Shown: positions 1-61,113 of the stretch, piece by piece | How positions within the stretch are numbered: position 1 is the stretch's first letter | Layout of the letters: the number at the start of each line of letters is the position of its first letter | Origin: a virus | Reading direction: 5' to 3' (one strand) | Virus record (IMG/VR): IMGVR_UViG_3300032050_000141 | Span: 1-61,113 of that record | Length of the DNA: 61,113 nt | Program-made: the position numbers and the translations under genes | Notes under the pieces: model-generated | Database searches by the model: none | The model's input: only the letters and a program-made list of their open reading frames with translations | What the model was told of the DNA's origin: nothing

Positions 1-127
1 GCGCCGACATAGGCTGACAGCACGATTCCGCCCGGAATCACGATATCGGCCAACGCTCGACCCGGCAGGGAACCCGCCTTTTTCGGGACAGGAACCGTCC
101 GGGGATAGAATCCCGGCTTCCGGGAAC
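1..127. repeat. terminal direct repeat, left copy
   Basis: These bases are identical to 60987-61113. The gene on the minus strand that enters here continues in frame at the other end of the window, so the repeat marks a circular join. A length of exactly 127 is a common maximum assembler k-mer, so it is more likely an assembly overlap than a physical terminal repeat of the packaged DNA. Confidence 0.97.
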
Positions 128-251
128 ACCCCCGGGACTGCGCCGCTGCCACTTCTGCCCGCAGCCGGGCAATCTCTTGAAGCGCCGCGGCGTAGTCGGC
201 CGGATTGTGGGGAACCGGAGCCGCCGGGGCGGCATTGCTAACCCTTGCCAT
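1..251 (-). CDS. N-terminal part of a 141-residue protein that spans the circular join
   Basis: The start ATG (complement of 249-251) follows a GGAGG ribosome site about 8 bases upstream. The first 83 residues are encoded here: an alanine/proline-rich start, a short alanine/arginine helix (residues 20-38), then a basic proline-rich stretch. The frame leaves the window at base 1 and continues at 60986 on the circle, ending at 60812. It is the third gene of the leftward arm and has the shared leader hairpin (297-325) upstream. Function is unknown; no family was recognised. Confidence 0.85.
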   Translation of the reverse strand, partial: MARVSNAAPAAPVPHNPADYAAALQEIARLRAEVAAAQSRGCSRKPGFYPRTVPVPKKAGSLPGRALADIVIPGGIVLSAYVG

Positions 252-296
252 TGCATCATCCTCCCGAAACACTCTGCGGTGGAAACAGCCGGCCAC

Positions 297-339
297 CGCT
301 CCGGCACAATGCTCTCGCCGGGGCGCCGCCAGCATGGCG
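297..339 (-). promoter_or_regulatory. leader hairpin element, copy 1 (for the join-spanning gene)
   Basis: Read toward the gene it carries the shared core GCGCCCCGGCGAG followed by an arm that pairs back (317-325 with 297-305, one mismatch). It sits about 63 bases before the ATG at 251. The same core in the same orientation relative to its gene occurs upstream of five other genes. Confidence 0.6.
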
Positions 340-461
340 GATTGCCCACTAGCATTAGCCTAGTGCGGAATTGCCCGGAATAGGGCGATATGGCCACGAA
401 TGTAGTGGCGTTGGGTCCGTGTTTGGGCCGTTTGTAGCGTTTGGCCCGTATTTGACGGGTT

Positions 462-502
462 GCCATGAGCGCCATGGCCCGATTGCCGATGGCGCTCATG
501 GC
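462..502 (-). terminator. 14-bp perfect inverted repeat after the 82-residue gene
   Basis: Bases 462-475 and 489-502 are perfect complements with a 13-base loop. The hairpin begins just past the stop codon at 511 of the leftward gene. There is no T-run, so it may be a terminator of a non-classical kind or an mRNA 3'-end stabiliser. Confidence 0.45.
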
Positions 503-510
503 CCCTTGTG

Positions 511-759
511 TCAGCCCGCCTTGGCCCGCTTGGCCACCTTGGCCGTGATGGGCGTTGTCAGCCCGTCCGGCGTGGTAACCGTGACCGCCTTGATGTTGGC
601 GGGGTTGAACTTCCTCCCGTTGACGCTGAAGCCGCATCGCAGGAGTTGCTGGGCAATGCCGAACACGCGGTCACTGTGCCGCAGGTGAATGGCATACGGG
701 AACAGGCCGCGCTTGGGGACAATCGAGATGGTGGACATGTTGGTCACGATCGTGGACAT
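511..759 (-). CDS. 82-residue protein of unknown function
   Basis: The ATG at 759 is preceded by GGAGG five bases away, which fixes this start; the frame extends further upstream but through the GC-rich leader hairpin. The product begins MSTIVTNMSTIS and is a small mixed alpha/beta protein with a basic lysine/alanine tail (KVAKRAKAG). No signal peptide, membrane segment or known domain is visible. It is the second gene of the leftward arm, each gene of which at this end has its own leader, unlike the tightly overlapped genes further along. Not recognised. Confidence 0.75.
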   Translation of the reverse strand: MSTIVTNMSTISIVPKRGLFPYAIHLRHSDRVFGIAQQLLRCGFSVNGRKFNPANIKAVTVTTPDGLTTPITAKVAKRAKAG

Positions 760-808
760 GGGAACCTCCGTTGGGAAAGGGAATCGAACATCGAACGTTA
801 GCCGGGAC

Positions 809-851
809 GCCGCCCCGGCAAGACACACTCGCCGGGGCGGCTTTGCCATGG
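809..851 (-). promoter_or_regulatory. leader hairpin element, copy 2 (for the 82-residue gene)
   Basis: Perfect 11-bp stem (809-819 with 831-841) with an 11-base loop, carrying the shared core CGCCCCGGCGAGTGT on the gene's strand, 69 bases before the ATG at 759. CCATGG lies just upstream of the stem, as YATG-type sequence does in the other copies. Confidence 0.65.
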
Positions 852-852
852 G

Positions 853-1212
853 CTATTGGCTATCGGCGTTGGCCGTGGTTTCGCCGGATGGCAACCACTG
901 GGAGCATCTGCGGAGAAACATGGAGCAGATGGGAAGGGCCTTGGTCAGCGGAACCCGGTGCGTCCAGCAATGACGCAACAGGTCAAACAGCAGAACCCTT
1001 GGGGCGTGGCATGAATCCCGGTCATGGGCATTGCAACGCTCAAGAGCCACCATTGCCCCGGTGTGATAGGCCGCCAACAGTTCCAGCATGGTTTCGACGT
1101 ACAAGTCTTCGCTGAACTTGTACGGCGTTTCGTTGTTGACCGGCCAATGCCCCTCTCCGTGCAACTCGGCATCGAGGCAAGAACCGTGATACAGCCTTTG
1201 AAACTCTGACAT
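853..1212 (-). CDS. 119-residue protein of unknown function
   Basis: The ATG at 1212 has GGAGG five bases upstream. The protein (MSEFQRLYHG...) is acidic at its N-terminus, contains five cysteines and several histidines scattered through a largely helical sequence, and has no membrane segment. It is the first gene of the leftward arm, directly beside the divergent control region, so it is probably expressed early. No family recognised; its stop overlaps a 16-base sequence (852-867) repeated at 1437-1452. Confidence 0.75.
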   Translation of the reverse strand: MSEFQRLYHGSCLDAELHGEGHWPVNNETPYKFSEDLYVETMLELLAAYHTGAMVALERCNAHDRDSCHAPRVLLFDLLRHCWTHRVPLTKALPICSMFLRRCSQWLPSGETTANADSQ

Positions 1213-1251
1213 ATCGACCTCCGTGGTAATAGACAACCGCTAGCCGGGACA

Positions 1252-1294
1252 CGCCCCGGCCAACATGCTCTCGCCGGGGCGGCTTTGCCATGGG
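1252..1294 (-). promoter_or_regulatory. leader hairpin element, copy 3 (for the 119-residue gene)
   Basis: Nine-bp perfect stem (1252-1260 with 1273-1281) with a 12-base loop, shared core CGCCCCGGCGAGAGC on the minus strand, 58 bases before the ATG at 1212. There is no gene upstream in the same direction, so it cannot be a terminator of a preceding gene. Confidence 0.65.
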
Positions 1295-1452
1295 GCCCAT
1301 CAAAGACCTGTACCAGTAGCCCGGACCTGTAACTGGTACTGGTTCTTGACTCTGGACTGCGGCGATTGGCCGGTCGGGCGTTAGGCCCGCATGGGCGTTG
1401 GGCCCGTGGCCGCTTGGCCCGCATGGCGTTGGGTCCGCTATTGGCTATCGGC

Positions 1453-1508
1453 TATGGCCGAGGCGCCCCGGCGAGTGTGTCCCGGGGCCCGGCGCCGTGC
1501 CGGGGCCG
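1453..1508 (+). promoter_or_regulatory. leader hairpin element, copy 4 (for the first rightward gene)
   Basis: Shared core at 1463-1475, with GCCCCGG (1465-1471) able to pair with CCGGGGC (1482-1488), followed by a second GC-rich self-complementary stretch. It lies 59 bases before the ATG at 1534 and is preceded by GCTATGG. As with copy 3, no same-direction gene lies upstream. Confidence 0.6.
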
Positions 1509-1533
1509 CATTGCGTCAATGGCGAGGGTTTCT

Positions 1534-1719
1534 ATGGTCTGGCGAATGGTCTTAACGACGGTGAGCCACGAAGGCATTGTGGCGGTGGCGATTCGCAGGT
1601 TTCCGACCAAGGCTATGGCCGAGGAGTGTGGGGAAACGGCGCTGGATGCAGTCAATCGGGAGTTCGTGAAGCACGCCGATTACGAGATCGAGCAAATCTC
1701 CGAGGAGGTGCCACGGTGA
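1534..1719 (+). CDS. 61-residue protein, first gene of the rightward arm
   Basis: I place the start at 1534 because GAGGG lies five bases upstream; in-frame ATGs at 1519 and 1546 are alternatives. The product is a small acidic, mainly helical protein (C-terminal half rich in E, D and A, ending QISEEVPR) with no recognised domain. The TGA at 1717-1719 overlaps the GTG start of the next gene, so the two are probably translated together. Confidence 0.6.
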   Translation: MVWRMVLTTVSHEGIVAVAIRRFPTKAMAEECGETALDAVNREFVKHADYEIEQISEEVPR

Positions 1720-1925
1720 ATTGCCCTTATTGCGGAAACGCAATTCCCAAGGAGCGGGTCAAGATTCTGCGGGCTACTGGACGGGCCATGTGCTGCGTCA
1801 AGTGTTCCGCCGAAACGCCCCGGTTAGTGCTGATGGAGTACGGGCACAAGACCGCTGGTTATGCGGTGATCGTGCCACGCGGGTCTGAGCAGCGTGCGTT
1901 GCGCTGCTACCGCAGGTCGCGTTAG
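1716..1925 (+). CDS. DksA/TraR-type zinc finger protein (69 residues)
   Basis: The start is GTG at 1716, overlapping the preceding stop and preceded by GAGGAGG. Residues 3-6 CPYCG, then IPKER at 10-14 and CCVKC at about 27-31 match the C-terminal zinc finger of DksA/TraR proteins (CxxCG, IPxxR, then CxxC). The long N-terminal coiled coil of DksA is absent, as in TraR-like phage proteins. Family members bind the secondary channel of RNA polymerase and alter initiation; whether this short version does so is inference. The C-terminal 35 residues are basic. Confidence 0.6.
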   Translation: MNCPYCGNAIPKERVKILRATGRAMCCVKCSAETPRLVLMEYGHKTAGYAVIVPRGSEQRALRCYRRSR

Positions 1926-1943
1926 TTCAGGGGAGTCTTTGAC

Positions 1944-2369
1944 ATGTTTGACCATCTGGTTCGGTTGGTGTTTCAGCGCTTGCTCACGGTCCGCCCCCTT
2001 CTGGAGGAGATCAAGGAGCAGCAGATCGAGGTTCGTCGCATGCCCATCGGTGCCGGCATGCCGCAGGAGTTCAATCGGGCCTTCGCCGGCTTGATGTGGA
2101 GCGTGGAGCGGCTGGGCATGCTGCTGAACGAGGAGGTGCCCATGGAGGACACCGAGGTGATGACCAATCCGATCGTGACGGGCTACATCGTGCAGTTCAC
2201 GCCGGAAGACAGCGAGTCCCATAGCACGCAGTTCGCTGGTCCGTTCCTTTCGCAGGAGGACGCCAAGGACTGGATCGAGAACAACCACTTTGGCGAGGGT
2301 TGTGACTATTACGGGACCACGCAGATCATCGAGATCAGCACCGATCCCAGCGAGATTGATGTTCGCTAA
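1944..2369 (+). CDS. 141-residue protein of unknown function
   Basis: The ATG at 1944 follows GGGGAG. The first 65 residues are predicted helical and somewhat hydrophobic (DHLVRLVFQRLL) but no clear membrane segment is seen. The second half (from about residue 75) resembles a small beta/alpha fold: a strand (GYIVQFTP), a helix (SQEDAKDWIENN), then an acidic tail. Cell location and function are unknown. It sits in the small-gene cluster at the start of the rightward arm, before a gene with its own leader. Confidence 0.75.
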   Translation: MFDHLVRLVFQRLLTVRPLLEEIKEQQIEVRRMPIGAGMPQEFNRAFAGLMWSVERLGMLLNEEVPMEDTEVMTNPIVTGYIVQFTPEDSESHSTQFAGPFLSQEDAKDWIENNHFGEGCDYYGTTQIIEISTDPSEIDVR

Positions 2370-2377
2370 TCGCTATG

Positions 2378-2429
2378 GCGGCGGCGCCCCGGCGAGTGTC
2401 CCCCGGGGCCCGGCAACGTCGCCGGGCCC
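2378..2429 (+). promoter_or_regulatory. leader hairpin element, copy 5 (for the 124-residue gene)
   Basis: Shared core GCGCCCCGGCGAG at 2384-2396, preceded by GCTATGG. GCCCCGG (2386-2392) can pair with CCGGGGC (2403-2409), and a second perfect 9-bp hairpin (2406-2414 with 2421-2429) overlaps that arm, so two mutually exclusive structures are possible. The ATG is 72 bases downstream of the core's end. Confidence 0.65.
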
Positions 2430-2467
2430 ATTCCGGTTGATTCCCTTGTTTCAGGAGGTTCTTTCCC

Positions 2468-2842
2468 ATGTCCGATGACATTCTGGCCCGTTTGCGTGAG
2501 ATGGCTGGCAGTGCCGGTGAGCCCAAGGTGGAGGCGAAGCCCAAGGCCGTGGCGCCCAAGGCCGCGAAGCCGAAGGCAGAACCCGCCCCGGTGGCGGTGG
2601 TCGAGCCGGAACCCGTGACGGAGCCGGTCCCGGGTTTTGGTGTGGCGAAGTCCGCAGTTCTGGCACCGGTGGTGGTGCTGGACGATGGCACCACGTTCTC
2701 CAACCTGCGCGGTGCCAAGGTCTGCTGGGTTTCGCCCGATGCGGAGGAGATCGAGGAGTCCGACCTCGACTGCGGCATCGAGATCGGTGACCTGCTGACC
2801 CTGCGGGACGCGGTGCAGACCATCCTGCGGATCGTCGGCTGA
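2468..2842 (+). CDS. 124-residue protein with a Pro/Ala/Lys-rich linker
   Basis: AGGAGG precedes the ATG at 2468. Residues 1-15 form a short acidic helix (SDDILARLREMAG), residues 18-60 are a low-complexity linker of KPKA and PEPV units, and residues 62-124 look like a compact globular domain with strands and an acidic EEIEESDLDCG segment. The layout of a peptide tail, flexible linker and domain suggests an adaptor that tethers partners. It has its own leader and terminator and lies immediately before the AAA+/VWA cluster. No family recognised. Confidence 0.75.
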   Translation: MSDDILARLREMAGSAGEPKVEAKPKAVAPKAAKPKAEPAPVAVVEPEPVTEPVPGFGVAKSAVLAPVVVLDDGTTFSNLRGAKVCWVSPDAEEIEESDLDCGIEIGDLLTLRDAVQTILRIVG

Positions 2843-2867
2843 TACGTGAACGTCGGTGCATCTTGAC

Positions 2868-2915
2868 CGCCGGTGGCGAGTACGGGAGGCTCGCCACCGG
2901 CGTTTCCTTATTCTT
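2868..2915 (+). terminator. Rho-independent terminator
   Basis: A perfect 13-bp stem (2868-2880 with 2890-2902) with a 9-base loop is followed directly by the T-rich TTTCCTTATTCTT. It closes the unit ending with the 124-residue gene (stop at 2842). Confidence 0.85.
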
Positions 2916-2942
2916 CCCATGTCCCAAGAAAGGACTGTTCAA

Positions 2943-3848
2943 ATGGCCAGTGGTCCCAATCCCAAGTCGGCCGTGATGATCGCCACCGTCGGGTGTGTGG
3001 CGTTCTGGACGGCGTTTCGTGTTCTGCGTCAGCGGGTGATCGACGCCTTGGCGAAGGTGGGCGTTACGGCAGTGCCGCCCATCGACTTCTATGACGCGCT
3101 TGTCGAAACCGGCAAGAACGTCATCGACGCCGCCAACCTGCGTCAGCGGAAGTGCCCCATCAAGCCCGACTCGCTGTCGCGGACTGGTGTGGGCGTGGAG
3201 TTCTATCAGACGTTCAAGGGCGACAAGCAGAACCAGCGTGAGTTCTTGTTCTCCCTCGGCGTGGATGACAAGAACACGGTGTTCGTGATTCAGGTCGGCG
3301 TGAACCCTGCGTTGCAGGCATTCTTCGCCAATCCGCAGGTCGATGCCATCCTGAACACGCTGTACCAGAAGCATCTGGAGTACATGCCCAGCCGGGATGT
3401 CACCGATGCTCTGGTTGGTCTGATCGCCAGCCAGAAGGGTATCCCAATGAAGCAGACCGGCGGGGTCTACTTCGTGCCTGACTGTGCTATCTCTGCCGTG
3501 GACTCTGTGTTCCACGACCTGAACGCCGCCGGTTGCCGCTGCACCCTGCTGAAGCAGGACTTGCGGAACAACCCGGAACTGGTGAAGCAGGTCTTGGAGG
3601 CCACCAACGATTCGCTGGTGGAGGAGTGCCAGAAGATGAACGATGTCATGCAGGACATCATCGACAATGACAAGGCTCCCCGTGCCAACGGCATGGCAAC
3701 GAGGATGCAGCAGTTGGGCGAGTTCGCCCGGCTCGCGGAGTATTACGAGGAGCAGTTCGGCACCAACTTGCAGGCCGCACGTTCCGCCCTGTCCAAGTCG
3801 TTTGAACTCATTGCGGAACTGCAAATCCGCAAGTCGGCCGGCAAGTGA
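2943..3848 (+). CDS. 301-residue protein upstream of the MoxR/VWA pair, function unknown
   Basis: AAAGGA lies eight bases before the ATG at 2943; an in-frame ATG at 2919 is less likely because it sits against the terminator T-run. The protein is mainly helical, with a mildly hydrophobic segment at 12-25 (MIATVGCVAFWTAF), mixed alpha/beta in the middle, and coiled-coil-like helices toward the C-terminus (about 215-300). No catalytic motif is recognised. Its place just before an AAA+ ATPase and a VWA protein suggests it is a substrate, scaffold or regulator of that pair, but this is inferred only from position. Confidence 0.85.
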   Translation: MASGPNPKSAVMIATVGCVAFWTAFRVLRQRVIDALAKVGVTAVPPIDFYDALVETGKNVIDAANLRQRKCPIKPDSLSRTGVGVEFYQTFKGDKQNQREFLFSLGVDDKNTVFVIQVGVNPALQAFFANPQVDAILNTLYQKHLEYMPSRDVTDALVGLIASQKGIPMKQTGGVYFVPDCAISAVDSVFHDLNAAGCRCTLLKQDLRNNPELVKQVLEATNDSLVEECQKMNDVMQDIIDNDKAPRANGMATRMQQLGEFARLAEYYEEQFGTNLQAARSALSKSFELIAELQIRKSAGK

Positions 3849-3866
3849 TGTTTCCCTATCGCTATG

Positions 3867-3923
3867 GGCGGCGGCGCCCCGGCGAGTGTCTTCCGGGCCC
3901 GGCACGGTGCCGGCCCGGCACGG
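3867..3923 (+). promoter_or_regulatory. leader hairpin element, copy 6 (for the AAA+ ATPase gene)
   Basis: Shared core GCGCCCCGGCGAG at 3874-3886, preceded by GCTATGG. It is followed by a hairpin centred on 3906 (CGGCAC at 3900-3905 with GTGCCG at 3907-3912, extended by GGCC/GCCC on the outside). The core ends 70 bases before the ATG at 3956. Confidence 0.65.
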
Positions 3924-3955
3924 TTCGGTTCTCTGTCAATGGGGAGTGATTTCAG

Positions 3956-5056
3956 ATGAGCAGTCTGTTGAATCTGCCGTACTACGTTGCGGCACAGGTT
4001 GGTGTACCGTCCATGGCGTGGGGCGGTACTGGTGTGGCGAAGACCGCCTCAATCGAGGCTTGTGCGGTGGCTGCGGGTAAGGTGTTCCACGCCTTCCTGC
4101 CCACCCACCACCTGCCCGAGGAGATGACCGGCATGCCGGCCGTCTACCGGGAGGAGAACATGGTGCGGATGGTTCCGCTGGACGAGATGCACGACCTGAC
4201 CCTTCCGGATCGGTGGTGGCATCTGGACGAGGCGAACACGGGTTCTTCGATGATGCGTGCCGTCACGCTGTCCATCGTGAACCCCACCGAGCGGCGTATC
4301 GGCCGGCTCACGTTCGCCCCGGACTTGATCGTGACCGCTGCCGCCAACCCGCCGGAGATCGCACCTAATGCGACCCCGTTTGAGGGTTCGGTGCTGAACC
4401 GGTTCTTCCACTGGAAGTGGGAGACTCCGGTGCAGGACTTCCTGACCGGGATCGAAACGGGTGTTTACCCGAAGCCGTCGATCCCCGTGGTCAAGAACAG
4501 CAGCATCGGTGAGATGGCATGGGGCCGCAAGATTCGGTTGTTCTTGGAGAGCAAGCCGGACTTCGTGGAAACCAAGCAGGTCGAGCCGGACGCCTTGTCG
4601 TTCCCCAGTCTGCGGCAGTGGGCCTACGTGAAGAAGGGCTGTGCTGGACTGGACTCGGTGGGTGCTGACCCCAAGGTCTACGTGAAGTTCGTCAGTGGCT
4701 GCGTCGGCCAGACCGCCGCGACCCTGTTCGTGCAGTTCGCACAGGCCATGGACTTGTACTCGGCCCGTGAGGTGATGGAGGGGAAGGCCACGGTCAACTT
4801 CAACGACAAGTTGGACCGGCTGTTCCAACTGCCGTCGGCACTCATCTTCCACGCCCAAATGGCGAAGGACGAGGGTGCCCTGACCGATGACATGGTGGAC
4901 CGTGCGTTCATCGTGTTGCTGACCCTTGGCGAGAAGGGCATGGTCGATGCGGTGAAGCAGCCGCTGTCCGCCATCGCCCTCATCAAGCCCGGCTACCGTC
5001 CGCCGCAGCAGTACCGTGAGCGGTTCGGTTCGCTGCTGTCGCAGATCATGGCTTGA
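3956..5056 (+). CDS. MoxR/RavA-type AAA+ ATPase (366 residues)
   Basis: GGGGAG precedes the ATG. Walker A is GGTGVAKT at residues 23-30, with the A-K-T form typical of MoxR ATPases. Walker B is HLDEA at 89-93, sensor 1 is TAAANP at 127-132, and LNRF at 147-150 is the likely arginine finger. MoxR proteins couple ATP hydrolysis to remodelling of partners and commonly work with VWA proteins, one of which is the next gene. The N-terminus is very short before Walker A. The C-terminal 200 residues are helical. The phage target is unknown; the family call is firm. Confidence 0.9.
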   Translation: MSSLLNLPYYVAAQVGVPSMAWGGTGVAKTASIEACAVAAGKVFHAFLPTHHLPEEMTGMPAVYREENMVRMVPLDEMHDLTLPDRWWHLDEANTGSSMMRAVTLSIVNPTERRIGRLTFAPDLIVTAAANPPEIAPNATPFEGSVLNRFFHWKWETPVQDFLTGIETGVYPKPSIPVVKNSSIGEMAWGRKIRLFLESKPDFVETKQVEPDALSFPSLRQWAYVKKGCAGLDSVGADPKVYVKFVSGCVGQTAATLFVQFAQAMDLYSAREVMEGKATVNFNDKLDRLFQLPSALIFHAQMAKDEGALTDDMVDRAFIVLLTLGEKGMVDAVKQPLSAIALIKPGYRPPQQYRERFGSLLSQIMA

Positions 5057-5079
5057 TTCTTCGTGTCGATTCACTCCCC

Positions 5080-5121
5080 GCCGTGGGGCGTAGTGGTGGA
5101 AACACCGCTGCGCCCCACGGC
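5080..5121 (+). terminator. long intergenic hairpin between the ATPase and VWA genes
   Basis: GCCGTGGGGCG (5080-5090) pairs with CGCCCCACGGC (5111-5121), and the inner bases pair further (TAG/CTG, GGTG/CACC around a GAAA loop), giving about 18 bp of stem. No T-run follows, so it may attenuate transcription, protect the mRNA end, or simply separate expression of the two genes. Confidence 0.55.
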
Positions 5122-5148
5122 ACTCTCTAACGCAGAAAGGTTTCTCGC

Positions 5149-6504
5149 ATGCCGACGATTGCCAAACTGCCGCCGCATATCATCGCGGTGAGCAAGGCCA
5201 AGGAAATGGCCCAACAGTGGATGAAGTATCTCGGCGGGTATCTGGAGGGATGCCCGACCATCTTCGATTCCCGCGTCCCGACCATGGGCGTGGACTCCGA
5301 CGGCAGGTTGTACATCAACCCGCAGTGGGTGGATCAGTGGTCCGTGGAGCAGAATGCCTACGTTCTGCTGCACGAAATGTGCCACAACCTGCTGAACCAT
5401 GCGGAGCGCCGGTTGCAGGCCATCCCCAACGCCAACCCGCAGCAGTTGGAGTGTTGGAACGTGGCCGCAGACCTGTGCATTCAGCAGGTGCTGGAGGAAT
5501 GGGACCAGTACCGTCCGCGTCCATCCGTGGAGATTCGGGATTACGTTGGCGTCCCCGGCATGGTGCCCGGCCTCTCGACCGAGCGGTACTACGGAATCCT
5601 GTGGAACAACGGGAATCCGCAGCAGCCCAAGGGCAAGCAGCCCGGCGGCCAACCCGGCAATCAGCCCGGTCAGCCCGGTCAGGGTGGGCAGGATGACGAT
5701 GACCAGCAGCCCGGCAATGGCGGCAGTGGTGGCGGCACGCCAGTCCCGCCCAAGTCCAAGCAGCCACACGGTCAGTCCGGCTCCGCGTCCGATGGCGTGA
5801 AGCAGGACTACGAACTGGAGTCCGACCTGACCAGTACGGCCACCAACATGGCCAGACTGGAGGACGTTCGCCAGCAGATGGAGGACGATGGCAGCGTCGG
5901 CAAGGGCTCCGGCATGGGGCAACTGCGGCAGTCACTGAACGTGCGGCTCCGGCGTCAGCCCGATCCGTTCGACCAGTTGAAAGCCATCGTTGGCAAGGAA
6001 GTCTCCGCGACAGTGGGAGCGGACGAGTACACCTACCGTCGGCTGTCCCGCATGCAGCAGCATCCGGACCACCCGATGCGTGGCGTAATCAAGGTCAGCC
6101 CGGAGTGCGTCATTGTGCTGGACACATCTGGCTCAATGGGTGCCGGGCCACGGGGCGAACGTGTGTCCCGTGCGTTGACTGCCATTGCCCAAGGTGTGCG
6201 TCGGTTGCAGAACCCCCGCGTTATCTCATGGGACGATGGGCTGCGTGGCGACAAGCGGTGTGCAAGTATCCGGGATTTCCAGTGGGTTGGCGGTGGCGGC
6301 ACCGGCATGGAGGACGCCATCGAAATGGCCGACAAGAAGTACCGGCCGGATTGCATCGTGCTTGTCACGGACTGCGGTACGGGATGGCCGGAGAAGCCGA
6401 CCCGGGCCCGATTGGTTGTGGCTGCGGTGGCAATGGACACGAAGCCGCCGAAGTGGGCACGGGTTGTTGATCTCACGAAGGAGGTCAACGCTTATGTCGG
6501 TTGA
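5149..6504 (+). CDS. metallopeptidase-like plus VWA domain protein (451 residues)
   Basis: AAAGG precedes the ATG. Residues 75-79 HEMCH with H84 form an HExxH zinc-protease-like motif in an N-terminal domain (1-155). A flexible G/P/Q/D-rich linker follows at about 157-212. The C-terminal VWA domain has the metal site DTSGS at 325-329, a conserved T in GGGTGMEDA (382-390) and D in VTDCG (406-410). This matches the DUF2201-type arrangement of a putative metallopeptidase followed by a VWA-like domain. VWA proteins of this kind partner MoxR ATPases, here the preceding gene. Peptidase activity is not proven. The target may be a host protein or a protein complex. Confidence 0.88.
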   Translation: MPTIAKLPPHIIAVSKAKEMAQQWMKYLGGYLEGCPTIFDSRVPTMGVDSDGRLYINPQWVDQWSVEQNAYVLLHEMCHNLLNHAERRLQAIPNANPQQLECWNVAADLCIQQVLEEWDQYRPRPSVEIRDYVGVPGMVPGLSTERYYGILWNNGNPQQPKGKQPGGQPGNQPGQPGQGGQDDDDQQPGNGGSGGGTPVPPKSKQPHGQSGSASDGVKQDYELESDLTSTATNMARLEDVRQQMEDDGSVGKGSGMGQLRQSLNVRLRRQPDPFDQLKAIVGKEVSATVGADEYTYRRLSRMQQHPDHPMRGVIKVSPECVIVLDTSGSMGAGPRGERVSRALTAIAQGVRRLQNPRVISWDDGLRGDKRCASIRDFQWVGGGGTGMEDAIEMADKKYRPDCIVLVTDCGTGWPEKPTRARLVVAAVAMDTKPPKWARVVDLTKEVNAYVG

Positions 6505-6571
6505 TGAAGTCGCGTTCTTGATAGCACTCATTGGCATTGGCTTGTATCTCACAAACGGGAGGCCAAGGTGA
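6494..6571 (+). CDS. 25-residue single-span membrane peptide
   Basis: A very good ribosome site (AAGGAGG, eight bases before the ATG at 6494) lies inside the end of the VWA gene, and the frame ends with TGA at 6569-6571, overlapping the GTG start of the next gene. The product is almost entirely one hydrophobic helix (VAFLIALIGIGLYL) followed by a basic end (NGRPR), so the topology is probably N-out/C-in or peripheral. It could be a membrane anchor or regulator for the ATPase/VWA pair. Only its coding signals support it. Confidence 0.55.
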   Translation: MSVDEVAFLIALIGIGLYLTNGRPR

Positions 6572-6990
6572 CGAAGAAAGCAGAGTACGTGGTTCGCAAT
6601 GCTCTCCGTGACTGGCGTAGCAGAGCGAACCAGATGGTTCGGAACTGCCTGCGAAGGCTACGAAAGGAGGGGATCACGCCAACGCAGCCGGGCGTCAATG
6701 ATTATCTCGCGGCTACCGAAACCGTGGAGATGTATTTGCGAACGGAACTGCACGATCTCGTAGCAGAGTGGGAGCAGAAGCGGTCCAACTACGAACCGCT
6801 GTTCTCGATGCCGCCGGCTCGGCGTAAGACGGCGGCACCAGCGAAACCCCTAACGCTGGTCGAGCGTAGGGCAGTGGCCGCAAAGGCCAAGGTTGTTCAG
6901 TGGCAGCGCAAGCAGAAACTTGCGGCCACGAAGGTACGGCAGTACCGCAAGAAGGTTTCCTACTACACCAAGAAAGGTGTGATCCGATGA
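6568..6990 (+). CDS. 140-residue strongly basic helical protein
   Basis: The start is GTG at 6568, overlapping the previous stop and preceded by GGGAGG. The protein is rich in arginine and lysine throughout, with long helices (about 1-35, 48-75, 95-140), and ends in a lysine/tyrosine-rich tail (KVSYYTKKG). It probably binds nucleic acid. The next gene starts inside its stop codon (ATGA). No family recognised. Confidence 0.78.
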   Translation: MTKKAEYVVRNALRDWRSRANQMVRNCLRRLRKEGITPTQPGVNDYLAATETVEMYLRTELHDLVAEWEQKRSNYEPLFSMPPARRKTAAPAKPLTLVERRAVAAKAKVVQWQRKQKLAATKVRQYRKKVSYYTKKGVIR

Positions 6991-8108
6991 GCCTCATGTA
7001 CCGTGTTCAGCCCGCAGTCTCTGTGCTAGTGGGCCGCCCCAAGACGGACCCGCAGATCGTCAGTCCGCAGAACTTTCTCACTAACTTCGGGCTGCATCAG
7101 TCAAAGCCCGAGTCGGAGCAGGCTCTGCGACAGTGCCCGGAACTTGTGCGTCTGGCTATTGCCTCCCACTATACATGGTGGTTCTTGGCACGGGCCCACT
7201 CGGCAGTGGTTCGCACGTTCGCCCATGCTTTCATGGCGGCGTGCAAGTCTCCGTGTGTTGCCATTTGTCAGGCATATAGCCCGGAAATCAACAACGGTCT
7301 GGCGGGAGCCGGCATCGTTTGCAATTCCCGTGGCTACGGCAATGCGGTTTACCCCGTCATGGCGTACCGAGTGCTGCATTTCTTTGGCCGGTACCTGCAA
7401 GATGCCGGGGCCAATGGGCCCAACGCCAACCTCATGCAGAAGAAAGACTGGGCGGCTTGGCTGCGTCCCGGTATGCGTGCCTACTCTGACCACCGTGGAA
7501 CGCAACACGACATGGCAGTGGGCACGGTCGGCAAAGTTGATATGGACGATTACGATACGGCAGACCGGGAGGGTGTTCTGGTTCGCTCGTCCGCCTCACG
7601 GTGGAAAGCGTACAAACACGGTGCTATCACTGCCCTGCAACCGTTCTTCTCTGGCGAACTGGTGCCGGCCGGGTATGACATGACCCCGTTCACCGGGTTC
7701 ACTATGTTCCGGGCGTGCGAGGTTCCCAAGTTGTGGATTCAGAAGCCCCGGTCCAAGCGACTGGTTGCCATGATCCCACGGTGCCTTGCATACGGGATGG
7801 AGCAGGTCGGTGAGGAACTGCCTTACGCCGTGCGGTACGTGCATGAGAGCGATGCGTGGAACCGTGCGGTGAGGAAGCAAATCAACCACTACATCGAGAA
7901 CCGCGAGCATGCCGCAATGATCGCCATGTCCAAGCGGGACTCGATCGTGGCGTGGCTCAACCAGTACGACGCGATTGCCACAGTCCACTATGCCATGCCG
8001 CAGGTGGAGGGGCGGAACGTGTGCATGGATGAGTCCAACATCGAGTTCACTGCGGCGAAGGAAGTCCACTTGCAGTTCCCCGGCCTGTGCGAAAACAACC
8101 TCGGATAA
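6987..8108 (+). CDS. 373-residue protein of unknown function
   Basis: The ATG at 6987 overlaps the preceding TGA (ATGA), which points to coupled translation and fixes the start. The protein is mixed alpha/beta, rich in aromatic residues, with several histidines and cysteines (for example SHYTWWFLARAHS at about 60-72) but no motif I can assign. There is no membrane segment or signal peptide. It is followed after 11 bases by the AcrVA2-like gene and lies in the same run as the MoxR/VWA genes, so it may act against the host, but that is inference. Confidence 0.82.
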   Translation: MSLMYRVQPAVSVLVGRPKTDPQIVSPQNFLTNFGLHQSKPESEQALRQCPELVRLAIASHYTWWFLARAHSAVVRTFAHAFMAACKSPCVAICQAYSPEINNGLAGAGIVCNSRGYGNAVYPVMAYRVLHFFGRYLQDAGANGPNANLMQKKDWAAWLRPGMRAYSDHRGTQHDMAVGTVGKVDMDDYDTADREGVLVRSSASRWKAYKHGAITALQPFFSGELVPAGYDMTPFTGFTMFRACEVPKLWIQKPRSKRLVAMIPRCLAYGMEQVGEELPYAVRYVHESDAWNRAVRKQINHYIENREHAAMIAMSKRDSIVAWLNQYDAIATVHYAMPQVEGRNVCMDESNIEFTAAKEVHLQFPGLCENNLG

Positions 8109-8119
8109 GGAGCAGACCC

Positions 8120-9142
8120 ATGCAGTTCAACGATTACCTCACCCACTACCAACTGGCGAAGGCCGGGGAAATGGGCAATGACTTTGCGAGAGGGTTGCGG
8201 AACATCACGCCACGGGAGTTCTTCGTGGGGTACGTGCATCGGCTGGACGAAATCAGCCGGGCAAAGTTCGGCAAACCCATCGAGCAGGTTGACCCATTTA
8301 CCCCGGCCATGCTGACTATGGAAACGGAGTGGCATGAAGCCGGTCGGCCTTACTACAACCTGTGGCCCAGCATCATTCCGGCGTTGACCAAACTCCACAT
8401 GGACGCGGACTCATCGTTCTTCCGTCTGCCGCTGGATCAACTGCTGATTCGACTCCCCGTCAATGACAACTCGCTGTCGTGGGAGTGGCAGGGAAAACCC
8501 TACAGCGTTAGGGCCGTTCTCTGTGGCAACGTGCAGTTGATTACCGAAGTCAACGGCAAGGCAATGTCAGGGTGGGCTGGCAAGCAAGATCCTGCGTTGA
8601 TGAAGCGTGGCATCGCAATGTGGATCGACGCCCACGAACCACTGCCAGATGCCTATGCTGGGCTCGCCTCAAACAGGCTGCACCGCATGATGTACAAGCA
8701 TGTCGTGTGCGAGGAGGGAAAGTCCATCGAGTGGTCGTTTGACAACATCCCCGCTCACGATTCGGCGGACGTTGGCGTCAACTACCCTGACCAAGTGGTG
8801 CGGGACGTTGCCCGCATCGTGTGTACTCTCTGCCTCATGGCCGAGGACAAAGATTTGGTCGAGCCTATTGTGTTGCGGTCAGACGAGGATAAGTTTGATC
8901 GCACTGGCGACCTTGGGCTGGTGACCAAGGCCATCCGTCGCGGCAACTACGGATTCAACGTGGGCCGCAACATCGAGTGCGTTCCGCATGTTCGTTCTGC
9001 ATCGCCCGCCGCCCTGTACTGGACGGGTCCGGGCCGCAAAGTTCCTCGCATTCGGTTCCGCCGTGGAACCGTGGTTCATCGTAAGCGGTTGGCGTCGGTG
9101 CCGACCGGGTTCCTTGACATGGAGAAGGGAGAGTCGCAATGA
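8120..9142 (+). CDS. AcrVA2-like family protein (340 residues), tentative
   Basis: AAGGAG precedes the ATG at 8120. The C-terminal segment (about residues 285-325: CVPHVR, then YWTGPGRK, RIRFRRG, HRKR) resembles the conserved end of AcrVA2 (about 322 residues), which has PHIR, YWQGTGQ and a basic RVRW segment. The N-terminal half has a LDQLLIRLP stretch where AcrVA2 has LPDWCVYVDI. AcrVA2 of Moraxella lowers Cas12a levels by acting on its nascent message, and distant homologues are widespread in phages, mostly untested. The likeness is from memory of the family, without alignment. The stop overlaps the next start. Confidence 0.5.
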   Translation: MQFNDYLTHYQLAKAGEMGNDFARGLRNITPREFFVGYVHRLDEISRAKFGKPIEQVDPFTPAMLTMETEWHEAGRPYYNLWPSIIPALTKLHMDADSSFFRLPLDQLLIRLPVNDNSLSWEWQGKPYSVRAVLCGNVQLITEVNGKAMSGWAGKQDPALMKRGIAMWIDAHEPLPDAYAGLASNRLHRMMYKHVVCEEGKSIEWSFDNIPAHDSADVGVNYPDQVVRDVARIVCTLCLMAEDKDLVEPIVLRSDEDKFDRTGDLGLVTKAIRRGNYGFNVGRNIECVPHVRSASPAALYWTGPGRKVPRIRFRRGTVVHRKRLASVPTGFLDMEKGESQ

Positions 9143-9501
9143 AGCGTCGTTGTTTGGTCAGTAAAGAGGTGGAGTACACGGACAACAAGGCCGGCGAGTT
9201 GCTGGCGTTGATGCGTGCCGGGTTCAACGTGCAGTGGCTGGACGGGGGCGTGCCCCGGCCGCTGATGCCGGTCATCCCGGCGGCTCGCCCCTCTAGTAAT
9301 GGAGAGGCGACGATCGAGCGGCGGCAGCGTCGGGGCCGGAGGCGGGTCAACCTCACGCCGCAGGAGGTCACCGAACTGGTGGCCCTGCGGAAGAAGGGCT
9401 GCGCCACCCGGACGTTGGCGAGGAAGTTCAAGATGAGCGTGAGCGGCGTGCGTAACGCCCTGCATCGTGCCACCAAGGGGAAGGGAGGGGAGTCCGAGTG
9501 A
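9139..9501 (+). CDS. helix-turn-helix DNA-binding protein (120 residues)
   Basis: The ATG overlaps the previous TGA (ATGA). The N-terminal 60 residues are not assigned. From about residue 72 the sequence TPQEVTELVALRKKG, then TRTLARKFKMSVSGVRNAL reads as a helix-turn-helix of the resolvase or homeodomain-like type, with the recognition helix at MSVSGVRNALHRA. The end is basic (KGKGGESE). It probably binds DNA as a regulator of this arm. The stop overlaps the GTG of the next gene, a second DNA-binding protein. Confidence 0.65.
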   Translation: MKRRCLVSKEVEYTDNKAGELLALMRAGFNVQWLDGGVPRPLMPVIPAARPSSNGEATIERRQRRGRRRVNLTPQEVTELVALRKKGCATRTLARKFKMSVSGVRNALHRATKGKGGESE

Positions 9502-9836
9502 AGCCTGCCGTCGAGCGTGTGACTGGATTGTTCCACGGGCTGTCGGCGCGTGAGTTGGCATTGCTAACTCACGTTGCCCGCAGCATCGAGGCAACAGGGG
9601 TCCAGCCTACGTACCGTGACATCCAGAAGTTCATGGGCTACAAGTCCACGAACTCTGTCATGTCTATCATCCAGCGCCTCTTAATGCGGGGAGTGATATG
9701 GGAGACTACTGGTCACGGCTTCGCGTTCGACTGGAAGGCGTACCTTGGGGCTGCGAAATGCGGGACTGTGAGAGGGAAACGATCCGCGTCCTTGAGCAAA
9801 TCGCTACCCGAGAGGTGCGTGGCAGAAGGACGCTGA
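9498..9836 (+). CDS. LexA-like winged-helix protein (112 residues)
   Basis: The start is GTG at 9498, overlapping the previous stop. Residues 17-68 (LSARELALLTHVARSIEATG, then QPTYRDIQKFMGYKS, NSVMSIIQRLLMRGVI) match the winged-helix DNA-binding domain of LexA: an aliphatic first helix, a PTxRDI turn, a recognition helix and a GxI wing. The LexA peptidase domain is missing. The C-terminal 30 residues are basic and overlap the next gene in another frame. It is likely a repressor or regulator. The operator is unknown. Confidence 0.7.
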   Translation: MKPAVERVTGLFHGLSARELALLTHVARSIEATGVQPTYRDIQKFMGYKSTNSVMSIIQRLLMRGVIWETTGHGFAFDWKAYLGAAKCGTVRGKRSASLSKSLPERCVAEGR

Positions 9837-10156
9837 CCACTGACCAGTGCCGGGACTTGTGCCGCATGTACGAGGCCGACCCTCTGTACGTGAGGTACGT
9901 GTTCCCGAAGGATTTGCAGCAGGCGTTGGGGCTGTACGGAAACCGGAAGCGGAACGTGCAGATGAATGCCCTGCTAATTTCCTACCTGTTCCGTGCGGCA
10001 GAGGGTTTGGTCGCACTGAACGTGGGCAGGAAGATGGCGTTTGGGCTGTTGGCCATGCTGGATTTCGATACCCGGGCGCGTGCCCTACGGATGGCCGGCA
10101 AGTGGAGAAGGCAAAGGGAGAGAGAACGCGATGAGCAAGAGGAGGGCGGCAGGTAA
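9758..10156 (+). CDS. 132-residue helical protein of unknown function
   Basis: The frame is open from 9698, but I place the start at the ATG at 9758, nine bases after a GGGG-type site and after the end of the conserved part of the preceding gene. The product is helical and charged with an acidic/basic mixed tail (RRQRERERDEQEEGGR), and contains four cysteines early on. It overlaps its upstream neighbour by 79 bases and its downstream neighbour by 26. No family recognised. Confidence 0.65.
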   Translation: MRDCERETIRVLEQIATREVRGRRTLTTDQCRDLCRMYEADPLYVRYVFPKDLQQALGLYGNRKRNVQMNALLISYLFRAAEGLVALNVGRKMAFGLLAMLDFDTRARALRMAGKWRRQRERERDEQEEGGR

Positions 10157-10400
10157 GAAGGCAAGGCCACAGGCCATGCCGTTCTTTAACCTGCGGCTGA
10201 ATGAGGAAGACCTGTCGCACCTGCGATGGCTCTTGGAGGGGGACTGCCAGATGAACCGCGAGTTCATGCAGGAACCCATCAAGGGGAAGAAGTCGCTGGA
10301 GGATTGGGTCATAGCCCGGGACATGCTGTGCTACAGCGCCCGGGTCATCGCCATGATCGACAAGGTGTGCCCGCAGATTGCGAAGCGGGCAGCGAAGTGA
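10131..10400 (+). CDS. 89-residue protein of unknown function
   Basis: The ATG at 10131 follows a GGGAGAG site. The product has a basic N-terminus (SKRRAAGKKARPQ), then a compact helical domain (FFNLRLNEEDLSHLRWLLEGD and a second helical region ending PQIAKRAAK). It is the last gene before a strong terminator, so it closes the main rightward operon. No family recognised. Confidence 0.72.
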   Translation: MSKRRAAGKKARPQAMPFFNLRLNEEDLSHLRWLLEGDCQMNREFMQEPIKGKKSLEDWVIARDMLCYSARVIAMIDKVCPQIAKRAAK

Positions 10401-10409
10401 TGAGCAATC

Positions 10410-10452
10410 GGGGCGGGGGTCACGATGGCGTGGCTCCCGCCCCTTTCTTTTT
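10410..10452 (+). terminator. Rho-independent terminator
   Basis: GGGGCGGG (10410-10417) pairs with CCCGCCCC (10436-10443), an inner CACG/CGTG helix fills the loop, and TTTCTTTTT follows at 10444-10452. It lies nine bases after the stop of the 89-residue gene and separates the rightward operon from the recombinase gene. Confidence 0.9.
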
Positions 10453-10473
10453 CCCCAACTAAAGGAGAGTCCG

Positions 10474-11241
10474 ATGAGCCGGGCGTTTCTTTACGGCAGA
10501 CACAGCACCGACAAGCAGGAGTTGACGGAGGATGTCCAGCGTGACCTGTGCATGCGGTACTTCAAGCAGGAGTTGGAGCCGGATGGCGTGACGCTGGCGC
10601 CGCCCGGCTGGTTCTACGATGAGGCACTGACTTCAGCCATTATGTTCGGGGAGCGGGAGCAGGGGCGTATCGTCCTCGCTTCGCTCCAGCCGGGCGACCA
10701 TTTGGTGGTGGCGAAGTGGCATCGGCCGTTCCGTTCTGTCAGGGACGGGGAGAATACGCTGCACCAGTTGTCCCTGCGGAACGTGCAGTTCCATGCGGTG
10801 GACTTTCCCATCGACACGACCAAGGCCCACGGCAGGTTTGTGCGTCGGGTGACGATGGCGGCTGACCAGTTGTGGCGTGAGGTTTCGCAGGAGTCGGTGC
10901 GGGAAACGATTGCCTACCGCAAGTCGCTCGGCCTGCCGTTCAGCCGGGGCGTGCCGATTGGATGGAAGGCAGTCGGTCGCCGGCCCCGGCGGGTATTCAA
11001 GGTAGACATGCAGGAGCGGGCACTGGCCGACCACATCTGTCGGCTCTATGCTGGCGGCATGTCGATGGAAGCCATCGCACTGTGGGGTTATTCGCAAACC
11101 CAGTTCCCCAACAAGCGGCAGTTCAAGAGCCGGGAGGCTGTGAAGTGGGTCATCAACGCCCACTCCACCGGGTTCCCGAAGATCACTGGGTACAAGACCC
11201 TGCGTCGGGCAATCAAACTAGGGCAGATTGGACTCTGCTGA
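10474..11241 (+). CDS. serine recombinase, resolvase/invertase type (255 residues)
   Basis: AAAGGAGAG precedes the ATG. The N-terminal catalytic domain begins FLYGRHSTDKQ, with S11 as the likely nucleophile after R9. GDHLVVAKWHRPFR (residues 74-87) matches the GDxLVVxKLDRLGR segment that carries the catalytic arginines. A helical region follows from about 120 and a possible DNA-binding tail at about 190-255. It lacks the zinc ribbon and length (over 450 residues) of large phage serine integrases. It has its own transcription unit after a terminator. It may resolve multimers, invert a segment or integrate; no matching att or inversion site was found. It overlaps the sigma gene tail-to-tail by 24 bases. 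Confidence 0.82.
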   Translation: MSRAFLYGRHSTDKQELTEDVQRDLCMRYFKQELEPDGVTLAPPGWFYDEALTSAIMFGEREQGRIVLASLQPGDHLVVAKWHRPFRSVRDGENTLHQLSLRNVQFHAVDFPIDTTKAHGRFVRRVTMAADQLWREVSQESVRETIAYRKSLGLPFSRGVPIGWKAVGRRPRRVFKVDMQERALADHICRLYAGGMSMEAIALWGYSQTQFPNKRQFKSREAVKWVINAHSTGFPKITGYKTLRRAIKLGQIGLC

Positions 11242-11739
11242 TCGAAGCCTGTCGATAGCCTCACGCACCCGCTTGGCTATGGTCCGTGGGTCAAGCCCTT
11301 GCTCCAGACCCAGTTGCTCTAACGTCACTGCCTCAATGAGCCGGTCTTCTAACAGCGTCCGATCGTAGGCAGACAACATGCGGATTGCCTTGAGAGCCCG
11401 CATTTCCTGACGGGTTCTGTGCCCTGCCGGCTCGGGGTCCAGAATCTTCTCGACCGTCACGTACCTCCCGTCCTGCCTCGCCTGCGTCAGCACCTCCCGG
11501 TACAAAGCGTGCCGTATTGCAGACCCGAAGTAGGTTGTTGGCTGGGACTTCTCTGGCTTATACGTGGTCGCCGCCATGACGATGGCGTGCATGGCCACGC
11601 TCTCCAAGTCCACCCGCCTCGCACTCTGGCGTAGGTCCGGGTTCCTCTTGAGGAACGATGCTATTGCCGGCTTGCAGAACCGCAGGCTTTCTTCCGCCAT
11701 GCGCTGCTGTGCTGCCGTCAGTCGCCGGCGTTTTCTCAT
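11218..11739 (-). CDS. sigma-70-like RNA polymerase sigma factor (173 residues)
   Basis: The ATG overlaps the stop of the preceding leftward gene (ATGA). Residues 45-85, including AATTYKPEKSQPTTYFGSAI, follow the pattern of sigma region 2 (a TYKPEKG/FxTYxxxxIR core). Residues 122-167, with TLEQLGLEQGLDPRTIAKR, form a region 4-type helix-turn-helix. The size fits a minimal sigma factor with regions 2 and 4 only. It would direct host RNA polymerase to phage promoters. It is the last gene of the 51-kb leftward arm and ends against the recombinase gene. Promoters that it uses were not identified. Confidence 0.72.
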   Translation of the reverse strand: MRKRRRLTAAQQRMAEESLRFCKPAIASFLKRNPDLRQSARRVDLESVAMHAIVMAATTYKPEKSQPTTYFGSAIRHALYREVLTQARQDGRYVTVEKILDPEPAGHRTRQEMRALKAIRMLSAYDRTLLEDRLIEAVTLEQLGLEQGLDPRTIAKRVREAIDRLRSAESNLP

Positions 11740-12119
11740 TTATCGTTGGAGAGTCTGATGAGCGTGTCCAGTTTCTCCCCGATGTTCACTAACTCATTGG
11801 CCTGCCGCTCTTGGGCATTGGTGATCTTCTGCACCACCGAGAAGTGGGCGTCGAGCAGTGGCTGCACAACGTCGTGCTTCGCCCAGTACAGGACGAACAG
11901 CAGCACCACCACCGGGATGCCGAAGCGTTCCGCTACCCGGTAAAAGAACTCCCAGTGCGGAGTTACCGGGGGGTGGTCGCCGGCAGCGGGCACTTGCCCG
12001 TGGTACACGCCGGCGCTGGCGGTGCCTGCACCTGCTGTTTGGAAGGAGAGGGTTGGGGCTCCGGCTTCGGACGAGTGGATGCCGCTATGCCCGCTTGAAC
12101 CGCCATGTCGATCTGCCAT
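11736..12119 (-). CDS. membrane protein with C-terminal coiled coil (127 residues, start uncertain), holin- or spanin-like
   Basis: The ATG at 12119 gives 127 residues; in-frame GTG codons nearer the membrane segment are alternatives, since the first 55 residues overlap the 66-residue gene in another frame and are low in complexity. A single hydrophobic span, IPVVVLLFVLYWA (about 82-94), is followed by a helical, coiled-coil-like end (QKITNAQERQANELVNIGEKLDTLIRL). That topology fits an inner-membrane spanin or an accessory holin. It lies at the end of the lysis-like block, just before the sigma gene. Confidence 0.6.
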   Translation of the reverse strand: MADRHGGSSGHSGIHSSEAGAPTLSFQTAGAGTASAGVYHGQVPAAGDHPPVTPHWEFFYRVAERFGIPVVVLLFVLYWAKHDVVQPLLDAHFSVVQKITNAQERQANELVNIGEKLDTLIRLSNDK

Positions 12120-12163
12120 GCCAGCACCACCAGTTGAAGGAGAACCAAGCCAAACCGTTTCAT
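11963..12163 (-). CDS. 66-residue proline-rich exported or membrane peptide, nested gene
   Basis: The ATG at 12163 overlaps the TGA of the peptidase gene. The N-terminus MKRFGLVLLQLVVLAW looks like a signal peptide or membrane anchor, with possible cleavage after VQA. The remainder is rich in proline, alanine and lysine (RPKPEPQPSPSKQQ), with two late cysteines. It lies largely within the longer 127-residue frame, an arrangement like Rz/Rz1 spanin pairs, and the Pro-rich composition is like Rz1. There is no lipobox cysteine next to the signal segment, so a spanin role is only a suggestion. Confidence 0.55.
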   Translation of the reverse strand: MKRFGLVLLQLVVLAWQIDMAVQAGIAASTRPKPEPQPSPSKQQVQAPPAPACTTGKCPLPATTPR

Positions 12164-13161
12164 ACGATGCCCCCAAGTCCCCAGTCGGGGAGTCTGTTTG
12201 CTGGCCAACCCTTGCTTGGACCGACAGCCACCATGTATCGGTCCTTGAAGTCCTCCCATCGTGCCCAAAAAGAACCGGGCGGAATCTTGTGCGGCGTCCC
12301 ATGCACGGCGTCGGGGCCGGACAGGTAGTTTGCTGGCCAACTGTTCTGGATAAGCAGCAGCCCGCACCCATACTTGCTGACGGTTTCGGGGCGATCGTCC
12401 GCTGCCGTCGCCGCCATTGCGTGGGCCCACGAATCGCGTGGGTTCAGGGCACACACGCCCCAGTCATCACGCTTGTCAACGAACGCCTCGCTGCCGCACG
12501 TTGACAGGGCGTAGCCATTGGCCAGCATGTCCCGGGCCTGCTCCCACGTTTTCACTACCGTGGCGTTGGAGCAGATATGCCTGCGGCAAACCTCTTGCAC
12601 GTTCTCTGGTGGAGGGCTGGCACCCCACCGCCCCTCGGTGCTGACGTTGTATTCCGTCAGGTTTATCCCAATCTCGGGGTAGTTCTGACGCAGCAACAGC
12701 CCGCACTTCTCGATGAGAACTTGGGCGGCGGCAGAGCATTGCCACCCATCGCTACCGTGACCACGGAACCAATAGATTCCCTCTGTGCTGGCAACGCCAT
12801 TGGCAATTGCTGTTTTGGAAACGGTGGGGATAGCAAACCGCTCCTCGTTTTGGCCGTACAGAACGTAGGCGCAGTACGAAGTCAGGGCCGCATTGCGACT
12901 CGACCACGCCACGCATGAGCCACGCTTCTGGTATCCGCCCGGGAAGCAGCCCGGGTACAGGATCGTGGCTGCGGAGTAGGTCAGCCAGAGTTTGCCGGCA
13001 CCGCTGTTGCGGAGCCCGTAGTCATCGCACGCATCGCCGGCGTCGGCGTACCCGCCGTGGGCCGTGAGGAATGAGGCCAGTTCGGCATCGGCCTTGGGGT
13101 CTGGAACAAACCCCTTGAGCCTGCCGCTCTCGTAATCCAGAACGATCTGCGGCTTGCTCAT
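12160..13161 (-). CDS. papain-like (C1 family) cysteine peptidase (333 residues)
   Basis: The ATG overlaps the stop of the preceding gene. Residues 78-85, QKRGSCVAW, match the papain site with Q78 (oxyanion hole) and nucleophile C83. H247 in SWAHAM and N273 in IQNSW complete the catalytic set in the right order. There is no signal peptide. C1 peptidases cut proteins. Neighbours on both sides are small membrane or exported proteins and no lysozyme, amidase or other endolysin is seen in the genome, so it may serve in lysis by attacking peptide or protein parts of the host envelope. A role in virion maturation or host takeover is the alternative. Confidence 0.8.
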   Translation of the reverse strand: MSKPQIVLDYESGRLKGFVPDPKADAELASFLTAHGGYADAGDACDDYGLRNSGAGKLWLTYSAATILYPGCFPGGYQKRGSCVAWSSRNAALTSYCAYVLYGQNEERFAIPTVSKTAIANGVASTEGIYWFRGHGSDGWQCSAAAQVLIEKCGLLLRQNYPEIGINLTEYNVSTEGRWGASPPPENVQEVCRRHICSNATVVKTWEQARDMLANGYALSTCGSEAFVDKRDDWGVCALNPRDSWAHAMAATAADDRPETVSKYGCGLLLIQNSWPANYLSGPDAVHGTPHKIPPGSFWARWEDFKDRYMVAVGPSKGWPANRLPDWGLGGIV

Positions 13162-13574
13162 TTCAGGGAGGCGCTGATGTCGAGGAAGGTCTGTGCAGCC
13201 TGTTGCTGCAAGGCCGGATTCAGCGGGATGTCCGCGTCACCAATGCCCCTGTTGACCTCCCCCTCCAACGCCTCCCTCAACCCCGGGTACTTGCCCGGTT
13301 GGTTGTCGAACACGCCACGCCACACCACCAGCAATGCAGCACGGTGGGCACGGCGGATAGATGCAGTGTCAGTAAACACCGGCTCGTCTGCCGGGTTGGC
13401 TTGGATAGCACGGCCAATGATTGCGTAGCCGTCCGATATTCCAGACCTTTCTGCGGCAGTCATCTTCCGTGCGTATGCCGCGAGTCCGGCCATGGGTTTG
13501 GCCGCAGACTCGGGCGGCTGTCGCACCACAAAGTAGCCGACGCCAATCAGCAGGCACAGCAGCAGCCGGTTCAT
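13158..13574 (-). CDS. 138-residue protein with N-terminal membrane or signal segment
   Basis: The ATG at 13574 overlaps the previous stop (ATGA), which rules out the longer upstream frame. Residues 1-16, MNRLLLCLLIGVGYFV, form a signal peptide or anchor. The rest is a helical periplasmic-type domain (about 40-130) with no known motif. It is likely exported or anchored in the inner membrane, and may support lysis or act on the envelope together with the cysteine peptidase translated directly after it. Confidence 0.75.
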   Translation of the reverse strand: MNRLLLCLLIGVGYFVVRQPPESAAKPMAGLAAYARKMTAAERSGISDGYAIIGRAIQANPADEPVFTDTASIRRAHRAALLVVWRGVFDNQPGKYPGLREALEGEVNRGIGDADIPLNPALQQQAAQTFLDISASLK

Positions 13575-13852
13575 TTCTTCGGGCCCCCGCCAAGGAGTTC
13601 CCAAATCAATTCGCGGCAGAGTTTCAGGGCGGCGGCTTGGTCTGGCATGGACTCCAGTTCGGACTGGAGAACCATGAGCCGGATGACCCAATGCTCCCGG
13701 TGGCTGGCCGAGTCAGGCTTATGCAGGCCCGGCAGGAAGGGGAACTTCAGGCCACGGGCCGCCGCCCTCGCTGCGGTCAGCAGCAGAGGGCCGGCGGCCA
13801 CGACTGCGATGCAGCCGATCACGATGTAGTCGGTGGGCGTCAGCGTCAGCAT
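13571..13852 (-). CDS. 93-residue small membrane protein, holin candidate
   Basis: Residues 8-30, DYIVIGCIAVVAAGPLLLTA, form one strong membrane span with a charged region behind it (RAAARGLKFPF), followed by a helical cytoplasmic-type domain ending GGGPKK. One span with a basic or charged tail fits a class III holin or a small anchor, but no holin family was recognised. It overlaps its downstream neighbour by four bases. Confidence 0.65.
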   Translation of the reverse strand: MLTLTPTDYIVIGCIAVVAAGPLLLTAARAAARGLKFPFLPGLHKPDSASHREHWVIRLMVLQSELESMPDQAAALKLCRELIWELLGGGPKK

Positions 13853-13853
13853 G

Positions 13854-14153
13854 TCACACCTGCGGTGCGGGAGCCGGGGTCGGGGCTGGAGTCGGCCGGT
13901 TCAGGGCCTTGTCCAGAACGTCTGCCAGATAGTCTAGCAGTTGTGCCCCCGCCGGCGTGAGCAATACCGCACGCAGGTGGTTCAGCAGGTCGTTGTCGAT
14001 GCCCGTCGGGGTCTTGGCTGCGAGGAAGTCCAGCAGGTCGAGAGCCCGATACACCCGATCCTTCCCCGGCGTGGCCGTGGAAATGGCGATCAAGTGGTTG
14101 AGAACTGGGGACCACTGGAGAAGGATGGTGATTTTTTGCGCGACAGATGGCAT
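13854..14153 (-). CDS. 99-residue helical protein of unknown function
   Basis: The frame is open far upstream, but the ATG at 14153 has a GGGAAG site and gives a protein-like composition: MPSVAQKITILLQWSPVLNHL, an amphipathic helical body, and a TPAPTPAPAPQ tail. The product is probably soluble. It starts inside the preceding gene (64-base overlap) and ends one base before the next ATG. No family recognised. Confidence 0.65.
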   Translation of the reverse strand: MPSVAQKITILLQWSPVLNHLIAISTATPGKDRVYRALDLLDFLAAKTPTGIDNDLLNHLRAVLLTPAGAQLLDYLADVLDKALNRPTPAPTPAPAPQV

Positions 14154-14527
14154 GGTTCGTACTTCCCGAAGATGAGGCCGGATTTCTCCCTGTTTATGGG
14201 AGGCTTGGCCCGGGTTTCCGCATGCCGTAACAGCCCTGTTTTCGCGTATTCCTCGTCCAGTTCTAGGGTTTCGCAGGCCGACCGGAAGGTAATGATTCCG
14301 GTGCCGTTGTTCATCCAGCGAAGGGCAGTCTGCCTTTGGGTGGCGTTCTGTTTTCGGTCGTGGTGGTGGCAGTGCAGGAGGTTGGCTGTACGCAACAGCA
14401 TCATGGCGCACAGGGAACGCCAGATGCCGGCCAGTTCGTCGCGGTTGAACGGAGATAGTTCCGCGTCAATGACCTGCTCCATTGCGGGGTCCAGAACCTC
14501 CACCTCCACCTCCAGTTCGTCCTCCAT
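14090..14527 (-). CDS. 145-residue protein of unknown function
   Basis: GGAGG precedes the ATG at 14527. The N-terminus is strongly acidic (EDELEVEVEVLD), the central part carries a CHHHD cluster and several cysteines that could bind metal (about 52-58), and the tail is serine/proline-rich. Both ends overlap neighbouring genes (62 and 64 bases). No known domain. Confidence 0.6.
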   Translation of the reverse strand: MEDELEVEVEVLDPAMEQVIDAELSPFNRDELAGIWRSLCAMMLLRTANLLHCHHHDRKQNATQRQTALRWMNNGTGIITFRSACETLELDEEYAKTGLLRHAETRAKPPINREKSGLIFGKYEPCHLSRKKSPSFSSGPQFSTT

Positions 14528-14810
14528 GCTTCGCTTCCTCCAGCGATCGAATGTGAAACTGCAAGTACCACAACGCTTTCTTCAAATCGGGCAGCGGGTC
14601 CGGGCTCTTGAGCCCTGCCCTCCACACGTATTTGATAACGTTGCCAAGCGAAAAACAGAACCCGCTTGTGATGGTGATGGCCTCTATCCCGGACGGGTGG
14701 GCCGTGTAGTGAGCGGGGTGGTTCACCTGCTCGTTCTTGATGTCCGTTGACTCCTCCTCTTTGAAGTTTCTGGAGAACTTCCAGAGGGACGGCTGCGGTT
14801 CAAATGGCAT
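14466..14810 (-). CDS. DUF3310 family protein (114 residues)
   Basis: GGGAGG lies before the ATG at 14810. Residues 29-100 carry the family pattern: VNHPAHYT (29-36), GIEAI, then GNVIKYVWRAGLK (about 56-68) and DLKKALWYLQFHI. DUF3310 is a small, very common phage family of unknown role, related by pattern to nucleotide kinase-like proteins. The glycine-rich last 17 residues overlap the next gene and are probably unimportant. Confidence 0.85.
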   Translation of the reverse strand: MPFEPQPSLWKFSRNFKEEESTDIKNEQVNHPAHYTAHPSGIEAITITSGFCFSLGNVIKYVWRAGLKSPDPLPDLKKALWYLQFHIRSLEEAKHGGRTGGGGGGSGPRNGAGH

Positions 14811-14813
14811 GGC

Positions 14814-15020
14814 TCAAAACTCCTCCCGTTCGTCAGGCAACTGGCAACTATCTGATTGGCTAGGCTTGCGCAGCGGCAGAGCAATGAAGCATCGCTGGCC
14901 TTTGCGTCGGGCTCGGTCGAGAAGCCATGCAATAAAAGGAACGTCACTCGCCTCGGTATTCCTTGGTGATTCGGGCGAGGATAGACCAGAAGACGGCATC
15001 GTGGACATCCTCCCCGTCAT
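14814..15020 (-). CDS. 68-residue protein, weakly supported
   Basis: This frame fills the gap between the 100-residue gene and the DUF3310 gene and ends four bases before the latter. The first 25 residues overlap the upstream gene, so a start at 14999 (second methionine pair) or later is possible. The part with protein-like composition is FIAWLLDRARRKGQRCFIALPLRK. A competing frame at 14723-14947 exists. No family recognised. Confidence 0.4.
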   Translation of the reverse strand: MTGRMSTMPSSGLSSPESPRNTEASDVPFIAWLLDRARRKGQRCFIALPLRKPSQSDSCQLPDEREEF

Positions 15021-15246
15021 ACGGAACCGGGCATTCGTGCCGCAGTACGTGAGCCCATTCCTCCAGCAGAGTCTCGGACATCATGTGTTCCGATGCCTTG
15101 CTGATTTTGATGCTTGCCTTTTCGCTTGTTACGTGACACAGGCCGTGCATCCCCGGCAGGCTGGCCACCACCCTCACCCTGACTGGCGTTCGCGTGGGGA
15201 AGTGGCGGCGAAGCCAACGCAGCACCTTGCGCAACATCGTAGGCAT
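14944..15246 (-). CDS. 100-residue protein, possible metal-dependent fold
   Basis: Begins with a basic helix (MLRKVLRWLRRHF), then a beta-rich segment, then LLEEWAHVLRHE (about 60-71), which resembles the EEWAH helix of small metalloprotease-like proteins but has E where the first histidine of HExxH should be. A catalytic role is therefore doubtful. It overlaps the upstream nuclease gene by 230 bases in another frame. Confidence 0.6.
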   Translation of the reverse strand: MPTMLRKVLRWLRRHFPTRTPVRVRVVASLPGMHGLCHVTSEKASIKISKASEHMMSETLLEEWAHVLRHECPVPYDGEDVHDAVFWSILARITKEYRGE

Positions 15247-15565
15247 GGACGAGTCTCGGCAAATCCGAAAGCCGAATGGTCAGCAGCCACCCCACCGGAC
15301 TACGGTTTGTCCGATGGAGTAGGACCGGGCACCGGCGCCCGCACTGCTCCGTGGCTTTCTTCATGGTTTTTGGTACGGACAGGGCCTGAACCCGCTTCAC
15401 CTCCACCCACAAACTCGGAGCCTCCGTGATTCGCAGGTCGGCGCTGTCCTCGGAGTTGCCGCAATGCTGGGCGGTTCTCCCGCAATTCCAGCCAAACGTT
15501 GTCCGCAGCACTTCTGCGGCTTCCAGTTCCCCGACCTTCCCCTTCCGCCGGCTGTTTATGGCCAT
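15017..15565 (-). CDS. PD-(D/E)XK-type nuclease / Holliday-junction resolvase-like (182 residues)
   Basis: GGGGGTG lies before the ATG at 15565. The domain occupies residues 5-105: KGKVGELEAAEVL (motif I glutamate), SADLRI (about 41-46) and WVEVKR (53-58), the D then E-x-K signature of archaeal-type resolvases and VRR-NUC-like enzymes. It probably processes branched or damaged DNA during recombination-dependent replication. Residues beyond about 110 are low in complexity and overlap the 100-residue gene for 230 bases, so the functional protein may be effectively the first 110 residues. Confidence 0.7.
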   Translation of the reverse strand: MAINSRRKGKVGELEAAEVLRTTFGWNCGRTAQHCGNSEDSADLRITEAPSLWVEVKRVQALSVPKTMKKATEQCGRRCPVLLHRTNRSPVGWLLTIRLSDLPRLVHAYDVAQGAALASPPLPHANASQGEGGGQPAGDARPVSRNKRKGKHQNQQGIGTHDVRDSAGGMGSRTAARMPGSV

Positions 15566-15945
15566 GGGTCACCCCCGTTCCTGCGTCGGTCATCGAGAAA
15601 CTTCTTGGGAATCGGCTCGGGTTCGTAGGGCAACGCCTTCCTGCGGCGAAGCGAAGCCAACTTCTCAACGTCCACGTACCCGTCAACTTCTTCTTTGGCC
15701 GTGAGGCACGCCCCCTTCGGTATATCGCCGTAGTCGGGGAGTTTGTTGTGGACCGCGTGGTGGCAGCGGCAGCACAGAGCAAGGTAGTTCTCTGGAATGT
15801 TCTTTCTTCCAGCCCCGCCCACGATATGGTGGAGTTCCATCCACCGCCCCTTTCGCATGCTGGGCCAGTGGCAGATGGCGCACCGGTCGTTCAGAAGCAT
15901 GTATTCGTGGGGGTCTAGGATTTCTTCCGGCTGTTCATTGCTCAT
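15556..15945 (-). CDS. HNH endonuclease (129 residues)
   Basis: I start at the ATG at 15945, which overlaps the end of the acetyltransferase gene; an in-frame ATG at 15963 is also possible. CAIC (about 22-25), then ELHHIVGGAGRKN (about 37-49), YLALCCRCHHAVH (about 53-65) give the two zinc CxxC knuckles and the HH...N...H nuclease core. HNH enzymes cut DNA. In phages they act in packaging, recombination or homing. Its place among recombination genes favours a DNA-processing role. Confidence 0.85.
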   Translation of the reverse strand: MSNEQPEEILDPHEYMLLNDRCAICHWPSMRKGRWMELHHIVGGAGRKNIPENYLALCCRCHHAVHNKLPDYGDIPKGACLTAKEEVDGYVDVEKLASLRRRKALPYEPEPIPKKFLDDRRRNGGDPWP

Positions 15946-16384
15946 CGCGCCGCGCCCATCCATTGGTGTCGGGGTTTCGCGTGTACCGCACCACCTTCTT
16001 GCCGCCCAGCCAGTTAGCGATGGCTTCCACCTCGTCGGAGAACACGGCTACGCTGTCGCCCGGCAGGGTGACGCTGTTCATCAGCACGGCCATGCACGCA
16101 GAAGCCAGATGCTTGCGGCGGAAATCCCTGTGAACGAAAGCCTCGATGGCGGGGATGCCTTGCCATAGATATACGCTGGCCCAGCCGATCGGCACGATGT
16201 CGAAGTCATCGTCCAGTTCGCAGACCGCGTAGACCAGATCGTCAGGCATGCTCTCGCAGATGCCGTCGTTGGCAACGTCGGTCAGCCAGCCAAAGTGGAC
16301 CGACTCGCCGTTGGTTAGCCCAGTCATTCCTTGAGCAAGGAATGGCGGCAGGTCACTTCCCTTGAACGTCTGTATGTTCAGCAT
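15935..16384 (-). CDS. GNAT-type acetyltransferase-like protein (149 residues)
   Basis: GGAGAG precedes the ATG at 16384; the longer frame upstream overlaps the Cys-rich gene and is not protein-like. Strands around IVPIGWASVYLW and AIEAFVHRDFRRKHLASA (about 87-104) fit GNAT motif A, where an R-R-x-x-x-A loop binds the acetyl-CoA pyrophosphate. The substrate is unknown; phage GNAT proteins can modify host proteins or toxins. Family assignment is by pattern only. Confidence 0.6.
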   Translation of the reverse strand: MLNIQTFKGSDLPPFLAQGMTGLTNGESVHFGWLTDVANDGICESMPDDLVYAVCELDDDFDIVPIGWASVYLWQGIPAIEAFVHRDFRRKHLASACMAVLMNSVTLPGDSVAVFSDEVEAIANWLGGKKVVRYTRNPDTNGWARRDEQ

Positions 16385-16619
16385 GCTCTCCGCACCACTG
16401 GTCTTCCTTGATGACCGGCCACTCTCCGTTGAGCGCGTCGTGCATGACGAACTGCGGGGGGTTCCGCAGGCACCGGCCGAACTTCTTCTCATGCTTGTCC
16501 GCGATCCGCTCCCAAAACTTGCAGGTCTTGCAGCATGGGTTCGTAACCGCAGCAATCACTGAACTTCCTTTCACCGGCCAGTCTACGGACTTGTCAAGAT
16601 CGGACCCGAGTCTCGCCAT
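16353..16619 (-). CDS. 88-residue Cys-rich, probably zinc-binding protein
   Basis: AGAGGAAG precedes the ATG. CCKTCKFWE (about 29-37), FGRCLRNPP (about 47-55) and WCGEH (75-79) provide cysteine and histidine ligands for a small zinc fold seen in many phage genomes. It overlaps the acetyltransferase start by 32 bases. It is the first gene after a 449-base gap, so a promoter probably lies upstream. Confidence 0.7.
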   Translation of the reverse strand: MARLGSDLDKSVDWPVKGSSVIAAVTNPCCKTCKFWERIADKHEKKFGRCLRNPPQFVMHDALNGEWPVIKEDQWCGEHAEHTDVQGK

Positions 16620-17068
16620 TACTTCCTCTCACAGGTGGGTCACGATATTGGGGAATCTAAACTTTCGGCCTGACGCCAGTAGGCTCAAACTTCCAAGAGT
16701 TTTGCCGGGCATCTACACCCGCGAAATCATCGACAAATCCCTGCACAGGTTCCCTTGGGTGAGGGCAGACCGACTCCCCATGTTAATGGAGAGTCGGCCC
16801 TGACAGGCACCCTTCGGAGCCGGGCAAGATCGGGCAGTGCGTGTTGGTTACGGGGTTCACTGGCCTTCAAACCTTCGCCCCGTGTGGAGGAACCCCATGG
16901 TTCTTTGCTTCCCCGGCTGGAGTCGGCAGCGTGCCGGGCTTATCCCACAGAACGCTGGATTACCCCGTGTCCCGGGGTGGGTCCATGCGTGGTGCCCCCT
17001 CTCGTCGCACGCCCGCAGGCGCCGGTTGGCGGGGAGCCGAACTTCAGGCCATCCGTGGCGAACTGGGC
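16620..17068. other. 449-base intergenic region
   Basis: No convincing gene is seen on either strand; short frames here lack ribosome sites and have arginine/proline-heavy composition. The part nearest the downstream leftward gene (16620-16740) is AT-richer than its surroundings and could hold its promoter. A hairpin lies at 16770-16797. I looked for a tRNA or tmRNA and found no T-loop. It could encode an RNA of unknown class. Confidence 0.5.
16770..16797. terminator. hairpin in the 449-base gap
   Basis: CCGACTC (16770-16776) pairs with GAGTCGG (16791-16797), one mismatch, then CCAT/ATGG around a GTTA loop. About 270 bases after the helicase stop on the minus strand. No T-run on either side. 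Confidence 0.4.
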
Positions 17069-18637
17069 CTATCTCATCCCTGTGCGGCGGCGGGCAATCT
17101 CCCCCTGCACCGCTTCCAGAACCCTCCGGTCCCGGCATTCAGACTTGTTGACTAGCCACCAGAGGTAGGGCGTAGGCACGGCCTCTATCTTCTGGCGCTT
17201 GTACCGGCCAAACGGCATGTGGGTGATGGGCGGGCGGCGATCACGCCCCTCCGCTGCCGCCATCATGTCGCGTTCGTAATTCCCGAATCGAGCATGCCCG
17301 ACCATGCCGGCCCGCTTGCTCCATTCAAGGCGCTCGCGCGCGTGCTGCTCTTTGGCCTCGGCCTCGCGCTCGGCCTCGATGATCGGGTCGAGGGCTGCGG
17401 CCGGCAGGGCGCCGGACCCCTCCTGCTTCTTCCTGACCCTAGCCATCAACTTCCGATCGAGGTTGGGCTGGAGAACGTCGAGGCTACTGCACAGGTCGTT
17501 ATGCCTAGACGAGTCCGTGATATCGAAGACTTCAAAGAATGGCTTGGCCGAGCCTTCGATAGCCTTTCGTCTGGCCTCGGGTCCAGACCAGCCGTCAACC
17601 ACGCCTGCCAGCGGTCTGGTGCCACGACCAAACATCTGGACGTATTTGGCCTTCGACCGTGTTGGCTTGGCGATGAACAGTTTCCTTACTGGGGGAAAGT
17701 CCCAGCCAAGGGTTAGGCATCCCACGTTCAGAACAATGTTGACGGTGCCGTCCTCAAAATCATTCAGGTGCCCACGCCGCTCGACATCATCCATCTGCGA
17801 GTGAACGATGGCCGACTGGAGCCCGCGTCGGGTGAGGTTGTCCCGCAGGGCTTCGGCTTGAAATATCCCTTGGCAGAAGACAACAGAGGGCTCGCCGTCG
17901 TGGTGCTGCTCGACCAGCGATGCGATCTCCTGCACAGTTTGCTCCTGTGCCATGATCCTCGCCAGTTCCTCGGCGTTGTAGTCCCCGAACTTCGCCCCTT
18001 TCAGGCGTGGCATGGAGAGGTCTATGCTCTCGATCACTGACATCCAGACCTTGGCTGGGACAAGCCAGCCGTCGCGGGTGGCGTCGGCAATGGGGTAGTA
18101 GAAACCCACGTTGCCGTAGAACGAGGTGAGCGGGTCGCCGCTCGCACGCTCTGGACTCGCGGTCAGCCCGACCAACCTGACCCTTCCCTGCGTCAGGTTG
18201 GTGAGCATTTCCAGTGCGCGTTTGGAGAAGTTCGTGTGAACTTCATCCACGATGATGAGGTCTACTGTGTCGATGTAACGCTCCCATCGCTTTCGTGAAA
18301 GCAGGGATGCGTAGCACGCGACCGTGACCTTCTCGTCGGAACGTAGTCCCCCCTGTTCGACGCCGCACTCAATGCCCCGGCTTCGCAGCCGCTGGGCCGT
18401 CTGCCCAACCAGTTGAATCAGCGGGGCGATGAACAACGCCCCCTTCGTGCATTCCCGGATCAGTTCCGCAGCGATCTCTGTTTTCCCGGTTCCAGTAGCA
18501 AGGACCGCCAGTGTCTTGCCGCTTGCATCCAGCGCCATCTTGATGCCGGCGATGGCGTCCCGCTGGTACGGACGCAGGTGTATGGGCTGCGGCTTGCCAG
18601 TCGGGAACAGCGTGCATTGCGTTTCGGCTCCGGTCAT
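17069..18637 (-). CDS. SF2 DEAD/DEAH-type helicase (522 residues)
   Basis: AAGGGAG precedes the ATG. The N-terminal RecA domain has the Q-like LRPYQRDAI (21-29), Walker A ATGTGKTE (47-54), DEVH (131-134) and TAS (159-161). The second domain ends with QMFGRGTR (334-341). The order and spacing match phage SF2 helicases of the UvsW/RecG-like kind that remodel forks and branched DNA. Residues 430-522 form a basic, charged C-terminal region. It is the only helicase found, so it is the best candidate for replication-associated unwinding, although it is not a DnaB-type helicase. Confidence 0.9.
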   Translation of the reverse strand: MTGAETQCTLFPTGKPQPIHLRPYQRDAIAGIKMALDASGKTLAVLATGTGKTEIAAELIRECTKGALFIAPLIQLVGQTAQRLRSRGIECGVEQGGLRSDEKVTVACYASLLSRKRWERYIDTVDLIIVDEVHTNFSKRALEMLTNLTQGRVRLVGLTASPERASGDPLTSFYGNVGFYYPIADATRDGWLVPAKVWMSVIESIDLSMPRLKGAKFGDYNAEELARIMAQEQTVQEIASLVEQHHDGEPSVVFCQGIFQAEALRDNLTRRGLQSAIVHSQMDDVERRGHLNDFEDGTVNIVLNVGCLTLGWDFPPVRKLFIAKPTRSKAKYVQMFGRGTRPLAGVVDGWSGPEARRKAIEGSAKPFFEVFDITDSSRHNDLCSSLDVLQPNLDRKLMARVRKKQEGSGALPAAALDPIIEAEREAEAKEQHARERLEWSKRAGMVGHARFGNYERDMMAAAEGRDRRPPITHMPFGRYKRQKIEAVPTPYLWWLVNKSECRDRRVLEAVQGEIARRRTGMR

Positions 18638-18666
18638 CCGCGACTCCCTTCGCTGTAGTTACTGGC

Positions 18667-18918
18667 TTACCTACCCTGCCCGCCCCTCGTCCCCACCCAT
18701 CTGCTCTGGCGGATTTCCGGGGTCCAATCCCTCTGGACTTCCAGCGTTGCCCTTTTTATTTCGGCGGGACTTGGGTCTTTTGGCCCGTTTCCCATCAACC
18801 CCGCTGCCTTGAACTCGGCCACCATCTGCTGCACCGTGATCCCGTGCCTCGCCGCCACCGTCCCCATCTTGTGCCGGCGGCACTCCTCCCAAAGTGTCAT
18901 CACCTTCTGGTCTTGCAT
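18667..18918 (-). CDS. 83-residue putative DNA-binding protein
   Basis: AAGGAG lies before the ATG, a good site inside the preceding gene. MTLWEECRRHKMGTVAARHG and ITVQQMVAEFKAAGL read as two helices of a helix-turn-helix. The tail is basic with a WVGTRGG end. It overlaps the 159-residue frame almost completely, so one of the two overlapping parts is probably not functional; this one has the better start signal and composition. Confidence 0.55.
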   Translation of the reverse strand: MQDQKVMTLWEECRRHKMGTVAARHGITVQQMVAEFKAAGLMGNGPKDPSPAEIKRATLEVQRDWTPEIRQSRWVGTRGGQGR

Positions 18919-19150
18919 CGGGCTCCTTCCCTTCTGGAACTACAGGTAATCCCAGCGTTGCCCGCAACATGTCCATCTCTGCGAACAACGCACGAACGTC
19001 ATCGCGGTTCCACGCCAGTGCCTCGGCCACGACCTTGTAGGTGTCCTCGTCAAACCGCAGTTTGTCTGGAGATCGCAGCAGCAAGTCTGCAACCTCGGCC
19101 ACCATCAGCATTCTCTGCTTTGCCTTGATGTATGTTTCGCCCTGCATCAT
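18671..19150 (-). CDS. 159-residue protein; first ~80 residues look functional
   Basis: The ATG overlaps the ERF gene stop (coupled). Residues 1-75 are a well-formed helical domain (YIKAKQRMLMVAEVADLLL, then DTYKVVAEALAWNRDDVRALFAEM). From about residue 78 on the sequence is a G/D/P/R-rich low-complexity tail, read out of frame with the 83-residue gene. No family recognised. It lies between the recombination pair and the helicase. Confidence 0.6.
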   Translation of the reverse strand: MMQGETYIKAKQRMLMVAEVADLLLRSPDKLRFDEDTYKVVAEALAWNRDDVRALFAEMDMLRATLGLPVVPEGKEPDARPEGDDTLGGVPPAQDGDGGGEARDHGAADGGRVQGSGVDGKRAKRPKSRRNKKGNAGSPEGLDPGNPPEQMGGDEGRAG

Positions 19151-19770
19151 TGCTGTTTCTCCTTTGCCTTGGAGAGCCGGGCGATGGCAGCGTCACGGGC
19201 CTTCTCTGCTTGAGCGTGCCGTGCGTTTGACAGGTTCAAGTCAAGCACCCGCTGCCACAACGCCTGCACGCGATCGGCCGTTGGGGCCTGTGCGAACGCC
19301 GTCTTGATGGCGGCAAGGTCGGGGCCCGGGTCACCCTGCGGCGGCACTCCCGCTTCGGCGTCCGAATCGGGAATGTCCTCCCCGTCGCTTGCATCATCCA
19401 CCGACAGGCACAGAATCCGGGCGTACCCCAGCCGGGCCATGTAGGTGCAGAACGAATGCGTGTGCTGCGGATTGGGGAAGAACGGAATCGGAATCGTGCT
19501 GACCGTGAACTCCCCCTTGCAGGACAGCCTCGTCACCAGAATCATGGACTTGTCCTCGTTAACCATGAACGTCTGACGCACGCTCAACCCATGCTTGGCA
19601 AGGGCCGGCTTGGTGGCGTCCTCCATGGCGGACAGGTCAGCGAACATGCCGTAGGGGCCTTCCCGATTGCGGCGAACCTTCTTGAACTCGCCCTGTGCTT
19701 TTGCCAGAGCCTCGTCCAACACCTCGGACGTTGCGCTGCACTCTTGGTAAACATACGTGGGCCTGCTCAT
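19147..19770 (-). CDS. erf: ERF-family single-strand annealing protein (207 residues)
   Basis: The ATG at 19770 shares a base with the exonuclease stop (TAATG), which fixes the start and excludes the longer frame. Helical N-terminal region, then GMFADLSAMEDATKPALAKHG (41-61), a segment characteristic of ERF proteins, strands VRQTFMV, and a CTYMARLGYARI segment (about 115-126) matching the ERF 'TYARRYAL' region. An acidic linker and basic tail follow. ERF proteins anneal complementary single strands in phage recombination and circularisation. The gene next to it encodes the matching exonuclease. Confidence 0.82.
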   Translation of the reverse strand: MSRPTYVYQECSATSEVLDEALAKAQGEFKKVRRNREGPYGMFADLSAMEDATKPALAKHGLSVRQTFMVNEDKSMILVTRLSCKGEFTVSTIPIPFFPNPQHTHSFCTYMARLGYARILCLSVDDASDGEDIPDSDAEAGVPPQGDPGPDLAAIKTAFAQAPTADRVQALWQRVLDLNLSNARHAQAEKARDAAIARLSKAKEKQQ

Positions 19771-20594
19771 TACCAACCCCTCCCTTTGATGAATGCCCGA
19801 CTGGGCATCTCGATGACTTCGCCGTACCCCCGTGGTGACCACCAATCGAGGGCACGACGCTGATCCAATTCCCGCAGCAATTCGTCCACCTGCCGCTCCG
19901 CTAGACGCATGACTTCCGGTGGCAGAACCATGACGGCACAGTGATACGGGTACGTGTTGCTGGTAGCAATGAAGTGCAGGGGCTTCTTGGGCCACCCCGC
20001 CGCCTCGGCAGCAAATCCGTAGAGGGCGGCTTGCAGGTGGTACTTCCACTCCTTGCATTCGTAGTCGAACGTGGAGGCTGGGTCAGCGGCGCGAGTTGTC
20101 TTCAGGTCATAGAAGACTTCAGCCGTGGCACCATCCACCCGACACCGACAGCCATGGCCATTGCGAGTGAACTTGATGTTGAACTCGGCATCCGCCCGCT
20201 GGGCCAACAGTTCCGCAGACGCAGGGTTCGCCAGTATCTCGTCGGTCTGCGGCTTCAACTTGGCGGCGTCGGCCGGGCTGATCGGGATGGCGTCGGCGGG
20301 GAGGTTGGAGAGCCATGATTGCGCTGCCTTGCCGAACTGCCCGGTGGCCGTCACCGCATCGGCCGGAGCGATCTCAACTCGCTTCCAGAATGCGTCAGGT
20401 CCGACTTCGTGCCACAGGTGCAGCAGCGTGCCGTATGAGAGTGAAGCACTCTCTTTGGACGGTGCGGTTTTCAGCACGAACCTCTGGTGGTACGCGCGAG
20501 GACTGGTTGCCAGTTCCTTCAGTTGGGACGCACTGGTTTCAGGCCAGCCGTGGTATTCATGCGCCGGCTCATGGCTGATGCTGAACGGGTCCAT
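19770..20594 (-). CDS. RecB/Cas4-type PD-(D/E)XK exonuclease (274 residues)
   Basis: GGGAGG precedes the ATG at 20594. Motif I is near GTLLHLWHE (55-63, H59), then RVDGA (152-156, D154), DLKTT (163-167, D163/K165) and QAALY (188-192), which is the D...DxK...QxxxY signature of this exonuclease group (also annotated DUF3799 or PDDEXK_1 in phages). It resects double-stranded DNA to make single strands for the ERF annealing protein encoded next. Loading at DNA ends would promote concatemer formation. Confidence 0.87.
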   Translation of the reverse strand: MDPFSISHEPAHEYHGWPETSASQLKELATSPRAYHQRFVLKTAPSKESASLSYGTLLHLWHEVGPDAFWKRVEIAPADAVTATGQFGKAAQSWLSNLPADAIPISPADAAKLKPQTDEILANPASAELLAQRADAEFNIKFTRNGHGCRCRVDGATAEVFYDLKTTRAADPASTFDYECKEWKYHLQAALYGFAAEAAGWPKKPLHFIATSNTYPYHCAVMVLPPEVMRLAERQVDELLRELDQRRALDWWSPRGYGEVIEMPSRAFIKGRGW

Positions 20595-20663
20595 CCGTGC
20601 CTCCCTCTAGGGCTGGGGCGACAGGATACAGACCGAACCCGATCTGTCAATGGGTCGCTCGGG

Positions 20664-20912
20664 TCAGCACTTCCACGCCCGCAAACTCTTGTTGATCCGC
20701 GAGTTGGGATCGTTCGCCGTCTTCTTGCTGGTCAGTTTGCGTTTCATCCCACGCATGCGTGCGCAGAACGATCGCTTGCGAGGGCCACCCTCTGGCTGCG
20801 GGGCCTTGAGGTTGCCGCCAGTCTCCTTATTGTAGGACGCCCTGCCCTTGGCGTTGAGCCCGCCATCGGGGTCTTTGCCTTCCTTCCTCTGCCACGCCGG
20901 AGTCTTGCTCAC
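20664..20912 (-). CDS. 82-residue basic conserved phage protein (DUF6321-like)
   Basis: The start is GTG, overlapping the stop of the preceding 51-residue gene. The sequence (PAWQRKEGKDPDGGLNAKG near the N-terminus, then a basic tail RMRGMKRKLTSKK) follows the pattern of a small phage family (DUF6321, recalled without search) common in aquatic phages. It is extremely basic and may bind nucleic acid. Function unknown. Confidence 0.7.
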   Translation of the reverse strand: MSKTPAWQRKEGKDPDGGLNAKGRASYNKETGGNLKAPQPEGGPRKRSFCARMRGMKRKLTSKKTANDPNSRINKSLRAWKC

Positions 20913-21064
20913 GACTTGCTCTCCTTGAGTGCCTGTTCAGTCGGGGCCCCCTTCGATCCGGGCCTCCGCATTTTCTCTCCAGAACCCTTGGCGATCCGTT
21001 CTCGTTTGGCGTGAATGTTCGCCCACAAGCCCGGCTTTCGGAGTTTACGTATGGTGTCGCTCAT
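20909..21064 (-). CDS. 51-residue basic conserved phage protein
   Basis: The ATG overlaps the stop of the 1171-residue gene, and the TGA overlaps the GTG of the 82-residue gene, so it sits in a tight translational chain. It reads MSDTIRKLRKPGLWANI, then a basic helix, then EKMRRPGSKGAPT. This kind of KPGLWANIHAKR...RPGSKGAPT peptide recurs in many marine and freshwater phages; function unknown. It is too short for most gene finders. Confidence 0.78.
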   Translation of the reverse strand: MSDTIRKLRKPGLWANIHAKRERIAKGSGEKMRRPGSKGAPTEQALKESKS

Positions 21065-24000
21065 TGTCCGAATGGTCCCAGTGCCATGAGTTGCCGCATC
21101 CGCTCTTGTCTTCGCTGACGATCCCGCAGTTTCAGTGCTTCTTCAGCCTTCTCCTGCGATAGTGCATACAGTTTGCGATCCCGTGGCGTCATCGTCGGCT
21201 GCAATGCCTCGGGGATATACGCCTTCTGGAACGTGTACGTGATCGGGTCGAGTTCGCGTCCGATCTGACGCTGGATGTCGTTGAGTTCCTGCGCGGCGGC
21301 CTGCGTGTTGACCTTAAATCCGGTGGACACGTTGAGCCCGGCCTTGGCGAGGCGAGCCCCAAAACTCTCGATACGCGGGTCTGCCAGCGTGCCGGCAAAC
21401 GCCATCGGCACCTGCGTTCCGGGGATGAGTCCGGCCAAAACCTTGGCCGCCGGCGAAAGTCCTCGCGGGTCGCCGGTTGCGGCGGTGTACACACGATCTG
21501 CGGGCGTCGTTGTTTCGTCCAGCGGACGGTCGAAGAACAGGTCGCGGCCGGTAGCCAAGGACATGAACCCCTGAAGCGGCGGTGCCATCTGGCTGGCGAG
21601 ATTGTTGACAGTACCCTGCACGCCGTATGGGTCGAACAAATTCAGAACGTCGATGCCGGGCAGGTCGATGTCCGTGATGTAATGCTTCGTGTCTGGCTGC
21701 GTCAGCCCGAGCATGTCCGTGAGGGCGTCGGGCATGCGGACAGCGAACTTCTGCCGCAGTTGCTCCGTGATGTAGTTGTCCTCGTCCGACTCCTGAATCG
21801 TGTTGCTGGCCCGGATCATCTGGCCATACGCACCACCCGGACGCTCCATCAGCGACTCGATAGCGTACTTCCCGATGCGGCTGTTATAAGCCCACCACGG
21901 GAAGATCGTTCTCATCCACTTGCGTTCAGTAAGGGTAAGAGACTGATAATCTACGAGCGCCCGCTTTACCCTATCCGCAGCCTCGGCTGGACTAACGCCC
22001 TGCTGAAGCAGATGAATAAAAGTCCCGAGCCTTCCCACAGAGTCCACGGTGTCGTTGATTGTGGAACTTGCCCGCAGGATGGGGTTCTGCGTGTCGTACT
22101 GGTCGGTCACCCCATAGATAGAGCCGAAGTTCTTGATGCGTTGGGACAGCGGGGTCGTGGCGTCTGGCACCAGTTCGGCCAAACCCTTGCCTACGGAGAT
22201 GGGTGTCGAGCCCGGGATCAACTGGCCCATCTCGCCGGACCGGGCGCTTGACAGGAGTTCGCTGGACTGGAGCCCCGACAGCACGCCGTTGCCGCCGACA
22301 TCCATGATGAACGCGTCTTTGACGGCATCGTCCGCCAGACCGGAATAACGCGGAATCGAACGAAGCGCCTGCATCGCTCCGGCGTAGTCACCGTTGACGA
22401 TCTTGCTGGCGTTCCACATCGCCGCCAGTTGCTTCGGCCCATTTCCTGTTTCAAGAAACCCGCTGACAGCGTTACTGTAGGCATCTCTGACAAAGCGCCG
22501 TGGGGTTGCGAGGACGAATCCCTTAAACAGTTTCGTCCATCCATCAAGGAACCCGGCGACTTCCTTCTGTGCCGCAGGGGCAGCATAGAAGTCCGCGACC
22601 TTTTGGAGCCGGCGAACCACCCGCTCTGGCACAGAGTATTTCGACAGGTCGATCTGGTCTGGCGCAACGCCAGTAGACTTGCTGATGGCGTTCTTCAACG
22701 CCATCGCGGCTTCGTCCTTCACCTTGCCGTCGCCGCTCTGGAACCCTGCCCTTGTTCCGATCTCGTCCCACGACTCTGCGAGGTTGCGATACCGGCCGAC
22801 TTGCTGGGTCTTTGCTCCCTCGACCGCAGCCTCTGACAGGGATTCCAACAGGAAGATAGCCCGAGACTTGTTAACTTCGTGGCCGATGATGCGGCGAGCC
22901 TGCGTGTTGGCCGGGTGGGCCGCAAACACCGGCGTTCCTTCAGGCAAGTCTTGGGCACGCCGCACCATGGTGCGGGCAATCTTTAGAACCTGCGCGTTCG
23001 GCCCGTTGATGACTGTGTTGTTCGGTCCGGGCCGGGCCACCGGATTGCCGATGGCTTCGGTCGGATACTTGTTCTTGAACCAGTCCATGATGACGGTCGC
23101 GGCTTGATCGTCCGTCACGCCGGAGTTGGGCTTGGAATACTCGATGATCTCTGGAAGCAGGCTGATCTGCCGCAGGTCATCGGTGCCGCCCGGAGTCTTC
23201 AGGTAGTCTCGCCTGCCGTAAGCCTCGGCCTCGCTGGCGTCATACAAGAGCCGGCCGGTCCCTTGTTCGGCTTCGTCAAACGTGAACTCGTCGCCGTATC
23301 GGGGGTTGTATTTGGTGCCGTACTCGTCCTTGTAGAAGTTGCCGGTCAGCCCCATGGCATTGCGTTCTGCAAACTGCCGGTTACTGATCTGCTCCCACGA
23401 ATTGAGCCACGGCTGGAGCCCCGGCGTCATGGCGAGAATTTGTTTGTCCGTTGCTGTACCGTGCCCCTCGACAAGCCTCACCAGCATGTCGTTCCCTTGC
23501 GGACTAAAGAGCGTTTCCGCCCCCAGTAGGCCCTTTGCTGCGGGCGGCAGGGCAATCTTTGTCAGCAGCAGGTTGTGTCGCGTGGCTTCTGTCTGGCCGC
23601 GAACCCGATACATGTCTTCCAGCGTGTTGGCCCGGAGTGCAGCAATCTGTTCGCCGGTGTCCACTGCCCCGCCGCTGGCCTTGGAGAACAGGCCGGTAGC
23701 GAGCCGGCCGGGGTAGGAGAAGCGAGCGCGGGCGCCAAGGTAATCCATGGCGTCCATCACTTTGCCTGCGCCGGGCGGCGTGAAGGCCATGTTGACCGGC
23801 CCGACGTTCAGTCCGAACATCCCGCCAAGCGTCTGATCTTTGAGCCTTTGGTATTCCTGAACGCTACCGAGTTTCGTCGTGACATTCCGCAGAGCCTCTG
23901 CCGGGTCCGAGGATGCGTTGACAACATCCTCCAGCGTGACCTTGCTTTGGGCCAGCCGCTGTCCGACGGGCGTGACCGCTTGATAATTTCCCGATGTCTT

Positions 24001-24576
24001 CGGTACGTAGTTCTTCTCAAACAGGCCCTTAATGTATTGGCCCCGCATTGTGTTTTCGGCAGCATCGGTGCCGTATTTTCGGGCGTATGCAACCGGGGCG
24101 TTCTTGAGAACGCCGGCATGCTTGGCTGCGGCGCCGGCCTTTGTCATCGCCCCGATGGGGCCGGATAACCAAAACAATGGGTCAGTAACGATCTCGGTTG
24201 CGAGCCCCGCCGCCGTCCGCAAGTATGGGTTCTGCGGAGCGATGCCGGCGCTGTCCAGAAGTTCGACGCCGCTGGTTCTGGCATCGTTGTCAAAGTTGAA
24301 CCCGCTGTTGGGATTGCCTGCCAGATAGCCACGGGCGATTGCGCCCGGAGTGTCCAGAACAAGCCCGAGGCTTTCTATGAACTGGCCGGATTGCTTGGCT
24401 AGTTCACGAAGCCAGTATGTTTCTTCCTCTGGCGTCAGCCCCCGCCCGCCGCCCTGCCCGCCGGTGGCCTTCTCAATGCCCGGGAGCGAGAGCGCGCGCG
24501 AGGATAAGGAGACAGCGGCCGGGTTGAGAGTAGGCAGGGAAACCCTGCCGGCCGCGTCCATGACGGTGGGGATCAT
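21061..24576 (-). CDS. large putative internal virion (ejection) protein (1171 residues)
   Basis: The ATG shares a base with the upstream stop (TAATG). The protein is long and mostly helical, with a hydrophobic segment at about 105-165, and a central part with FKGFVLATPRRFVRDAYSNA and MRTIFPWWAYNSRIGKYAI (about 700-900), a pattern I associate with large internal or polyvalent virion proteins. A charged coiled-coil C-terminus ends at MALGPFGQ. Its likely role is entry into the cell with the DNA. No enzymatic domain recognised. It is the most distal of the structural genes in the arm. Confidence 0.72.
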   Translation of the reverse strand: MIPTVMDAAGRVSLPTLNPAAVSLSSRALSLPGIEKATGGQGGGRGLTPEEETYWLRELAKQSGQFIESLGLVLDTPGAIARGYLAGNPNSGFNFDNDARTSGVELLDSAGIAPQNPYLRTAAGLATEIVTDPLFWLSGPIGAMTKAGAAAKHAGVLKNAPVAYARKYGTDAAENTMRGQYIKGLFEKNYVPKTSGNYQAVTPVGQRLAQSKVTLEDVVNASSDPAEALRNVTTKLGSVQEYQRLKDQTLGGMFGLNVGPVNMAFTPPGAGKVMDAMDYLGARARFSYPGRLATGLFSKASGGAVDTGEQIAALRANTLEDMYRVRGQTEATRHNLLLTKIALPPAAKGLLGAETLFSPQGNDMLVRLVEGHGTATDKQILAMTPGLQPWLNSWEQISNRQFAERNAMGLTGNFYKDEYGTKYNPRYGDEFTFDEAEQGTGRLLYDASEAEAYGRRDYLKTPGGTDDLRQISLLPEIIEYSKPNSGVTDDQAATVIMDWFKNKYPTEAIGNPVARPGPNNTVINGPNAQVLKIARTMVRRAQDLPEGTPVFAAHPANTQARRIIGHEVNKSRAIFLLESLSEAAVEGAKTQQVGRYRNLAESWDEIGTRAGFQSGDGKVKDEAAMALKNAISKSTGVAPDQIDLSKYSVPERVVRRLQKVADFYAAPAAQKEVAGFLDGWTKLFKGFVLATPRRFVRDAYSNAVSGFLETGNGPKQLAAMWNASKIVNGDYAGAMQALRSIPRYSGLADDAVKDAFIMDVGGNGVLSGLQSSELLSSARSGEMGQLIPGSTPISVGKGLAELVPDATTPLSQRIKNFGSIYGVTDQYDTQNPILRASSTINDTVDSVGRLGTFIHLLQQGVSPAEAADRVKRALVDYQSLTLTERKWMRTIFPWWAYNSRIGKYAIESLMERPGGAYGQMIRASNTIQESDEDNYITEQLRQKFAVRMPDALTDMLGLTQPDTKHYITDIDLPGIDVLNLFDPYGVQGTVNNLASQMAPPLQGFMSLATGRDLFFDRPLDETTTPADRVYTAATGDPRGLSPAAKVLAGLIPGTQVPMAFAGTLADPRIESFGARLAKAGLNVSTGFKVNTQAAAQELNDIQRQIGRELDPITYTFQKAYIPEALQPTMTPRDRKLYALSQEKAEEALKLRDRQRRQERMRQLMALGPFGQ

Positions 24577-25001
24577 TACTGCGCTCGCATGGCGGGCCTC
24601 GCCGCCCCGCCGAGAATGCCAGTTCCTTGAGCCATCCTGCCGGACGTTCCCTTCATTCGCTCCAGCACGCGAGACAGGGACGCGCTAGTGCCAGCGGCCT
24701 GACTGCCGCCCATTGACGGCACCCCCGGCGGGGGCTCCGGAGCCTTCGGCGGGTAACCCTTGAACGCACTGGAGGGAATGGGCATGTCTGACACGCTCGA
24801 CCCAAGTCCGCCGTGTTCTCCCCATGCCGCAGACAATGCGTTCCCGAACGTGCCGCTGTTGAGGGACCGAATCATTTCCTCTTGCTGGGCCTGCCGTATC
24901 CTTTGCTCGGCTTCTCTTTCCTCGCGCTGGTTGATGGCAAACGCCAGTTTGGCCCCGCGATTAGCGTTGACGTTGTGCAGGTAAGCAGACAGCAGGCCCA
25001 T
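24576..25001 (-). CDS. 141-residue structural-type protein
   Basis: The ATG lies one base after the previous gene's TGA. The N-terminal half is a long charged helix (residues 10-50, glutamate/glutamine/arginine-rich), the rest is proline/serine/glycine-rich. It lies between two structural genes and probably belongs to the internal virion set. No family recognised. Confidence 0.68.
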   Translation of the reverse strand: MGLLSAYLHNVNANRGAKLAFAINQREEREAEQRIRQAQQEEMIRSLNSGTFGNALSAAWGEHGGLGSSVSDMPIPSSAFKGYPPKAPEPPPGVPSMGGSQAAGTSASLSRVLERMKGTSGRMAQGTGILGGAARPAMRAQ

Positions 25002-25004
25002 GAT

Positions 25005-26060
25005 TCATTCCCACGGCGACTGGAAGTACGCAGAGGCGGCGGCCAAAGCGTTGAGATAGTCCCGCATCTCGGGGTCGTTGGCTTGATTCAGTGCGGTGTT
25101 AAGCCGCATTCCCAGCGTGTTGATGTACTGCCGACGCTCGTAAACGTCGCGCGGATTCTTCGGCTGGAACGGGTGCAGGTAGGCCATGCTGCGCTGAACT
25201 GCGAGTGCCGTTTCGGGCGGCGCTTGGGCCAGCCCGTTGTGCTGCGCCAACACGCTGCGAGCCCTCAGGTAGATAGCATTGGCAGCGTTCTCTCGCCCAA
25301 TCCTTGCGTACTCCTGCGGGGCAAACGGCACGTTGTCTTTGTCTTTGAGGTGCTGCCCAAGAATCGCTTGCGCAGACGATTCATACGACTGCCAGTCGCC
25401 CTGCTCCAGAGCCCTCTGAAGCACGGGGTCTAGTTGTCCCAAGGCCCCACCAAGGCCCTCTTTGCTTTTCTGGTCAAACGCCTGAACATCCCGGTTGGCC
25501 TGCGCTGCCAAAACGTTGATGCCCTCCATGCCTTGCCGCAGGGCAGTCATTTCGTATGGGTCGCGTGTCGCCGCAATCCTCGCGGAGTAGCCCTCCAGTT
25601 GTCTCTTGTATCGGGCAAGGTCGCGGTGGGCCGGCGAGGGGTAGACATCCTCGGGCTCGTCCATGTCGTTTGTGCCGCCCTGCACCACAGGGTCGCGGCC
25701 GTCGATCGAGTCGGTGCGGCTGTAGTCCAAGTCGGGTGCGTCGGCGTCGGTGGCCATCATCCGGGCCGGGTACTTCAGGGCGGGCTTGCCCTTGTAGTCA
25801 TGCCGGGCACTGCGACCGCCGGACAGCGAAGCAAACGCCGGCTTCGGCTCGTCGCTCTCTCCGATGACGCCCTGCGTGTTGGGCCTCCACCGTGGGGCAA
25901 ATGGCCCAGTCTCTTTGAGTTCGTCGGGCACGTAGTCCTGCACCGACTCCATGGCTTCTTGGTACGTGACTGGCGGGTTCTGCCCAAAACGCAGGAGTGT
26001 GGGAATTAAGCCCCGTCCGCGATGGCGACGTTCTGCGAAATTGGAAAAAAAGTCTGCCAT
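25005..26060 (-). CDS. 351-residue structural-type protein
   Basis: The protein is mostly helical with an N-terminal segment of about 55 basic/proline-rich residues, followed by a disordered acidic stretch (about 60-150) and long helical repeats (about 150-345) rich in alanine, glutamine and asparagine. No catalytic motif. It is placed between the fibre genes and the large internal proteins, which suggests a virion component. The upstream gap (26061-26137) contains an AT-rich AAAATAG that might act as a -10 box. Confidence 0.7.
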   Translation of the reverse strand: MADFFSNFAERRHRGRGLIPTLLRFGQNPPVTYQEAMESVQDYVPDELKETGPFAPRWRPNTQGVIGESDEPKPAFASLSGGRSARHDYKGKPALKYPARMMATDADAPDLDYSRTDSIDGRDPVVQGGTNDMDEPEDVYPSPAHRDLARYKRQLEGYSARIAATRDPYEMTALRQGMEGINVLAAQANRDVQAFDQKSKEGLGGALGQLDPVLQRALEQGDWQSYESSAQAILGQHLKDKDNVPFAPQEYARIGRENAANAIYLRARSVLAQHNGLAQAPPETALAVQRSMAYLHPFQPKNPRDVYERRQYINTLGMRLNTALNQANDPEMRDYLNALAAASAYFQSPWE

Positions 26061-26137
26061 TGGGCCACCCGTGTTTTTGCTCTGCCTATTTTATGGAACC
26101 TATTTCCCCGTTTCCGACTACGGGATTGGGGGCGTTG

Positions 26138-26572
26138 CTAGCCAATCGTGGCCCACCTGCCGCCACCTGCTGACGAGAAGTACACGGCGATGACTGCCAT
26201 TGGCGCGGAAAACGTGCGAGTCAAAAAAACTGGGCCCAAGCCCCATTGCAGCGTCAGGGTGTTGCTGCCAGTGTTGACAAACGTAATTTGCATGCCGAGC
26301 GTGCCAGAGTTCCCCAAGTCGATTGTCGTAGCGCCAAGCCCGCCGGAAATAATGCTGTTGGTGTTTACTAGCACCGTGCGCCCTTCAAGGGACGAGATGG
26401 ACTGACTGGCATACGTAACAGGTGGCACCGGGTACACCAGCGAGGCCACCGTTCCGTCAGACTTGCGGTAGTAAAGGGCGCGGTCCGCTTCGTTGACTGC
26501 GATCTCGCCGGTCACCAGCGATCCGGGGACGGCCGAGGCCGTGGTAGAACGGCGAATCTTGATCGTGGCCAT
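26138..26572 (-). CDS. 144-residue fibre-type protein
   Basis: Starts MATIKIRRSTTASAVPG, the same start pattern as the following 384-residue protein (MATIRIKRSTGST). The rest is beta-rich with serine, glycine and threonine repeats (GLGATTIDLGNSG) and ends GGGRWATIG. It looks like a short tail-fibre or baseplate component. The related N-termini suggest these proteins share an attachment site. Confidence 0.72.
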   Translation of the reverse strand: MATIKIRRSTTASAVPGSLVTGEIAVNEADRALYYRKSDGTVASLVYPVPPVTYASQSISSLEGRTVLVNTNSIISGGLGATTIDLGNSGTLGMQITFVNTGSNTLTLQWGLGPVFLTRTFSAPMAVIAVYFSSAGGGRWATIG

Positions 26573-26575
26573 GGG

Positions 26576-27730
26576 CTAGAACGTGCCACCGTCGATGGTG
26601 GAACTCGGGGCCAGATAGTCGGTGTCGAGGACAGCGGCAGAATACGCCGTGCCGTTGCCCTTGACCAATCCGTTTATCGCCGTGGTCAGGCCAGTTCCGC
26701 CGTAAGCAATGCCGATGGCCGTGGCATTCCACGTACCGGTCGTGACCGTACCGAGCGTGGTGATCGTGTTCTGCCCGGCATAGTTGCCCGGCACGCCGCC
26801 GCCGCTGAACTGTGCGAACGACAGCGATGTCGTGCCGAGCGTAATCGGGGCGATGGTGTTGCACACCCACCCCGTCGCACCGAGCGTGGTCCCCTCCTCC
26901 ACAAAGGTAAACATGCCCGGAGTAACCTCGGCGCTGGAGTCAGCATCCGTGGCCCGCGACCATGATCCAGCCGCCACAACGTAGATGCCGTTGGCGGATG
27001 CAGCGGTCTGGTTCTTGACCAGCACGCGATCGCCAGCCGAGACAGCGATGCCGTCGATCGTCTGCGTGCCCGACAGCGTGATGTTGGCCGTGGTGGCCAC
27101 TCGCACGCTGGCTTTCACATCCAGCCCGGACCGGGCTGCGTCCACGTATGCCTTGGTGGCTGCGTCTTGGGCGTTGGTGGGATCGACCAAGTTGGTGATC
27201 GCAAACCCACCCATGCTGTAGTTGCCGGTGGCAGTGGCGTGGACGTTGAGCGGGTTGGTCCGGACCTGCGTGTCGAAGTCCGAAATCTTGGCCGCCGTAA
27301 GCGTGGGGATGTCTGCGGCAACGAGGGCCCGGAATGACGGCGTGCCGGCACTGCCGTTGGGTGCGGCCCACACGCTGTTGGCGGACTGGCTGGTAAACCC
27401 GGCAATCACGCCGGCTTGAGCCCTGACATGCGCCGTGGTGGCCACGGTCGTGCTGCTATCGGTGGTGGCCGGAGTGGTGGCCGTAGCGCTAGAGCCCAGC
27501 GCCACGGTGCTGGAGAACGTCTTGGCTCCGGTGATTGTCTGCGTTCCAGCGAGGCCGACGAACGCACCAGTGCCGCCGATGGCGTTAATGGTGGTGGCAG
27601 AGCCGCCGGCGCCGCCAGTGCCAACGCCGATGTAGAGGATGTTCGTGCCCTCGGTGAACGCCAGTTCAGCGTTGGCGAGGGTCGTGGGCGCCGTCGATCC
27701 AGTGGACCGCTTGATGCGAATTGTGGCCAT
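26576..27730 (-). CDS. 384-residue tail-fibre protein
   Basis: Starts with the shared MATI/RIKRST N-terminus, followed by beta-strand repeats rich in T, A and G (FVGLAGTQTITGAKTF at about 55-70) typical of trimeric phage fibres. It is acidic to neutral and ends DGGTF, like the 62-residue neighbour that ends DGGNF. It has no recognised enzyme domain. It probably recognises or contacts the host surface. Confidence 0.75.
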   Translation of the reverse strand: MATIRIKRSTGSTAPTTLANAELAFTEGTNILYIGVGTGGAGGSATTINAIGGTGAFVGLAGTQTITGAKTFSSTVALGSSATATTPATTDSSTTVATTAHVRAQAGVIAGFTSQSANSVWAAPNGSAGTPSFRALVAADIPTLTAAKISDFDTQVRTNPLNVHATATGNYSMGGFAITNLVDPTNAQDAATKAYVDAARSGLDVKASVRVATTANITLSGTQTIDGIAVSAGDRVLVKNQTAASANGIYVVAAGSWSRATDADSSAEVTPGMFTFVEEGTTLGATGWVCNTIAPITLGTTSLSFAQFSGGGVPGNYAGQNTITTLGTVTTGTWNATAIGIAYGGTGLTTAINGLVKGNGTAYSAAVLDTDYLAPSSTIDGGTF

Positions 27731-27761
27731 GTTTTCCTCGGGGTTGCCGTATTGTTATGGG

Positions 27762-27950
27762 CTAGAAATTGCCGCCGTCTACCAGCGTTTCGCCAGAAAC
27801 TCCCGATTTAACGAGGTTCCTGACGGTCGTGCGGTACTGGCTGTAGGTCGTGACTCCGTTGACCGTGGCCGCCTGAATCACGGGCACCGACGCGGCGTCT
27901 GGTTCGGGATTTGGGTTGTCAGCGAGTTCGCTGATTTTGCGGTCTGCCAT
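27762..27950 (-). CDS. 62-residue fibre-associated protein
   Basis: Starts MADRKISELADNPNP, a common start of short phage fibre and connector proteins, then a small beta/alpha domain and DGGNF end. The shared last residues with the 384-residue protein suggest related terminal attachment modules. Function otherwise unknown. Confidence 0.7.
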   Translation of the reverse strand: MADRKISELADNPNPEPDAASVPVIQAATVNGVTTYSQYRTTVRNLVKSGVSGETLVDGGNF

Positions 27951-27953
27951 GGC

Positions 27954-28094
27954 CTATTCCAGCGCAAGGTAACCAGCGCCGTCCTCCAACGCGATGAAAA
28001 ACGAATCCTCCCACAACAGCCGCCCGTCCTGCGGGGCTGGTGCCGCCGTGTCAAAAATGCCCGGCGGAAACAGGAATGCGAGCGCTAGGGTCAT
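27954..28094 (-). CDS. 46-residue fibre-type peptide
   Basis: The ATG at 28094 lies three bases past the preceding stop and GGGGG-type purines precede it. It has an N-terminal hydrophobic strand (LALAFLFPPGIF), then a short C-terminal repeat-like end (FFIALEDGAGYLALE) that resembles the LLLED-type ends of small phage tail proteins. It is too short for most gene finders; supported by spacing and composition. Confidence 0.55.
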   Translation of the reverse strand: MTLALAFLFPPGIFDTAAPAPQDGRLLWEDSFFIALEDGAGYLALE

Positions 28095-28096
28095 GG

Positions 28097-28363
28097 CTAC
28101 CCCCTGCGGCGGCCGGGCGGCGGGGCATCCATGCGGATCGGAGGCCGTGCCGGCTTGGGCGCAGGCTTGGCCGGCGGCGACCGCAACTCCATCGGGCTCG
28201 GGGCGCCAGTCTCGACTGCGGCGCGGGGCGGCGGCATCTCGCCCATCGTCACGCCGGGCATGTCGATGTCGGTGTCGAACCGCTGCCGCTGCGGGCTGGG
28301 CTCAACCCTCCGGCTGCGGATCATGGAGCGAATTCGGTCTTCGGGTCGGCTGCGTGGAAGCAT
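28097..28363 (-). CDS. 88-residue proline/arginine-rich protein
   Basis: AGGAA precedes the ATG. The product is very rich in proline and arginine (SPPAKPAPKPARPP toward the end), so it is probably disordered. It lies among short structural genes and may be a linker or chaperone. No family recognised. Confidence 0.6.
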   Translation of the reverse strand: MLPRSRPEDRIRSMIRSRRVEPSPQRQRFDTDIDMPGVTMGEMPPPRAAVETGAPSPMELRSPPAKPAPKPARPPIRMDAPPPGRRRG

Positions 28364-28372
28364 GGGATGTTC

Positions 28373-28705
28373 CTATGTTTTGAGCATAACGACGGCACTG
28401 AACGGAGAAGCCGCCACGCCACGCACGTATGTACAAGCATACAGTTCGGGCGGTGCAATGTACACCCGGCCAGCCGCCACGGCGGTTGTTGCTGCGCTTC
28501 CGCTTGGCAGGATAACGGGGTAGTACGGTCCGGCATCCATGCTGGACGCATACCATGAGATGGTGGTGGACGTTGCCGTGGGTGGGCACACGAACGCGAA
28601 CGCCGCACTATTCGCCATGCAAATAGTGTCGCTGGACCCCACGCTGGCAGCGAAGGCTACCGCGCTGGGGTTGACAGGCGCCGATCGTTCGATCCTCGTT
28701 GCCAC
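28373..28705 (-). CDS. 110-residue beta-rich structural-type protein
   Basis: The start is GTG at 28705, two bases after the stop of the upstream gene. The product is rich in serine, alanine, valine and threonine with alternating strands (TISWYASSMDAGPYYPVIL) and looks like a small decoration or fibre-head domain. It is similar in size and style to the 114-residue neighbour. Confidence 0.68.
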   Translation of the reverse strand: MATRIERSAPVNPSAVAFAASVGSSDTICMANSAAFAFVCPPTATSTTISWYASSMDAGPYYPVILPSGSAATTAVAAGRVYIAPPELYACTYVRGVAASPFSAVVMLKT

Positions 28706-28708
28706 AAA

Positions 28709-29053
28709 CTACCCCTTGGTAACAACACGAACCACGGCGGTCCCCGAACTCAACACCATCAAGACATGACGGGCCGCGAACAGGCCGTCCGGCAGTGCAA
28801 AGCACTGGCCTGCGGCTGTGATGACCTGCGTGATCGGGTTGCCATCCTTGTCCACCAAGGCATAGGAGTCGGTAAGTTTTCCGTCCGCCTTGGCGTAGAA
28901 CGAGATCGTGATGCTGCCCGCCGCGCTTTTGCTGTCCACCATCAGCAGCGCCCCGGCGTCAGTGGACAGGGAAAACCCGCCGGTTGTGCTGACGCTCGCG
29001 GTCAGCGTGATGGGGTCGCAGATGTTTCCAAGCCGAACGATTGTCGTTGCCAT
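28709..29053 (-). CDS. 114-residue beta-rich structural-type protein
   Basis: AGGAAAG lies before the ATG. Beta strands predominate (DPITLTASVSTTGGFSL, then ITISFYAKADGKL), compatible with a small head- or tail-decoration protein. It may be a paralogue in style of the 110-residue gene that follows, though no close identity is visible. Confidence 0.68.
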   Translation of the reverse strand: MATTIVRLGNICDPITLTASVSTTGGFSLSTDAGALLMVDSKSAAGSITISFYAKADGKLTDSYALVDKDGNPITQVITAAGQCFALPDGLFAARHVLMVLSSGTAVVRVVTKG

Positions 29054-29061
29054 TGTCTTTC

Positions 29062-31230
29062 CTAGCGTGAGGGCCGGTCGTTATTTGGGACCATGGGTAG
29101 AGAAAGGGTCTGTCCGCGACCGCTCATCGGACGAGACAGGCGGTCGAGCGCGGCCCTGTAGTTGGTCGCGTAGTCTACGTTGTCGTTGTCGTTGTCCTGC
29201 TGATCGCCCGGCTCGCCGCTGCCGTACATCACCTGCTTGCCGGCCTCGCGGAGGGCGCCGCCCTCGCCGGCAATTCCTCCCTGACCAACAAGGCCGCCCT
29301 TGCTGTTCATCAGATACTTCAGGGTCGCGGCAGTCAGGAGAGTTCTCGGGTTAGTCAGGAACCTGCTGGCTTTGCCAGCCATTCCGCCGTCGGCCCCACT
29401 GAACAAGTTTGTCAATTCGGGGCTAATGAGGCCCAGCCTTGCCGGCTGATCGCCCTGCGCAGGCGTGCCAAGCAGGGCGCGGATGATGCGCTCGCCGCGC
29501 GGACCGCGCGGGCCACCACCGCCCCCACCCCCACCGCCGGCATTGAGCGTTCCATCGCTGTTCCGCCACTGCACTGGAGCGCCTGCCGCCGCAACGCCGC
29601 CCTGAATGTTGGCGCCAACGTCCATGACCTGCGGGGGCACTGGGGCTGCGTCCACCGTTTGGGTGGCCAGTCGAACGTTGGGATCATCTGCCGCACTCTC
29701 AAACCCCGGTGGCATCTCAAGCCTGCCCGTTGGCGCAGGGGCTGGCGGAACATCCGGCGAGAACCGTGTCTGCACTGGCATGCCCGGCCCAAACGTGGCC
29801 ATCTGGAGTTGGGTGTAGATGTCTGACCCGTATGGGTTGGCGGCCGTTGGCATCTCCAGAGGGCCGGCGTCAACAAGCCCGGCGGTCGGCTGGGTCGTGG
29901 CGGCGGCCTCGACGGGCGGGCCCTGCCGATACTGCGGGGGGAATAAGGCATCTCCTGCCGCTGCCTCTGCCGCCGCTTGACGAAGCCGTGGCGGGAACAG
30001 TGCGTCACCAACCGCAGCCTCGGCAGCGGCGACCTGCTGGTCACGAAGGCTTCTAAGGATTCCCTGCTGCGGAGAGGGGGCGGCCGGCTGCGTGGCGTCC
30101 GCAGTCAGGCCGGAGGTGGGACTGCCGGTCGGCTGGCTGCGAGCCTGTGCGGCCATCCGAACCATCTGCTCGTCATCCATCCTTGCCAGAACCGAATCTG
30201 GAATACCGGCGTTTGACAAGAATTTGTACGCATCCTCTGGCCGCGACATGCCGGAGTACATGCGAATCTGATCTTGAATTGACATCGGGACGCCATCCGC
30301 CGCCGGAGTCGGCATGGCGTTTGGGTCGCTGGCACGCTCGATCGCATCCATGATGGGCGTGCGAAGCGAGTCGGCCACCTGCTGTGCGTCCGGCTGGGCA
30401 GCGGGCTGTTCGCCAGTCAGGCCCAACTGCCGCTTTACATCTTCAACGGTAAGCCGGTATTGCTCGTCCGACATGTTGCGGATGTCATCGTCAGTAAAGC
30501 CGTAGTCAACAAGCATCTGCTCATCCGCCCCGGCGGCATGAATTTCTCGCATGCGTTCGGGGGACAGTTCATACGCACTATCATCCGCCTCCGTAGCAAC
30601 CGTGTTGGCGTCGGGAGTTGTTTGGGCTGGGGCGGTGCTTGCCTGTTGGGCGGCAAACTCCGGAAACTTGTCCGGCCGTTCCCGGATGGCCATGGAAAGA
30701 GAGTCCTCGGTGGACATCTCAAAAATCTGGTCTTCCGAATACCCGGCTTCAGCAAGAGCCTCATAGACTCGCTGGAACATGTTCTTCTGCTCGCCGCCAA
30801 CGGGGGCAGCGGGGACTGGAGTCGGGGCGTCGGGCTCCGGAAGGTCGTTGACAGCCTCGACTGGGGCGGCCTCTGGTGCCGGCAGGTTATTGGGTGGCAC
30901 CTCGGCTGCACGCGCAGGCGGGGCCACGCCCTGCATAAACGGCGAAACGTCCACCCCACGGCTGGACATTCCCGCGACAATCTCCTGCGGGTCCATGCCG
31001 TCTTGCAGCATCTTCTCGATGGAACGAGTGATGTCTGGCGGCGACCCGGTGATTTGCTCCAGTTCCTTGTACGTGGACGCCAGTGCGTCAAACACGCTGT
31101 TCGGCGTGACGGCAGGGGCTCCCGGGGCTGCGGGTGTCGCCGGGGTGGATGGGGTACTCGGAGTCTGCGGAGCGTCAGTGCCCTTTTTGCCGCGACGAAC
31201 CGTGCCGGGATTCTTGGGATTGCGTGCCAT
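29062..31230 (-). CDS. 722-residue P/A/Q-rich virion-type protein
   Basis: A disordered N-terminus (KKGTDAPQTPSTPSTPATP) precedes helical blocks (about 45-430) with repeated short 'EDQIFEM/ DDDIRNM/ DSVLARM' helices like UBA-type pieces, then proline/alanine/glutamine-rich spacers, a polyglycine tract (nine G in a row, about residue 570), and a helical C-terminus. It fits a long flexible internal or tail protein. No enzyme motif. It starts three bases after the previous gene ends. Confidence 0.72.
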   Translation of the reverse strand: MARNPKNPGTVRRGKKGTDAPQTPSTPSTPATPAAPGAPAVTPNSVFDALASTYKELEQITGSPPDITRSIEKMLQDGMDPQEIVAGMSSRGVDVSPFMQGVAPPARAAEVPPNNLPAPEAAPVEAVNDLPEPDAPTPVPAAPVGGEQKNMFQRVYEALAEAGYSEDQIFEMSTEDSLSMAIRERPDKFPEFAAQQASTAPAQTTPDANTVATEADDSAYELSPERMREIHAAGADEQMLVDYGFTDDDIRNMSDEQYRLTVEDVKRQLGLTGEQPAAQPDAQQVADSLRTPIMDAIERASDPNAMPTPAADGVPMSIQDQIRMYSGMSRPEDAYKFLSNAGIPDSVLARMDDEQMVRMAAQARSQPTGSPTSGLTADATQPAAPSPQQGILRSLRDQQVAAAEAAVGDALFPPRLRQAAAEAAAGDALFPPQYRQGPPVEAAATTQPTAGLVDAGPLEMPTAANPYGSDIYTQLQMATFGPGMPVQTRFSPDVPPAPAPTGRLEMPPGFESAADDPNVRLATQTVDAAPVPPQVMDVGANIQGGVAAAGAPVQWRNSDGTLNAGGGGGGGGGPRGPRGERIIRALLGTPAQGDQPARLGLISPELTNLFSGADGGMAGKASRFLTNPRTLLTAATLKYLMNSKGGLVGQGGIAGEGGALREAGKQVMYGSGEPGDQQDNDNDNVDYATNYRAALDRLSRPMSGRGQTLSLPMVPNNDRPSR

Positions 31231-31232
31231 GT

Positions 31233-33908
31233 TTATTTAGTCAGTCCTGTAACAGGGCTAATCGTGGTGAATCGCCGGCCGGGTGGGGGTGCGGGGGCGT
31301 CGTTGTCCCATGGGTTTCCGAGGCGGGGGATGGGATTGAACTCCTTGCCCTGTTTTTCCATGAAAGTTTGCAGTGATTTCATGTAGTTTGTGGTCGGCGG
31401 CATGAGCCGAGGCGCACCGGATTCGTCGGCGTATTTGAGCCTTCCGGCCTTATCTCGGGCATAAATAGGCAAACGCTCGTACACCTCCATGGATCGCCGG
31501 ACCATCTCCTTGACGCGAGCGAACGTATTGGGGTCGGTGTCCTCTGCCATCTGCATGATGGTTCTGGCCAGCACGTTCGGCGTAAGCCGGCCGAAATATA
31601 CCTCCCCGTCATCGGGGTCATAAAACAGGTATTTGCCACGCCAGAAAGGAACTTCCTCATCTAGAGGGAAGATGCCTCCCTGCTGGATGGAACGCTGGAC
31701 GAACTCCAGTGCGTTCTGCTTGCGGATTGCCCGGTACTTTGTGGGAACGTCTGCCCACGGGTCATACCGCTCTTTGTTGGGCTTGCCGGCCGCAGCCTCG
31801 GCAGGCTGGTCAACCAGACCCTCGGTGGCTCTGGCGGAACGATCCCGCAAGACCTTGGGGACAAACTTGGACTTGCCATCGAGAATGTTGGCCAACTGCT
31901 CCCGAAACCGCGTTAACCTTCCCCGGCCTTGGGCAAGGAACCTACGGCGCTCCCAAGCCTTGATGTCGTTGTCAACCTGCTCCCGCATGATGATGGGCCC
32001 GCCACCTTTGACGGGCTTCATAATCTCGCGGACTTGGGCTACTACTTCGGGGTAGTCTTCTTCCATCGCAGTCAGCCCGGACTTCCGTAGCGACATGTCG
32101 ATGCGGCGCTTGCCGCGTTGCAGCGGGATTTTCTCGTCAATCAGTGCGAGGGCCGCCGAAATCTCCGGGCCCTGCACGCCATACGCAGCCCTGTCTCCCG
32201 TGCTGCCGGCAGACTTGGCCTTCAGTGCCTCGCGGGCGGCCTTCTTCTCGGCCCGCGACATGCTCTTGTAGTTGGCCGGGAGGTCTTCGACAGCGATTCG
32301 TTTGTTGAGCGGGCCGACCGTGGTAGATACGGCTGGCAACTGCGGAACAAACTGCTCGCCCGTTATTCGTGCGAGGGCGTCAATATTGTCGGCCTGCTTG
32401 ACCAACGCCTTGTACGAGGGCGGAACGTTGTTCGGCCGGTTTTCGTGATAGAACTTGCGGGCTTGATCGTAGCCAAGCAAGTGCGTCAGGCTTGTGGTGA
32501 AATCCCGACGCCCCATCGGCGCCAGCGGATCGCGTGGTGCGAGTTCCAGTCCGGGCTGCGCATCCAAGGACTCCGGGTCCATGAACCGGAAATCACGCAG
32601 TCGCTCGATGAGGGACTTCCTGCGTTCTGGCTGAAGGATCGCTCGTTCCGCCGGCGTTGGCGGCGGTATCGCGGCAGGAGCGGCGGTCGCCCGCTGGACA
32701 GTCTGCGGCCCGCCGGCGAGTATTTCGATTGTTCTCTTGGGGGCGGCCTTCGGGGCGCTGGGCTTGGGGGCGGCGTCAAACGAAGCCAGATGCTCCGCAG
32801 CCATAGCCTGTGCGGAGGCCAGCCTGCGTTGAGCGGCGGCCAGTTCCTGCGGCCCACTCGCAGTGCTTACCGCAGCCTCGGCCCTAGCAACAACCTGCTG
32901 CATGTCGGCGGCGGCCGACTCTCTGGCGAGCGCCCGCATGGCGTCAGAGTTGTCGAGCGCGGCCTTAATGCCCTTGCCCTTGGCACTGTTTGGGCCGCCA
33001 ACCCGAATGAGTTCGGATTGCTTTCGGGCCATCTCGCGTTCGATGTAGATGTTGGCGATGCGCGGGTCGCCGGCTGACTGCGGTGCAGGCGCTGCGGCTG
33101 GGGCAGTCTCCTCAAGCAGGACTCGATATCCACGGCTGATCTGATCGTCCGTCCAATCCTGCCCCGGCTCGGGCAGAACAACAGCCCTGTCGCCCTTTTG
33201 GACGGGCGGCTTTGGCCGTTCTGTGCTAACCGGCTGACGAGTCTTGGGGGCCGGCTGTGCAAGCGGCGGACGGCGTGGCGGGGATGCGGGCGCCGGCGCG
33301 GGAACGTCCGGGGCAGGCGCTGGGGTGGACAGGCCAACGAGCGTGCGGGCGGTGTTCTGGCTGATTCCGGCGTTGCGGAATGCCTCTGTAACCGCAGCGG
33401 GCTTGTCTGCAAGGAGTTGAAGAAATCCGTTTCTGCCTAATTGTGAAACGGTGCCGGCAGGCAGTCGCGCGGACTCCAGAATGAACGCTGCCCGCGCGGG
33501 GTCTTGTGGGATGATCTCCTCAAACGCCAGCCGATACGGCTCCAGAATGTTCTCGTTCGGAGCCTTGGCGTGTTCTAGGTCTGCCCGCTGCAAGTTTTCT
33601 GCAAACTGCCGGACCGCCGCCTTGGCGTTGCCGCCCTCGCCCAGCGTAATGTCCAAGCCAGACATCGCTTCGGCCACGCTTTGGGCGACCGTGCTGGTCG
33701 TGGCTTCGTCCCGCGACCGCCGCCACTCATCCCGGAACATCTCGGGATCGAACAGTTTCCCGCCGCCGGCGCCACCACCGGCCAGCGACTGGTCTGGATC
33801 GTTCGGCGCCCGCGACACCGACACGGGCTGGCGGGGCTCGGGCTTCTTCGGCGCTGGATTAAGCGGCGAACCCTTGGGCAGTTTCGCTCGCGCGGGAACG
33901 CGGCCCAT
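31233..33908 (-). CDS. 891-residue virion-type protein
   Basis: The ATG overlaps the stop of the preceding gene (TAATG). The N-terminal 40 residues are proline/lysine-rich, a helical region lies at 45-300, a low-complexity A/P/Q region at about 190-430, and a more ordered helical part at about 450-890 containing charged coiled coils. It is probably an internal virion or peptidoglycan-contacting protein, though no catalytic motif is seen. The next gene (722 residues) has the same style. Confidence 0.72.
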   Translation of the reverse strand: MGRVPARAKLPKGSPLNPAPKKPEPRQPVSVSRAPNDPDQSLAGGGAGGGKLFDPEMFRDEWRRSRDEATTSTVAQSVAEAMSGLDITLGEGGNAKAAVRQFAENLQRADLEHAKAPNENILEPYRLAFEEIIPQDPARAAFILESARLPAGTVSQLGRNGFLQLLADKPAAVTEAFRNAGISQNTARTLVGLSTPAPAPDVPAPAPASPPRRPPLAQPAPKTRQPVSTERPKPPVQKGDRAVVLPEPGQDWTDDQISRGYRVLLEETAPAAAPAPQSAGDPRIANIYIEREMARKQSELIRVGGPNSAKGKGIKAALDNSDAMRALARESAAADMQQVVARAEAAVSTASGPQELAAAQRRLASAQAMAAEHLASFDAAPKPSAPKAAPKRTIEILAGGPQTVQRATAAPAAIPPPTPAERAILQPERRKSLIERLRDFRFMDPESLDAQPGLELAPRDPLAPMGRRDFTTSLTHLLGYDQARKFYHENRPNNVPPSYKALVKQADNIDALARITGEQFVPQLPAVSTTVGPLNKRIAVEDLPANYKSMSRAEKKAAREALKAKSAGSTGDRAAYGVQGPEISAALALIDEKIPLQRGKRRIDMSLRKSGLTAMEEDYPEVVAQVREIMKPVKGGGPIIMREQVDNDIKAWERRRFLAQGRGRLTRFREQLANILDGKSKFVPKVLRDRSARATEGLVDQPAEAAAGKPNKERYDPWADVPTKYRAIRKQNALEFVQRSIQQGGIFPLDEEVPFWRGKYLFYDPDDGEVYFGRLTPNVLARTIMQMAEDTDPNTFARVKEMVRRSMEVYERLPIYARDKAGRLKYADESGAPRLMPPTTNYMKSLQTFMEKQGKEFNPIPRLGNPWDNDAPAPPPGRRFTTISPVTGLTK

Positions 33909-34231
33909 TACGCCTTGCCCTTGTTTTTCTTCTTGCTGCCGTATCGCTTGGCCACGGCGCGCGGCATGTCGCTAGGCTCGACGGGCGGTGCGTTGCCGGG
34001 CCGGGTGCTGTCCGCCAAGTCCGCGCGGGCCTCGCGGTCCTCGTCCGCCTCCTTGCTCATCTCGTCATCGTCCTCGTCCTCGTCTTCGGTGGCGAGGCGG
34101 CGTTGATGCAGGGGCATGGAGGAGAAGCGCTGCCCGGCATCCGCCTCTGCCAGCATTCTGGCAAGCGCCGACTTAGTGAAGTCCTTGTACTCGACTACGC
34201 GGGGCTTGGCGGATTCTTTGTGGCTGGACAT
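33908..34231 (-). CDS. 107-residue charged protein
   Basis: AGGAG precedes the ATG. Half of the residues are D, E, K or R (EDEDEDDDEM in the middle, KKKNKGKA at the end). It is probably disordered and helical in part, and could be a linker or nucleic-acid-contacting virion protein. No family recognised. Confidence 0.68.
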   Translation of the reverse strand: MSSHKESAKPRVVEYKDFTKSALARMLAEADAGQRFSSMPLHQRRLATEDEDEDDDEMSKEADEDREARADLADSTRPGNAPPVEPSDMPRAVAKRYGSKKKNKGKA

Positions 34232-34240
34232 GAAAATCTC

Positions 34241-34759
34241 CTAACTTACGAAATATTTGGCTACAAGCCCGAGCCCCTTGGCCCAGTTGTTCATGGTGTT
34301 CGCCTTGTTTTCGGCGTTCCGCTGGCGGTTGGCGATGTCGTTGTCCTTCGCCAACTTTCGCATGTCGAGCGATTCGTTCTGCCGGAGTGTTCGCAGGCTG
34401 ATGTCGGCGTCTTGATTGAAGCCACGCTGCATCAGCAACAGATCGCGTATGCCGGCCTGTTCAGCCGCAGAGCCTGTTTCGTAGTCGAACTGGGCGTTGG
34501 CGACAGATCGCTGGTAATCGCCAAGCGGCTTCATGGCCTCGGCGTATCCCTTGGCTCTCTCGGTGTCTGCCGTCACGCCTCGCATGTATTTGTTCGCGGC
34601 CCCTCCGGCGCCCACTCCAGTGAACGACCGCTGCACGCCACGCTCGTTGCCGGCAAACTCGGCCTGCGCCATGCCGCTGCTGCGCAGCCGGCGAACCAGA
34701 TCGCCGGACGCGACAATTGGGCCGAAGTATGTCTGCGGAAATGAGCCGTTGGAATACAT
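34241..34759 (-). CDS. 172-residue helical structural-type protein
   Basis: A short N-terminal strand region is followed by long helices (about 60-165) with heptad-like leucine/alanine spacing. It has no signal peptide. Together with the 225-residue gene that precedes it, it resembles the small internal virion proteins that lie before the large ones in podovirus genomes. Confidence 0.7.
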   Translation of the reverse strand: MYSNGSFPQTYFGPIVASGDLVRRLRSSGMAQAEFAGNERGVQRSFTGVGAGGAANKYMRGVTADTERAKGYAEAMKPLGDYQRSVANAQFDYETGSAAEQAGIRDLLLMQRGFNQDADISLRTLRQNESLDMRKLAKDNDIANRQRNAENKANTMNNWAKGLGLVAKYFVS

Positions 34760-34764
34760 GGTGA

Positions 34765-35442
34765 TTACCGCATGTTCCCGCTGTACAGGTTGCGCAGGAG
34801 TCCGCGATTAGAACCAAGTCGCGGCGCCTCGGCGCTGTAGGCAGCACCGCCACGGTAGCCGCTGCCGGCGGCGAGGATGTCTCCGGAGGTGATGCCTTCG
34901 ATCGGACTGGACCCATGCTGGGCCTTGAGGGCAGCGTACCGCTCGGCTTGCGTGGGGCCGTAAGCAATGTCCATGACCGGTTCGTATGCGGCAGACGCAA
35001 ATCCGGTAAGCGTGTTAACCCAAAAGTCCTGCTTGGCACGCTTCATGTATGCGTCGATGTTGGCGCGTGACCTTTGGTAGGCGGCGTCCTGCTTGGAAAT
35101 CTCCGTCCGCTTCTGCGTGTCGAGGGTTTCGTTTGCAACCCGTAACTGCGTATCCATCGCGCCCGCCTTGACCTGTGACTCTCGGCGCGACTGAACGTCT
35201 TGGGCCCTTGCCTTGACGGCTTTCTGCTGGTACTCCGCACTGTCGAGGTCGAACTGGTTGCGAATCTGCCCCGATGCGTCATCGGACAGGGCTCTGGCAA
35301 ACGCCGATCGGCTGGCATTTGGTCCCGAGTAGGCCGCCGGAACCTGCGATACGCCACGCACAAGCCCGGCCGTGAACGGAGATTCCGTTCGGATGTTGCT
35401 GCCGTAGTTGTCTTTGGGCTGTTTTGGGAACATGGTCGCCAT
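34765..35442 (-). CDS. 225-residue helical structural-type protein
   Basis: Mostly helical, with an alanine/glutamine-rich middle (QQKAVKARAQDVQSRRESQ) suggesting a coiled coil, a short hydrophobic stretch around residue 140 (FWVNTLTGFASAAYEP) and a glycine-rich end. It lies between the collar-fibre gene and the 172-residue gene. Virion association is inferred from location. Confidence 0.7.
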   Translation of the reverse strand: MATMFPKQPKDNYGSNIRTESPFTAGLVRGVSQVPAAYSGPNASRSAFARALSDDASGQIRNQFDLDSAEYQQKAVKARAQDVQSRRESQVKAGAMDTQLRVANETLDTQKRTEISKQDAAYQRSRANIDAYMKRAKQDFWVNTLTGFASAAYEPVMDIAYGPTQAERYAALKAQHGSSPIEGITSGDILAAGSGYRGGAAYSAEAPRLGSNRGLLRNLYSGNMR

Positions 35443-35468
35443 GTTTATGGGCAGTTTGCCGGAGGATT

Positions 35469-36623
35469 CTACGTTTTAATGTAGTAGTACACAGCCATGT
35501 TTTTCGGCCGAGTTTCGGTGTCGCCGCCCCCATTGATGGTCACGACATGCTGGTGGGTGCCGGCATATTCCGAATATGTGGTGGCATTGGCGTTCGGGCC
35601 GCCCTCATAGCCGTATGGCTCCGGCGCTCCGGCGTTATAGGACACGACGATTCCGTGACGGTGAGCGCCTGTTTCGTCTGTGATTCCAGTAAATCCGTTG
35701 CTGGGAAGCGCCGTGCGATGGGCCTGACGGGCGCCGATAGCCCCCGAAACAGCGGCTGTATCTACCCCGTGCGTGCCAAAGCCGCGAAGGAAATGTCCGC
35801 GAAAGTCCGGAACGTTGAAGTTGCTGCCGCTTCCGCCGTAGGAGTACCCGATGACGTTGAACAGGGCCAAATAGTTGTCGGTGAGGTAGGAGCCGCCGTT
35901 GCACAGCAGCCATCCGGACGGCTGCGTGAGAACGTTGGCGAACGCCATCACGGCACCAGCGGGCACAGCCCAGTTGGTTGGGGATGTGGTCACCGACCCG
36001 TCGATCCAGCCCAGCACGTTTCCTATTGTTCCGTCTGCTAGCACAACGCCGAGGGTTTGGAGAGTCCGAACGACCAACTCCAGCGTGGTCTGTTGGGCGT
36101 CTTCTGTGATAGTGCCGGTTACCAGCCCCTGTGGCGACTGCACCACCAGCGGAACGGCGTCCACTGACTTGGTGGACTGGTTGATTCGGAGATGCGAGCC
36201 GGTCTTGGCACCAAGTTTCATGCTGACGGTGGCAACGGCCGCTTCCGAGATGACTTGGTTCTCGACGTTGATGTAGTCGCCGCCGGCCACGGCGTTCTTG
36301 GAGAGCGGCGGCACGGGCGTGACGGGCTGCGAATCCTTGTATGGATGATCGTCCGGAGCCCCGGCGAACTGACCGGGGCTGGACTGGAGCCGCGCCTGAT
36401 ACGGGGCCTCGCTGGAGTAATCCAGATTCGTCAGCAGGTACTTTCGGGTGTCGCTGTCGATGAGCCGCAACTGGTCGCGGGGTGTTGCGTCCGCGATGTC
36501 TCGGGATTGCGAGAACTGCGGAGTAGCGGCATTGGCTATGGCGTTGGCGATTACGCGGCTGGCCGCTGGCGTAATGCCGCCGTCAATGAGGGCCTGAATC
36601 AGCGCGTTGTTGTCAACCGCCAT
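35469..36623 (-). CDS. tail fibre with C-terminal phage tail collar domain (384 residues)
   Basis: The ATG overlaps the stop of the giant tail gene (11-base overlap). Residues 1-210 are helical/beta mixed (shaft). From about 215 the collar-domain pattern appears: VPAGAVMAF, PSGWLLCNG, YGGSGSNFNVPDFRGHFLRG (about 245-270), then H-rich loops (AHRHGIVV, GTHQHVVTI) and the end YYYIKT. Collar domains trimerise and bind metal through such histidines. It probably sits at the tail tip and helps recognise the host. Confidence 0.86.
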   Translation of the reverse strand: MAVDNNALIQALIDGGITPAASRVIANAIANAATPQFSQSRDIADATPRDQLRLIDSDTRKYLLTNLDYSSEAPYQARLQSSPGQFAGAPDDHPYKDSQPVTPVPPLSKNAVAGGDYINVENQVISEAAVATVSMKLGAKTGSHLRINQSTKSVDAVPLVVQSPQGLVTGTITEDAQQTTLELVVRTLQTLGVVLADGTIGNVLGWIDGSVTTSPTNWAVPAGAVMAFANVLTQPSGWLLCNGGSYLTDNYLALFNVIGYSYGGSGSNFNVPDFRGHFLRGFGTHGVDTAAVSGAIGARQAHRTALPSNGFTGITDETGAHRHGIVVSYNAGAPEPYGYEGGPNANATTYSEYAGTHQHVVTINGGGDTETRPKNMAVYYYIKT

Positions 36624-39600
36624 TGTCCAGAACCCCGTTCACTTCCAGCCCGTACAGCAGCACCTCTGATGGGGCCGAGTCTGCGGTTCCTGCCAGCACA
36701 GAAGGCCCGCTCAACTCGACGGCAACATGCCTGTCTGCGCCGCCCATGTCGGAGTAGTTGCGGCCGGCAAACTGGGCTTTGGCCACGCCGGTTGACAGCC
36801 CCAGCGACGATCGGGTGGAAGACATGTTGAGCCGCGTCTTCGCCCCCGTCGTGTCGTGGACGAAGCCCGTCCCACGGTCCCGGGCCATAACATTGATCCG
36901 GGGCTGCGGGGAGTTGTTGAAGAACTCCCTCAAATACAGGTCGCTGTTTGTCTCCGTTGGCCGGTAGATCACCGACACGCTGCGATCCTGCATAGCGTCC
37001 TTGGTGTTGGCGTTGCCGTCGTTCACCAGTTCCATTGCTCCGGTCCGCACGGCGTATGGGACGCTGACTTGCGTGAAGTCCCCGCTGGCTTGGTACAGGT
37101 CGTGACACACAGCCGACGCGGTGGCTGTTGTTCCAGACGGAGGCGGCGCAATCGTGAGGGTGACAGCAGGGTTCAGCACGCCCGCCGTCACCACGCCGTA
37201 CCCGAAGCCCGGCTCATCAATCAGAATTTCGCTGACGGCACCATTAACCACGACCGCCGTAAAACTGGCGCCACAACCATTTTGTCCAGAAGCAACCGTG
37301 ACTTCCGGGGCCGCCTTGTAGCCGGACCCGCCGTTGGTCACAGTCACGCTCTTGAGTGAACGGTACGTGTAGTCTCGCAGCCCGCCCTCGCGGTACAGGT
37401 CGCCATCGACGGCCCCGTACACCACACGGTCTTGCTCGGTGAATGACCGGCGGTAGTTGATTGCGCACGTCAAACCATTTGGCCATGATTCGGTCCACCA
37501 AGTCTTCAGGTCGATGTGGTAGCAGAACGCCATGTTGGGGGACGTTGCGTTAGACCCCTTGGTCACTACGAATGCCCGCAGGATGCTGTTCCGCTGGTCT
37601 ACCTTGACGAAGAACTTCTTCCGATAATTCAGGTCGAGCAGTCCGAGGTCGAAGTAGTTGCGGATGGGGTCCGACAGGCTCTCGACATTACCAGACCGCT
37701 CCATCACGTAGATGCCGCGCTCGTCCATGGCGTACACGCGGTCATCAAACATGTCATAGCAGCCCTGCGAAAGCATGCCGCGATTGGCCAACAACTGGAT
37801 GCTGGCATCCACCGTGGGGTCGGTGTTGTAGGACAATCCGTAACAGTGGCTGTTCTGCATGCACAGGAGGTATGTGGCATACGGAATCAGACCGACCAGC
37901 GAATCAGTGGTCTTCTGGTTGTTCTGGATGGCGATTTCGTTCTCTGCTGGGCAGGACTCAAACTCGTCAAACTCCGAGAAAAACACGCTGTTTGCGTTTT
38001 CGCCGCTGGTGCTGACGGCATACCAAAGCCGGTCGCCGTAGGCCGCACACACCGACATGTCGTTGCGGGGAACCCCGAATCGGTAGGCATTCAGCCCGCC
38101 GTTTGGCAGAACCACCGGCATGGCGGCATAGAACGGACGGTTCGGGTTGAACAGGTCTTCGTCGGTCATCGTGTCCGAGCCCACGATGTTCACCGAATTG
38201 CCGGCCACCTTGCCGTATTGCTCCAGCCTGTAGAACACCAGAGACTCGTCACCGCTGGTTCTGAAAAACTCCACTACCGTGGCGCGGCTTGGGGGCTGCA
38301 CTCCCGACAGGTTCCACACCATCTGCGTGGGCCTCGGCACGGCGGCAAACTGCGTCGTGTCAACGTCCGTAATTGGCGAGAAGTTGGAGTAGAAGATCGG
38401 CTTGGTCATGTCCCGGACGATGGCCGGGGCCGTGCCAGTCACGGTGGCGGCGGCCGACAGCGTGATGGTGCTGCCGGAGATCGACACGATTTTGGCCATG
38501 AACGGCACGTTGTCGGACTCGATGACGATTCCCGGGGCCAGCCCGACAGTGTTCGACACGGTGGCCGTGGTGCTGCCGCTCGTCGTGGTGATGTTTGGCC
38601 GCGAGAGTTCGGTCATTGACCAGTCCGCAAACCGATAGGCACACCGATACGTGCCCCGCATAGCGGGACGCATCACGGGGATCAGTTTGGCTGTCTGCGA
38701 ATCGGCCGTAATAAGCGGCGACTGCGTGAACCCGCTGCCGCCGTTCGTGATGTTGATGGCCGAAATAGTTCCGTTGGACACCACTGGGTCCAGCGTCAGG
38801 CCGTACCCGTTGCCCGAGTATTTCAACTGCGGCGTGCCGTAGTAGTTGGTGCCTGCGCTCGAAATCTGCACGCTGGTGATAGAGGTCGTGGTGGCCGGCT
38901 GCGTAATCTGCCGGGCCGTGAACGTGTACGTGTAGCCATCGGTGAACGTGGCTGACGATGGCGGCGATGTGTTTTCGCTGCGCTGCCGCAGCGTGAACGC
39001 AGCCGTGTCGCCCGTCAGGAAGTTGCTGCCCGGGATCGACACTGTTGGTGTCCCAAGCACCGCCCCCGGCGGCCCCTGCTGCCCGTCAACGAGAGTGTTG
39101 GCCCAAAAGTAAAGCCGCTGCCGGTACTGGCTAAACGTTTTTGTGAACCGCGCCGGATTAAACGTCTGCTGGTACTCTGCCGTGTAGGTTGGAGCGGCAG
39201 GGTTTTTGTCAATGTTGGCCCACGCTACCGTGCCGCTTACGGGGTTGCCGGAGGCCGGGCGAAGAATCGAGCCGTCCGCGTGCATGGATGCGTCGGTGGT
39301 GTTGAGCGAATACCCGGTCGCCCAAAACGATGAGGCAGCGTTGATTTGGTCGAACTGAAGGGCGAAGAACGTCTGCTGCTCCATGCCGCTGCCGGGGTCG
39401 ATGACCGCAACGGTGTCCTTCGTAATGCCGGGCGAGGCTGTTCCGGGGGCCGTGCGAAAGTTGACGATGGGCCTCTTGGCCACGCCGGTTTCTGCGGCTC
39501 CGGCCGTCCACCAGCCCTTGGCGGTGTTGGTGGTAGCGGCATTGGCGGTCGGATTGGTTTCTCCCGGACGAGTGGCGCCTACCGTCCGGCGCCAACCAAC

Positions 39601-41607
39601 GTTCAGTTGGTTGTCCGCAATCCCGCTCAACCAACTGTCGGGGCAGTACAGCAGCCAGATGCGAACTGTCGGGGCCCGGTATCCGGGGTATGTCGTGTAG
39701 TTGGTGGTTGACGTTTTCTTGGCCGGCGTCAGCGTCACCTCGATATACGGCGCGCCGCCGCTGGTCTGCACGGGCACCGTGATCCACACCCACTTGTCCT
39801 CGGTGTCGGTCGCGGACTCCAGTTCCGCCCGACTTCCCGTGTAATACCGCAGCGAAATCTTGCTGTAGTCCCACGTATACAGGTCGGCATAGCGATCGTA
39901 GACCGGCCCCGGGACGTTGTTGGTGGCGCCGTATGAGCCGCGATTGATCTTGGCACGGCTATGGAAATTGACCTGAAAGTTGGGCGTGAACGCGGCAAAG
40001 AAATCGTAGTTGTTGTTCCACCACTGATAGTCGGCGTAATACCACGTTCCGTTGACGAGATCGTTTGGCCGCTGCGAGCAATCGTCTGTGTCGATGAAAT
40101 AGTCGAACGATGTGCCGGTGGCTAGCGTGGAGACTGCTGTGCCAAAGAACGCGCCGCTGGGCCTCACTGGCCACGTTGGGTCTTGCGTGGTTGCGGTCGT
40201 GACGCTGTTGGACAGCGAGCCAGTCTGCATCGAGAACGACACAAGAGCCGACGCGCCGCTGCCTACCGAAGACCCTCCCGGGGTAAGCGGGATCAGTGCC
40301 GAGTAGGTGGATGTCGTGCTATCAAACGTGGCGGTAGCGCCCTGCGTGAAGGTGAGCGTGACGGTCGCGCTGGCTGTTGCTGCCTGCGAGATAGTGACCG
40401 TGCCGGTCGTGGGGTCTACGGCCGACACCGTGGTGTTGGCGGGGATTCCCGTGCCAGTGACGCGAGCCCCAACCAGAATGCGGGACGCATTTCCAACGGA
40501 TGTCAGGGCGGTGCTGGTGTTTGTGGTCCCCGTAGCCGTGAACGTGTAGGCAATCGTCGTGGAGCCCGGGTCCACCACGTAAGCGTGCGAGAAACTGGCG
40601 TTCGTTGACCCTGTTCGGACTGGCTCGTTGAACGTCAGCGTGACCGTTCCGTTCGCGGTGGCGAGCGACGGGCTGATGGAAAAACTATTGGTAGTTGTTG
40701 TGACGCTGGCCACGACAGCGTTTGCCGGAATGCCGGTGCCGGTAACCCTCGCCCCCACCCGCACCTTGTTGATGTTCCCAACGGCGGTGATGTTAGACCC
40801 GTTTAGGGATGTGGTGCCGGTGGTGGTAAACACTGGCTCCAGCCCCTGAAGGCCGGGGTCGATGCCAATGATTCCGTATGCCCGGAACCCAACCCCCTTC
40901 ACCGAAGACTCGTCTACGGTAAGGGTGGGAGCCGTCTGGTAGCCGGAGCCGCCGTCAATGACATCGACGGCCGTGACCGATCCGCCCTGCACGATGGCCT
41001 TTAGCCGCGCGTCACGCACGCGGGCGCCGCCGCCAGTGATGACGATTGGCGGGGCGGCCCAGTACGATCCGCCGCCGTCCAGAACGTCTACCCTCTCGAT
41101 GAAGTAGCCGTTCCCACTAGGCGTAACCGATGGAGCCACGGTCGGCGCCTGCAAGCCCATGACGATGGCCTGCTTTGTAGTTCGCGGCATGGCCAGAGGG
41201 TCCACGCCGTTCCCGTGGAAGATGTAGATGCGTCCGTGCCGGTCCTCGGCAAACGATGGGCTTACCAGAGAATCGGTCGTGACAACGTATGAGGGCGAGA
41301 ATGCCCACGCGATTTCGTTGTTGGTTTCAGTTGGCGACTGATACCGAATGGTCGTTTGTGTGGCTGAAGTCCGGGAGCAAACGATGAGGTCATCGCCGGA
41401 GTTCACGCTGTTGCTGACGCGGTAGACCCCGATGATGCCGCTGTAGTCGTTGCTGGTGAAGATGGCTTCCATGCCCGGCCGCTGGCGCAACTCGCCCGGC
41501 CGCTTGATCTGGAGATTGTTGTGCCGGACCGTAGCCCCCGGCGGCAAAACATAGGGGCTGATTGCGGTGGCGAGGCCCTTCCAGTTGTCGATCCTGACGC
41601 CCGGCAT
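36613..41607 (-). CDS. giant tail nozzle-type protein (1664 residues)
   Basis: I start at ATG 41607, directly after the adaptor stop; the frame is open for 60 residues more but those overlap the adaptor gene. The opening MPGVRIDNWKGLATAIS and ends such as RPGMEAIF fit T7 gp12-like tail proteins (about 800 residues), so this one is twice the usual length. Inserted material includes paired Ig-like units ending GARVTGTGIPAN (about residues 270-400) and at least four GGSGY/GTNYYGTP-type strand turns followed by PxLTV/PEVTV. It probably forms the tail tube end or an adhesin-bearing nozzle. The function of the insertions is unknown. Confidence 0.72.
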   Translation of the reverse strand: MPGVRIDNWKGLATAISPYVLPPGATVRHNNLQIKRPGELRQRPGMEAIFTSNDYSGIIGVYRVSNSVNSGDDLIVCSRTSATQTTIRYQSPTETNNEIAWAFSPSYVVTTDSLVSPSFAEDRHGRIYIFHGNGVDPLAMPRTTKQAIVMGLQAPTVAPSVTPSGNGYFIERVDVLDGGGSYWAAPPIVITGGGARVRDARLKAIVQGGSVTAVDVIDGGSGYQTAPTLTVDESSVKGVGFRAYGIIGIDPGLQGLEPVFTTTGTTSLNGSNITAVGNINKVRVGARVTGTGIPANAVVASVTTTTNSFSISPSLATANGTVTLTFNEPVRTGSTNASFSHAYVVDPGSTTIAYTFTATGTTNTSTALTSVGNASRILVGARVTGTGIPANTTVSAVDPTTGTVTISQAATASATVTLTFTQGATATFDSTTSTYSALIPLTPGGSSVGSGASALVSFSMQTGSLSNSVTTATTQDPTWPVRPSGAFFGTAVSTLATGTSFDYFIDTDDCSQRPNDLVNGTWYYADYQWWNNNYDFFAAFTPNFQVNFHSRAKINRGSYGATNNVPGPVYDRYADLYTWDYSKISLRYYTGSRAELESATDTEDKWVWITVPVQTSGGAPYIEVTLTPAKKTSTTNYTTYPGYRAPTVRIWLLYCPDSWLSGIADNQLNVGWRRTVGATRPGETNPTANAATTNTAKGWWTAGAAETGVAKRPIVNFRTAPGTASPGITKDTVAVIDPGSGMEQQTFFALQFDQINAASSFWATGYSLNTTDASMHADGSILRPASGNPVSGTVAWANIDKNPAAPTYTAEYQQTFNPARFTKTFSQYRQRLYFWANTLVDGQQGPPGAVLGTPTVSIPGSNFLTGDTAAFTLRQRSENTSPPSSATFTDGYTYTFTARQITQPATTTSITSVQISSAGTNYYGTPQLKYSGNGYGLTLDPVVSNGTISAINITNGGSGFTQSPLITADSQTAKLIPVMRPAMRGTYRCAYRFADWSMTELSRPNITTTSGSTTATVSNTVGLAPGIVIESDNVPFMAKIVSISGSTITLSAAATVTGTAPAIVRDMTKPIFYSNFSPITDVDTTQFAAVPRPTQMVWNLSGVQPPSRATVVEFFRTSGDESLVFYRLEQYGKVAGNSVNIVGSDTMTDEDLFNPNRPFYAAMPVVLPNGGLNAYRFGVPRNDMSVCAAYGDRLWYAVSTSGENANSVFFSEFDEFESCPAENEIAIQNNQKTTDSLVGLIPYATYLLCMQNSHCYGLSYNTDPTVDASIQLLANRGMLSQGCYDMFDDRVYAMDERGIYVMERSGNVESLSDPIRNYFDLGLLDLNYRKKFFVKVDQRNSILRAFVVTKGSNATSPNMAFCYHIDLKTWWTESWPNGLTCAINYRRSFTEQDRVVYGAVDGDLYREGGLRDYTYRSLKSVTVTNGGSGYKAAPEVTVASGQNGCGASFTAVVVNGAVSEILIDEPGFGYGVVTAGVLNPAVTLTIAPPPSGTTATASAVCHDLYQASGDFTQVSVPYAVRTGAMELVNDGNANTKDAMQDRSVSVIYRPTETNSDLYLREFFNNSPQPRINVMARDRGTGFVHDTTGAKTRLNMSSTRSSLGLSTGVAKAQFAGRNYSDMGGADRHVAVELSGPSVLAGTADSAPSEVLLYGLEVNGVLDNGG

Positions 41608-41609
41608 GG

Positions 41610-42743
41610 TCACCCCACATCCGGCAGAAGCGGCGAGTAGTAGCCCATGGTGCGGGGCGTCGGGTACTGCCTCCGGACGCGGCCGGCGGCCGGGCTGATG
41701 GTGTCGTTCTCCATTGCCAGCCGCAGGTCGCGGTTGAGGACGGCTGCGGCTTGGTTTGCATCCTTGCCGACCAGCCGGGCGTACCACATTTCGGTGGCAG
41801 ACAGGATGGCCGTGTACATCGTGGGGCTCGCGTCGATGATGCTGGAGATGGCGTACTTGACGTTTGTCATGGCCGGCAGCGCCGTGTCCACGGTCAGCGT
41901 GGTGTCATTGACTCGCTCGACCACACGCCGCTCATGCACAAATGGGTTCAGGGCGCCAATTGGGTCGGCGTCCGTGCTGGCGGTCCCGAAGCGAATGACG
42001 GCGCCTTCAAGGTCTGGCGGCAGGGTTGTTCCAGAGAACGTCACCGTAGTGAAGTTGGGGCTGGCCACGGTCGCCGTTCCGGCCCGGCAGGACGGCTCAT
42101 AGCCCATGAGTTTGATGGGCAGCGGGGTGTAGCGGTACAGGTAGTACACGACCGTGCCGTTGGTGGGCACGCCCACGAATCGGATTTGCCACCGCTGCGG
42201 GTCGGTGTCGCTCCGCATAACCGTGTAGTAGTAGGGCTCGCCGGCGCCACGGGTGTTGATCTGGAGTTGCTGCCACTCCTGCGGCTGGATGTAGCAGTAC
42301 AGAGTGCCGACGGTTTCGGTGATGAGCCCGTCCACATCCTTCAGGTTTGCCGGCAGGTCATAAAACGTCTGCGCCAGCACCGTTACGTTGGAGCCGTCTG
42401 CAACAGCGGGGCGGTCGAGCGTGACTTGATTACCGCTGACTGACACGATCCGAGGCGCCATGCTGAAGTAGCCATTGGCCCCAAAGATCACCAGCCTCCC
42501 CTTCACGAACCCTGTGGCACTGGCCACCGTGATGACGGGGCTTCCACTGACGATGGTCGCCGTGGTGCTGACTTGGTTGGTCGTGAACGTGCCCTCGGTG
42601 GTGTGCCAAAGCCAGTCGCGTGTCTGATAGATGTCCCGGCAGGCGCTGACAACGGCCGTGCGGACAGCCCGATGCTCCCCGTCCTGCGCACCGCCACCGG
42701 TCGCGGTCAGCAGAAAATCCACAACATCTTGTGCTGTGTTCAT
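41610..42743 (-). CDS. tail adaptor-type protein (377 residues), T7 gp11-like
   Basis: Starts MNTAQDVVDFLLTATGG. Strand-rich in the first half with an N-terminal helical segment (VSACRDIYQTRDWLWHTTEGTF), as seen for gp11-type adaptors that connect the portal ring to the nozzle. Its position between the portal-side genes and the nozzle-like gene agrees. The length is greater than T7 gp11 (196), so homology is only suggested. Confidence 0.6.
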   Translation of the reverse strand: MNTAQDVVDFLLTATGGGAQDGEHRAVRTAVVSACRDIYQTRDWLWHTTEGTFTTNQVSTTATIVSGSPVITVASATGFVKGRLVIFGANGYFSMAPRIVSVSGNQVTLDRPAVADGSNVTVLAQTFYDLPANLKDVDGLITETVGTLYCYIQPQEWQQLQINTRGAGEPYYYTVMRSDTDPQRWQIRFVGVPTNGTVVYYLYRYTPLPIKLMGYEPSCRAGTATVASPNFTTVTFSGTTLPPDLEGAVIRFGTASTDADPIGALNPFVHERRVVERVNDTTLTVDTALPAMTNVKYAISSIIDASPTMYTAILSATEMWYARLVGKDANQAAAVLNRDLRLAMENDTISPAAGRVRRQYPTPRTMGYYSPLLPDVG

Positions 42744-43225
42744 GCCTTCGGCCTCTTGTACCCGTACTTGTCCTTCACCATCTCCCGGAGGTCTTTATCC
42801 TTCATCTTGCTGGCCTTGGGGTTGTGAGCCCGCTCGGCCGCCATCATCTGATTGGTCAGGCGTGCAGACAGCCGCTTCCTCTTGGGGGGCGGCATGGCAA
42901 CACCCTTGTGATCCACGATCCCCTGAATCGTCAGGTTGCGCTCGCGGGCAACCTTCTTGATGTCAGCGACCGAATCAACCCATGCGGCCGGGTCGCGGTG
43001 GCCACGCTTGTCTGCGAGCCCGCTCATGTAGTACCGACCACTTACGTTGATACCGGATGCCCGTGCCTCGCGCAGGATGCGGTCCGCGTGATCCTTGGGC
43101 ATATCGTCCAGCCACTCTTGATTGGTTCTTCCCTGCATTAACGCCCGGTCCGTTCCCCTGACTCCGGGCGGCTGTTGGAGGGCGCACATCTCCGCGAACC
43201 TCGGCGTCTGTCCGTCGGACAGCAT
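42740..43225 (-). CDS. 161-residue conserved phage protein of unknown function
   Basis: I place the start at 43225, where GGAGAGG lies nine bases upstream, not at the longer frame to 43402, which is read through the HNH gene. The product (FAEMCALQQPPG, RILREARASGINVSGRYYMSGLADKRG, DPAAWVDS) is helical with a basic end (KDKYGYKRPKA). Proteins with the SGRYYMSGLAD pattern sit between portal and tail genes in other phages. Function unknown. Confidence 0.68.
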   Translation of the reverse strand: MLSDGQTPRFAEMCALQQPPGVRGTDRALMQGRTNQEWLDDMPKDHADRILREARASGINVSGRYYMSGLADKRGHRDPAAWVDSVADIKKVARERNLTIQGIVDHKGVAMPPPKRKRLSARLTNQMMAAERAHNPKASKMKDKDLREMVKDKYGYKRPKA

Positions 43226-43547
43226 ACGCAAATACCTCTCCTGCACATCCCTGCCGGCGAGAGCGATGCTTGCGGGAATTTCGACGGGCGTGGGCTTTGA
43301 GGTATCGCACGGCCCGGAGCAATCCGGCGAGGTTGTCGCCAAATCTGGCGAGGGCTGCGTTGCATCCAGTACAGAGGAGTCCACGGATGACATTCGTTTC
43401 ATGGCAGTGGTCTACACAGACGCGGCGATTGCTGTTGCATATCTCGCATCTACCGTTGTTTCTGGACGCAATCCGGTCGAATGCGGCCTGACTAATCCGG
43501 TAGCGGCTCCAGAAATTGTGCCACCGCTTCCGTTGTTTGGCGTCCAC
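42975..43547 (-). CDS. endonuclease VII-like HNH endonuclease (190 residues or shorter)
   Basis: The start is GTG at 43547, overlapping the portal stop (TAGTG). CEICNSNRR (about 34-42), CVDHCHETN (about 44-52) and RGLLCTGCNAAL (about 55-66) give the two CxxC knuckles and DH...H...N core of the endonuclease VII-type group. Residues after about 90 are low in complexity and run out of frame through the next gene for 251 bases, so the active part is the first ~90. The insertion next to a conserved gene is typical of a homing endonuclease. Confidence 0.78.
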   Translation of the reverse strand: MDAKQRKRWHNFWSRYRISQAAFDRIASRNNGRCEICNSNRRVCVDHCHETNVIRGLLCTGCNAALARFGDNLAGLLRAVRYLKAHARRNSRKHRSRRQGCAGEVFAYAVRRTDAEVRGDVRPPTAARSQGNGPGVNAGKNQSRVAGRYAQGSRGPHPARGTGIRYQRKWSVLHERARRQAWPPRPGRMG

Positions 43548-45568
43548 TACGCCGGGCCCGGGGGCGGCGGGGGCTCCGTTCCCTCCCCGCCCGCCGCTGC
43601 CTGCTCACCGGGGGGAGGACCGGGTGGCGGCGCGGCGGGCGGGGGCGGGGGTGGAGGTATCAAGTAGGCGGACGGGTCGATGTCGAGGGATTCGGCCCAG
43701 TCCCGCATGAGGGCGTTGTACGGGTCTACCATCCCGGCACTGACCAGCCCCGAAACGATGGGGCCAAGCGTCTGCACGGCCATCTGCATCTGCTCCACCC
43801 GAGTGGCCTTGTTGGGCTTGCGGGCGCTTCCGGCCTCGATGCGGTAGATGAAGTCCCGGGTGAGGGAAATCAAGTCCATGCCGGCGACGTTCTGCTTCCA
43901 CGCAATGGCGCCAATGGGCCCAAGGACCGGAACAACGTCCTCTGCTTCCAGCAGCCACCGGGCCGCCAACGCCTCCCGGCGAGCCAGCAGCGACATGGCG
44001 TCTTCCAGTTGGTTCGCCATGTTGTCTGGACGAACGCTCACGTTCTCTTGTTTGATCTGCGCTTCGCTGGCACTCCTGAAGGAACTTCTGGAGTAGCCGT
44101 AGACGAGTTCCGACAGGCCCGTGCGGTGGGCAAACAGGTCTGACACGGCGCTGATGATGTCCCACAAATCCTTCGTGACTTGCGGCATCTGGAACACGGA
44201 CATGATGTCGTTGACGCCACGACCAAGGAGTTCGGAAATCTCGATGATCTTGAACCCGCCCTCGGACGGGGCGAGGATTTGATCCTTGATCGTCTGGTCT
44301 GCCGCCTTCTGGACGGCAATCATTGTCTCGCACGACGTTGCAATACGGGTGGCCGCGAACGACATCGCCCAGTTCAGTAGGCGAAGTTCTCCGATAGCGG
44401 GCCGGATGTGGGAGATCGGGTAGGAGTAGCCCGGTTTCCAGTGGAACCAGAGCGGCGTGAACGGCCAGCCAAAGTGGTCGCAGTAGAACGGGATGGGCCA
44501 CGCGGTCTTGGCGAGAAGTTCGGCCGGCAGCGCACCGGTCCCGTCATCGCCGCCCTGCATTGCTTGTTCCAGCAGTGCCGGCGGCATGTTGAGGGGATAG
44601 TCCATGCCCTCGCAGATGACCACGTAGCAGTATTTGCCCAGTTGGTCGAAGACGCCACGATGCTCTTTGGGGGCGTTCTTGAAGCGGTCGCCCATGCCGC
44701 ATTTCGACCAAATCTTGTAGATCGTGACGAGATCGTTGGTCGTTTCGATGTTTCCCTTGGATCGCTTGCTCTTGGGCTCGCGGTCCAGTTTCACCTCGGC
44801 GTTGTTGTTCTGGTGCTTCCGAAGTTCTTCCTCGTCAATGCCGTATTCCTCGGCCACCTGCTCCAGCGGCAGCACGCACTTGCGGGCACACCAGAGGATG
44901 TCATCCATGTTGTCCCAGTCGGGGTCCATGAGGAAGTTGTCTACGGTGTCATAGAAACTTCCGACCATCCGGACCGGCGGGGTTTGGCCGTCGCTGGTGG
45001 TGTCGAGCGTGACCATCTCGGTCCACATCACGCTCATGCCCTTGATAAGGGCTTCTCGCACCCACTTCTGGCCTTGCTTCTTCAGGTCGAGTTCTTGCGG
45101 GGTCCAGTTCAGATACTTCTCCAGCAACATCGCAGTGCCGCGCCGCTGCTCTTTCATCTGCGACTCTTGCAGTGCCATCTGCAAGATTTGCTGCTGCTCC
45201 GGCGGCAGCATTCGCGGGTCCATTCCCGGCTGCGGGAAGATGCCCAGCGTTTCCGGGGGCAGGTCCGGATGCTCCATGACCGACACGGTTCGGACCGGAT
45301 TGCGGTGGTACATCACTGCGCCATAGATGTCCACCAGTTCAAAAACCTTGTTCACCTGTATACGAAAATTAGGCGGGGCGATGCTGGAGTTGTAGCCCTT
45401 CTCCCCTCGCGCATAGGAGTCCCGCCACATCCAGTTATGTTCCCCGTCAAAGAACATGCTGGCTTCCTTCGCGTCTTCCGTGAAGGGCCGCTTGTACTTC
45501 CCGGCAGCGTTCAGTTTCTTGACCCACGTTTGGGTCAACTGCCGAAGCAGATCACTTACTGCCGACAT
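43547..45568 (-). CDS. portal protein (673 residues)
   Basis: N-terminal helical region, then RIQVNKVFELVDIYGAVMY (about 69-87) as in podovirus portal proteins, FDTVDNFLMDPD-type and WHW segments in the clip/wing, and a helical crown. The C-terminus is a proline/glycine-rich tail (about 640-673). Portal proteins form the dodecameric vertex where DNA enters. The gene sits between the terminase genes and the tail genes and overlaps the small gene upstream by 17 bases. Confidence 0.87.
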   Translation of the reverse strand: MSAVSDLLRQLTQTWVKKLNAAGKYKRPFTEDAKEASMFFDGEHNWMWRDSYARGEKGYNSSIAPPNFRIQVNKVFELVDIYGAVMYHRNPVRTVSVMEHPDLPPETLGIFPQPGMDPRMLPPEQQQILQMALQESQMKEQRRGTAMLLEKYLNWTPQELDLKKQGQKWVREALIKGMSVMWTEMVTLDTTSDGQTPPVRMVGSFYDTVDNFLMDPDWDNMDDILWCARKCVLPLEQVAEEYGIDEEELRKHQNNNAEVKLDREPKSKRSKGNIETTNDLVTIYKIWSKCGMGDRFKNAPKEHRGVFDQLGKYCYVVICEGMDYPLNMPPALLEQAMQGGDDGTGALPAELLAKTAWPIPFYCDHFGWPFTPLWFHWKPGYSYPISHIRPAIGELRLLNWAMSFAATRIATSCETMIAVQKAADQTIKDQILAPSEGGFKIIEISELLGRGVNDIMSVFQMPQVTKDLWDIISAVSDLFAHRTGLSELVYGYSRSSFRSASEAQIKQENVSVRPDNMANQLEDAMSLLARREALAARWLLEAEDVVPVLGPIGAIAWKQNVAGMDLISLTRDFIYRIEAGSARKPNKATRVEQMQMAVQTLGPIVSGLVSAGMVDPYNALMRDWAESLDIDPSAYLIPPPPPPPAAPPPGPPPGEQAAAGGEGTEPPPPPGPA

Positions 45569-45884
45569 TGGTCAGCCTCTCCTTGGCGGCAAGGAACGAC
45601 GCCGCGCTGGCGGCCTTGTAGACAGCCTGCGTTATCGGGGCGTAGTCCCACACACCGAGGTCGCCCCAGCCATGGTCGCCATGGATTGCGGGGTCATCCT
45701 TGTGGTGGACCGAAGGTCGATCGACCCAGCCGTGGGGTGTAAAAGTCAGAATCCGGACCGTCGAGTCACCGGGCTGCTGGATCACGAACCCGATCGTCGG
45801 GTTGCTGAACGAGTGGATGTCCGTGCTGAACAGCACGATGTCACCAATCGCCGGCTGGGGCATCGACCAAGGCGTGTTAGCCAT
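45552..45884 (-). CDS. 110-residue conserved phage protein
   Basis: I start at the ATG at 45884; GGAGGAGG sits just upstream, inside the end of the terminase gene, and the frame would otherwise start at 45896 within that site. The protein is mainly beta (DIVLFSTDIHSF, TIGFVIQQPG, VRILTFTPHGW) with conserved-looking HHKDDPAIHGDHGWGD. It is always near the terminase or portal in such genomes; role unknown. Confidence 0.7.
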   Translation of the reverse strand: MANTPWSMPQPAIGDIVLFSTDIHSFSNPTIGFVIQQPGDSTVRILTFTPHGWVDRPSVHHKDDPAIHGDHGWGDLGVWDYAPITQAVYKAASAASFLAAKERLTNVGSK

Positions 45885-47568
45885 ATCCTCCTCCATAGGT
45901 TGGGCCCAAATTTACATACCCGCCTTCTTCCTCGCCAAGCCTTTTCTTGCGGCGATCAAGCCATTTGACCCACCAAGGCTCGGATTCGGGGCGTGCGGGA
46001 GGTTCGTGGTAGCGGGGCCGGTACGCACACAGGTACTCCATGCACTGGACTATGTGGCACTCGCCTCTGGTATTGGGAGCGTCGGTCACCACGGCCACGC
46101 CGGACACGTAGTTGACCTTCTTCCTGTACCGCTTGATTTCTCGCTCCAAGTCTGGAACAGCGTTCTTCAGCACCCGCAATAGGGGAGTTCCGGTCTTCGC
46201 GCGAATATGCAGGCTGACGCGGGTGGCCTCGGTGCGGGCCGGGATGTCATCACAGCCAGCAAGAAAACTGGAGCCCGTGATCTCCGACCGGATGCCCCGC
46301 TGGATCAGTTGCTCGGTGTATTGCTCGCTCGGGAGCCGGCCAGACCCGATGTCTCGGATGCGGGCACCGTGGGCGTCGATGATGAACGCATGGAAATGGT
46401 GGTCGCGGACCTTTTCTTGGAACTTCTCCCCAAATACCGAGGCGTTGCACTGCCGCAAATACAGTTGGTCATAGAGCAGGAACATGCTCTCGTCTGGCGG
46501 CACGGCCACGAACAGCACGGCGGTGACGGTGTGGCCGGGGTCGATGATCGCGTACCGCGTCCAGTTGCTGGGAATCTGGCCGTTCTCCAGTTCCTCCCGG
46601 TTAAATCCGTGGATGGACATGTCGAAGTTGGGGTACATCAACACGGAATCCGTGATGAAGTCGCCTTCGGCACGCTGCCGCAGAACGTCAGGCCCGATCG
46701 CCGCCCACCGGGCGATGGACTTCTGCTTCTCGGTTTCGTTCAGGTAGGGGTTGTCCAAGAACCGCAACTTGAACAGCCGGATGGCGGACTTCTCACCGTG
46801 CAGGGCTTCCTGTTCCTCGGCTCGTTCCTTGAGCCCAATCAGTGCGTTGTTGGTGCTATGTGGCATAGCCGACCAGCACAGCCGTCCACGGCGGTCCACT
46901 ATGCGTCCCTGCATTTCAGGAACCCAGTTCTCGTTATTGATGTCCTCGTCTATATGAACACGGTCGGCACTGAACCCTTGTACGGGATCGCCCTCACTGC
47001 TGAAGAAGTAAATCGTCCACCCAGTATGGAGCGTGCATTGCTGTATGTAACGGGCAGACTTTAATACCCACGACTTGGATTTAACGAGCCGCTTCGGGAT
47101 CAACTCCGGCGCCGGCCGGGCCTCCCACCTGCGGTCTTCGTCGGTGGCGGGGTTGAAGACCCTCCACTCCCCAGTCTGCAAATCCTTGATGATCTTGAAT
47201 GCGCCCGGAAGAAACAGGGACGGGTACACGACCAGACCGATGTGCTTCCAGTCCTTCCCGATGATGACCAGAACGCCATCATTGGTGGGGTATTTCTTGA
47301 AGGGGTCTTGCCCCGTCACGGCGCGGGCGTCTTCCACGAACGTGGACAGGGACTTGCCGGAGCGGTTGCCGCCGATGACGAGGATTTCACTCGCCGGGCA
47401 CCGATGAATCTCCTCCTGCGCTGGGGTCGGCTGATAGAGTTTCAGCCCCTCCAGTTGCCGTTCCTTCAGTTCGTTCTGGAGTTCCTTGATCTTGTCCAGT
47501 TGGTGCTGGGACAGGTTCGGAATCTTGGGAATCTTCGGGGGATTCGCCTTCGGATGACGGCTTGGCAT
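45877..47568 (-). CDS. terL: terminase large subunit (563 residues)
   Basis: Walker A GGNRSGKS (66-73), Walker B VHIDED (204-209) and the nuclease strand YAIIDPGHT (339-347, D343) are in the right order. The ATPase packages DNA into the prohead and the nuclease cuts the concatemer. The start at 47568 overlaps the upstream gene by 182 bases, but the extra N-terminus is lysine/proline-rich and low in complexity, so an internal start is conceivable. C-terminal basic region and a glycine-rich end follow. No gene for a dedicated cos cleavage was seen, so headful packaging is possible. Confidence 0.93.
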   Translation of the reverse strand: MPSRHPKANPPKIPKIPNLSQHQLDKIKELQNELKERQLEGLKLYQPTPAQEEIHRCPASEILVIGGNRSGKSLSTFVEDARAVTGQDPFKKYPTNDGVLVIIGKDWKHIGLVVYPSLFLPGAFKIIKDLQTGEWRVFNPATDEDRRWEARPAPELIPKRLVKSKSWVLKSARYIQQCTLHTGWTIYFFSSEGDPVQGFSADRVHIDEDINNENWVPEMQGRIVDRRGRLCWSAMPHSTNNALIGLKERAEEQEALHGEKSAIRLFKLRFLDNPYLNETEKQKSIARWAAIGPDVLRQRAEGDFITDSVLMYPNFDMSIHGFNREELENGQIPSNWTRYAIIDPGHTVTAVLFVAVPPDESMFLLYDQLYLRQCNASVFGEKFQEKVRDHHFHAFIIDAHGARIRDIGSGRLPSEQYTEQLIQRGIRSEITGSSFLAGCDDIPARTEATRVSLHIRAKTGTPLLRVLKNAVPDLEREIKRYRKKVNYVSGVAVVTDAPNTRGECHIVQCMEYLCAYRPRYHEPPARPESEPWWVKWLDRRKKRLGEEEGGYVNLGPTYGGGYG

Positions 47569-48064
47569 CTATCAGCACCCGCTGGGATAGGACGGCGAGC
47601 CGGAATCGCTCTTGCAGTTCGGTTTCAAGTTCGTCCTCGGTCCAGAGGGTAAGCGGCTTCTTGGCCCCGCCGCTATCCACGTTGCTCTGAATGAGCCGGC
47701 AAATCGTTTCCAGCACCTTGTTTCTGGTGCTGGTCCCGGGCTTTGCATCGTAATACTGCTTCACCATGATGGCGGCAAACCCCGACACGCCGCCGAAGTA
47801 TTCGCAAACCTTCTCCACTAACTCGGCCGAATGCGGGATATTGGACCCGCCGGCTTGGGCCAACTTGGCGTACAGGTCTACGCCAGAAGCCTCGATCTTC
47901 TTCAGGGCATTTGCCCGCTTGGCCTTCTCCTTGGCCCTCTGGTGCCTCCGCTGGGCCTTGTGGCAGGACAGGCAGACGTTAGTGAGCCCGTCCTTCTTGT
48001 GCCAATAGAAATGCTCCCGGTCTGGCGGGAACAGCGTACCACAATGGATACATGGCTGTGACAT
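47387..48064 (-). CDS. putative small terminase subunit with zinc-binding N-terminus (225 residues)
   Basis: I start at the ATG at 48064; a longer frame exists but overlaps the terminator hairpin. CIHCG (residues 5-9) and CLSCHKAQ (about 31-38) give two CxxC pairs of a small zinc fold, followed by a strongly basic helix (QRRHQRAKEKAKRANAL), a helical middle and a disordered acidic C-terminal third that overlaps TerL. It sits just before terL, as small subunits do, and would bind DNA. Family not recognised. Confidence 0.6.
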   Translation of the reverse strand: MSQPCIHCGTLFPPDREHFYWHKKDGLTNVCLSCHKAQRRHQRAKEKAKRANALKKIEASGVDLYAKLAQAGGSNIPHSAELVEKVCEYFGGVSGFAAIMVKQYYDAKPGTSTRNKVLETICRLIQSNVDSGGAKKPLTLWTEDELETELQERFRLAVLSQRVLIDAKPSSEGESPEDSQDSEPVPAPTGQDQGTPERTEGTATGGAETLSADPSAGGDSSVPGE

Positions 48065-48074
48065 GCCCGGGAAT

Positions 48075-48113
48075 GATAACAGCCCGCCGAGGTTTCCCCC
48101 AGCGGGCTGTATC
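48075..48113 (-). terminator. hairpin between the decoration and small terminase genes
   Basis: Nine-bp perfect stem (48079-48087 with 48102-48110), extended by three base pairs with one bulge. No T-run follows on the minus strand. It lies between the stop of the decoration gene (48139) and the start of the terminase gene (48064). It could separate the abundant capsid message from the terminase genes. Confidence 0.6.
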
Positions 48114-48138
48114 GTGTCACAAGTCTGGTCCGTGCGGA

Positions 48139-48744
48139 TCAGATTTCGTCGGAGTGGAGGTTGGCCCGGACGAGGGCACCGGCGGTGCCGCCGACCGAAG
48201 AACCGGCGATCTGGCTGGCGACCGTGGCGCCGGCGGACTTCGTGGTCACCCGGCCAGCGGTGCCCGTCACCTCGATGGCGGCGCCGGCCGCGATGGCCGT
48301 ACCGCTGGACTGGATCGAGGTCGGACCCTTGACCACCAGCCACACGATGTCGTTCGGGCGAACGTCCTCGGTGAGGTACTCGTCCAGAACGCCAATCGAA
48401 CGGCCATCCGTGTTCACGTTGGTCGCCGTGGCGACCGCCGAGAACTCCGTCATCGGGCCGTTGTTGGCGTCAGGACCGGCCGTCGAGGCCGTCGAGAAGG
48501 CGTACACCTTCCCGGCGTCGGCACTCGTCAGGTTGGTCGCACCGGTGTACCGGGCCGCCACGCAGTAGACGAGGCGGTTGCTGTTCCGGACACCCGTGGA
48601 AGGGTTAACGTCCTGAAACACCTTGACCTGCCCGACCAGTTCACGGCCCGCGACCGGCTTGCCGGCGCTATCAACGTCAATCGACTCTTGGTTGAGAAGC
48701 GTGCTACCGCGCCGCCAGCCCGGATCAGAGAAAATCGTGGACAT
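48139..48744 (-). CDS. head decoration-type protein (201 residues)
   Basis: AGGAG precedes the ATG at 48744; the longer frame runs through the capsid gene. It is beta-rich, with threonine/alanine/glycine strands and an NANNGPMTEFSAV loop, and ends ANLHSDEI. Its position directly after the capsid gene and its composition match small head-decoration or stabilising proteins. No close family recognised. Confidence 0.6.
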   Translation of the reverse strand: MSTIFSDPGWRRGSTLLNQESIDVDSAGKPVAGRELVGQVKVFQDVNPSTGVRNSNRLVYCVAARYTGATNLTSADAGKVYAFSTASTAGPDANNGPMTEFSAVATATNVNTDGRSIGVLDEYLTEDVRPNDIVWLVVKGPTSIQSSGTAIAAGAAIEVTGTAGRVTTKSAGATVASQIAGSSVGGTAGALVRANLHSDEI

Positions 48745-48775
48745 GACTACTCCTGTGGAGTGATGGTTATTGGGA

Positions 48776-49942
48776 TCAAGCCGCGCTGGGAGCCGTGACG
48801 GGAGCCAGCAGGAAGAAGTTCCTCGGGCTCTTGAAACGCATGTTCCCGAGGGTGGAACAGGCGTACCTGTACGACTGCGTTTCCTCGGAGAAGTACGGCC
48901 CCTCGGCCATGAACAACTGGTTCTCCAGACACCGGAGTTCCATGTTGCCGATCGACAGGCCGAACCCGAGGCCGGGCGGAACGGCCGCCTCATGGCAAAT
49001 CTCGCAGCCGTCCTGTTCAAACACATCCGAGTAGCCAAACGACCGGAGGCCGTTCTCGCGGGTCACGATCGCCCGCTCCTTGCTCTCCAGTTGGTTCAGG
49101 TACTGGATAAACAACTTCCGATCAAGGACAACCATGTCGATCTGGCTCTCCTTGCTGTCGTTGCGCTTGCACTGGACGATGCCCTCACGGGTCGCCTGAA
49201 TGCAGTTCTCGGCCCAAGTACGCTTGTTCTTGAAGCCCGAGGCGTTGTAGTTGACGATGATGGGAGAATAGAAATCAAATTCAGGATCGACTGCGACATC
49301 GGGGAACGTGCCGGTGGTGGCGTTGAGCCGGCCACCGCCGTAATAGCCCAACTCCGTCGAGAGCCCGGCGTAGGTGTCCTTCGGGTAGCCGAAGCGATCC
49401 GCCGTGCCGCCCTTGTAGGTGCCGGACGCGGTGGTGTCGTTCTGCTTCACGCTCGGGCCATCCTCGTCAATCGTGCCGTCGTAGCCGAGGAACGAGAGGG
49501 CGCCGTGGAAGAAGTTCTCGTTGCCGGGGGCGTTACCGTCCACGTAGGGCTGGTAGGACAGGTACTGCTCCAGAGACTCCTGAAGCCGCTGCGCCATCTG
49601 CGAGGCGACGTTGACGAGGGCTTCCTTGCCACGGTTCTCCAGCAACTCGCGCCGGTAGATGCTGTCCGTGGTCGTAAACCCACGCCACGGGAGTTCAGCC
49701 CGCTTCCACATGTTGATGCGGCTGAATGTCCGAGGCGTGTCCCCGGTATTGCCCGTTACCGGAGCGTTGCGGTAGCGAACGTTCCAGTCAAAGCCTCGTC
49801 CAGACTGGTTCATCAGAATGTTGCCGGACGCCTCCAGCATCGTGAAGACCTTGAACCGCCGAAACACGGCGATTTCTTCTTCCCGCGTATGCTGGACGAT
49901 CGTTGTGGCAATTGCGCGAGCCCAGTCGGTTGGCGAAGCCAT
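48776..49942 (-). CDS. major capsid protein (388 residues)
   Basis: AAGGG precedes the ATG. It has an N-terminal helical arm, then mixed alpha/beta with a spine helix (EALVNVASQMAQRLQESLEQY at about 110-130), DGYD/GTIDED E-loop-like segments, and the usual beta-rich second domain. The size fits HK97-fold podovirus capsids and the upstream neighbour looks like a scaffold. No cleavage site or protease gene was found. Confidence 0.83.
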   Translation of the reverse strand: MASPTDWARAIATTIVQHTREEEIAVFRRFKVFTMLEASGNILMNQSGRGFDWNVRYRNAPVTGNTGDTPRTFSRINMWKRAELPWRGFTTTDSIYRRELLENRGKEALVNVASQMAQRLQESLEQYLSYQPYVDGNAPGNENFFHGALSFLGYDGTIDEDGPSVKQNDTTASGTYKGGTADRFGYPKDTYAGLSTELGYYGGGRLNATTGTFPDVAVDPEFDFYSPIIVNYNASGFKNKRTWAENCIQATREGIVQCKRNDSKESQIDMVVLDRKLFIQYLNQLESKERAIVTRENGLRSFGYSDVFEQDGCEICHEAAVPPGLGFGLSIGNMELRCLENQLFMAEGPYFSEETQSYRYACSTLGNMRFKSPRNFFLLAPVTAPSAA

Positions 49943-49973
49943 GGTTTTGATAACCCTTTCGTGTCAGTCGGGA

Positions 49974-51029
49974 TCAGTCGGGAAGACCTTGAAGATTGGA
50001 GTACATCCGTTCTGCAAAGGTCATAGGCTTTTGGGGGACTCTTGACTCGGGGGCGGGATTGGCTCGTCGCGTTGCGGTTCTGGACGCCTGCTGTCGCAGG
50101 TACTCCATGTTGCGTTGGGCCGAATCCTGTTGTTGCGGAACTGCCTGCGGGACAGCGGGCGCCGCTTGCGGCGGTGCCTGCTGGACTCGCGGCTGCATGG
50201 CCTGCTGGAGATTGGACAGTGCCAACTCTCGCTCGACCATTGCTGTCGCGTAGTCCCAACGAGCCTTGGCACCCTTGATGCCGAGGCCCCTTGCGTCCTC
50301 AATGAATTTCTGGACTAGAAGTCCCTCTCTGGATACATTCCCCTGCTGATCGTACAGCCAATCGCGGTTTTCGGCCTCAATTTGCTGTACAAGGGACTCC
50401 TCCTTGTACCCCGACAACTGACTTTCTGCGATTTCTTTGGCCCGATCGGCCACGATTTTCTCGATCATGGGGCCGAGAGCCCCCTGCGGATCGTTCAGAA
50501 ACTTCTGTGCGAAGTCGGCTTTGTAGGCTTGGTAGGCCGCCAACTGGTGCTGGGCGTCTAGCGGAGCCCCTTCGGCAATAACCTCTCGGCCGTTTTGGTC
50601 GCGGACGAGGTACTGCTTGTATGCGTCGTTGACCTTGGGCGGGTTCCACCACGCCTGCTCCTGCTGCGGGGCAGACTGCTGGACGGGGGCCTGCTGCGGG
50701 GCGGACCGGGACTGAAGCCACTGCTGGTACATCTCCCGGTTGGAGAGGTACTCGGAAGCCGCCGGCACGATGGACTGGTACTGCTGGAGGGCCCGGACGG
50801 CCTGCTGCTCCCGCTGCATCGACTGATACAGCCGGCCGGCAATCTCTTGGTCTGGAACGTTCTGGAACTGCGGCAACTGGCGGAACGCGGCGAATGCGTC
50901 CTGCTGTGCCTGCGTGGCCTGCTGGCTGGCTTCTGGCGCCGGGGCTGTATCAGCCTGCGGCTCCGAAGACTGCTCTGGAACGTCGGGCAGAACTTCGTCG
51001 GCAACTTCGGCGGATGAGTCGGTGTCCAT
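49974..51029 (-). CDS. scaffolding-type protein (351 residues)
   Basis: GGAGAAAA lies before the ATG. The protein is almost entirely Q/A/E/P-rich and helical: an acidic N-terminus (SAEVADEVLPDVP), long coiled-coil-like helices, and a basic C-terminus (ASRTATRRANP... MTFAERMYSNL), the typical organisation of capsid scaffolds whose C-terminal helix binds the coat. It is placed immediately before the capsid gene. Confidence 0.75.
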   Translation of the reverse strand: MDTDSSAEVADEVLPDVPEQSSEPQADTAPAPEASQQATQAQQDAFAAFRQLPQFQNVPDQEIAGRLYQSMQREQQAVRALQQYQSIVPAASEYLSNREMYQQWLQSRSAPQQAPVQQSAPQQEQAWWNPPKVNDAYKQYLVRDQNGREVIAEGAPLDAQHQLAAYQAYKADFAQKFLNDPQGALGPMIEKIVADRAKEIAESQLSGYKEESLVQQIEAENRDWLYDQQGNVSREGLLVQKFIEDARGLGIKGAKARWDYATAMVERELALSNLQQAMQPRVQQAPPQAAPAVPQAVPQQQDSAQRNMEYLRQQASRTATRRANPAPESRVPQKPMTFAERMYSNLQGLPD

Positions 51030-51078
51030 GGTTTTCTCCCGGGTGCCTAGATTTGCGGCTACGCGAGCCCGGCCATCA

Positions 51079-51097
51079 AGCCGCTTTTATTGCGGCT
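51079..51097 (-). terminator. small hairpin between fibre and scaffold genes
   Basis: AGCCGC (51079-51084) pairs with GCGGCT (51092-51097) with a 7-base loop of T/A. The stem is six bp and is followed on the minus strand by TTGATGG, so it is a weak terminator at best. It separates the fibre-type gene from the scaffold. Confidence 0.4.
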
Positions 51098-52292
51098 AAT
51101 TAGACAGCGCGTCAGACAGTTGCTGCCCCGTGCTGGCGACGGTGGCGCAGTTGGCGAGGCGGCCCCCCGAAAACGCGCCGAGAGCAGTCTCCACGTTGGC
51201 CTGCGTGAGGATGGCCGTGCCCGTGGTGTTATCCACGGGGACGCCGAGAGCGACCGAGCCAGCCGCAGGGACAGCCATCGTGCCGGTAGAGTTGCCGCCG
51301 TTGTAGACCGTGCCTGAACGTACATTCGACGCGGCTGGCATGAGGCCGCTCGCGTTTGCATCCACCAAAGTTTTTTTTGTGGTTCCGAAGCGATAGAGGA
51401 TGGCGACATTTGTAGGCTTGTCCGCGAAACGTATCAGTCCGCTGGTTGGACTTGCCCCTAAATCACCGTACTCAATTTCGTCTACCGTCGCTGTTCCGCC
51501 GGTGTGCGACACTCCAACGCCAGTGCTGTTCGCCGCACCCCTCGCCCTAGTAGCCGTGAGCGAAGCCCCCGCAACAGTCACGGCCGCGCCAGCCGCGACG
51601 TTGCCCGTCGCCGTGCCGACGATAGTGGCCGAGCCACCGGCTGTCCCAACCCCGACGCCAAATGCGTTTGTCGCCGCCCCGCCTGTTACGTTCCCAGTGA
51701 TATTGGCGGTGTTGTTTGATGTGCTTACGCCCACACCCGTAGCGCCGCCGGTCACGTTCCCGGTAATGTTGATGATGTTGCCGTTGGCGACACTACCGAC
51801 TCCCTGCCCGCCAGCGCCGCCAGACACGTTCCCGGTGATGTTGAACGTGACGTTTGCGCAATCTATGTGCAGGGCATTTCCGGCCGTCCCGCCCGTGATA
51901 GACCCGGTAATGTTTACTGTTGACCCATTTGCCATCCACCGGAATAGATTTGCACCGCCAGCCGTGAGATTGCCAATCAGCGAAAACGACGCCAACCCCC
52001 CGATCGTCTGAATCATGCCGTTTGCGCCATTGCCGGTGTTGTTGAGGTTTGCCGTCAGTGTCAACCCCGACGCCATCACGGTTAGAATGCCGCCCGGCGT
52101 GGCACCGCCAGTCGAATCGGAGCGAATCTCGCCAACCGTCATGCTGACGTTGAGGTTGCCGCTGAAGCCGTTTAGCACCAGCGTGTCGGCACTTGTAAAC
52201 GAAGGAAACAAGTCTGCGGCCGTGCCTGTCGGCGTGGTCGCCCAGATGGCCGCGTTGACGTTGCCGTTCGCTCGCGCGTAGTACGTCGGCAT
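51096..52292 (-). CDS. beta-solenoid-type fibre or decoration protein (398 residues)
   Basis: A middle section (about residues 110-250) consists of repeated NITGNVTGG-type units with T, G, A and N, the pattern of a right-handed beta-helix or solenoid. The N-terminus (MPTYYARANGNVNAAIWA) is a short head, and the C-terminus has a RFGTTKKTLVDANASG domain. It is probably a tail spike or surface protein; no lyase or hydrolase motif was recognised. Its location before the scaffold gene is unusual for a spike. Confidence 0.7.
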   Translation of the reverse strand: MPTYYARANGNVNAAIWATTPTGTAADLFPSFTSADTLVLNGFSGNLNVSMTVGEIRSDSTGGATPGGILTVMASGLTLTANLNNTGNGANGMIQTIGGLASFSLIGNLTAGGANLFRWMANGSTVNITGSITGGTAGNALHIDCANVTFNITGNVSGGAGGQGVGSVANGNIINITGNVTGGATGVGVSTSNNTANITGNVTGGAATNAFGVGVGTAGGSATIVGTATGNVAAGAAVTVAGASLTATRARGAANSTGVGVSHTGGTATVDEIEYGDLGASPTSGLIRFADKPTNVAILYRFGTTKKTLVDANASGLMPAASNVRSGTVYNGGNSTGTMAVPAAGSVALGVPVDNTTGTAILTQANVETALGAFSGGRLANCATVASTGQQLSDALSN

Positions 52293-52293
52293 C

Positions 52294-52581
52294 TCACCAC
52301 CCCTTGCTTGCGATGAACTGCCCCAGCGCCGCCGTCATGGCCTGCACGCACGCCTGCTCCTGCTCGCTCTGGAGTTCCGCGAGCCGCCCGCGATAGACCG
52401 TGTAGGCCGCTGCGTCTGCCGTCACTACGCCAGCCTCCGCGTCGATCCGCGTGGGGATAACCCGCATGGCGATGGACATATCTCGCTCGCCTGCGGCGTT
52501 GTAAGCACTCGTCACGGCGAGGTTCACGCTGAGTCGGTCGTAAGTTTGGCCGTCGATCACTACTGGGTTCGCGCTCTGCAT
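52294..52581 (-). CDS. 95-residue protein of unknown function
   Basis: AGGAG precedes the ATG at 52581. Beta-rich N-terminus (NPVVIDGQTYDRLSVNLAVTSAYN), then a helix-rich tail (AELQSEQEQACVQAMTAALGQF). It lies between two fibre genes and may be a fibre connector or assembly factor. The gene ends one base before the next ATG region. Confidence 0.7.
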   Translation of the reverse strand: MQSANPVVIDGQTYDRLSVNLAVTSAYNAAGERDMSIAMRVIPTRIDAEAGVVTADAAAYTVYRGRLAELQSEQEQACVQAMTAALGQFIASKGW

Positions 52582-52589
52582 GATTGCTC

Positions 52590-53183
52590 CTATGAGTATG
52601 TGGCCGTGAGTCGGTCATCCCACGCCACGTTGGTAGCCGTCGCCGTCGAACTGATGGCACCGGCAGAGGTCAGGATTGTGCGGCGTATTTTCCACACGCT
52701 CGCGGAAGTCGCGGAGCCAGACGCGGCGCGCCCAATGTACGAGGTTGAGCCAACGGTGTCGGAGCGGACGGAAACGGCAGCGGCAGCGGCGACTGCGGCA
52801 CCGAAGTCCGTGATGTCGGCGGCAACGTGGGTATGGGCGCTGGGCGGGAAGGTCGCCGGCTTGTCGGTGAGGTCGTTCCACGAACTCACTCCACCACCGC
52901 CCCCCTGCGAGGCACTAGCCACGGCGGCGAGGTACGTGGCCTCGTCCAGTTCCTCCATGGCCTCGCTGGCGAGCAACGGCACGATGGCGGCAATGATGGT
53001 GGTGTACCCCACGATCCCATCGTCTACGGCCAGCAGCACCCGGCGGTAGGAGTCCCGTGGGGCGTGCAGGGGTGTCTGCACCACGCTTTTGCCGAGTGCG
53101 TTGGGATAGCCCAGTTGCGAATCCAGCCGCTCCCGCAGGCTTTCGTAGGTGGCCTCGGCAGTGATGAAATAACGCTGGCTCAT
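52590..53183 (-). CDS. 197-residue fibre-type protein
   Basis: The ATG at 53183 overlaps the preceding TGA (ATGA). The N-terminal 75 residues form a helical head, then a glycine spacer (SQGGGGGVSSWNDLTDKP), then a shaft-like A/T/S-rich region with HTHV and an end TATYS. SSWNDLTDKPATFPP is a typical fibre-shaft entry sequence. It shares its end pattern with the 44-residue gene below. Confidence 0.7.
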   Translation of the reverse strand: MSQRYFITAEATYESLRERLDSQLGYPNALGKSVVQTPLHAPRDSYRRVLLAVDDGIVGYTTIIAAIVPLLASEAMEELDEATYLAAVASASQGGGGGVSSWNDLTDKPATFPPSAHTHVAADITDFGAAVAAAAAVSVRSDTVGSTSYIGRAASGSATSASVWKIRRTILTSAGAISSTATATNVAWDDRLTATYS

Positions 53184-53719
53184 TGGGCCCACTTGGCTTG
53201 CAAGTACCGGGTGACTGCCGCTGCTTGGTCAGCAGTCAGGGAGGACGAATACACCAGAATCTCCCCTACTAGCCCGGCGTAGAACGACTGGAGGGCCCCG
53301 TTCGACCACGCGGCGCCGACCCGGCTGTCCACCCACGACGGGTTGTTTTGGCCCGCTCCCGAGCCACTAGCCGTGACGATGCCGCTGGTTGATGGCGCCA
53401 GCGAGAACGACTGCGATCCGTTGGCCGCGATGTAGAGCAGCGTCTTGTTGCTGGTGGGCTGGCACACGGCAAATGCGTGCCACGCTGACAGGGCGATGGG
53501 CGGCAGGGCGAAGTTGTCGTTGATGCCGTCGAAGAACAACGCCGGCTTGCCGCCGATCGTGCCGGTGAGGGCTGGCTGGTTGTTAGTAGCGACCTGCGAG
53601 GCATTGCGCCCAAGGCCGGACTTGTCGGCCCACGCCCCGAGAGAAGGAGCGTCCGATGCGTCCAGCCACAAAGCAAGGTTGCCGATGGACCGTGGGTCCA
53701 GCCGACGAACGCGAATCAC
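53180..53719 (-). CDS. LamG/concanavalin-like fibre protein (179 residues)
   Basis: The start is GTG at 53719, overlapping the preceding stop. The pattern ALWLDASDAPSLGAWADKSG (about 16-36), FFDGINDNFALP (about 62-73), HAFAVCQP and GLVGEILVYSSSLT (about 150-164) is the jelly-roll of laminin-G/concanavalin-type sugar-binding domains. It is likely a receptor-contacting protein of the tail or head surface. Ligand unknown. Confidence 0.75.
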   Translation of the reverse strand: MIRVRRLDPRSIGNLALWLDASDAPSLGAWADKSGLGRNASQVATNNQPALTGTIGGKPALFFDGINDNFALPPIALSAWHAFAVCQPTSNKTLLYIAANGSQSFSLAPSTSGIVTASGSGAGQNNPSWVDSRVGAAWSNGALQSFYAGLVGEILVYSSSLTADQAAAVTRYLQAKWAQ

Positions 53720-54543
53720 AGGACTCTCCAGCGGTTGATGGCGCTGTGGTAGACCAACGTTGCCGACCCGCCGTCCGCGTAGAGAATGACGTTGCTGCTG
53801 AACGGCGAACGAAACCGGTTGGCCGCCGAACTGGATGCCGACTCATGGGCCAGCGTGATGGCAGCACCGCCCGAGGCGTTGGCGTTCATCAGCAGCACAA
53901 CGAATCCGTCCGGGATGCCCGTGGCAGAAAGCCCGGTGATGGTCACGGCGGCAGAGGAAGTTACGTAGAGAACGTCGGCCCTGCCCGGGTTCCAGTCGTT
54001 CTGGCCAGCGGACAAGGCCGCCGGCGACACACACACCGGAGCCGGGTAGTCGGCGCCGGTGCTGCGGTGCGAAGCAGCGTGGCTGGCTGGGGTCCGGCTG
54101 TCAGTGAGCCGGGTGTCCGAACCCAAGACCACCTCCGCTGCCGCAGCGTTGCCTGCGGCAGGGGCATTTCGGCTGGCGGCGGTGCCGGCATCGGTGACGT
54201 TGGCCAGAACATGCGTGTGACCCGTGGCCGAGGCCCCAATAGATGCCGGTGTGATGGCGTCCGTGCCTCCTGTCGCGTGGGACGCGGCATGGGCGGTGGG
54301 GGTCCGGCTGTTGGTCAGGCGGCTGTCAGAAGTGGCCACGGCCCCGATGGACGCGGGCGTGATCGCATCGGTGCCGCCGGTGGCGTGGGACGCAGAGTGC
54401 GCGGCCGGCGGGCCGCCGCCGAGGGCGGCAATGGCACCGAGGGTCACCTTGTTGGTGACCGACTGGTCGGAGCGGTCGGCCGGAACCACGGAGTCCGCGA
54501 AGGCTGATCCGGACGGCAGTGCTGAAATAGTGGTGTCTGGCAT
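53716..54543 (-). CDS. 275-residue fibre protein with tandem repeats
   Basis: Residues 45-165 include three imperfect copies of a unit beginning AHSASHATGG/HAASHATGG/HAASHRSTGAD, two of them followed by TDAITPASIGA, typical of trimeric phage fibre shafts. The C-terminal 100 residues form a globular beta domain (TITGLSATGIPDGFVV, VILYADGGSATLVY, INRWRVL). The ATG overlaps the stop of the 44-residue gene. Confidence 0.78.
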   Translation of the reverse strand: MPDTTISALPSGSAFADSVVPADRSDQSVTNKVTLGAIAALGGGPPAAHSASHATGGTDAITPASIGAVATSDSRLTNSRTPTAHAASHATGGTDAITPASIGASATGHTHVLANVTDAGTAASRNAPAAGNAAAAEVVLGSDTRLTDSRTPASHAASHRSTGADYPAPVCVSPAALSAGQNDWNPGRADVLYVTSSAAVTITGLSATGIPDGFVVLLMNANASGGAAITLAHESASSSAANRFRSPFSSNVILYADGGSATLVYHSAINRWRVL

Positions 54544-54677
54544 CAGTATTTGGCCGTGAGTTGGCTACCTGACTGGGTGGCAAGGTTGGAACCAGAGATG
54601 GTCTTCAACATGTATGTGGTGCGCGCGGCCGAAACAGAGGCAGTTTTCGGGGCCAGCGTTTTCTTGTCGATCGGCAT
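54543..54677 (-). CDS. 44-residue fibre-associated peptide
   Basis: AGGAGG lies eight bases before the ATG at 54677, one of the best ribosome sites here, and the stop overlaps the next start (TGATG). It reads MPIDKKTLAPKTASVS, then a beta-type stretch, and ends GSQLTAKY, like the LTATYS end of the 197-residue protein. It is probably a small fibre or neck part. Short, but well supported. Confidence 0.7.
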   Translation of the reverse strand: MPIDKKTLAPKTASVSAARTTYMLKTISGSNLATQSGSQLTAKY

Positions 54678-54680
54678 GTT

Positions 54681-56375
54681 TTACCTCCTCTGGCCAGTAA
54701 ACGGCGACGGCAAATTACGCTCAATCTGGAGTTCGCCTGCCGGGTGGCTGGCTCGGTAATAATCCAGAAGCGACTGGATTTGATTGCCCTGCCGGGACTT
54801 GAAGGCATTGAAGTCCTGCCGGTACTGCCCGCCGTCGCCGGGCATTCCGGGGCTGTCCGACACATTGCTCTTGCCGAACGGCGAGAAGTAGCCTGCCAGA
54901 CTGCCTTCGTTATAGGCCGAATAGAGTGAAGCCCCGAACGGCTGTTCTGTCAGTTGGTCATTGGCCAAATCCCAGCCGGCAGACCTTGAAACGTCCAGTG
55001 CGGTGCCGGGGATTAGTCCAAGCAAACCACCGGTTGCGCCATCTTGGGCTATGTTTCTGGCCGCTGTTTTGGCCGCACTTTTCAGGATGTTAGAGGGCAG
55101 GCTGGCTCCCATGGTGCCAAGCGTGATGGTGTCGAGGCTGTATGCCGGGGCCGTGGCTAAAGCATTCCAAGCCGGTGATGGGAACGAGTATTTCTTAACG
55201 TCCATTGCCGTGCCGGGCATGAACTTGTTGTACTGCTCCTGCCACAGCGGGTACTCGTCAATCATCCGCTGGTGGGTTTCGCTGGATAGCCTGCGGAGCC
55301 CTTCCTGTGCCGCCCGGGTTTGCTCCGGGTCGCCGCCCTCTGGAACAATCGGCACCTCCCTGCTGACGAGAGCCCCGAGGCGGGACAAGTCTCGCCCCTG
55401 TTCGCCGCCCCACATGCCGGGGTCGCGCAAGAACAGCGTAATGTTTTCGTCGGAGTTGGAAAGCACGTTCGCCCGGTCCTCGCTAACGCGGGCCATGCCA
55501 ACGTCATTGAGGTAGGAGTACGGCCAGTAGTATCCGCCCTCCAGAGAACTTCTGTACTGCCCCTCCTGCTGGCCGCGATCCGCCATGCGGTCCCAGTACA
55601 GTGCCTCCATCTGCCGAGCCTCCACAGGGCTTTCGATGGAATGGAGGTTTCGTAGGTAAGAGAGATGCCGGATGCCGGCCCCGGGGTCGCTGGTGGGGTC
55701 AACGTTGCGGAATAGGTTTACCGGGTTGCCGACGTTTATCATCCCGCCGGCTGCGAGATAGTTGCCCATCGGGTTGAAGATCGGCAACTTCAGTGCGGGG
55801 TCATCCTCCAAAGCCCCAAGCAGCGTGTAGGCCCGAAGGGCATCCAGTTGGTTGTCGAGCCCAGCGCTCGTCATAAACCGCCCGTCTTGGAACCAGTCCT
55901 TGCGGCGGCCAGCCCGCTGGCTCAAGGTCTGTCCGGCAAACGAACGGTTGGCGGTGCTTCCAGTTCCATCCTCCGGATCACCAACCGGGGACTGCCCCTT
56001 CAGTTCCTGAAGCAGGGAGCGTGCCATCTGGACTTGGTAGGGGTTGCCCAACTTGGCCCCGGTCATGTGGCTGAAGATGTTTTCCAGCCCGGCCTCGACC
56101 TGTTCCGGGGTCATGCTCAAGCCGGCGGCCTCGGCCTGCCCTGCGATCTTCTGCCGCAGAAACTCTGCCGGCGTTATCCGGGGAGAGTCCGGAGAACCGG
56201 TGTTGATCGAAGGCCGGTTGTAGAACGCATCCCGTGCCCGCCGCCCGTAGTCCTCGTTGACGGCCCCCGTGTAGAAGTCGGTGATCGGGCGAGGCTGGAC
56301 GTTTTCCATGCCACCGAAGCCGCCAGCGGCATTGGCATACGCATCGGCTCCGGGGACGAAATCATTCCACGCCAT
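54681..56375 (-). CDS. 564-residue virion-type protein
   Basis: Starts MAWNDFVPGADAYANAAG. It is mostly helical with glycine/asparagine turns, charged at both ends, and contains WNALATAPAYSLDTITLGTMGA (hydrophobic, about 400-425), which might insert in a membrane during ejection. It follows the kinase-like gene and precedes fibres, so it may be an internal or neck protein. No enzymatic motif recognised. Confidence 0.7.
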   Translation of the reverse strand: MAWNDFVPGADAYANAAGGFGGMENVQPRPITDFYTGAVNEDYGRRARDAFYNRPSINTGSPDSPRITPAEFLRQKIAGQAEAAGLSMTPEQVEAGLENIFSHMTGAKLGNPYQVQMARSLLQELKGQSPVGDPEDGTGSTANRSFAGQTLSQRAGRRKDWFQDGRFMTSAGLDNQLDALRAYTLLGALEDDPALKLPIFNPMGNYLAAGGMINVGNPVNLFRNVDPTSDPGAGIRHLSYLRNLHSIESPVEARQMEALYWDRMADRGQQEGQYRSSLEGGYYWPYSYLNDVGMARVSEDRANVLSNSDENITLFLRDPGMWGGEQGRDLSRLGALVSREVPIVPEGGDPEQTRAAQEGLRRLSSETHQRMIDEYPLWQEQYNKFMPGTAMDVKKYSFPSPAWNALATAPAYSLDTITLGTMGASLPSNILKSAAKTAARNIAQDGATGGLLGLIPGTALDVSRSAGWDLANDQLTEQPFGASLYSAYNEGSLAGYFSPFGKSNVSDSPGMPGDGGQYRQDFNAFKSRQGNQIQSLLDYYRASHPAGELQIERNLPSPFTGQRR

Positions 56376-56378
56376 GAT

Positions 56379-57197
56379 CTAACCTCCGGTCAGGCCGGAC
56401 AGAGGAGTTGGCTGCTGCTGCGGCTCTTGGGCGCCACCACCGGACATCAGCAGCGGAAGAAGGACGCTGTAGTACCAGTCCGGTCTGGTTGGCGGCTTGA
56501 ACGGGAAATCTACCGTTTTCATTCCGCCGTATGGAACAACGTCGCCGTCGATAGCCACCGGCCTGTATTCATCGCCGGGCAGGAAGCCCAAGTTTCCAAT
56601 GTGATCGTCGTGCCACCTCCACCCCTGCCGCTCGATAGCCTTCAGGAGCGTGTCGGTGTGCTGCGGGTCAGAGGGGCCCCATGTGGGATGGTTCAGGATG
56701 GCCCGGGGCTGGATTACGACATCCAGCCCGTCATGCCGCCGGTGCGACGGCACGGTATCGTCCATGACGGCAGGAATTTCCATCTGGTGGGTGGGGGCGG
56801 CAACACCCCACACGCCCTGCGGAACCCGCGCGTCCTGCCACGTTGAGCCGAGGTCGGCCAGTTTCACCACGTTGTCGCCGGCACTGAACGTGGTTTTGAA
56901 CGCACCAGCACGGGGAAGATCGTTGACGCCAAACTCGTCAAACCCCTGAATGCCCAACGACTCCAGTTGTTTCTGGAGGTTCCACAGGAACTCCCTGTCG
57001 TGGACGATTCCATGGAGCAGGGGGTTGGCGTTTCTGACGTTGCCGGTCGTTCCCAGCGCCACGCCTTGAGAAACGGCGTCTTGGATGTTCCGCCGCAGCC
57101 ATTCGTCACCACCTGAACTGGCGTGTACCGCAGGCGGGCGGGGTGGCGTGCTGGCTGGCGCGGGGGCTTTAACCCGCCTCGGCATGCGTCCGGCCAT
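56379..57197 (-). CDS. kinase-like (aminoglycoside-phosphotransferase-type) protein, compact (272 residues)
   Basis: The ATG lies directly in the stop of the preceding gene (TAATG). VVKL (110-113, K112) fits the beta-3 lysine, WHDDHIGN (195-202, D197/N202) fits the catalytic loop with the WHDxHxGN spelling, and AIDGD (215-219) fits the metal-binding DxD segment of the kinase/APH fold. Substrate unknown. The N-terminal 50 residues are basic and proline-rich and the C-terminus is Pro/Gln-rich, as in virion-associated proteins. Such domains are known in polyvalent proteins delivered with phage DNA; activity is not shown. Confidence 0.6.
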   Translation of the reverse strand: MAGRMPRRVKAPAPASTPPRPPAVHASSGGDEWLRRNIQDAVSQGVALGTTGNVRNANPLLHGIVHDREFLWNLQKQLESLGIQGFDEFGVNDLPRAGAFKTTFSAGDNVVKLADLGSTWQDARVPQGVWGVAAPTHQMEIPAVMDDTVPSHRRHDGLDVVIQPRAILNHPTWGPSDPQHTDTLLKAIERQGWRWHDDHIGNLGFLPGDEYRPVAIDGDVVPYGGMKTVDFPFKPPTRPDWYYSVLLPLLMSGGGAQEPQQQPTPLSGLTGG

Positions 57198-57565
57198 TAC
57201 TTACCCCTCCACTGGTCTTGCCAGTGCAGAAGGGCCATGCGGTTCTCCTTCCGCTTCCGCCACCACTCGATGAGAATGATGATGAGTTCGTACAGCAGGG
57301 CCGACAGGATCGTGGCCCAAATGAACCCAAACTCGCGGTCACCGTAGGCCAGATGCAGGTGCCGCTTACTGGACTTCATCAAGTCCCGAATGGCCGTGGC
57401 CTCGGCCTTGGAGTCGCCGGTGGCCAGAGCGAACTGTTCGTCCGGCCACTCCTGCACTACCACGGAGATGCAGTCGAAGACCCTCTCCTTGCCTGCCAGA
57501 TACTTCCGTAGGGGAAGTTGCTGCCAGATTTCTTCCTGAAACTTGCGGTACGCCGGATCGACCAT
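57197..57565 (-). CDS. 122-residue membrane-anchored protein
   Basis: The first 75 residues form a soluble helical domain. Residues 82-104, EFGFIWATILSALLYELIIIL, are one strong membrane span, followed by a very basic end (EWWRKRKENRMALL). It is inserted in the inner membrane with the basic tail inside, and could be an accessory of ejection or a lysis regulator. No holin family recognised. The preceding gap (57566-57611) has AAGGAG before its ATG. Confidence 0.66.
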   Translation of the reverse strand: MVDPAYRKFQEEIWQQLPLRKYLAGKERVFDCISVVVQEWPDEQFALATGDSKAEATAIRDLMKSSKRHLHLAYGDREFGFIWATILSALLYELIIILIEWWRKRKENRMALLHWQDQWRGK

Positions 57566-57611
57566 CGAGGGGGAATCTCCTTGGACTCTCCCCTTTTATG
57601 GTCAAACCAGC

Positions 57612-58004
57612 CTACCAAGGCTCGTTTCTGGATCGGGCGGGCTGTCGCTGCGGCTGACGCTGTGCCGGCTCGTCGGTTTCCTCACGCTCCTGCTTGGAGC
57701 GGACCATGAGGCCGATGTCGTTGGCCACCATCCGCAGGGCAGTGCCTTCGGCACCGTCCTTCCGGGTGAATGTTTCCATGGACAACTGGCCGACAAGCAT
57801 GACCTTCATTCCCTTGCGGAAATTACCGGCGGCATCGTCCGCCAGACGGTCGAAGCACACAACGTCCAGCCACGTAGTCTCCGGTTCCTTCCCATCCCGC
57901 TTGGTCGTGCTGGCCACCGAGAAGGTAGCCATCTGCTTGCCAGTTCGGGTCTGCTTGAGTTCCGGATCGCGGCCCAAGTTACCGGTGACGGTGGCTTGGA
58001 TCAT
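57612..58004 (-). CDS. ssb: single-stranded DNA-binding protein (130 residues)
   Basis: The OB-fold pattern is clear: MIQATVTGNLGRDPELK (1-17), FSVAST (about 28-33), WLDVVCFDRLADDAAGNF (about 45-62), KGMKVMLVGQLSMETF (about 64-79), then a charged, Q/R-rich C-terminal tail. SSB coats single strands in replication and recombination and works with the ERF and exonuclease pair. The acidic C-terminal tip common in bacterial SSB is replaced by SRNEPW. Confidence 0.93.
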   Translation of the reverse strand: MIQATVTGNLGRDPELKQTRTGKQMATFSVASTTKRDGKEPETTWLDVVCFDRLADDAAGNFRKGMKVMLVGQLSMETFTRKDGAEGTALRMVANDIGLMVRSKQEREETDEPAQRQPQRQPARSRNEPW

Positions 58005-58008
58005 TGGT

Positions 58009-58104
58009 TCACTTCTTCTTGCCGTAGCCGCCGGGCATCGTCTTCTTGGCCTGACTGCTCTTGCTGGATTCCGTCTTCTTGCTGCAACTGCTGGACTTGG
58101 CCAT
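58009..58104 (-). CDS. 31-residue lysine/serine-rich peptide
   Basis: AAGGA precedes the ATG at 58104. The product is MAKSSSCSKKTESSKSSQ, then AKKTMPGGYGKKK; it is extremely basic, with one cysteine, and probably binds nucleic acid or is a small structural tag. It ends five bases before the SSB start. Support rests on the ribosome site and spacing. Confidence 0.55.
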   Translation of the reverse strand: MAKSSSCSKKTESSKSSQAKKTMPGGYGKKK

Positions 58105-58118
58105 GGATCATTCCTTCT

Positions 58119-58223
58119 TCAAAAGGCAGGGCGAACAAGGGTCCACATCAACATCGTCACGCCGGCGATCATTGCCAGCGCCATAACGAACAGGGCGAAG
58201 TTTTCGTCTGGATTGTGCTTCAT
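58119..58223 (-). CDS. 34-residue single-span membrane peptide
   Basis: The ATG at 58223 lies three bases after the upstream stop. MKHNPDENFALFVMALAMIAG is followed by MLMWTLVRPAF, so most of the peptide is one membrane helix with a short N-terminal soluble part. It could be a regulator of lysis or membrane targeting. No close relative recognised, and the ribosome site is weak. Confidence 0.45.
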   Translation of the reverse strand: MKHNPDENFALFVMALAMIAGVTMLMWTLVRPAF

Positions 58224-58225
58224 CG

Positions 58226-58600
58226 TCAATCCGGCTTGTGCTTGGAAGAATCCCACACGCCCCCCTCCTCCTCGTCCTCCTCTGGCCCGAGGGGGATGCT
58301 CATGGGGGAAAGCGATTTCTGGAACCGCTCCAGCAAGTCAAGCAACGTCGCGGCCCGATTGGCCATCCCGGCGTCGTTCACCAGCCGGACGGCCCACTCC
58401 AGCGCATCCCGCTCCGCGTCGGTCAGCGTGGCAACGTCCCCGCTGCGAATCACGCCATCCTGAAACCGGACCAGCGAACGCAGCCGCTCGATCTCGTTGG
58501 CGGCGGTCAGGTCAGGCTCGTTCTTAATCTGGAACGTTTCCCCACGCCATCGGAGGAAATCGACAATATCCATGTCACCAATTTTGCCAACGCTTGGCAT
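58226..58600 (-). CDS. 124-residue helical protein of unknown function
   Basis: GGAGG lies eight bases before the ATG at 58600, which I prefer; the in-frame ATG at 58615 contains that site. It is helical with an acidic C-terminal region (GPEEDEEEGGVWD) and charged helices (about 35-95). No known domain. It lies in the early part of the leftward arm with SSB. Confidence 0.7.
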   Translation of the reverse strand: MPSVGKIGDMDIVDFLRWRGETFQIKNEPDLTAANEIERLRSLVRFQDGVIRSGDVATLTDAERDALEWAVRLVNDAGMANRAATLLDLLERFQKSLSPMSIPLGPEEDEEEGGVWDSSKHKPD

Positions 58601-58675
58601 TTTGGAGTCCTCCATGATTCCCCACCAAAGCCCCCCGGCCGGGGATGAGCGACCCGACCGGGGAGCCCGGAGGTG

Positions 58676-58888
58676 TCACCGGCAGCGTCGGCAGACACTG
58701 CGGTGACGATTGCAAGCGGTGAAGCGCTTCACAGCGCGGGCCGGGGCGGTGACCACCCGGCAGGTAGCAGCCGCCACGGCGGCGACGGGCCGGCGGCACG
58801 ACTCGGCGGTGCAGGACTCCTCGGCGTTGACCAGCGAGCAGCCAATGACACCGAGGGCGAAGGCGAGGGCGATGATGATGGAACGCAC
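58676..58888 (-). CDS. 70-residue exported Cys-rich peptide
   Basis: The start is GTG with AAGGAG eight bases upstream. MRSIIIALAFALGVIGC begins a signal peptide, with cleavage either before C17 (lipoprotein, VIGC) or after VNA. The mature part carries six more cysteines (AEESCTAESCRRPVA, ATCRVV, CNRHRSVCRRCR), so disulfides are likely after export. It may act in the envelope, for example in superinfection exclusion. No family recognised. Confidence 0.65.
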   Translation of the reverse strand: MRSIIIALAFALGVIGCSLVNAEESCTAESCRRPVAAVAAATCRVVTAPARAVKRFTACNRHRSVCRRCR

Positions 58889-58959
58889 GGGAAGACTCCT
58901 TCTTCGGGGTGATGCGAAACCCGCTGCCCGAAAATCTTTGGGCAGAGGATTGCTTCAGT

Positions 58960-59448
58960 CTAGCGGCCTGTCAAGACCCGTGCTTCGTACATGTCGATGT
59001 AGGCGTTTCCCCGCAGGGCGAACCCCCCGTTGATCGTCTGCTGGGTGATGGTCTGGTCGCACCGGAACGGGACGCAGAACAGCCCCTTGTCGTTGGCGAT
59101 CACCCGGGTTAGCAGGGTATCTTCTGGAATAAGGTACAGGAACCCGATGAGGGGAACCCGGAACATCCGGGCACACTGGCTGGCTTGGACGATCTTGTCC
59201 ATGGTGACCAGCCATTCGTTGTTGAAGTCGAAGGTCAACTGGTCGCGGGTCATGTCCCGGGACTTCTGCTCCACGATTCCACGGACCGTCCCCTCGGGGT
59301 CGATCAGCACCGCGTCGAACGGGCAGTCGGATTCTTCGGGGGTACGGGCGTAAGTCCAGCCCCCGCTGTATTTAGTCCAAATCTCGGCGGCACGCCGGGC
59401 GTATTCCAAGGACTTCTGGCCCTTCGGAGTGAGGACATCCAACCCCAT
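58960..59448 (-). CDS. PD-(D/E)XK-type nuclease (162 residues)
   Basis: I start at the ATG at 59448 because a GAGGG-type site precedes it and the frame above is short. The core is PFDAVLIDPEG (about 42-52) followed by IVEQKSRDM (about 57-65), the D...ExK motif. Helices before and strands after agree with that fold. It may degrade host DNA or process recombination intermediates. It is the second nuclease at this end of the arm. Confidence 0.65.
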   Translation of the reverse strand: MGLDVLTPKGQKSLEYARRAAEIWTKYSGGWTYARTPEESDCPFDAVLIDPEGTVRGIVEQKSRDMTRDQLTFDFNNEWLVTMDKIVQASQCARMFRVPLIGFLYLIPEDTLLTRVIANDKGLFCVPFRCDQTITQQTINGGFALRGNAYIDMYEARVLTGR

Positions 59449-59546
59449 TTTCGTGCCCTCTATTGGGTATGTACACACGCCCGGTGTAGCGTGCTTTCCC
59501 GGTGTATATGCCGGATTTTCCAGTTTCCAGAACGAGACTTGATAGC
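59449..59546. promoter_or_regulatory. gap with repeated CCCGGTGTA words
   Basis: CCCGGTGTA occurs twice with a 10-base gap at about 59482 and 59501, next to a GTATATGCC, between the 93-residue gene and the nuclease gene. It could be an operator or promoter for the nuclease. The rest of the gap is unremarkable. Confidence 0.35.
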
Positions 59547-59828
59547 CTATGCGCTATCAAAAAGCCTGCGGCTGGAGTCGGCGCGGTCAGCCGGCCCGTC
59601 CGAGGTGCCGGTGCCGAGGTAGACCCAGCGATCCCTGTACGCTGGCTTTCCGTCACGCAGCCTGCCCCATGTCCGCAGTTCGTACCACTCATGCCTGACG
59701 CCTGCGGGGCGAACGGTGCAAACGCGCGCCGTTCCGTGGCAGGAAAACTCCCACATGGCTCCGTCGAACGGGCCTCCGACAACTGGTACGTCGCCGGAAC
59801 CGGATGCGAGCATGGCTTCGTACTTCAC
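59547..59828 (-). CDS. 93-residue protein of unknown function
   Basis: The start is GTG at 59828; an in-frame ATG five codons later is an alternative. It contains the word VVGGPFDGAMWEF (about 15-27), typical of a widespread small phage family, and YELRTW, then WVYLGTG (about 68-74). Beta-rich, with an arginine/aspartate-rich end. Role unknown. Confidence 0.6.
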   Translation of the reverse strand: MKYEAMLASGSGDVPVVGGPFDGAMWEFSCHGTARVCTVRPAGVRHEWYELRTWGRLRDGKPAYRDRWVYLGTGTSDGPADRADSSRRLFDSA

Positions 59829-59975
59829 CGCTTCGCACTCCAGTTCAGAAAGCCGCCCGGCCGGGTTCGGCCGCGTGGCTCACCGGGTTCCCCAGCCTGC
59901 CACGCACGGTTTATCTGTCCGCTGCCTGCCCGGCCGGGCGACCGAGGGGCGACCCTGCCGGGACGCCGGGTGGGA

Positions 59976-59998
59976 ATATACAAGGGGGCGTTGTATAT
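59976..59998. promoter_or_regulatory. 8-bp perfect AT-rich inverted repeat, operator candidate
   Basis: ATATACAA (59976-59983) and TTGTATAT (59991-59998) flank a 7-base GC-rich spacer. It is an AT-rich palindrome in a GC-rich genome, in the leader of the 93-residue gene, so it may be a repressor site or overlap a -10 box. Confidence 0.5.
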
Positions 59999-60005
59999 GC
60001 AACGG

Positions 60006-60049
60006 GGCACGTGGGGTACGTGGGGCGGCAAAATTAGACCACGGCCTAA
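60006..60049 (-). promoter_or_regulatory. repeated leader element, copy A
   Basis: GGCACGTGGGGTACGTGGGG (60006-60025) followed after 17 bases by GGCCTAA. On the gene strand it is TTAGGCC, a 17-base spacer, then CCCCACGTACCCCACGTGCC. A nearly identical layout occurs at 60430-60472, in each case upstream of a leftward gene (59828 here). Confidence 0.6.
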
Positions 60050-60091
60050 CGACTTGGGGTCTGATGCCAGTAGCGGAGATTTATAGGGAAG

Positions 60092-60400
60092 TTACCGCCG
60101 GACTTCAGCCGACCGGATGGCCTTGGCCAAAAGCCGGACCTCCGGACGCCACGCAGTCCAATCGCAGGCGTGTCCCACGTAGAAGTGGCACTGGTGGCAC
60201 AGTGTTATCAGACCCTCGGGTGGCGCAAGTTCCGGACCCCCGGCGTGGACCGGCAGGATGTGGTGAACCTCAAGTTCATCGGTTGCCCCGCACGCCTGAC
60301 ACTCGGGCTCCCGCTCAAGGTGCTTCTTCCTCCAAGCACTCCACTTCCCGGAGCGGGATGCCTGAAACTCCGACCACCGTGATTTGAGCCACCGGAACAT
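60092..60400 (-). CDS. HNH endonuclease (102 residues)
   Basis: An AGGG site precedes the ATG at 60400. CQACG (34-38), EVHHILPVH (44-52) and ITLCHQCH (about 65-72) give the zinc CxxC pair and HH core; the usual N before ITLC is replaced by G (PPEGLITLC). Small HNH proteins of this size help large terminases cut DNA during packaging in many phages, but here it lies far from terL, so a mobile or DNA-processing role is equally possible. Confidence 0.85.
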   Translation of the reverse strand: MFRWLKSRWSEFQASRSGKWSAWRKKHLEREPECQACGATDELEVHHILPVHAGGPELAPPEGLITLCHQCHFYVGHACDWTAWRPEVRLLAKAIRSAEVRR

Positions 60401-60429
60401 GCCCTGTTATGGAGGTCATGTTTGCATTA

Positions 60430-60472
60430 GGCACGTGGGGTACGTGGGGTGCGTGTTTACGCAATGGCCTAA
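60430..60472 (-). promoter_or_regulatory. repeated leader element, copy B
   Basis: GGCACGTGGGGTACGTGGGG (60430-60449) followed after 16 bases by GGCCTAA. On the gene strand: TTAGGCC, 16-base spacer, CCCCACGTACCCCACGTGCC, ending about 29 bases before the ATG of the HNH gene at 60400. The tandem CCCACGT words suggest a binding site for a regulator or promoter elements. Confidence 0.6.
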
Positions 60473-60730
60473 TCACTTTGAACCTGCTGGCACTAGACGG
60501 CAACTCCCTTGACCAATACCGTCATCCCCCCAACCGAGGGGACCGGAGGTATTTGGGAAAAAATCCAGAGGTGGTACGTGGGCGTCCGAGGCCGCCCATT
60601 GGGGGTGGAGGGGGTCGGGTTGTGACGTATGTACCGGCTGGGAACGGCGTTAGAGTGTGGCCGATCGTACCATCGGCCACGGCGCCCGGCCGTCCATCGG
60701 GACGGCGTGCCGTGCGGCGCTCAAAATGAA

Positions 60731-60808
60731 ACCGGGCCCGGCAGGGTTTCCCCCACCGGGCCCGGTCGATCGACCCCGGGCATCATGCCCGGTCCGGCAC
60801 GGTGCCGG
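60731..60808 (-). terminator. cluster of three hairpins after the join-spanning gene
   Basis: First: CCGGGCCCGG at 60732-60741 and 60756-60765. Second: CCGGGCAT (60776-60783) with ATGCCCGG (60785-60792). Third: CCGGCAC (60794-60800) with GTGCCGG (60802-60808). They follow the stop at 60812 on the minus strand. None has a T-run, but three in a row strongly suggest a transcription stop or a structured RNA end. Confidence 0.6.
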
Positions 60809-60811
60809 GAA

Positions 60812-61113
60812 TCACTCGTCGGCGCCGCCCGTCCAGCGGTCCGCCATGACGCCCCGCAGCCGAGCATCGGTGAGCGCCGCCCGCATGCCGCCCCCCTCGC
60901 AGAACGCGAGGAACGGCTCGACTTCTGCGCCCCACAAGCCGAACCCCCGGGAGCCGAACCCGCCCCCGAACGTACACTTCCCGTTCGCGCCGACATAGGC
61001 TGACAGCACGATTCCGCCCGGAATCACGATATCGGCCAACGCTCGACCCGGCAGGGAACCCGCCTTTTTCGGGACAGGAACCGTCCGGGGATAGAATCCC
61101 GGCTTCCGGGAAC
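60812..61113 (-). CDS. C-terminal part of the join-spanning 141-residue protein
   Basis: This is the rest of the gene that starts at base 251. Read from 61113 the frame is open to a TGA at 60812 and gives residues 42-141. The segment holds a hydrophobic beta-like stretch (DIVIPGG, then VLSAYVG), a glycine-rich FGGGFGSRGFG run, and a mixed helical tail ending GGADE. Calling a start at the in-frame TTG at 61039 would truncate the protein, because the true ATG lies on the other side of the join. Three GC-rich hairpins follow its stop. Function unknown. Confidence 0.85.
   Translation of the reverse strand, partial: SRKPGFYPRTVPVPKKAGSLPGRALADIVIPGGIVLSAYVGANGKCTFGGGFGSRGFGLWGAEVEPFLAFCEGGGMRAALTDARLRGVMADRWTGGADE
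60987..61113. repeat. terminal direct repeat, right copy
   Basis: Exact copy of bases 1-127. Removing one copy gives a circle of 60,986 bp. It lies inside the coding region of the 141-residue protein that spans the join. Confidence 0.97.

Follow-up and report, generated by a model that had tools for sequence, protein, structure and literature searches.

Pairs of a MoxR-type AAA+ ATPase and a VWA-domain protein are not unusual in phages, since both genes of the N4 gp24/gp25 type belong to the 14-gene core of N4-like phages, being encoded on middle transcripts in N4 (PMC4193335), and since an earlier study had noted a MoxR/metallopeptidase-VWA pair in jumbo phages (PMC7824862). We found the genes for the ATPase family (PHROG_1297) and for DUF2201 proteins adjacent to each other or separated by small genes in phages N4, KP8, RiverRider, Philippe, Presley, XC38, MIF8, EE36phi1, MinM2 and RHph_TM3_14A, and no more than 3 kb apart in PA5oct. 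Cellular MoxR-VWA chaperones such as NorQ/NorD and RavA/ViaA are likewise built from an AAA+ ring and a VWA partner, but their targets are respiratory and metal enzymes and their partners are not DUF2201 metallopeptidases (PMC9976466 and general knowledge). Cryo-EM of NorQ/NorD revealed that a finger of the VWA partner enters the pore of the ring, while ATPase activity remodels the NorD linker (PMC13036017). Ternary conflict systems of the VMAP/bpMoxR type also combine MoxR and VWA proteins with a third protein, which in their case is VMAP (PMC7159879).

The locus described here lies in a viral DNA of 61,113 nucleotides (IMG/VR record IMGVR_UViG_3300032050_000141), referred to in full as the window, and comprises four plus-strand genes encoding the 301-residue protein g301 (2943-3848), a MoxR-type AAA+ ATPase of the N4 gp24 type (3956-5056, 366 residues), an HExxH/VWA (DUF2201) protein of the N4 gp25 type (5149-6504, 451 residues) and pep25 (6494-6571), a 25-residue single-helix membrane peptide, MSVDEVAFLIALIGIGLYLTNGRPR. 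The preliminary description had placed four genes here as one compact set, and we found the open reading frames at these positions and the set to be real and conserved. Its order g301-ATPase-VWA-pep25 is identical in the relatives detected in IMG/VR, three contigs representing only two further lineages, at identities to the window of 68-77 % for g301, 78-89 % for the ATPase and 73-74 % for the VWA protein. As the same order recurs in two other lineages, the set is more than a chance arrangement, and the genes do stay together in relatives, as the preliminary description had wished to see checked. As a minor correction, the coupled gene row runs beyond position 6571 into g140 (6568-6990, plus strand), which encodes a basic protein, and then g373 (6987-8108); g140 is kept in the related contigs L003 and L006 (59 %), whereas L004 retains its C-terminal half.

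The DUF2201 protein carries an N-terminal metallopeptidase-like domain with the arrangement HExxHxxxxH...NxAxD, a Pro/Gly/Gln-rich linker at about residues 155-215 and a C-terminal VWA domain with a complete MIDAS. Both Pfam domains were matched above their curated cut-offs, DUF2201_N (PF13203) at 1.1e-20 with 74.8 bits against 23.2 and DUF2201 (PF09967) at 1.7e-11 with 44.8 bits against 26.4, and PHROG_1314 was matched at 4.9e-34. The claim that HEMCH and a VWA metal site reside in one protein thus holds: HEMCH occupies residues 75-79 within HEMCHNLLNH, the NxAxD motif reads NVAAD, and the MIDAS consists of D325-x-S327-x-S329, T385 and D408. Across 19 diverse homologues, the histidines of HxxxHxxxxH, N104/A106/D108 and the MIDAS residues D325, S327, G328, S329 and T385 are invariant, while Glu76 of the HExxH motif and D408 are each present in 18 of the 19; five further records also contain HExxHxxxxH. 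Conservation of this motif, set beforehand as the test that could refute the proposal, therefore extends to very distant phage homologues, and proteolysis by the HExxH domain appears possible. The record of phage V5 has Gly in place of the catalytic Glu with the histidines kept, which may be a sequence error, as Murica of the same genus keeps the Glu. Loss of the residue as a trait of the Vequintavirinae lineage was ruled out, since Murica, EspYZU12 and VLCpiM5b all retain HExxH. Within the phage collection searched, 706 records contain DUF2201 relatives, and a genome search returned no close relatives in bacteria. In RefSeq, gp25-type proteins are labelled 'HNH endonuclease', a name that we suggest is misleading.

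The assignment of the second gene to the MoxR-type ATPases was borne out by its match to PHROG_1297 (E=4e-25 for the window, 3.2e-27 for L003) and by its AAA+ motifs, namely Walker A GGTGVAKT, Walker B HLDE, sensor 1 N131, Arg finger R149 and sensor 2 R220. K29, D91, E92, N131, R149 and R220 are conserved in 17 of 17 sequences of an alignment that took in 14 phage homologues. Searching 50,697 phage records by tblastn with the ATPase gave no match, so its family placement was taken from the PHROG profiles. The protein matched no Pfam family at E≤1, and hence not the general Pfam AAA model either; a match to that model does not define PHROG_1297, whose assignment here follows its own profile and the motifs. 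No bpMoxR match was obtained.

The preliminary description had listed the 301-residue protein as an unknown partner; it is very likely a partner indeed, but no longer an unknown one, as it is related to DUF6744, a family linked to MoxR-VWA systems. When compared by hhalign with an alignment of 8 DUF6744 proteins, g301 reached 96.2 % with a score of 69.4 over 169 columns, the match spanning columns 108-284, whereas the reversed control scored 17.9, 60 block-shuffled decoys at most 45.2 and unrelated alignments 17.7-18.6. Both families have GGVYFVP in common, with the pattern GG[VAM]YFVP. The Pfam DUF6744 model (PF20529) matched g301 of the window at 0.05 and its L004 counterpart at 0.003, with 13 and 17 bits against a cut-off of 27, and since these values lie under the cut-off we term g301 a distant DUF6744 homologue, newly identified here by profile comparison, rather than a member.

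In all seven readable DUF6744 loci, six on plasmids of Rubrobacter (two), Streptomyces, Nocardia, Alicyclobacillus and Brevibacillus and one in the Moorella phage MTATph1, the DUF6744 gene stands beside genes for a MoxR ATPase and a VWA protein, and the Alicyclobacillus and Moorella loci share the window's order of DUF6744, ATPase and VWA. On the Nocardia MOBP plasmid, the set adjoins a conjugative-transfer gene. Given this constant linkage, g301 is very likely a genuine component of the ATPase/VWA machine. Unlike in the window, the ATPases of these sets are RavA/bpMoxR-like and the partner pairs RavA/ViaA-like without HExxH, which makes the window clade a hybrid.

Searches for DUF6744 in 398 genomes from a Paraburkholderia-centred phylum draw and in 395 from a Kapabacteria-centred draw found none, the family is rare in the Streptomyces phylum, where 3 of 396 genomes scored above the cut-off, and three single-protein queries of IMG/VR (Rubrobacter, Moorella, Alicyclobacillus) returned none. 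The link of DUF6744 to an N4-type pair is seen in the window clade alone. A match of g301 to Salmonella phage 1252 (E=2) was taken as chance, its neighbours being all hypothetical without MoxR or VWA annotation, and the DUF6744 profile gave only weak matches to short helical proteins (HP0062, E=0.0045), read as an effect of helical composition. Solved structures offered no credible match for the three window families, and the AlphaFold models were poor (pLDDT 47 for g301 and 38 for the DUF2201 protein).

The ribosome-binding site of pep25, AAGGAGG (6478-6484, plus strand), lies inside the VWA gene, as the preliminary description had stated, and L006 and L004 have it at the corresponding position. 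The peptide gene shares only 11 nt with the VWA gene, and its stop shares 4 nt (GTGA) with the start of g140. It encodes exactly 25 residues in all three lineages, with a Kyte-Doolittle maximum of 2.3-3.0, and the window and L006 differ by 10 synonymous and 5 nonsynonymous codon changes (differences by codon position 7/2/12), a substitution pattern of the coding type. Judged from these alignments, pep25 is a conserved gene with predicted translational coupling to both the VWA gene and g140. The separate leaders ascribed to the whole set exist for g301, the ATPase and the VWA gene (about 90-107 nt each), but not for the peptide, which is coupled to the VWA gene without one. The g301 leader contains an intergenic hairpin (2868..2902, plus strand) with a 14-bp stem (RNA fold z=-3.4), and L003 and L004 have stems of different sequence at the same position (z=-3.6 and -2.6). 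In the VWA-gene leader, a perfect 19-bp stem with a GAAA loop (5080..5121, plus strand, z=-6.7) is kept in L006 (z=-4.7) and L004 (z=-5.4), with two base pairs altered on both sides between the window and L006. The ATPase leader (3849..3955, plus strand, 107 nt) folds no better than shuffled sequences (z=-0.6); it contains a GC-rich element that recurs in other intergenic spaces (+1462, +2383, +3873, -327, -841, -1283).

With the N4 gp24/gp25 pair of the Schitoviridae core, the window shares the ATPase and DUF2201 families, their adjacency and their order, but the N4-type phages searched contain no g301-like protein, in contrast to the window. No N4-type virion RNA polymerase was present among the window ORFs examined, the largest of which (1724 aa) matches structural families, and the terminase is nearest to those of HMO-2011-like and Arthrobacter phages and not of N4 type, so that the window phage shows neither the giant virion RNA polymerase nor the terminase that mark Schitoviridae. 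Group 2.2 jumbo phages likewise encode a MoxR protein and a VWA protein with an N-terminal metallopeptidase domain, but they are much larger and a third protein is unreported (PMC7824862). The Synechococcus and Planktothrix phages MinM2, Pag-Yong1 and Pra-JY27 cluster the N4-type pair with a further protein of some 290 residues, which is, however, DUF3150 (order MoxR, DUF3150, DUF2201) and resembles neither g301 nor DUF6744 at the profile level. DUF3150 of MinM2 was rejected as a g301 homologue, as its scores of 14.6 against g301 and 18.9 against DUF6744 fall within the decoy range. The window pair also departs from the RavA/ViaA type, its ATPase belonging to PHROG_1297 and its partner being a DUF2201 protein with HExxH, and from the VMAP ternary systems, judged on the missing bpMoxR match and on PADLOC models, none of which matched the three window proteins at E≤0.01.

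From these comparisons we propose, at about even odds in our judgement, that the products of this region make up an AAA+ remodelling machine of three components, namely a DUF6744-like protein, a MoxR ATPase and a DUF2201 protein. The N4 gp24-type ATPase would form a hexamer, on which the DUF2201 protein would dock via its VWA domain as a co-chaperone, carrying the metallopeptidase-like domain on its flexible linker. The dedicated third component g301 would either bring the substrate or be the substrate itself. By analogy with NorQ/NorD, we infer that ATP hydrolysis would pull on the VWA domain and linker and thereby remodel the client, which may expose it to the HExxH domain or switch that domain on, and pep25 could tether the complex at the membrane.

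A role in virion assembly or maturation, in which the pair would chaperone structural assembly and the metallopeptidase domain would process virion proteins, has been put forward for pairs of this kind in the group 2.2 jumbo phages and has a precedent in the MoxR-VWA tail system of the archaeal virus ATV (PMC7824862). In RPP1, a second structural module lies close to the gp24/gp25 homologues (PMC4193335), and the PA5oct ATPase record bears an ESI-MS/MS note; both are in line with such a role. We nevertheless regard it as rather unlikely here: the genes lie in an opposite-strand arm away from those for portal, terminase and tail in the window, gp24/25 of N4 belong to the middle class (PMC4193335), and plasmids carry sets of the DUF6744 type, in one case together with a relaxase. 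That such a set is present on a plasmid of the conjugative type speaks against virion assembly being its general role, and we favour a non-virion intracellular target, in replication or host functions. Alternatively, the HExxH motif might bind metal without cleaving, and the machine would insert metal into, or activate, a metal-dependent phage or host enzyme in a NorQ/NorD-like manner, as the well-studied MoxR-VWA pairs are metal-insertion or activation chaperones (PMC13036017, PMC9976466). The proximity of the pair to nucleotide-metabolism enzymes in N4-like phages and the V5 protein, with its histidines but without the Glu, would suit such a function, which we consider unlikely given that the Glu found in nearly all homologues and in the five further records fits a hydrolytic site and that the V5 residue may be erroneous.

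The preliminary description had considered that the target could be a host complex or a defence system; the machine would then disassemble or degrade host or defence proteins. Occurrence on both phages and plasmids fits an anti-host role, and MoxR-VWA ternary systems are known from conflict systems (PMC7159879), but the absence of PADLOC matches leaves this target unsupported, and membership in a strict N4-like core set across many hosts (PMC4193335) would be unusual for counter-defence genes, which renders host takeover quite unlikely. Very improbable in our view is that g301 is an unrelated neighbour resembling DUF6744 by chance, with only the ATPase/VWA pair cooperating. Its position under the Pfam cut-off and the lack of a detectable g301 copy in 16 other DUF2201 phages (merged profile search) would agree with this, but the profile-profile score lies far over the decoys, the shared motif recurs, and every readable DUF6744 locus holds MoxR and VWA genes, twice in the window's order.

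The three-component remodelling machine might even be an undescribed ATP-dependent protease, in which a MoxR ring, a DUF6744-type adaptor and a metallopeptidase-VWA protein, anchored at the membrane by pep25, would unite the adaptor of plasmid RavA/ViaA-like sets with an N4-type protease pair; we put this forward as a speculative and somewhat doubtful extension. While the ATPase/DUF2201 pair itself is already known, the distant homology of g301 to DUF6744 and the conservation and coupling of pep25 go beyond the preliminary description. Found repeatedly with MoxR-VWA genes in Actinomycetota and Bacillota, on their plasmids and phages, and accompanying an N4-type pair here, the orphan DUF6744 becomes a likely machine component and a concrete partner for binding and cleavage tests. 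The three-component protease, if true, would provide the first mechanistic handle on N4 gp24/gp25, which are core phage genes.

All four genes of the preliminary description were found in the 61,113-base IMG/VR virus record, encoding a 301-residue protein (g301, 2943-3848), an ATPase (3956-5056), an HExxH/VWA protein (5149-6504) and a 25-residue peptide (6494-6571) with AAGGAGG nine bases upstream. They also stay together, as close relatives in identical order were detected on the IMG/VR contigs 3300037189_010341, 3300032318_001284 and 3300031951_000193, the first two of which were counted as one lineage due to their identical match values. As length and overlaps of the 25-residue peptide are identical across the three lineages (window included) and its substitutions in the closest pair are of the coding type (10 codon changes are synonymous and 5 nonsynonymous, and the three codon positions differ 7, 2 and 12 times), it is very probably a real gene rather than a chance ORF. 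The downstream genes g373 and g340 (6987-9142), for which no Pfam or PHROG family match was obtained, are kept in the relatives at 37-55% and 66-69%, respectively.

Strong hairpins were found in the leaders of g301 (2868-2902) and the VWA gene (5080-5121), two similar stems that would probably serve in processing or termination between cistrons. The VWA-gene hairpin (z=-6.7) carries its GAAA loop on a perfect 19-bp stem and is kept in the related contigs L006 (5901-5991) and L004 (3048-3154); relative to the window, L006 shows compensatory changes at two pairs, both bases of each being different. Folding of the ATPase leader does not exceed that of shuffled versions. This leader contains a GC-rich element around GGCGCCCCGGCGAGTGT, which harbours a GC-rich inverted repeat and recurs intergenically in both orientations at the left genome end (+1462, +2383, +3873, -327, -841, -1283).

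The ATPase matches PHROG_1297 (4e-25), the family of N4 gp24, and the VWA protein PHROG_1314 (5e-34), that of N4 gp25; the VWA protein also matches the two Pfam models for DUF2201. Both genes are adjacent or split by small genes in EE36phi1, KP8, Presley, RiverRider, Philippe, XC38, MIF8 and N4, and both count towards the 14 genes that form the N4-like phage core, where they are listed as 'vWFA domain' with unknown function (PMC4193335; also PMC2784036). Queries from phage MinM2 matched 706 phage records for the DUF2201 protein and 591 for the ATPase, and for jumbo phages it was proposed that a MoxR ATPase and its metallopeptidase-VWA partner take part in virion assembly, with peptidolysis (PMC7824862). 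Such pairs are thus already known and common in phages. The earlier interpretation holds in part; the pair itself is ordinary, and what is new here is the third component and its assignment to DUF6744.

An 'HNH endonuclease' label has spread over DUF2201 metallopeptidase-VWA proteins, both in PHROG_1314 and in phage entries of RefSeq (NC_008720 gp25, for example). Pfam scans of members detected DUF2201 domains but nothing of the HNH type.

Across 19 diverse phage DUF2201 homologues, no variation occurs in the three HxxxHxxxxH histidines, in the motif N-x-A-x-D or in the first MIDAS residues (D, S, G, S, T), and the catalytic Glu of HExxH and the last MIDAS Asp are each present in 18, bearing out the conservation of the HExxH site. 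The sole Glu exception is phage V5 (L040, NC_011041, ORF 12) with HGxxH, either a sequence error or a single mutation; HExxH is present in its congener Murica and in four further records, two of them from V5's subfamily. Conservation of these motif residues fits a metal-binding, probably hydrolytic site. The window ATPase has the full set of AAA+ catalytic residues.

No family above cut-off was obtained for g301. DUF6744 was the best Pfam match for two of three g301-family members (0.05 and 0.003), and we therefore gathered DUF6744 examples for comparison, starting with an Actinomycetota-centred draw that gave two plasmids of Rubrobacter plus one further genome from that class, followed by further plasmids and one Moorella phage. 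The g301 profile aligned with an eight-protein DUF6744 profile over 169 columns at 96% probability and a score of 69.4, against 17.9 for reversed, at most 45.2 for block-shuffled (n=60) and 17.7-18.6 for unrelated decoys; the alignment takes in a motif reading IPMKQTGGVYFVPD in the window and PVRPSGGVYFVP in the DUF6744 consensus. By this score, the protein described as 'unknown' is DUF6744-like.

Wherever the flanks of a DUF6744 locus could be read (seven loci), genes for a MoxR-type ATPase and a VWA protein lie within a few kilobases. Rubrobacter, Streptomyces and Nocardia have the arrangement ATPase-VWA-DUF6744. It is DUF6744-ATPase-VWA in Alicyclobacillus, in Brevibacillus with small insertions, and in Moorella phage MTATph1, where small genes separate DUF6744 from the ATPase gene; the window shares the Alicyclobacillus/Moorella order. 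In these loci the ATPases are RavA/bpMoxR-like and the VWA proteins lack HExxH, whereas the window clade combines an N4-type pair with a DUF6744-like protein. The sets reside on plasmids of 97-264 kb (L136, L137, L143-L146) and on the 177 kb MTATph1 (L142); some have genes for DUF6094, an SNF2-type helicase and DnaN nearby, as though they belonged to the replicon core. By two independent lines, homology to DUF6744 and the DUF6744 neighbourhood, g301 is likely to be part of the ATPase/VWA machine. The literature searched contains no mention of DUF6744 or DUF3150.

In NorQ/NorD, the VWA domain inserts a finger into the ring pore and the NorD linker is remodelled by ATPase activity (PMC13036017). 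The DUF2201 protein has corresponding parts: its functional domain, at the N-terminus, is joined through a long flexible linker to the VWA domain at the C-terminus. In the most economical model, the ring would act on this linker, g301 would supply the client or be the client, and the HExxH domain would act on it. A target outside the virion is favoured by timing and context, since N4 gp24/25 belong to the middle genes (PMC4193335), the window set lies at a distance from the structural genes and is encoded on the other strand, and one DUF6744 set resides on a MOBP plasmid, adjoining a conjugative-transfer gene. A defence-related role of the window set has found no support, yet may apply.

A merged profile search detected no g301/DUF6744-like protein in 16 other DUF2201-bearing phages. 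MinM2 instead encodes a DUF3150 protein between its MoxR and DUF2201 genes (L008:5954-6826), which showed no profile similarity to DUF6744 and is a second, apparently unrelated third partner of an N4-type pair. With a DUF6744-like protein in the window clade and DUF3150 in MinM2, MoxR-VWA pairs on mobile elements may thus recruit differing third components.
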